IMG/VR virus record: IMGVR_UViG_3300020370_000032
Coordinates: 1-21,681 of that record
Strand: one strand, 5' to 3'
Length of the DNA stretch: 21,681 nt
From: a virus
The translations under genes were made by a program, and so were the position numbers. The notes beneath the pieces are model-generated. The model was given only the letters and a program-made list of their open reading frames with translations. It was not told the DNA's origin and searched no databases. This document shows positions 1 to 21,681 of this stretch, piece after piece. Numbering within the stretch: position 1 is the first letter of the stretch; each line of letters starts with the position of its first letter.

Positions 1-786
1 GATAAAACAGGAAACGGTTATGCCGTTCTCCGTTTCTTACCAGCACCAGAAGGGGAAGATATCCCTTGGGCAAAAGTGTATTCACATGCATTTCAAGGAC
101 CAGGTGGTTGGTATATTGAAAACTCTTTGACCACAACTGGTGGCAAGGATCCTGTATCAGAGCACAATCGTGAACTCTGGAACAGTGGTAATGAAGCAGA
201 CAAAGATACTGTTCGTAAGCAGAAGCGTAAGCTTTCTTACTATGCAAACATCTATGTTGTAAAAGATCCTACCAATCCTCAGAACGAGGGTGGAGTATTC
301 CTCTACAAGTTTGGTAAGAAGATCTTTGATAAGATTATGGAAGCAATGCAGCCTGAGTTTGAGGATGAGACTCCAATCAATCCTTTTGACTTCTGGCAAG
401 GTGCAAACTTCAAGTTGAAGATTGTGAAGAAGGATGGTTACTGGAACTATGACAAGTCAGAGTTCGATAAGGTATCTCCTGTACTAGATGATGACGATGC
501 ACTAGAAGCATTGTGGAAGAAGCAGTATTCACTTGCTGCTGTAACTGCACCAGACCAATTCAAGTCATATGATGACCTGAAGAAGCGTTTGGATTATGTT
601 CTAGGACATAAGCAACCTGCTCGCCGTGCATTTGATGAAGAGGTATCAAATGAGGACAACAATCGTGGTTCTTATTCACCTGACTTCAATGCTCGTAAAG
701 AACCAGTCGCTGCTGCACCTGTAGCATCTGCTAGTTCAGAAGAGGATGATGCTCTAAGTTATTTTCAGAAACTCGCAGAGGAGTAA
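1..786 (+). CDS. 32: Single-stranded DNA-binding protein gp32 (5' end cut off by window)
   Basis: This is the T4 gp32 family: it coats single-stranded DNA cooperatively during replication, recombination and repair. The frame is open from base 1, so 261 codons are visible; by alignment to remembered T4 gp32 about 35 N-terminal residues (the cooperativity arm) lie outside the window. Family landmarks are GNGYAVLRFLP (residues 4-14), GGWYIENS (34-41), KLSYYANIYVVKDP (78-91), NEGGVFLYKFGKKIFDKI (95-112) and FWQGANFKLK (about 130-139). An Ala/Ser-rich linker and a short acidic tail (SSEEDDALSYFQKLAEE), which in T4 contacts other replication proteins, close the protein. The zinc ligands of T4 gp32 (Cys77, Cys87, Cys90) are replaced by Ser, Asp and Ser; the His is kept, and no Cys occurs anywhere in the visible part. 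All nine Arg codons are CGT or CGC, unlike the AGA-rich tail genes. The family call is firm. Confidence 0.95.
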   Translation, partial: DKTGNGYAVLRFLPAPEGEDIPWAKVYSHAFQGPGGWYIENSLTTTGGKDPVSEHNRELWNSGNEADKDTVRKQKRKLSYYANIYVVKDPTNPQNEGGVFLYKFGKKIFDKIMEAMQPEFEDETPINPFDFWQGANFKLKIVKKDGYWNYDKSEFDKVSPVLDDDDALEALWKKQYSLAAVTAPDQFKSYDDLKKRLDYVLGHKQPARRAFDEEVSNEDNNRGSYSPDFNARKEPVAAAPVASASSEEDDALSYFQKLAEE

Positions 787-1452
787 CTAGTAAAGTCTAA
801 TATTTTCTCCTCTCTTAATGGTTTCACTCACATACTGAGTGGAACCATTTTTATATGGCATGACATCTTGCATATCATCTAAAATTATTCCTAGATATCT
901 ATCCTTAAGTATAAAGATATTTCTTTTGTCATTTTCTTTCGCTTCTTCAAACTCATAGTTTGTTACTGGTTTAACAGCATCTTGTACTGTTACTAATGAG
1001 TCTTGATAGAAGTCATAATATTCAGTTTTATATGTAGATGATACATGTAATCCTGCAGGTACTATAACAACACCCTGACTGTTAGTTACTTCAGTTGTCT
1101 CATGGTGATGTATGCCACCATATAGATTTTCATATGTCTTATACCTTTCTAGAAGTATTTTATCAAAATCATTTTGAGGTAGAGGCCATTCTGTTTGTAT
1201 ATTAACTATATTATTTGATAGTAATATAACCCAATCTAAGTCTGCATTATCATAGACATCATATGCTACATTATCTGGTCTAGCATCTCCTACGATTTGA
1301 TACTTAGTAAAGACTGTTACATCTTGGAAGATGTCATCTCTAAGTTTTCCTTTCTTAAAAAGGTTTTTTACTTTAACATAGTCAGATATTTTAGACTCAG
1401 GAAGTCTACTTACATAATCAAAATCAGGAACGTATCTGAAATACTTTTTCAT
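787..1452 (-). CDS. 53: Baseplate wedge subunit gp53
   Basis: This 221-aa protein resembles T4 gp53, the component that joins the baseplate wedges to each other and to the hub. The conserved N-terminal half is visible: YFRYVPDFDYVSRLP (4-18), a DIFQDVTVFTKYQI segment, then DARPDNVAYDVYDNADLDWVI (57-77), which corresponds to the family's 'RPE-A-IYGN-LYWVLL' core. The C-terminal half is less typical and rich in Tyr, Thr and Val. It is the last gene of the leftward late operon; one base separates it from the stop of gene 48, and an AGG in the gene 48 tail can serve as a weak ribosome site. Its stop codon abuts the stop of gene 32 on the other strand, and its 3' end carries the gene 32 terminator hairpin. 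Confidence 0.88.
   Translation of the reverse strand: MKKYFRYVPDFDYVSRLPESKISDYVKVKNLFKKGKLRDDIFQDVTVFTKYQIVGDARPDNVAYDVYDNADLDWVILLSNNIVNIQTEWPLPQNDFDKILLERYKTYENLYGGIHHHETTEVTNSQGVVIVPAGLHVSSTYKTEYYDFYQDSLVTVQDAVKPVTNYEFEEAKENDKRNIFILKDRYLGIILDDMQDVMPYKNGSTQYVSETIKRGENIRLY
817..852 (+). terminator. Intrinsic terminator of gene 32
   Basis: Bases 817-830 and 836-849 form a 14-bp stem with one G-U pair and a 5-base loop (CATAC). A T run at 848-852 follows, the usual layout of a rho-independent terminator for rightward transcripts. It lies 31 bases after the gene 32 stop codon and entirely inside the 3' end of the oppositely oriented gene 53, so the same bases also encode gp53 residues near VSETIK. 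Leftward transcripts would see the hairpin but no T run after it, so it should act in one direction. Confidence 0.85.
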
Positions 1453-1453
1453 C

Positions 1454-2782
1454 TTAGAAACCTATGCTTTGTGAGTCATCATAATCAGTAGAGAATATTG
1501 GTTCTAGTTCTCCATAAGTCATTGTTAATTCGTATGCTGTCATTACACCATCTCTAAATGTAGAGTAGTTTCCATCAGGTGTATAGTTAACACTAAAGGA
1601 TTGTAATGCACATTCCTTAAACTTGTTGAGGAACTTATGCTCTCTACCTTCATGGAGATATTGAAGCATCCATGTGCGTGGTGTTTTTAAAAATAAACCT
1701 TCTGCTGTTTTTTGTGGTGCCATTCCTTGCTTGAAGAATCTAATAATATCGATTAGTACTTTTGCTTCTTGTGCATTCCTTGGTGAGAACTTAAATGTAA
1801 AACCAAAACTACGTAGTTCAGGACCACCAAATAATAATTCCATATTAGGATTCATCACAACTCCATCAGTTCTTGCTAGGAATTGTGAGGAGTCTGTACC
1901 TGTTGCTGCTTGTATAACTTCTGCCTTAACTGCTTTCTCAATTGCTTCTGTATTCTGAGTAACTGCATTCCCAATTCCCTTAAAATCTCCTTCTAATGCT
2001 TTTGATGCCAATGCACCTGCTGCTGCTTGAGCAGAGGTCATTGTTTGCTGCCCCCAGTTAGCAGAGTTTTGATCACTAATACCACCAGGAATTGGAAGAG
2101 TGCATGATCCTTGAATCAATCTGCCGTTCATACCAGCTCTTGATTCTATACCTGATATATTCTTTGCACTAATATTAAATTTTCTAGGTTTAAATTCTAC
2201 TTGTTTAAATTTAATTACGTCTTGACTATTAGTTCTTAGTGCTTCTGGGAAAACTAAGTCACCCCAACTTTTTTGCTTACTGGTTTTTACACCAAACATA
2301 TTGAATATACTACTAGCAACCTCATTAACATTCATATTTGTATTTGATGCTGCTGGATTTGAATTATCTCCAGTTTCGTCTGTTCCTTTTGCTTTATTAG
2401 GCCAAAGTAAATCTAATGTTTTTGATGATGCTTCTGAAGGATCTACTCCTAATGCTTGCTGTGATTTGTTTGATACTATTGTTGCAGATTCTTTTACTGA
2501 TTTTATTCCTTCAGGACTTGAGAAAAAATCTCCTTCAGCAGTACTTGTACCAGATCCTTCTGTTGCTGTAAATACTCCTGTCTTTGGATCTATAGTACCT
2601 AATTGCCTGTCATCAGACTCTGATCCACTAGGCACAAAACCACCTTCTATATCTGGATCTGCTACGGTAGCACTCTTTAGAGTTATCTCTCCAGATATTG
2701 AATCTATTTTCGTATAGTAGCGAACGTTTTGTAGATGTGAGTAAGAAAAATTACCACTATCTCTGCTTCCGTATGTTGCCAT
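1454..2782 (-). CDS. 48: Baseplate tail tube cap gp48
   Basis: This 442-aa protein has the C-terminal signature of T4 gp48, which caps the baseplate hub and starts tail tube polymerisation. The readable core is MELLFGGPELRSFGFTFKF, then a helix (AQEAKVLIDIIRFFK), then FLKTPRTWMLQYLHEG, CALQSFSVNYTPDGNYSTF, and the end GELEPIFSTDY. The GPELRxFxF, NYTPDG and ELEPI blocks are typical of gp48 and of the tail-tube fold it shares with gp19 and gp54. The first 180 residues or so are Ser/Thr/Gly/Asp-rich, low in hydrophobics and probably a cyanophage-specific flexible extension. The start lies 12 bases after the stop of the preceding 127-aa gene, without a clear Shine-Dalgarno sequence. A CTAAATAA stretch about 17 bases upstream is only a poor match to the late promoter. 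Confidence 0.85.
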   Translation of the reverse strand: MATYGSRDSGNFSYSHLQNVRYYTKIDSISGEITLKSATVADPDIEGGFVPSGSESDDRQLGTIDPKTGVFTATEGSGTSTAEGDFFSSPEGIKSVKESATIVSNKSQQALGVDPSEASSKTLDLLWPNKAKGTDETGDNSNPAASNTNMNVNEVASSIFNMFGVKTSKQKSWGDLVFPEALRTNSQDVIKFKQVEFKPRKFNISAKNISGIESRAGMNGRLIQGSCTLPIPGGISDQNSANWGQQTMTSAQAAAGALASKALEGDFKGIGNAVTQNTEAIEKAVKAEVIQAATGTDSSQFLARTDGVVMNPNMELLFGGPELRSFGFTFKFSPRNAQEAKVLIDIIRFFKQGMAPQKTAEGLFLKTPRTWMLQYLHEGREHKFLNKFKECALQSFSVNYTPDGNYSTFRDGVMTAYELTMTYGELEPIFSTDYDDSQSIGF

Positions 2783-2794
2783 TCGACAATATTT

Positions 2795-3178
2795 TTAGTT
2801 ATTTAGGATAAATTTCGCATACGGTATTGCAAGCAATGCCTCTAGTTCATCATACTGTACTATGTATAACTGCCCTGTTAACTCTTCCCACGTATAGTTT
2901 CTAGATTTTCTCCAATGGTAATTAAGACCTTTGAATCCCCATCTCTCTAATGAAGTACATGCAACAAGTGGATGTTGATCATATGTTTTATTAGGAGTCT
3001 TTGCATTATATACAAAGGTATAGAACTTTCCTACTTCAGGTATAGGTGTCACAGTATCTTTAAGAGTTTCCATTATCTCTAGCATCATCTCTTCAGGATC
3101 ATTTGTTGCATTATTTAATTCACTTAAGTAAGTTTCAACTCTATTGATTTCTACATCAAATCCAAATGAGTCTGTCAT
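2795..3178 (-). CDS. Unrecognised 127-aa protein in the gene 4-48-53 operon
   Basis: I do not recognise this family with certainty. The protein is soluble and acidic at the N terminus, with a predicted helix at about residues 26-42 (DPEEMMLEIMETLKDTV). The second half looks like a compact domain: GKFYTFVYNAKTPNKTYDQH (51-70), PLVACTSLERWGFKGLNYHW, RNYTWEELTGQLYIVQYDEL, with many aromatic residues. Its start overlaps the gp4 stop by four bases (ATGA), which points to translational coupling, and gene 48 follows after 12 bases. Its place between head completion and tail tube genes, in a late operon, suggests a virion or assembly role; this is inference from context only. Confidence 0.7.
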   Translation of the reverse strand: MTDSFGFDVEINRVETYLSELNNATNDPEEMMLEIMETLKDTVTPIPEVGKFYTFVYNAKTPNKTYDQHPLVACTSLERWGFKGLNYHWRKSRNYTWEELTGQLYIVQYDELEALLAIPYAKFILNN

Positions 3179-3618
3179 GATCTTATACCTAGTTCTCTTT
3201 CTGTGATAATCTTAAATTCAACTCCATGATCTTTACACCATTCATTTGCTGCTATCCATTTTGCTTGGTTAACTGCATAGGTTTTGCATTCGTACATGTA
3301 TGATTTAGTCACATTCTTTCTTTTCTTTGGTGGTTTTGTTTGCTTAAAGGGTTTGACTTCTATCACATATGTTTTAATCTTTCCTGTGTTCTCCTTTACT
3401 TTCATAATAAAGTCTGGAAAATATCTTCTTGCTTTCCCATCAGGAGCACGGTAGGGTATAAAGAACTCTTCACTCCCCCACTCTACAATGTTTTCATTTA
3501 GATCGCAGTAGTTACAGAACCTCTCTTCCCAAGAACTACGACAGATAATATTATGGACATTACCTTTATATTTCCTTGGATTTGATGGTTTGTATAAACT
3601 CTTTTTACTTTCAGCCAT
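3175..3618 (-). CDS. 4: Head completion protein gp4 (nuclease-like fold)
   Basis: This matches T4 gp4 (also called gp50/65), needed to finish DNA-filled heads before tail joining. Landmarks are SLYKPSNPRKYKGNVHNIIC, RSSWEERFCNYCD, IPYRAPDGKARRYFPDFIMK and YVIEVKPFKQTKPPKKRK. Glu in WEERF, Asp in FPDF and the E-V-K of VIEVKP have the order of a PD-(D/E)xK/TnsA-like nuclease core. I place the start at MAESKKSL (ATG at 3616-3618; 147 aa). A longer frame begins at 3657 (13 more residues), but that start overlaps the ATG of the divergent gene at 3651 and lies upstream of the late promoter box at 3642-3649, so it would not be in the transcript. It is the first gene of the leftward operon. Confidence 0.9.
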   Translation of the reverse strand: MAESKKSLYKPSNPRKYKGNVHNIICRSSWEERFCNYCDLNENIVEWGSEEFFIPYRAPDGKARRYFPDFIMKVKENTGKIKTYVIEVKPFKQTKPPKKRKNVTKSYMYECKTYAVNQAKWIAANEWCKDHGVEFKIITERELGIRS

Positions 3619-3641
3619 ACATAATATATAAGGTAAAAAAT

Positions 3642-3649
3642 TATTTATA
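3642..3649 (-). promoter_or_regulatory. T4-type late promoter for the gene 4-48-53 operon
   Basis: Read on the minus strand this is an exact TATAAATA, the T4 late promoter octamer recognised by the phage late sigma factor (gp55) with gp33 and the gp45 clamp. It ends 23 bases before the gp4 start at 3618, which leaves room for a short leader. It sits in the 32-base gap between two divergent genes. No equally good box is seen for the rightward gene starting at 3651. Confidence 0.82.
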
Positions 3650-3650
3650 G

Positions 3651-4421
3651 ATGGCACGTCCCAAGTCGGTTACGCAAATTAAAAATACGTTGCTTAGTCC
3701 ATCTTTAACCTCTCACTTTGAGGTAGAGATACCTGTCCCAACTAATCTTAGATCGATATTGGGATCTAATCAGGAGCAACTAAATTTACAATGTTCAGAA
3801 GCAAGTCTTCCTGGTTCTTCTCTTGCAACCAGTGAGATCAATAATAGTTTTCATGGTGTTACTGAAAGACATGCATACAGAAGAATATATGATGATAGAA
3901 TTGATTTAACTTTTTATGTAGATGCTGATAACTATACTCCTATCAGATTCTTTGAGAATTGGATATCATATATTGTAGGTGAAACTGATAGAGATGATAT
4001 GATGAATACGAATTACTATTATAGAAGTCAATATCCAGATGAGTATTGTGCTAATCAAGGATTGAAAGTTAGAAAGTTTGAAAGAGATTATGGTAGATCT
4101 ATAGAGTATGAATTTGTTAGAGCATATCCTTTAGCAATAACATCAATGCCTGTTACCTATGAAGGATCAAGTTTATTAACATGTAATGTATCAATGACAT
4201 ATATTAGGTATATTGCAAGACCCATACACAGTTCTCCTATTACTGTACCAACACCAGGTCAACAAGCAGGGTTTAATGTTTCAGGAATACTTGGTAATGC
4301 AGCAGCTAGTTTAGTTGATAGTGTTGTTGATAGATCAACTGGTAGTGATACTCTTGGTAATATTGCAGGGGCAGTAGCAGGACAATTTGTATCGAATACA
4401 TTTGCTAACGAAGGTCTATAA
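3651..4421 (+). CDS. 54: Tail tube initiator gp54-like protein
   Basis: This 256-aa protein has the look of the T4 gp19/gp48/gp54 tail-tube fold: a hydrophobic strand at the start (SHFEVEIPVP), LQCSEASLPGSSLAT, then RIYDDRIDLTFYVDADNY followed by a helix (IRFFENWISYIVG), and a late strand LLTCNVSMTYIRYIARP. In gp19 relatives the 'C-x-A-x-x-LPG' strand and the 'W-D-x-x-V-x-F-Y-x-D' strand occupy the same order. Position between gp4/gp48 and gp26 favours gp54, which starts the tail tube on the hub; another tube-like baseplate protein is the alternative. The last 60 residues are Gly/Ala/Ser/Val-rich and probably flexible. There is no clear Shine-Dalgarno sequence (AAGGT lies 16 bases upstream). 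Arg codons are almost all AGA. Confidence 0.68.
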   Translation: MARPKSVTQIKNTLLSPSLTSHFEVEIPVPTNLRSILGSNQEQLNLQCSEASLPGSSLATSEINNSFHGVTERHAYRRIYDDRIDLTFYVDADNYTPIRFFENWISYIVGETDRDDMMNTNYYYRSQYPDEYCANQGLKVRKFERDYGRSIEYEFVRAYPLAITSMPVTYEGSSLLTCNVSMTYIRYIARPIHSSPITVPTPGQQAGFNVSGILGNAAASLVDSVVDRSTGSDTLGNIAGAVAGQFVSNTFANEGL

Positions 4422-4424
4422 ATA
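4417..4424 (+). promoter_or_regulatory. T4-type late promoter before gene 26
   Basis: This is an exact TATAAATA. The TAA inside it (4419-4421) is also the stop codon of the preceding tail tube gene, so the promoter is built into the end of that gene. It lies 27 bases upstream of the gene 26 start (4452), the same geometry as the gene 4 promoter. Confidence 0.82.
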
Positions 4425-4451
4425 AAGTACATTGAATTGTATTAGGATATT

Positions 4452-5171
4452 ATGCCTTTACCAAAAATTGCGACTCCGACGTATGAGTTGGAGTTACCTT
4501 CGTCAGGTGAGACTATTAGTTATAGACCTTTCCTTGTAAAAGAAGAAAAGGTTTTAGTGATTGCCTTAGAAAGCGAAGATAATAAACAGATCACAAATGC
4601 TATTAAAGCAGTATTGAAAAGTTGTGTTTTGTCAAAGGGGATTAAAGTAGAAAAACTTCCTACTTTTGATATTGAATTTCTATTCCTCAACATCAGAGGT
4701 AAATCTGTTGGAGAAGAATTAGAAGTTAATGTTATCTGTCCTGATGATGAGAAAACTCAAGTTCCTGTTTTAATTGACTTGGATGATATTCAAGTTCAGA
4801 AGTATGATGATCATGAGAACCAGATTAAAATTGATGATAGTATTATGATGGAGATGACTTATCCTTCTCTGGATCAGTTCATTAAAAATAATTTTGACTT
4901 TGATGAAAAGAATGCAATGACACAATCATTTGAATTGATTGCTAGTTGTATTGATAAAATTTACACAGAAGATGAGGTCTGGGCATCTGCTGATTGTACT
5001 AAGAAAGAAATGAATGAGTTTCTTGAATCGATGAACTCAACTCAGTTTAAAGCAATTGAGAAGTTCTTTGAGACTATGCCTAAACTATCTCATACTATTG
5101 AAGTAACTAATCCTAAGACTAAGAAAAAAAGTGAAGTAGTACTTGAGGGATTAGCGTCTTTTTTCGGGTAG
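4452..5171 (+). CDS. 26: Baseplate hub assembly protein gp26 (candidate tail assembly chaperone)
   Basis: This 239-aa protein has the gp26 pattern of T4-like phages: MPLPKIATPTYELELPSSGE, TISYRPFLVKEEKVLVIALE (the most conserved part), a segment of helices around VLKSCVLSKGIKVEKLPTFD, IEFLFLNIRGKSVGEELEV with a short Cys-containing strand (VICPDDEK), and a helical C-terminal half. In T4, gp26 acts in hub assembly; here it directly precedes tape-measure-like genes, the usual place for tail assembly chaperones. An AGGA five bases before the ATG and a late promoter at 4417-4424 support this start. Its last sense codons, TCT TTT TTC GGG, contain a T TTT TTC heptamer that could send a share of ribosomes into the -1 frame, giving a 300-aa fusion with the next short frame instead of stopping at TAG (5169-5171). 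Confidence 0.82.
   Translation: MPLPKIATPTYELELPSSGETISYRPFLVKEEKVLVIALESEDNKQITNAIKAVLKSCVLSKGIKVEKLPTFDIEFLFLNIRGKSVGEELEVNVICPDDEKTQVPVLIDLDDIQVQKYDDHENQIKIDDSIMMEMTYPSLDQFIKNNFDFDEKNAMTQSFELIASCIDKIYTEDEVWASADCTKKEMNEFLESMNSTQFKAIEKFFETMPKLSHTIEVTNPKTKKKSEVVLEGLASFFG
5145..5171 (+). other. Candidate programmed -1 frameshift site at the end of gene 26
   Basis: The zero frame reads TCT TTT TTC GGG TAG, so 5159-5165 is T TTT TTC in the correct X-XXY-YYZ phase. After a -1 slip, reading continues CGG GTA GCA ATG from 5165 straight into the short frame that ends at 5353. The -1 frame is closed just upstream by TGA at 5144-5146 and the zero frame by TAG at 5169-5171, so the shift must happen in this short interval, where the heptamer lies. 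GAGGGA at 5145-5150 lies eight bases upstream, resembling the Shine-Dalgarno stimulator of E. coli dnaX. A hairpin at 5188-5206 (7 bp, one G-U) is possible but farther downstream than usual. No other slippery heptamer fits. Confidence 0.65.
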
Positions 5172-5173
5172 CA

Positions 5174-5353
5174 ATGCTGCATATGACTCTGGAGAATTAC
5201 TTCAGACTTAATTTTGCTTTGATGCAGTACCATAAATATAGCTTGACAGAGATTGAGAATATGATGCCTTGGGAACGAGACATCTATGTGGGTCTTCTCC
5301 AACAACATCTTGAGGAAGAAGAACTAAAACAAAAGCAAAAACAAAATGCCTAA
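5174..5353 (+). CDS. Short chaperone-extension-like frame behind gene 26 (59 aa alone, or fused to gp26 by -1 shift)
   Basis: From the ATG at 5174 the frame encodes 59 residues beginning MLHMTLENYFRLNFALMQYH, then YSLTEIENMMPWERDIYVGL and an acidic-to-basic helical end (HLEEEELKQKQKQNA). The 'SLTEIENMxPWERDIY' piece resembles the extensions that follow the frameshift in tail assembly chaperone pairs of other phages. The place after gene 26 is that of T4 gene 51, but similarity to gp51 was not tested. The ATG lies two bases after the gene 26 stop and has no proper ribosome site, so the product is either made by re-initiation or, as I prefer, as the C-terminal 62 residues of a 300-aa gp26 fusion (adding R-V-A before the Met). 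Its end overlaps the start of the next gene by eight bases. Confidence 0.7.
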   Translation: MLHMTLENYFRLNFALMQYHKYSLTEIENMMPWERDIYVGLLQQHLEEEELKQKQKQNA

Positions 5354-7637
5354 AGGAAAACCAAACATGTATGCAGGAGGAGGCTTAATAAAGTCTCTGA
5401 GGAGTGCTCATGATCCTCATTTTAAATTAGAGGGTAGAGTTGGTGGGCTTGAAAAAGGATTGGTTATAGAAGTTGCTCAGTTACATAAGACATTAAGTAA
5501 GTCCTTTGCAATGCAGAGGAAGACTTTAGTACGAGTACTTGGTCTTGAGAAAAAAGTTGCTGAGTTAGAAGCACAGAAGGCACAAATAGCGGATGTAGTA
5601 GATGATATAATAGATGACGGAATAGATATAGATGATGAAGTACCTATACCTCAAGAAGTAGAAGGAGAACGACCAGCAGAAGGAGAAGTAGGTGGTGATG
5701 ATAAACCATCTAGTGGAGTAAGTACTTTAATTGATCCACCAAAAAGAATTAAGGTAAAAAGAAAAAAAATAAAGGCAGCAGATATAAAGAAAGGAACTGC
5801 ATTAGATAAGGACTTTGGTTCAAGAGTAATGGGTCAGGATGAGAAGGGAGAATATCTAAGTAAGGGAGAAAGAATAGCAAGATTTAAAGGAGAGAAATTT
5901 GATCCTGAAAGTGTTAAACCAGTTGAAGGAGATGGTGATTCTCAAAAGGATGCTCAAAACTCTAATCCATTTGCAGGTGTTGGTAGTACTTTAACAACTA
6001 TTGCAGATACTGTAGACTCGATCTATAAAACTCTACAAGATCAGTTTAAGTTGCAGGAGGATGCAAGTGATGATGCTAGAGTAAAGGGAGAAGAGGAAGA
6101 TGTAAAAGCAGCAGAGAAGGATTTAGAAAAGAAAGGTGGTCTTGGTCTTGGTAAAGGAATAAAAGATACTGCAGCGAAAGTCTTTAAACCTTTTATGAGT
6201 ATTTGGGATAGGTTTGTACAGTTCTTTGTTGCGATTGTAGCAGGTAAAACTATAATGAAAGCATTGGATTGGTTTGGTAATCCAGAGAATGCTTCTAAGG
6301 TTTCATCTATATTCAGATTCATAAAGGACTGGTGGCCAGTATTACTTGGTAGTCTTATGTGGTTCTTGCCAGGATTATTAGGTCCCGCAGGAATGGTAGC
6401 AGGTACTATTGTTTTGTTGATGTGGGGTGTTCCTAAGATACTTGATGCAGTTAAATTTGTGATGGGATTGCCAGGTCAGATTATGGACTGGATAACTGGG
6501 AAGGGAAATAAAGATCTTGAGAAAGTAGAGGAAGAAGCGGTTGCTGATGTAACAAAAGAAACAGGAGATGAATCACCTCCTATAGATCCGAAGGAGATTA
6601 TTCCAGATAAAGAACCAAAAGGATTTAATAAAGGTGGAGAAGTTCCTGGAGAAGGTAATAAGGATACTGTTCCTGCCATGCTTACTCCTGGTGAGTTTGT
6701 TATGACAAAGGGTGCTGTAAGTAAGTTTGGTGTTGATACTTTAGAAGGTATGAATGCTGCAGCAGGTGGAACTAACAAACCAAAGAAGGGTCGTCAATTC
6801 AATGAAGGTGGTGAGGCAAAAGCAGGTCAAGAATGGGGTGAGAATACGCAAGACTTGCAGAAATTAGTTGCTCCAGAACTTATGAAGTTTATGGAAACGC
6901 AAAATGCAGCAGTGGATGCAAATCCTGATGCTTATGGTGGTGTAAAATTGAAGATGGATAGGGATGGGAAGATGCCAAACTTTGGTGAGTTTATTATGAA
7001 CCAAGGTGAGGTTGCTTTTAATCAAGGACTTGAAATGCTTCAGACTAATGAGTCAGTAGAACCAGAAGTTAGAGAGGCACTTATTAAAAAGGCACTTTAT
7101 ATTAGGAGTGAGACATTAGATAATCCCAATTTTAAAGGAGATATTGCATTTGATATTAACAAAGATATTCCAGGTACAGCAGCAAATAGATTGTATATTA
7201 AAGCTCAGAACTCTCCTAAGAATGCAGCGATAATGGCAGGAATAGATCCAGCAGAGGTTGCAAGACTTTGGAATAGAAGGCAAATGAATAAGGGTGGTCT
7301 GGTTCAACATCTTAATGAAGGTGGTTTAGTTCAGAATATGTTTGGTGGTGCTAAGACTATGTTTAATATGCTACCACAAGTTAAAGCAGCGAAGTTTGTA
7401 GGTGGTAAAGCAAAGGATATGTTCAGTAGAGGTAAAGAGTTTGTTAGTAATGCATTTGATAAGTCTGTAAATATTCCTCCTCCTACATCTAATGATCAGA
7501 AGGTAACTATTATTCAGCAGACTAATACATCTTCTAAAGAACCATCTGAGTTGGGTGGATCAACTATTCCTGCTTTCCCTGTTGTTTATCCTGCAATGAA
7601 GAAGAATAAGCAGAAACTATTGGGGATTAGTGTATAA
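5346..7637 (+). CDS. Large tape-measure-like structural protein 1
   Basis: This 763-aa protein is a candidate tail tape measure or inner tail protein. Residues about 34-92 form a likely coiled coil (VAQLHKTLSKSF to LEKKVAELEAQ), followed by a very acidic stretch and a Lys-rich one (RIKVKRKKIK). Residues 285-310 (SIWDRFVQFFVAIVAGKT...) and about 329-370 (DWWPVLLGSLMWFLPGLLG...) are hydrophobic and could cross a membrane. Then come Gly-rich modules typical of tape measure and tail proteins: FNKGGEVPGEGNKDTVPAML (427-446) followed by TPGEFVMTKGAV, a second GEFIMNQGEV (547), and NKGGLVQHLNEGGLVQ (from about 648). Position directly behind gp26 and its frameshift partner is where a tape measure gene is expected. 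There is no own ribosome site; it overlaps the preceding frame by eight bases. T4 gp29 is the functional counterpart I would suspect, without visible sequence proof. Confidence 0.62.
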   Translation: MPKGKPNMYAGGGLIKSLRSAHDPHFKLEGRVGGLEKGLVIEVAQLHKTLSKSFAMQRKTLVRVLGLEKKVAELEAQKAQIADVVDDIIDDGIDIDDEVPIPQEVEGERPAEGEVGGDDKPSSGVSTLIDPPKRIKVKRKKIKAADIKKGTALDKDFGSRVMGQDEKGEYLSKGERIARFKGEKFDPESVKPVEGDGDSQKDAQNSNPFAGVGSTLTTIADTVDSIYKTLQDQFKLQEDASDDARVKGEEEDVKAAEKDLEKKGGLGLGKGIKDTAAKVFKPFMSIWDRFVQFFVAIVAGKTIMKALDWFGNPENASKVSSIFRFIKDWWPVLLGSLMWFLPGLLGPAGMVAGTIVLLMWGVPKILDAVKFVMGLPGQIMDWITGKGNKDLEKVEEEAVADVTKETGDESPPIDPKEIIPDKEPKGFNKGGEVPGEGNKDTVPAMLTPGEFVMTKGAVSKFGVDTLEGMNAAAGGTNKPKKGRQFNEGGEAKAGQEWGENTQDLQKLVAPELMKFMETQNAAVDANPDAYGGVKLKMDRDGKMPNFGEFIMNQGEVAFNQGLEMLQTNESVEPEVREALIKKALYIRSETLDNPNFKGDIAFDINKDIPGTAANRLYIKAQNSPKNAAIMAGIDPAEVARLWNRRQMNKGGLVQHLNEGGLVQNMFGGAKTMFNMLPQVKAAKFVGGKAKDMFSRGKEFVSNAFDKSVNIPPPTSNDQKVTIIQQTNTSSKEPSELGGSTIPAFPVVYPAMKKNKQKLLGISV

Positions 7638-9643
7638 TGGCTTGGGCAGCATTAGGTAAAAAATTAGCGACTGGAATGGTCAAAGGTAAGGCAAAGAAGA
7701 TTGCTGCTGATAAGTTATTGAATAGGAAAAAGAAGAAGACTGTTGCTAAAAGACCAACATTAGATGAACTGATCGCTGATGTTAGAGGTAGTGGAACAGA
7801 TCAAACAAAAGGTGGAGCACTTGCTGTTCGACCTACTACTTCTTTAGTACCTACTGCTCCTAGTAAGGCAATTACTAGTGGTGGAAGTGTTGGTGTTGAA
7901 GATACTCTTACTCGAATTAAAATAAAAGTTATTTCTATAGATCAGGTATTGAAGGGAACTCTTGCAGCAGAGAAGGCACGAAAGAAAGATGCAGAGACAG
8001 CACAAGAACAAGCAGAGCAAGCAGCAGCAGAAAAGAAATTAGAAACAAAACCAAAAAAGAAAAAGAAGAAGATGGGTATGAAAGCACCCAAACAAGTCTT
8101 AAGTCTTTGGGAGAGATTAAAGAAATTCTTTACTACTATAGTATTTGGTTATGTTGCACTGAAACTACTTCCTCTACTACCAAAGTTAATACCTATTGCT
8201 GAAGGTCTTTTTAAAGCAGTTGATGGTATTTTATGGATTGTTGGAAAGGGATTTGATATAGTAGCTACTGTTGTTGATTGGGGTTATAAACTCTATGACC
8301 TAGCAATGGGTTTCATTGGCAATGTAGTTGGTGAAGAGGGTATGAAGCATATTGAGTCCTTGATGGAGGGTCTCAATAGTTTGGTTAATGGATTCCTTAT
8401 GTGGAAGATATTTGGTAAGAAAATATTTGACTCAGTTCTTGCGAGTGTAAAGAGAGCATTTAGAATTGCTAGAGTAGTAGTTAAGAAAGCATTTAAATTT
8501 GCTAAGAATTTAGCAGGAAAGGGATTGAATCTTGTAAAAAATGTGGGTGGTAAAATACTTAATGTAGGAAAGAGTGTTCTTGGTAAGACTGCAAGCATTG
8601 CTGGTAAGGGTGCAAATATTATTAGTAAGGGTGCTGGTGTAGCAAAAGAAGTAGTGAAGAAAGGAGCAGCAAAGGTTGGTGGATGGGCAGTAAAAATATT
8701 TGGTAAGGCAGCAAAAGTTGTAGCACCTGCAATGAAAGCAGCAATGCCAGCAGTGAAGGGATTTGCTAAGAGGATACCAATTCTAGGACCATTGATTGTT
8801 GGTATTGTCTCCATGATGACTGGAGATCCACCAGGACAAGCAATGTTCAAAGCACTTGGTGCAGCAGTTGGTGGAGCACTTGGGACATTCATACCTGTTC
8901 CTGTTCTTGGTACATTGATCGGTGAAACGATTGGTGTGTATGGTGGTGATTTAATGTATAGTATGTTGTTTGGTGGTGGAGCAAAGGCAGTAGGAGAGAA
9001 AATTAAAGGAGATTTTAAACAGGTTCTTGATGGAGGTAAGCAAATACTTGATTGGATTAAGACTGGATTTAGTAGATTTATGGAAGGGTTACCAAAGAAT
9101 CCATTTAAATTGGGTGGTTTTATATTGAATCCTTTTAATATTGGTGACAAAGTTAATTTATTGCGTAGGGCATTATTCTCTAGAGAACCAATGAATCCTG
9201 AGAAGGATAAAAAGGATGATAAGGATACTTTGAAAGGAGAAGTAGATGGTAAGGAACCACCAAAACCAAAAACAGATAGAGGTGGAAAGGTTCAAACTAC
9301 TTCTAGTAAGAGTTTTAATTCTTTGGGAGAGTCTACTTATAAGATAAACGATCAAGTGGTTTCTAGTAAGGAATATGGTGAGTATCAAGATTTATCTAGA
9401 AAGGAAAGAATGAATTATGTTACAAAGGCAAAAGCTGATGCTAACAATATTCTTGCTACAAATAATAATATAAGAGATGGTATCAATAAGAGTGCATCTT
9501 ATGAGGAGGGTGCTGATACTGTTGTTGTTGTTCAACAGAAAACTGAGACACCTTTACCTCAGACTAGAAGGGATGAATTAGTTCTTTCTGGTGGCGGTGG
9601 AAGCACTGAGGATCCTTATGAGACCCTTGATGCAAATGGTTAA
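7637..9643 (+). CDS. Large tape-measure-like structural protein 2
   Basis: This 668-aa protein starts inside the stop of the previous gene (TAATG), so the two are translationally coupled. It opens with a basic segment, then an Ala/Glu/Lys-rich coiled coil (about residues 110-140) ending in a run of lysines. Residues 156-181 (SLWERLKKFFTTIVFGYVAL...) match residues 285-310 of the preceding protein. A hydrophobic region (VALKLLPLLPKLIP, ILWIVGKGFDIVATVVDW) follows, then a long amphipathic Lys/Gly/Val repeat-like stretch at about residues 280-375. Next comes a glycine-zipper-like segment (IPILGPLIVGIVSMM, GAAVGGALGTFIPVPVLG). The C-terminal 170 residues are polar and probably flexible. This build suits a tape measure that also acts at the host membrane; whether it or its neighbour sets tail length cannot be told from sequence. 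Confidence 0.6.
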   Translation: MAWAALGKKLATGMVKGKAKKIAADKLLNRKKKKTVAKRPTLDELIADVRGSGTDQTKGGALAVRPTTSLVPTAPSKAITSGGSVGVEDTLTRIKIKVISIDQVLKGTLAAEKARKKDAETAQEQAEQAAAEKKLETKPKKKKKKMGMKAPKQVLSLWERLKKFFTTIVFGYVALKLLPLLPKLIPIAEGLFKAVDGILWIVGKGFDIVATVVDWGYKLYDLAMGFIGNVVGEEGMKHIESLMEGLNSLVNGFLMWKIFGKKIFDSVLASVKRAFRIARVVVKKAFKFAKNLAGKGLNLVKNVGGKILNVGKSVLGKTASIAGKGANIISKGAGVAKEVVKKGAAKVGGWAVKIFGKAAKVVAPAMKAAMPAVKGFAKRIPILGPLIVGIVSMMTGDPPGQAMFKALGAAVGGALGTFIPVPVLGTLIGETIGVYGGDLMYSMLFGGGAKAVGEKIKGDFKQVLDGGKQILDWIKTGFSRFMEGLPKNPFKLGGFILNPFNIGDKVNLLRRALFSREPMNPEKDKKDDKDTLKGEVDGKEPPKPKTDRGGKVQTTSSKSFNSLGESTYKINDQVVSSKEYGEYQDLSRKERMNYVTKAKADANNILATNNNIRDGINKSASYEEGADTVVVVQQKTETPLPQTRRDELVLSGGGGSTEDPYETLDANG

Positions 9644-9667
9644 ATATAAGTACGGTGTAATAACAAA

Positions 9668-11038
9668 ATGAGCGACAAGATACTTACTGCAAGTGCAGAA
9701 GCAGCTACAATTAAATCCGTTAAAATCTTTTCAAATCTTGGTGGAAATAGGTCAGTAGATATTTCTGCTGGTATTACTTTGCTAATGTACTTTGAGAGTA
9801 TATTAGAGGATACTCTTAGAGCGACTATACGGTTTGTTGATTCAGGAGATTCTGCTAAGAGTGATGATGGTGGTAATAAAACAGTAAGAGAAGGTTTGCC
9901 TCTTGTAGGACAGGAAAGAGTTGAGATAGAATTTGAAGATAATAATGAAGTTGCTATAGGTGATTCTCCTAAACTTACTTTGTATGTTAATAAGATAACT
10001 CCAATAGACAGTGATACAAAGACTGAATTGATTCAGTTAGAGTTAGTATCAAAAGAGTTTATATTCAATGAAAAGATAAGAGTTAATACTAGGTTTGATG
10101 GTAAAATATCTGATCATATAGAAACTATACTTACTGATCAAACTTATCTTAGAAGTGAAAAGGAGTTGCACATAGAGGATACTGAGAATGAATTTAATTT
10201 CAATGGACATAATAAAAAACCATTCTATATGTTGAATGCATTATCTAAGAAGTCTGTGCCAGTAGGAAAAGGTGGTACGGCAGCAGGATTCTTTTTTTAT
10301 GAAACTTCTAATGGATTTAATTTTAAATCACTAGATGCTTTATTAGATCCTTCTAAGAATCCAAAAAAGAAATCTATCATTTATAATGAGACACCTGAAT
10401 CCAAAGGTCAGAATCTTCCTGAAGGATATGATATGAAGGCATTGGAATATGAATTAGATAATCGTGTTGATGTTCAGGAGAAATTGAGACTTGGTGCTTA
10501 TAGTAGTAAGATGATTTTATTTGATCCTTTTAATTGTTATTATGAAGTTCTTACTGATTCAGTAATAGAAAGTGGTGATGGAAAAGATACTGAACAATCT
10601 GCAGGTAAAGAATTACCTGTGTTGAATTCAGAATTTGATACTATCAATGATGGTGAGAATAAAGAGTTTAGTCGTACTACATACTTCCTAGTTGATCATG
10701 GATCATTACCTTCTGGAGATACATCTCAGCAAATTGATGATGCAGAGAAGCAGAATTTTGAGTATTTTAAAATAGCAAATCAATCTATTAGACGTTATAA
10801 TCAATTTTATGCATCAAAAGTCACGATTACCTTACCTGGAGACTTTTCATTACACGTAGGAGATGCTATATTTGTAGATGCACCTGGACTTACCGCAGAG
10901 AAAACTGGAGAAAACGACCAGCAAGCTGGTGGGATATATATTATAGCGGATTTATGCCACTATATGACTCCAAAAAATACCTATACTAAATTAAATTTGG
11001 TTAGGGATTCCTTTGGTAGAAAAGGTACAGCAAGCTAA
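9668..11038 (+). CDS. 27: Baseplate hub protein, gp27-like
   Basis: This 456-aa protein looks like the trimeric hub protein of contractile tails (T4 gp27, Mu gp44 type), which forms the ring between tail tube and spike. Support comes from beta-rich N-terminal segments (DISAGITLLMYFESILEDTL, then ATIRFVDSG), KLTLYVNKITPID, IQLELVSKEFIFNEKIRVNT, and FFFYETSNGFNFKSLDALL (a mid-protein block that occurs in many hub proteins). A C-terminal barrel-like stretch follows (SKVTITLPGDFSLHVGDAIF, then GGIYIIADLCHYMTPKNTYT). The 'GDF-LHVGD-I-VDAPG' block is typical for the barrels of such hubs. It precedes the gp5-like gene as expected for hub partners. It starts 24 bases after the previous stop; a TTAAATA lies at that stop, which only partly fits a late promoter. 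Confidence 0.68.
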   Translation: MSDKILTASAEAATIKSVKIFSNLGGNRSVDISAGITLLMYFESILEDTLRATIRFVDSGDSAKSDDGGNKTVREGLPLVGQERVEIEFEDNNEVAIGDSPKLTLYVNKITPIDSDTKTELIQLELVSKEFIFNEKIRVNTRFDGKISDHIETILTDQTYLRSEKELHIEDTENEFNFNGHNKKPFYMLNALSKKSVPVGKGGTAAGFFFYETSNGFNFKSLDALLDPSKNPKKKSIIYNETPESKGQNLPEGYDMKALEYELDNRVDVQEKLRLGAYSSKMILFDPFNCYYEVLTDSVIESGDGKDTEQSAGKELPVLNSEFDTINDGENKEFSRTTYFLVDHGSLPSGDTSQQIDDAEKQNFEYFKIANQSIRRYNQFYASKVTITLPGDFSLHVGDAIFVDAPGLTAEKTGENDQQAGGIYIIADLCHYMTPKNTYTKLNLVRDSFGRKGTAS

Positions 11039-11042
11039 TCTT

Positions 11043-11047
11043 AGGAG
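11043..11047 (+). promoter_or_regulatory. Ribosome binding site that decides the start of the His-rich gene
   Basis: AGGAG lies seven bases before the ATG at 11055, an ideal distance. The frame is open further upstream to an ATG at 11013, but that start has no such site and lies inside the end of the hub gene, so 11055 is chosen. Confidence 0.75.
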
Positions 11048-11054
11048 AAAACCT

Positions 11055-11318
11055 ATGACTATTAAACACAACTTAGATCACGAAGTTTATCTTGATCCTA
11101 AAGATGGTAAAGAGCATACTAATCATGGTATGCATGAATATACAAAAGAAGATTTAGAAAATGTTCATGCTGATTATGAGGTGTATCATAAGGATGATAA
11201 AGTAGATGCGAACGAAGGTAAGATCAATGATTATCATACACGTCATGAAGATAGTCATCTAGAAGTGTATTGTGACAATCATCCAGATGCAGACGAATGT
11301 AAGGTATACGACGATTAA
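11055..11318 (+). CDS. Small His/Asp-rich acidic protein with C-terminal Cys pair
   Basis: I do not recognise a named family. The 87-aa product has 11 histidines, many Asp and Glu, and two cysteines in the ending YCDNHPDADECKVYDD. I recall similar C-terminal endings (C...P...C-x-V-Y-D-D) in cyanophage proteins, but did not check this. The composition would suit metal binding or a flexible charged linker; there is no membrane segment or signal peptide. The gene sits between the two hub genes, four bases before the gp5-like start (stop TAA at 11316-11318, next ATG at 11322), and has one of the best ribosome sites of the block, so it is probably made in quantity with them. A role at the hub or spike is inference from position. 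Confidence 0.75.
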   Translation: MTIKHNLDHEVYLDPKDGKEHTNHGMHEYTKEDLENVHADYEVYHKDDKVDANEGKINDYHTRHEDSHLEVYCDNHPDADECKVYDD

Positions 11319-11321
11319 CCT

Positions 11322-13898
11322 ATGGATATCGGGGGATCATTATTTAATTCAGGATTTTTAGGTGCTGATTTCTTCTGGTGGGTCGGTCAGATTGCTGACG
11401 ATTCCACTTGGAGAGATAATATGTCTCCAGGTAAAGAAACTAATAAAGAAGCAGTTCCAGGTTGGGGTAGAAGATATAAAGTAAGAATCATGGGTCTCCA
11501 TGATAAGACTGTTCCTATTGATGAGGAACTTCCTTGGGCACAGATAATGTACCCAGTTACTGCTGGTGGAGGTCAGACCAGTTCATTCCAGACTGCAAAC
11601 CTCCGTCAAGGTAACTTTGTATTTGGATTCTTTTTAGATGGTAAAGATCAAAGTGTTCCTGTTATTATGGGAGTGCTTGGTAATAATGCTCAAACCATTT
11701 TAGATAATGATCAAGCTAGTGAGGATAGTAACTTAGGTCCAAGAAGTGGATATGGTGATGGTGCTGTTGCTAAACAAGGTGCTTCTAAAGAAAGAGTACC
11801 TGAGACCGATCTTGTTACTGAAAAACCAAAAACAAAAGAGGCAGCACAGGAAGAAGCAAATTCAACATTAGATACTAATCGGTTTGGTACTGCTCAAAAT
11901 AAACCAGTATCAAGAGAGCAACAAGCAGATATTGATCTTGCCAAATTGAAGGGTGAGGAGTTGGGATTAACAGGAGATGAATTATTTGAATACATTCAGA
12001 AACAAGTTAAGAAGGGTATTAAGAATAGAATTAAGAACGCAAATTCTATTCAAGCACCTAAAGCACCAGGAGCAACTAAAGAGAATGCAGATGCCATTCA
12101 TATGACAGGTGCTGCTGATGTTATAAGAGAAGAACTATATCAAAAATCTATTCCTTTAATGAAACCTGATGATCTTGTGGGGTCTTCTTTAAAATCAATG
12201 CAGATTGTTGTAGATAATCTTGCTATAGATGTTGATAAGCATTTAAAATCTTTGCAAGATGGTGGATATGTTGATGCGGTTTCTATGGGTAAAGACATAC
12301 GTAATTTAAAAGCAACACAAGCAAATGCTGCATGTGAAATGTCTAAGTATATGAAGATAATTTCTGATAAGATGATGGAATATGTTTCTAAAACTTTGAA
12401 TAAAGAGTTGTCAGATAAAGTTGCTAAGATGCCATCTAGTCAAAGGTGGATGATGGCAGACATGACTGAGATAACTGGTCAACAATTACTACAAAGTTAT
12501 AATCAGATTGCTGATAATATGTGTGGTACAGTTGAAAAGGTATTGGAAGATACTTTGAATACTTCAAAACTCATGGATCAAATTGATGGTATGTCTAATA
12601 GGTTAATCAATCAATCAATCACAGATCAGACTGGATTAACCTCAGATATAACCAAGGAAGATGAAATATTGGTTGAGGCAGAAAAGATTTTTAATAGAAT
12701 CAATGAGGTTTCTGAGTCTTCTGATGCGACTTTAGATGATATTGTCGATAGTTTAACAGATGATTCTGATGAACCAACTATTCCTAAAGTTCCTTCATGT
12801 TACGCAGAAGATTTAGCTGCAAAAGTTATATCAACTAATAGAAATTTAATTGATAAAGCAAATGATAATATCGTTAAGAGTATAAACTTTTTTATGGATG
12901 ACATGCAGAAGATGTTATTGAGAACTGGTGAGGTTGAGGACAGTGGTGAGGTTATACAAGGTCAGGTAATGTCTATTACTGATGCAGAAGTATTAGATCA
13001 AACTTTAGGTGGCACTAATTATCTTACTGCTACATCTGTTCCAACTGGGATCTTTGGTAATGTTAATCCAGGAATTACTACAAGTAAAGGTGAGGGATGT
13101 GTAGTTAATCTTACTGTATCCTCTGGTGGATTAGCAGGTTTTGGTGCAGCAGATGGTGCTAAACATTATGAGTGGATAAGTAGAGGAACTAATTATGTTA
13201 ATGGAAATCAAAATGCTGTTGTTTGTGATACCACTGGAATTGGTACTGGTATGATGATTAACATGACAGTTACGGGAGGAGAGATACAAACAGTAAGGGT
13301 TCATACAATAGGTACAGGATATAAGGTAGGTGATACTATTATGCCTCATATGCAAGGAGGAACGGGATCTATTGCAGGTAATGGTGGATTTAAGTTAACT
13401 ATGGTTGCAGGACCAGTAGATGCAGGTGGTATTGAAGTTATTAAAAAAGGAAAAGAGTATCAGGTGGGAGATGTTTTATTTGTTGATCAGACTAATTTTG
13501 GTGTTAAATCTACCAATGCAACATTTACTCTCACAGCTACTCAAGAAAAAACAAAGAAACAACTGAAAGGAACTGGTCAAAAGTTAGATGATATATTGGG
13601 ATCTATTGCTTCTCTTGGTGGTAATTTAACTCAAGCTCTTCAGTTTGAGAATATGACTGCAAATGTTTTTCCTTTTGAGTTACCACCTAATCAGGCAGTA
13701 TCTGATTTATATAAACTTGGTACTGGTGGTGCTGCACAATCAGATAAGGAGTTACCTAATATTGCAAACGTTGCAGGTAAGATAAAAGATACTGCTGTTG
13801 ATGCTCTTAGTGGGGTTCCATTTATAGAACCAACAATAGGAGAATTAGAATTGGATTTTGAAAAGGCAAAAGCTATAATCAACTCAAATAATACTTGA
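11322..13898 (+). CDS. 5: Baseplate hub protein gp5-like, OB fold without lysozyme domain
   Basis: Residues 17-122 look like the N-terminal OB-fold domain of T4 gp5: WWVGQIADDSTWRDN, RRYKVRIMGLHDK, ELPWAQIMYPVTAGG, GNFVFGFFLDGKDQSVPVIM, GVLGNN. The 'G-x-x-VRI-GLH' and 'LPWAQxxYPVT' blocks are characteristic. In T4 a lysozyme domain follows; here no Glu-Asp-Thr lysozyme pattern is seen. Instead residues about 130-260 are polar, about 260-560 are largely helical (for example SSLKSMQIVVDNLAIDVDKH and MMEYVSKTLNKELSDKVAKM), and about 590-740 are Gly/Thr-rich beta structure with GTGYKVGDTI (from about 663) and KGKEYQVGDVL (from about 710). A final 110 residues are mixed. Length is 858 aa. The beta-helix spike that T4 gp5 carries at its C terminus appears instead as a separate protein at 20081-20779. 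The hub role is well supported; the later domains are not recognised. Confidence 0.75.
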   Translation: MDIGGSLFNSGFLGADFFWWVGQIADDSTWRDNMSPGKETNKEAVPGWGRRYKVRIMGLHDKTVPIDEELPWAQIMYPVTAGGGQTSSFQTANLRQGNFVFGFFLDGKDQSVPVIMGVLGNNAQTILDNDQASEDSNLGPRSGYGDGAVAKQGASKERVPETDLVTEKPKTKEAAQEEANSTLDTNRFGTAQNKPVSREQQADIDLAKLKGEELGLTGDELFEYIQKQVKKGIKNRIKNANSIQAPKAPGATKENADAIHMTGAADVIREELYQKSIPLMKPDDLVGSSLKSMQIVVDNLAIDVDKHLKSLQDGGYVDAVSMGKDIRNLKATQANAACEMSKYMKIISDKMMEYVSKTLNKELSDKVAKMPSSQRWMMADMTEITGQQLLQSYNQIADNMCGTVEKVLEDTLNTSKLMDQIDGMSNRLINQSITDQTGLTSDITKEDEILVEAEKIFNRINEVSESSDATLDDIVDSLTDDSDEPTIPKVPSCYAEDLAAKVISTNRNLIDKANDNIVKSINFFMDDMQKMLLRTGEVEDSGEVIQGQVMSITDAEVLDQTLGGTNYLTATSVPTGIFGNVNPGITTSKGEGCVVNLTVSSGGLAGFGAADGAKHYEWISRGTNYVNGNQNAVVCDTTGIGTGMMINMTVTGGEIQTVRVHTIGTGYKVGDTIMPHMQGGTGSIAGNGGFKLTMVAGPVDAGGIEVIKKGKEYQVGDVLFVDQTNFGVKSTNATFTLTATQEKTKKQLKGTGQKLDDILGSIASLGGNLTQALQFENMTANVFPFELPPNQAVSDLYKLGTGGAAQSDKELPNIANVAGKIKDTAVDALSGVPFIEPTIGELELDFEKAKAIINSNNT

Positions 13899-13904
13899 TA
13901 AATA
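13897..13904 (+). promoter_or_regulatory. Late promoter before the 2044-aa gene
   Basis: GATAAATA fits the relaxed NATAAATA late promoter reported for T4-like cyanophages and differs from the T4 octamer at the first base. It overlaps the TGA stop (13896-13898) of the gp5-like gene and lies 33 bases upstream of the next ATG at 13938, much like the box before gene 26. Confidence 0.65.
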
Positions 13905-13937
13905 TCTAATATGTATTCTGACTATAGTATAGAATAG

Positions 13938-16900
13938 ATGGCAATTGCTGCAACCCAGTTTAATATATTTGGATCTGTTACTCAGAAAGAGATATCTGTT
14001 GGATATATTTCGAGTATTAGAGGATATGTTCCTAGCATTTCTTTATGCGAAGCAAATGACCATGAGAAAGAGTATCCAAATACTGCATTCATTCTTAAGA
14101 ATAGGGATAAGATATCCTATATTGGTATAGATGAAGTTAATAAGTTAGTACCAGATGATATAGTACCTTTAGATAATACTGATGTAAGTTGTGGTTCTAT
14201 TGATTTGGATCATAAATGTAGTAGCACTCCTGAAGTATACTTCTATGGTGGTGGTGGAGTAGGTGCTTTTGCTAATCCAGTAGTTGGAACTGATGGTGGA
14301 TTACTTACATTAGATATTACAAATCCTGGTTTTGGGTATCAGTATCCACCTAAAGTAGAAGTAAAGGATGAGTGTGGTATTGCTAAAGGTGCTGTAGTTC
14401 GTGTACAGGTATCAGATGGTGATAATTGTGTAGAGACTTGGAAATATTATAAGGATCAGATGGATGAGTCTGGACCAGATATATGTGCTGATACTAGTAT
14501 ACCTTATGGTAGAGTTTGGGGTGTAAATGGTCAGGATACTGGAGAGTGGGATCCTACAAAGTATACTAAGTATGCAGCAGATCCTTTAATGGATGAGGTT
14601 GATAAGTATCTTGAGAGTCTTAAGAATTTATCAAATCCTTGGTGGACTACGAGGCAGAATTTAAATAAACAAAATATTACTTCGTCTAAGAATGGAGAAG
14701 TAACCACAGTAGGATATGCTGTTAGTGTTACTGAATGGTCAGACTTTTTAAATCTATATGGTATTTCACCAGTACCCCCATCAGATGAACCTGGATCTGC
14801 ACATGGTGGTGAGACTTTTGATTTTGAATGGGATATAGAATTTCCTTGGGGTGGTGAGTATGTCTTTAGAGGTTTGTATGCTGGTGCTGTAGGTTTTGGC
14901 GATTTATATATTGAGGATCAAAAGGTAGCATCTTTAGGTAATAAAGACGGTCTAACAGATCCAATCAAATATGAAGTTGGTATTGCTACAACAAAAAAAG
15001 TAGCTTTTAAACTTCATAATGGAGCAACTACAAAGAAAGCACCAATACAACCAAGTAGAGAACCAATAGTTAGAAAAGCAGGTGGAAAGTTTATCAAGGA
15101 AGGTAAAAATTATTTTTATAAAGTATCTGGAAATGATCTTGTTGATATAGATTTTGATTTTGCTTGGGATAAGAGTCTTGGATTACCTGAAGAAGAAAAG
15201 GAAAAGATAGAGACAAAGAAAACAGTACAGTTTATTACCAGTCATCAATCACCTCGTGATAGTACATTTGAGATAAGCGAATTAGGAATTAGATCTCATA
15301 AGAATGGTGGTAAAAATAAACCTAAAGTTTTTAATACCTTTGCTAAACAAATTGAGATTGGAAAAGAGTATCAAATAACTGTTAAGTGTAATGCATCAGA
15401 TGACTATGGTGTTAAGTTAAGAGTTAATAAGGATGATCAGGGAAGAACTCGTCTTCAAATGGAGGATTATAAGGACTATAACTGGAAAGATTTTGAGGTT
15501 TCTATAACTGATGGTGAGTTCTATGATCTTGTAGATGGAAACACATCAAATAGAACTGCGACTTGTAAATTTAGGATCAAGAAACCTGTAACACCTCCCA
15601 CACCTAAAGAAAGACCTGCTATCAGTAAACTTACCATACAGACTGAGACAGAACCTTTAGTATTTGAAGTTCCTAAGACTGATTTTCAACCAGGAAATGA
15701 TGATGGGAATAAAAAAAATACTATTACTTATAATGGATTAAAAGTACCAGGAGATAAACGTTATACAACTTCTAGAAGACTTGCGTTTGACGACAACTCT
15801 GGAAATGGATTTGATGAGAATGCTACTTTTAATATTGATTATGTTACTGGAGGAACAGCAGAGTTTAATCAAGATTGTAATTCTATTGATGTTCAGGGTA
15901 CTAATGTACAGGTTAGTCTAACATATGTTTGGGCTGATAATCCTAGAAGAAGTGGTAAGGCATTAGAATCAATTAGGATTGGTAATACCACTTGGACACA
16001 AACCAATAGCAGTACGGGTAGAGAAACTCATGTAATAGTTTTAAGTGGTGGTAGTAGTCTTGCAGATACTCTAGGTAAAGGTGGTAAAGATTATCAGCAG
16101 AAAGGTATTATTAGTAAGAAAGGTAATTTTAAGAATGGTAGAAAGTATAGAGTAACATTTGATAGGCAGTCATATACTAAGGTTCCTAGTATTGGTGATA
16201 CAGGTGCTACTCCAGAGACAGAAGACCAGAAGATTGATTTCTTTGATAGAGGTGTAAGGATAGGTAATACATTACAGATTGCTACTCCTCAGAATGCATC
16301 CTTTGCTGCAAGGACTGCATATCAATTGTCTGAAAATGAAAGTAGAATAGTTTATCCTGCAGATACAACAACTACAGAGCAAACAATATTTAATACTCTA
16401 CAATATATTGACAAGGCAGATAGGAGACTATGGAAATCGAAAAATAAGAGAGGACTCTTAGCAAAGTATGGTGTTGCTCCTTTTGATACTGCACTATCAC
16501 TTCCAAACATGCCTTATGCAGGGGATCATACAATTGTGTGGACAAACATTACTTTCCCTGTTAGTACTAACTATGACATACATGTTCATGTTGATGATGA
16601 TGTACGGATACAAATAGGTGATCAGGTTGATTTCTTCCAAGATGGATTTGTGGGTAATAACAATAAAGCAACAGGAGAGGTTACTCATACGTTCTTTATA
16701 AAAGCTGGAACATATACTATTACTGCAACTCATAGTCAAATTCCTGGTGGTAAATGGCCAACAACTAATCCGATGGCATTGGCAATTGATGTAAAAGCAA
16801 GTGTGGCATATAGAACGGTTGCAGATCCTAAGAGTTGGAATGAGAATCCAATGGCTGTTGCATTGTCGATTAAAGCACCAACCCCACCACCACCAGCAGC

Positions 16901-19900
16901 GATAGTTCCACCAATATTATCAGAGGGTGAATGTCCAGAGAGTCCTATTTGGCATACTCGTATGAAACCAGAGGGAACTCCTTGGTATCCAGTTAAGTTT
17001 GGATATTGGGATAAGTGGACAAATAAGTATGCAATATCTCCAATTCCTCCTCTTAATAGTCCTGGTACAGATGGTACAGGTAACTCAGATGGATGGGAAC
17101 AGACTTGGATTATAGATGCACCCTATGAAGGAGATTATACCTTTAAGGGTACAGTAGATAACTTTGGAAAGATTTTTGTTAATGGTAATATGGTTGCTGA
17201 AAGAAATGATGATCCTAATCTTTCCTTCAGAGATGAGGAATATAAAAGATCAAGTTTAGATGTTGTAGTAAAACCAAAAAACAGAGATGAACCATGGCCT
17301 CAAGAGACTAAATTCTATATGGCAGAAGGTAAGAACACTCTTACTGCTAAAGTTCAAAACTTTAAAAATTATGAGACTAAAAAGAAATACTTTAGTGAAA
17401 AGATTTTTAGCACTAAGGATTGGCAATCAGCAGCACCAATAAAGACTAATAAGAATAATAAACCTGCTGGTATAATGTTTACTAAGACAGGTAGTAAATA
17501 TTATCTTACTGCTTATGGTAATGATAGAATTGATGCTGATCTTGGATTTACTTGGGATGTTTTAGAGGGTGCTGCTCCACCTACAACACCTAAGAGTAAA
17601 ACAGTACAGTTCCTTACTAGTCATAGATCACCTCGTGATAGTACGATTGATATTAAAGCATTGACAATAAAATCTCATAAGAATGGTGGTAAAAATGTTC
17701 CTCATGTAACTAATAATTTTACTAGAGAAGTTGAATATGATAAAGAGTATCAAGTAACCGTTAAGTGTAATGCATCAGATGACTATGGTGTTAAATTGAG
17801 GGTTATTAAAGATGCACAAGGAAGAGAACTTCTTCAGATGGAGGACTATAAAGATTATAACTGGAAAGATTGTGAACTTACTGTAACTGGTGGTAGATTT
17901 TATGATCTTGTAAATGGAAATACATCAAATAGAACTGCTACTTGTAAATTTAAAGTAGATTCTCCTGCTGCTAAGCTTAATTTCTCTCCACCTTCTGTAA
18001 CTAAGATTACTGTACAAACAGAAACAAATCCTTTAGTCTTTGATGTACCTAAAACTGATGCTCAACCACCAAATACTGGTGGGAATACTAGTAACACTAT
18101 TAGTTACACTGGATTGAAGAGACCAGGAGATAAACGTTACACAAGTTCTAGAAGACTTGCTTTCGATGATAATTCTGATAATGGATTTGATGAGAATGCT
18201 ACTTTTAATATTGATTCTGTTACTGGAGGAACAGCAGAGTTTAATTCAAGTGGTGATTCTATTGATGTTCAGGGCACTAATGTACAAGTTAGTTTAACTT
18301 ATGTTTGGGCTGATTCACCTAGCAGAAGTGGTAAGGCATTACAGAAGATTCAAATTGGTAATACTACTTGGACACAAACCAATAGCAGTACGGGTAGAGA
18401 AACTCATATAATAACTTTAAGTGGTGGTTCTAATCCTGCAGATAATTTAGGTGAGGGTGGAGAGCAATGGAAAGTAAGTGGTACTATTAAGAAGACAGGA
18501 ACCTTTAAAGCAGGTAAAACTTATGAAGTTACTTTTGTAAAAGGATATGGTCGCAGACCAGATGGTAGTGCAATTATTAACATACCAAATCCTACTATTC
18601 TTGAGTCTGGGTGGAAAACACAAGCAGAGAAATCAATTAAACCTAATCCTAAGATGGCATTTAAGAATCCTTGGGACTATTTACAAGCAACTTCTGTTTA
18701 TCAAATGTCTTCTGCTACTGCTGAACAAGAACTTCTTGCAGACACTACAAGAAATGGTGTAACCTATAAAGGACCAGCATTATTTAATTATAGAAGTAAG
18801 ATATATGGTTCATTCATGAATGAAAATGGAATTTCTCCTGACTATCCAAAAATTGGTGGTGCTGAGTTAGTTGATTACACTTGGAGTAATGTTCATTTTC
18901 CAGTAACAGGTGAATATGAATTTACATTCCAGAATGATCATTCAGCAACTCTTTTTCTTGATGGTCAACAAATAGGAACTAATACATTTAGAGGAACTGA
19001 TAAGACTCGTCAAGATATTGGTGCTGGTAGGCATAGTATTGATATGACAGGTGAAGGTACTCCTAAAAAGATAACAGTTAATAAAGGTAAGCATACTCTT
19101 ACAGTAAAACCAACTGTATATACAGCAGAAACTGGAGGTCCAATAGGATTTATAGATGCTCTCTTCCGTAAACCATCTGAAGATTATTACAGAGGTTCAT
19201 CAGCATTTGATGCTAATCCAAGTACCTTTGCTATAGGAATAGCAAGATTGGTTGAGGATGTACCAGAACCAGGAACACCTCAATCTTCAGCAGCATCAGG
19301 AAAATCATGGTATCAAAATCCAATAGGACTTTGTGGTATAATTATTCCTCCACCATGTAAGCAAATAAAATGTGGTAAGGGTAGAATTAAAGATCCGTTA
19401 GTTGAAGATCCTGGAACTGGTTTTGATACACCCCCACCTCCTACAACAAGACCAGAAGTTGTTGTTGATCCTGGAGATGATAGACCAGTTGAATATAATG
19501 CTCTAATTGTACCTGTTAGGGTTGTTATAGATGATCCTGGTATCAACTATAAGGAACCAGATCTTCCAGGTGGAGATCCTGGTGACACTCCAGTGGTTGA
19601 TGATCCTCCTGGCAGTGGTATTGCATTGACTGCTACATACACACCTCATGGTGGTATTAGTAAGATTGATATTCTTGATCCAGGAACAGGACTTACAAGT
19701 ACTCCTAGAATTATTATACCATCTGATACTGGTGTTAATTTCCGTGGTCATTTTATATTAGATGTTGTTCGTGATCCAATTGACGCACCTGATCCTGATA
19801 AATTATTACAGGTAACAGACCTAGTTGGATTAAAACAAACTGGATATATACAAGGTCGAGCATACTATGGTTCTGTATACTATGAGAATGGTATTCCTTA

Positions 19901-20072
19901 TGCAGGAATAACTGCGAGTGCTGGTAAAGCAATTCAAGTTTATGCTACTCTACAAGAGAGTATTGATGGTGTGAGAACTACACCTCCATCAGCAATTCAG
20001 AGACAGGGTACTGATATTTCTAGCAATGATCCTAGACTTAACATACCAGGAACTCCTGATAACCTTACCTAA
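13938..20072 (+). CDS. Giant multidomain virion protein with PA14-like modules (adhesin-like)
   Basis: This 2044-aa protein is a mosaic of beta modules. Residues 1-230 include a strand repeat (ITNPGFGYQYPPKVEV, 127-142). Four PA14-like modules follow, each with a 'YGISP'-type start and a 'Y-F-x-x-x-x-D-x-x-x-x-x-I' core: about 265-360, 832-955, 1005-1142 and 1616-1770. PA14 modules often bind carbohydrate. A 314-residue domain (428-741) is repeated at 1221-1533 at high identity, so the middle consists of two long units of nearly 790 residues. Motifs of the type NPMAVALSI and NPMALAIDV recur between modules. The C-terminal 230 residues carry Pro/Asp/Gly-rich 'DPGTG' repeats (about 1823, 1865, 1912) and no cysteine-rich or enzyme motif. 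No signal peptide or membrane segment is seen. The place between hub and spike genes suggests a tail or baseplate protein that contacts the host surface. The start follows a late promoter; the ribosome site is weak. Confidence 0.72.
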   Translation: MAIAATQFNIFGSVTQKEISVGYISSIRGYVPSISLCEANDHEKEYPNTAFILKNRDKISYIGIDEVNKLVPDDIVPLDNTDVSCGSIDLDHKCSSTPEVYFYGGGGVGAFANPVVGTDGGLLTLDITNPGFGYQYPPKVEVKDECGIAKGAVVRVQVSDGDNCVETWKYYKDQMDESGPDICADTSIPYGRVWGVNGQDTGEWDPTKYTKYAADPLMDEVDKYLESLKNLSNPWWTTRQNLNKQNITSSKNGEVTTVGYAVSVTEWSDFLNLYGISPVPPSDEPGSAHGGETFDFEWDIEFPWGGEYVFRGLYAGAVGFGDLYIEDQKVASLGNKDGLTDPIKYEVGIATTKKVAFKLHNGATTKKAPIQPSREPIVRKAGGKFIKEGKNYFYKVSGNDLVDIDFDFAWDKSLGLPEEEKEKIETKKTVQFITSHQSPRDSTFEISELGIRSHKNGGKNKPKVFNTFAKQIEIGKEYQITVKCNASDDYGVKLRVNKDDQGRTRLQMEDYKDYNWKDFEVSITDGEFYDLVDGNTSNRTATCKFRIKKPVTPPTPKERPAISKLTIQTETEPLVFEVPKTDFQPGNDDGNKKNTITYNGLKVPGDKRYTTSRRLAFDDNSGNGFDENATFNIDYVTGGTAEFNQDCNSIDVQGTNVQVSLTYVWADNPRRSGKALESIRIGNTTWTQTNSSTGRETHVIVLSGGSSLADTLGKGGKDYQQKGIISKKGNFKNGRKYRVTFDRQSYTKVPSIGDTGATPETEDQKIDFFDRGVRIGNTLQIATPQNASFAARTAYQLSENESRIVYPADTTTTEQTIFNTLQYIDKADRRLWKSKNKRGLLAKYGVAPFDTALSLPNMPYAGDHTIVWTNITFPVSTNYDIHVHVDDDVRIQIGDQVDFFQDGFVGNNNKATGEVTHTFFIKAGTYTITATHSQIPGGKWPTTNPMALAIDVKASVAYRTVADPKSWNENPMAVALSIKAPTPPPPAAIVPPILSEGECPESPIWHTRMKPEGTPWYPVKFGYWDKWTNKYAISPIPPLNSPGTDGTGNSDGWEQTWIIDAPYEGDYTFKGTVDNFGKIFVNGNMVAERNDDPNLSFRDEEYKRSSLDVVVKPKNRDEPWPQETKFYMAEGKNTLTAKVQNFKNYETKKKYFSEKIFSTKDWQSAAPIKTNKNNKPAGIMFTKTGSKYYLTAYGNDRIDADLGFTWDVLEGAAPPTTPKSKTVQFLTSHRSPRDSTIDIKALTIKSHKNGGKNVPHVTNNFTREVEYDKEYQVTVKCNASDDYGVKLRVIKDAQGRELLQMEDYKDYNWKDCELTVTGGRFYDLVNGNTSNRTATCKFKVDSPAAKLNFSPPSVTKITVQTETNPLVFDVPKTDAQPPNTGGNTSNTISYTGLKRPGDKRYTSSRRLAFDDNSDNGFDENATFNIDSVTGGTAEFNSSGDSIDVQGTNVQVSLTYVWADSPSRSGKALQKIQIGNTTWTQTNSSTGRETHIITLSGGSNPADNLGEGGEQWKVSGTIKKTGTFKAGKTYEVTFVKGYGRRPDGSAIINIPNPTILESGWKTQAEKSIKPNPKMAFKNPWDYLQATSVYQMSSATAEQELLADTTRNGVTYKGPALFNYRSKIYGSFMNENGISPDYPKIGGAELVDYTWSNVHFPVTGEYEFTFQNDHSATLFLDGQQIGTNTFRGTDKTRQDIGAGRHSIDMTGEGTPKKITVNKGKHTLTVKPTVYTAETGGPIGFIDALFRKPSEDYYRGSSAFDANPSTFAIGIARLVEDVPEPGTPQSSAASGKSWYQNPIGLCGIIIPPPCKQIKCGKGRIKDPLVEDPGTGFDTPPPPTTRPEVVVDPGDDRPVEYNALIVPVRVVIDDPGINYKEPDLPGGDPGDTPVVDDPPGSGIALTATYTPHGGISKIDILDPGTGLTSTPRIIIPSDTGVNFRGHFILDVVRDPIDAPDPDKLLQVTDLVGLKQTGYIQGRAYYGSVYYENGIPYAGITASAGKAIQVYATLQESIDGVRTTPPSAIQRQGTDISSNDPRLNIPGTPDNLT
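15219..16160 (+). repeat. Intragenic direct repeat, copy 1
   Basis: This 942-bp segment of the giant gene (residues 428-741, from KTVQF to YRVTF) recurs at 17598-18536. Shared protein blocks include SPRDST, SHKNGGKN, CNASDDYGVKLRV, MEDYKDYNWKD, GNTSNRTATCKF, SRRLAFDDNS, IDVQGTNVQVSLTYVWAD and IGNTTWTQTNSSTGRETH. By eye about 70% of residues agree, and several stretches are nearly identical at base level, most clearly over WTQTNSSTGRETH. Confidence 0.9.
17598..18536 (+). repeat. Intragenic direct repeat, copy 2
   Basis: This 939-bp segment (residues 1221-1533, from KTVQF to YEVTF) is the second copy, 2379 bp downstream of the first. Both copies are followed by a similar linker (TAYQLSENES versus TSVYQMSSATA) and a PA14-like module, and both are preceded by one, so the duplicated unit is larger than the well-conserved core given here. 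Confidence 0.9.
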
Positions 20073-20080
20073 TAATATAA

Positions 20081-20779
20081 ATGTCTGCACCTACCTCATA
20101 TAATAGACAAAATTCTAGGACACCTTCCAAGAATAGTAGATTAAAATCTAGTTTAAAGGATTTTAAGAAGAGTAAATATGATACTGCCAAGATCAATTAT
20201 ACTGCTGTTGGGTGGGGTAATGATCATGGTTCTGTTACTATGGGTCAGATTCATAAAGATTCTGATGTAACTGCAGCAGTAATGCTTAATACTAGGGATG
20301 GATTGCATCAATTCTCTTTAGATAATGATGGTGTAAGAAGAGGTTCTACAACTTCTACAAGCACTGGTTCATTTCAAGTTAAGTGTGGTAAGTATCCTTG
20401 GATTGAGAAAGCAGTAGATAAAGAAGCACTTGATAGTTGCTTTATTGAGGCAGAGCATGGTAATATTGTTATTAAGGCAAGTAATGGCAAGATCAGACTT
20501 GAAGCAACTGACATTGAGATGGTTGCTAAAGGTGAAACAACTGATCGAGGTAATATTAAGATGACTGCTAGTGAAAACATTATAATGGAGTCGAAAAAGA
20601 CTCTTATAAATGCCAAAAACTTTTACAAAATGAGCACACCACAAACTATGGAAATTATTGCTAACGGAGTTCTAAAATTGTATGGAAAAACAATTAGAGG
20701 TGTTACTGATGCCGTGGACATTAAAGATTCTAAGGTAGGTGGTAGAAATTTCCAACAAAGAGTTAAGGAGGGTGCATAA
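20081..20779 (+). CDS. Beta-helix spike-like protein (gp5 C-terminal / VgrG type)
   Basis: This 232-aa protein has a basic, Ser-rich N terminus (residues 1-34), then a short globular part (VGWGNDHGSVTMGQ, then DVTAAVMLNTRDGLHQFSLD). From about residue 125 it has strand repeats of the intertwined beta-helix type: IEAEHGNIVIKASNGKIRLE, ATDIEMVAKG, GNIKMTASENIIMESKKTLI, MEIIANGVLKLYGKTIRG. Repeats with 'G-x-I-x-L-x-A' and 'I-x-I-x-A-x-G' spacing are typical for gp5 C-terminal needles and VgrG spikes. The OB-fold partner is the gp5-like protein 6 kb upstream. No PAAR tip protein is seen next to it. The start has no Shine-Dalgarno sequence and follows the giant gene by eight bases. The fold call is moderate; it could also be another baseplate beta-helix. 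Confidence 0.6.
   Translation: MSAPTSYNRQNSRTPSKNSRLKSSLKDFKKSKYDTAKINYTAVGWGNDHGSVTMGQIHKDSDVTAAVMLNTRDGLHQFSLDNDGVRRGSTTSTSTGSFQVKCGKYPWIEKAVDKEALDSCFIEAEHGNIVIKASNGKIRLEATDIEMVAKGETTDRGNIKMTASENIIMESKKTLINAKNFYKMSTPQTMEIIANGVLKLYGKTIRGVTDAVDIKDSKVGGRNFQQRVKEGA
20766..20771 (+). promoter_or_regulatory. Strong ribosome binding site of the last structural gene
   Basis: AGGAGG lies 10 bases before the ATG at 20782, inside the last codons of the spike-like gene. Most other genes of this block have weak or no Shine-Dalgarno sequences, so this gene is probably translated at a higher rate. Confidence 0.75.
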
Positions 20780-20781
20780 CA

Positions 20782-21564
20782 ATGTCTTATAACGTAGATG
20801 ATTTAAATGTAGGTGGACAATTAAAGGTCGGTACTGGTGTTAACGGTGCTGTTCAAGAAGGTCCAGAAAAAATCAATGGATCTGCTTTTGTAGAAGGTCC
20901 TATGGTAGTTGGATCACCTGATGACTTTGATGATATACAGGGAACCTTAATGGTTGGTCAGATCGCTAATGAAGATCCTAATATGCCAGAGGATACTTCT
21001 CCTTATAAATCAGTTCTTGGACTTTCTGGTGCTCAACCACAGGCAATATATTCAAAGGGAAATCTGTATGTTCAGGGAGATATATTTGTTACTGGATCTG
21101 TTGATTGTTTTTCAAGTGGTAGATTAGAAGCAAGACATAAGGTGGCAGATAGATCACCTAAACTATTTGATATGCCACATCCTTCTACAGAGGGATATAG
21201 ACTTGCTCATGCATGTATAGAAGGACCAGAGGTTGGTGTTTATTATAGAGGAAGACTCCGTAATAAGACTGAGATTGATTTGCCTTCTTATTGGAAAGAT
21301 TTAGTTCATGCTGAGAGTATTTCTGTACAGTTGCAACCAATTGGAGCTCCGCAGGATATTATTATAAAGAGATGGGATGATAGTAAGATATATTTACAGG
21401 CAAGAGGACCAATTCCAATCGATTGTTTCTATCATGTGTATGCAGAAAGAAAGGATGTAAATGCATTGGTGGTTGAGTACCAAGGAGAAACCCATGAGGA
21501 CAGACCTGACAGAGAAGGTAACGATCCTAAGTATGCTGGAGTGATCAATACGAGGACTAAGTAA
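20782..21564 (+). CDS. Virion structural protein, tail-fibre-like
   Basis: This 260-aa protein has a beta-rich N-terminal half with short repeats (GGQLKVGTGV, GSAFVEGPMVVGS, GTLMVGQ, GNLYVQGDIFVTGSVDC), like the shafts of fibre proteins. A C-terminal domain follows from about residue 135: GYRLAHACIEGPEVGVYYRG, KTEIDLPSYWKDLVHAESIS, VQLQPIG, IPIDCFYHVYAERKD, LVVEYQGE. As far as I recall, the 'HACIEGPE-G-Y-RGR' domain occurs in many marine T4-like structural or fibre proteins; its exact role is not known to me. The tail ends in a charged DEDRP-like segment. It is the last gene of the rightward block, three bases after the spike-like gene and with its own strong ribosome site. Confidence 0.65.
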   Translation: MSYNVDDLNVGGQLKVGTGVNGAVQEGPEKINGSAFVEGPMVVGSPDDFDDIQGTLMVGQIANEDPNMPEDTSPYKSVLGLSGAQPQAIYSKGNLYVQGDIFVTGSVDCFSSGRLEARHKVADRSPKLFDMPHPSTEGYRLAHACIEGPEVGVYYRGRLRNKTEIDLPSYWKDLVHAESISVQLQPIGAPQDIIIKRWDDSKIYLQARGPIPIDCFYHVYAERKDVNALVVEYQGETHEDRPDREGNDPKYAGVINTRTK

Positions 21565-21569
21565 GGAGG

Positions 21570-21589
21570 GGGTTGACAAGGGTTGACAG
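21570..21589 (+). repeat. Tandem 10-bp repeat carrying two TTGACA boxes
   Basis: GGGTTGACAA is followed directly by GGGTTGACAG. Each copy holds a perfect -35 hexamer (21573-21578 and 21583-21588). Only the first is at a proper distance from the -10 box. Confidence 0.75.
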
Positions 21590-21601
21590 AGGTGGTATAT
21601 T
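21573..21601 (+). promoter_or_regulatory. Sigma70-type promoter after the late block
   Basis: TTGACA (21573-21578), a 17-base spacer and TATATT (21596-21601) make a near-consensus host-type promoter, expected to start near 21608. Host sigma70-like promoters drive early genes in T4-like phages, so the next unit beyond the window is probably early or middle. A second TTGACA ten bases on could serve shifted -10 options in the AT run 21596-21607. Confidence 0.65.
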
Positions 21602-21681
21602 ATATTTGTTGAATCGACGGGTTCAACGGGGAGTGACTGAATAAACTTTCTGGCATATAGCTGGTTAAGGTGACGAGACAC
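21602..21681 (+). other. Untranslated leader, 5' hairpin, no gene seen
   Basis: Bases 21608-21613 and 21622-21627 pair perfectly (GTTGAA with TTCAAC, 8-base loop), so a transcript from the sigma70-type promoter would begin with a hairpin. No rightward reading frame with a start codon is seen to the window end. There is no clear terminator for the preceding block. A structured RNA leader or small RNA is possible but cannot be judged from 80 bases. Confidence 0.4.

Follow-up and report, generated by a model that had tools for sequence, protein, structure and literature searches.

The gp26 gene and the -1 frame extension that overlaps its end very probably encode a tail assembly chaperone pair of the lambda G/GT type, with the long form made by a predicted frameshift, in a T4-like (Kyanoviridae-type) phage. 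The DNA analysed, called the window below, is a virus record of 21,681 bases with 36% GC. It contains, in order, gp53, gp48, an end-protector-like gene, a gp4-like gene, tail tube, gp26, the small gp51, two large proteins, a tail protein, CP12 and a gp5-like gene (below the cut-off), and this gene order matches that of Synechococcus phage S-SM2. S-SM2 is the closest annotated relative, with a gp26 that is 80.3% identical and the same heptamer; an unannotated single-cell contig is nearer still (81.6% gp26 identity). The features of the locus are as follows.

3651..4421, + strand: upstream neighbour, tail-tube family (PF23849, E 3.6e-13; phrog_45 tail tube, E 8.9e-35)
4452..5171, + strand: gp26 (239 aa), the putative short form of the tail assembly chaperone, corresponding to lambda gpG (TAC-N) (from PF12322, phrog_150 and the fold)
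5144..5146, + strand: nearest -1 frame stop upstream, TGA (from the sequence)
5145..5150, + strand: Shine-Dalgarno-like (SD-like) GAGGGA, 8 nt before the slip site, probable stimulator (from codon bias and anti-SD pairing in relatives)
5159..5165, + strand: slippery heptamer T_TTT_TTC (from the sequence and its conservation)
5165..5353, + strand: extension in the -1 frame, comprising the 62 codons that follow the slip and the stop (from phrog_634 and phrog_150)
5169..5171, + strand: zero-frame stop TAG ending the short form (from the sequence)
5174..5176, + strand: ATG two bases 3' of the TAG, a possible independent or reinitiation start (from the sequence)
5174..5353, + strand: segment called gp51 in relatives, 59 aa, part of the -1 extension
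5176..5189, + strand: position at which close relatives have a covarying 5-bp hairpin (2/5 pairs form in the window)
4452-5165 + 5165..5353, + strand: predicted long form, 300 aa (TAC-NC, lambda gpGT counterpart)
5346..7637, + strand: downstream neighbour, tape-measure-like (from weak matches to phrog tape-measure profiles)

The last gp26 codons are GAG GGA TTA GCG TCT TTT TTC GGG TAG. In the zero frame the heptamer is divided as T TTT TTC, which is the X_XXY_YYZ phase, and three bases separate it from the gp26 stop. Beyond its last stop, at 5144-5146, the -1 frame is open up to the TAA at 5351-5353, and two-tRNA slippage gives a computed product of 238 + 62 = 300 residues. The preliminary description had placed the heptamer at 5159-5165 between the -1 stop and the zero-frame stop, with GAGGGA eight bases upstream and a fusion of 300 aa, and the sequence agrees with it in all of these, including the phase. 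Among the 5758 in-phase positions of the nine + strand genes in the window, TTTTTTN occurs in phase only once. The same genes hold 22 other in-phase heptamers of the form X_XXA_AAN or X_XXT_TTN; a heptamer in itself is therefore nothing unusual, and the argument depends on the relatives.

The locus is placed between a tail-tube-family gene and a tape-measure-like gene, as in G/GT pairs, the tape-measure match being a weak one. The start of the downstream gene overlaps the end of the -1 extension. Its best profile overall is phrog_35029 (4.6e-49), which is without a function, and the phrog tape-measure profiles cover about 40-110 of its residues, with a best E of 1.3e-6 for residues 425-473. 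The label of tape-measure-like given earlier to the genes that follow is fair but weak.

Two other genes of the window may be mentioned. The CP12 gene (11013-11318; PF02672, E 5.6e-7), for a Calvin-cycle regulator, lies amid tail genes as it does in S-SM2, and its presence fits a cyanobacterial host. The protein encoded at 13938-20072 has 2044 aa and matches PA14 and DUF1580, and long internal near-repeats can be seen by eye in its translation.

Conservation of the slip site

An alignment across relatives had been proposed as a check on the frameshift, and in it the heptamer, its phase and the open -1 frame are all conserved. An in-phase TTTTTTN was found at the end of gp26 in 182 of the 186 readable loci, which are the window, 171 IMG/VR loci and 14 named phages with 170 distinct gene sequences (P-HM1, S-CRM01 and VAP7 are each present twice). 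The 182 heptamers comprise 168 TTTTTTC, 7 TTTTTTA, 6 TTTTTTT and 1 TTTTTTG, and the loci without TTTTTTN come from three phages, VAP7 (twice), D494 and Menlow. As the sequences are related, the counts do not represent independent events; after dereplication by protein identity the motif is present in 115/118 at 90%, 34/37 at 70% and 18/21 at 50%.

Six loci (L073, L080, L100, L108, L125 and L165) were dropped from the count of 186 for a missing stop or missing 90 downstream bases, though L073 carries TTTTTTC. Three more were excluded on purpose (L081, L085 and L097), namely T4 and 44RR, which have two genes, and Listeria phage LIS04, with its +1 frame, while L195-L200 and L202 were added later and read apart from the 186. 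In the first IMG/VR scan, the window and 79 of 80 loci had TTTTTTC at a distance of exactly ten bases from the stop, and the -1 frame of these loci was open to its own stop or to the contig end; a recount gave 79 of the 79 first-scan rows with enough downstream sequence, L080 being without a stop.

Phages with TTTTTTN include Kyanoviridae (S-SM2 was read as well), Emdodecavirus, two Pootjesviridae, Stenotrophomonas phages DLP6 and Yut3, Vibrio phages D481 and V07, Pseudomonas phage Astolliot, Aeromonas phage phiWae14 and a Methylophilales phage.

Codon use and elements around the junction

Codon use was analysed in the 115 representatives with the heptamer (90% protein-identity dereplication). 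The heptamer could arise merely as a by-product, from T-rich codons and a Phe-Phe conserved at the C-terminus, with no slippage at all. The gp26 C-terminus is conserved indeed, with Phe237 nearly invariant; the GC content of the window is 36% and Phe is written TTT in 929 of 1356 cases; and T4 gp26 likewise ends in EFF plus three residues. However, the dicodon use at the junction is opposite to that of Phe-Phe elsewhere. The first junction codon is TTT in 115/115, and the second is TTC in 102, TTT in 6, TTA in 6 and TTG in 1. Outside the last six codons of the same genes, Phe-Phe (n=116) is written TTC TTT in 73 cases, TTT TTT in 32, TTC TTC in 6 and TTT TTC in only 5, and TTT TTC accounts for 4/106 of the control pair FFxTMP-like. 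In 7/115 representatives the second residue is Leu (TTA or TTG), that is, the run of T is kept while the residue changes. The base before the two junction codons is T in 115/115, when compared with 58% T-ending Ser codons elsewhere, and the codon that it closes varies (AGT, TCT, GAT, AAT, ACT, GGT, GCT). T4 and CF1, the gp26 of which has no open -1 extension, code the EFF near their end with TTC TTT. On codon use, amino-acid constraint is rejected as the origin of the heptamer, and we give the by-product explanation almost no weight. Judged from these sequences, it is the bases, not the residues, that are kept at the junction.

Upstream of the heptamer, Glu-Gly is encoded at a distance of eight bases in 102/115 representatives. 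The Glu codon at this site is GAG in 67/102, compared with 908/2699 Glu codons elsewhere, and when it is GAA, GGG follows in 16/35 versus 2/41 elsewhere. The mean anti-SD pairing energy is -6.8 at the site and -2.3 in control windows, and pairing at or below -6 is reached by 71% of the sites but by 13% of the control windows. On this evidence from relatives, the GAGGGA of the window is probably an upstream SD-like stimulator.

Downstream, 61 close relatives have a hairpin of five pairs at a distance of ten bases from the heptamer, with pairing in 84.6% of cells (78.7% in shuffles, at most 52.5% when slid). Compensatory double changes are found at all 5 pairs, for two pairs in one cell only, and the double-changed cells number 34, where shuffles give 9.8 and sliding gives no more than 9; this covariation test covered the 64 close-group representatives except L077-L079. 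The window forms two of the five pairs, and another 5-bp hairpin, at 5168-5180, is predicted for its sequence alone. The P-HM1-like relatives mostly have GC-rich hairpins of six or seven pairs, located about five bases past the heptamer. Single-sequence downstream folds fall below p 0.05 in 15/22 P-HM1-like representatives, and in 25/64, 8/18 and 2/11 of the others, the last group being the named-phage representatives; control windows in this test have a mean z of -0.31. A 70-nt fold test gave a mean z of -2.0 (39/115 representatives). No common RNA structure was returned by RNAalifold for an 85-nt stretch of the 64 relatives. One downstream structure for all relatives was rejected on this zero, the hairpins being lineage-specific. 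From the sequences, a downstream element appears supported in relatives, not in the window itself.

These flanking elements bear on another possible source of both proteins, in which RNA polymerase slips on the T run and produces mRNAs of mixed length. The six-T run is there, and a similar outcome would be expected from it. Transcriptional slippage has no need, however, for an SD-like element at a fixed spacing or for the downstream hairpin of the relatives, and six T is short for efficient slippage of this kind. We consider it highly improbable.

The extension could also be expressed separately, if ribosomes stopped at the TAG (5169-5171) and restarted at the ATG at 5174 to give a 59-aa gp51. 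This ATG is located two bases past the stop in the window, TAATG overlaps are present in VAP7, D494, D481 and V07, and gp51 is annotated as its own gene in many records. All 115 extensions are open, with 57-70 codons from the heptamer, but within their first 16 codons there is no ATG in 24/115 and none of ATG, GTG and TTG in 22/115. The residues encoded there nevertheless resemble one another. In the start-less extensions a separate gp51 cannot start by ordinary initiation, and independent gp51 initiation as a general route is rejected on these relatives. Termination-reinitiation would also leave the fixed heptamer and the fixed preceding base unexplained, and in T4 and 44RR this segment is part of one polypeptide with a gp26-type domain. 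SD pairing before the first extension ATGs is weak (mean -1.1, n 91), which is not telling because the gp26 starts score little better (mean -2.7, n 110). For the window we regard reinitiation as unlikely.

For -1 frameshifting we infer the following scheme, from the slippage itself and how often it occurs to what the stimulators do and how the products serve tail assembly. The majority of ribosomes would end at the TAG and produce the 239-aa gp26. A minority would slip back by one base with two Phe-tRNAs on TTT TTC (5160-5165), aided by pairing of the GAGGGA eight bases upstream with 16S rRNA and, in many relatives, also by a short downstream hairpin. The slipped ribosomes would then read the -1 frame and produce a gp26-gp51' fusion of 300 aa. 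By analogy with lambda, the tape measure protein may be coated by many short copies and a few long ones, whose additional C-terminal part may recruit tail tube subunits.

Relation to T4 gp26 and gp51 and to known chaperones

The window gp26 matches PF12322 over residues 9-238 (E 1.1e-75) and phrog_150 at positions 5-232 (E 5.3e-80), while the 59-aa extension segment matches phrog_634 (E 1.1e-28) and phrog_150 at positions 242-281 (E 3.7e-5). T4 gp26 matches phrog_150 at 14-235, and T4 gp51 matches it at 13-280 and matches phrog_634 as well; 44RR gp51 does likewise (the phrog scan of the long gp51 covered T4 and 44RR). The profile runs through the extension, and the long gp51 of T4 and 44RR corresponds to a gp26-type domain followed by the extension. 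The preliminary description had recast gp26 and gene 51 as one pair, and the homology of the extension to the C-terminal part of T4 gp51 supports this.

T4 is similar to the window in that its gp26 and gp51 both belong to PF12322 and gp51 carries the homologue of the extension. It differs in having them as separate genes on opposite strands, with neither the heptamer nor an open -1 extension in gene 26. When PF12322 genes were counted per whole record, T4, 44RR and CF1 had two, and 9/9 records with the one-gene layout had a single copy (S-SM2, S-PM2, P-HM1, S-CRM01, phiM19, DLP6, D481, Yut3 and Menlow); eight of these nine carry TTTTTTN, Menlow being the other. On the tree, the T4-type gp26 and gp51 group together with a support of 93/94, which is below the tree's strong-support mark, and the 44RR gp26 branch is long. 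A single duplication is likely to lie behind the T4-type gp26 and gp51, and from the profile matches T4 gp51 probably represents the long form, encoded by a separate gene. The available text of PMC3004832 counts T4 gp26 and gp51 among the hub assembly chaperones, with gp51 required, yet absent from the particle; gp26 is placed in the hub by genetic studies, unlike a pure chaperone.

The fold of gp26 was examined with an AlphaFold2 model from a 46-row alignment (mean pLDDT 86.7). The best PDB match is the HK97 tail assembly chaperone 2ob9 (Z 7.8, rmsd 4.1, 84 residues), and the resemblance spans about residues 1-96 of gp26 only. The next matches are 3fgx (Z 7.7) and 3klu YqbN (Z 7.0), both of which we take to be chaperone relatives, after which the scores drop to 4.3. 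With Z under 8, the shared shape may be a common arrangement. Foldseek alone also ranked 2ob9 first, with a weak E of 0.72. Among predicted viral structures, the strong matches are other baseplate hub proteins of the PF12322 family. The gp26 profile searched against sequences of solved structures gave five matches of E 0.0011 or worse, with no chaperone among them (designed-looking proteins and a putative lipoprotein). As modelled, the short form resembles tail assembly chaperones in its fold. The lambda G/GT reading proposed earlier is thus supported by the conservation, the T4 gp51 homology and this HK97-chaperone-like fold.

The slip site of lambda is G_GGA_AAG, and it differs from the TTTTTTC of the window; a further difference from lambda is the homology of the window to T4 gp26/gp51 in a T4-like phage. 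In its general plan the window is like lambda gpG/gpGT (TAC-N/TAC-NC) as outlined in the available part of PMC5009743: a short chaperone with a rare -1 extension, encoded between the tail tube and tape measure genes, with the slip at the end of the short frame. The same source (Atkins et al. 2016), in the part available, describes G-T frameshifting as a conserved feature of the long-tailed phages, 'except T4'. The chaperone genes of T4-like phages were identified by Vladimirov, Gautam and Davidson (2022, Virology 566:9-15), as cited in PMC10885494 and PMC12846349. According to these citing papers, some T4-like phages have a short and a longer fused gene instead of a frameshift (PMC10885494, PRFect), and the TAC-N genes of T4-like phages contain poly-T slip sites (PMC12846349, the Adele paper). 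The title of the 2022 paper stresses a mechanism other than frameshifting, unlike the window. Vandenendeviridae and Andersonviridae are also similar to the window in what is available of PMC12846349, with a predicted -1 frameshift ending TAC-N and a conserved open -1 frame; they differ in their GTTTTT motif and phage lineage. The preliminary description knew of no publication on this gene pair, and here it has to be corrected, as this idea had been published before for phages of the T4-like kind (Vladimirov et al. 2022, as cited). For the cyanophage junction itself, no description was found in the titles and abstract openings returned by literature searches. The frameshifted T4-like chaperone is, in these partly available sources, already known as a kind, of which the window is another member.

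Divergent lineages and significance

Relatives that keep both frames without a slippery site had been named in advance as evidence against the frameshift. Such heptamer-less relatives exist (Menlow, VAP7, D494 and others), and they weaken the universality of the slip site, not the case of the window. An open -1 extension without X_XXY_YYZ is found in Menlow, GEC_vB_N6, DP10.3, KNP4, VAP7 and D494, six phages that belong to Ackermannviridae or are near them and were read singly (Ackermannviridae-type gp26 ends compared: L087, L088, L095, L195, L196 and L200). Their junctions are att ttc, gtt ttc, gtt ttt or ctt ttc, that is, N_NTT_TTY, which resembles the T7 gene 10 slip site; the TAATG overlap of VAP7 and D494 also permits reinitiation. 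Scans of viral contigs with the gp26 of Vibrio D481 and Agrobacterium Atu_ph04 gave no relatives, and a scan with VAP7 gp26 gave only its own genome. The distant lineages therefore rest on single named phages.

In Listeria phage LIS04 (L097, 2471-3199), a gp26 homologue lies directly before the tape measure gene, and an extension-like segment is in the +1, not the -1, frame.

To a wider picture, taken as a whole, we give an even chance. T4-like phages would have one chaperone pair, built from homologous parts, with at least three ways of production: the TTTTTTN -1 slip, in the window and most lineages seen; the N_NTT_TTY junction of Ackermannviridae and phages like them, which keeps the open -1 frame and would act by a slip of the T7 gene 10 kind or by stop-start coupling; and, in the T4/44RR lineage, a gene duplication that gave a short gp26 and a long gp51 as separate genes. 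In the same picture the frameshift lineages would have swapped their downstream hairpins with the slip site held fixed, and T4 would be derived.

Among phage records, 708 contain relatives of gp26 and 599 contain the gp51 segment. In several cyanophage genomes, for example S-CAM1, S-CAM7 and ACG-2014b/d/e/j, this segment lies under no annotated feature. The cyanophage 'gp51', often annotated as a separate gene, is better identified as the C-terminal part of a frameshifted chaperone, which fits the published view, as cited in the sources partly available, of two genes in some T4-like phages. Hundreds of gp26/gp51 annotations could be joined, and abundant marine phages would be tied to the tail-length logic of lambda.
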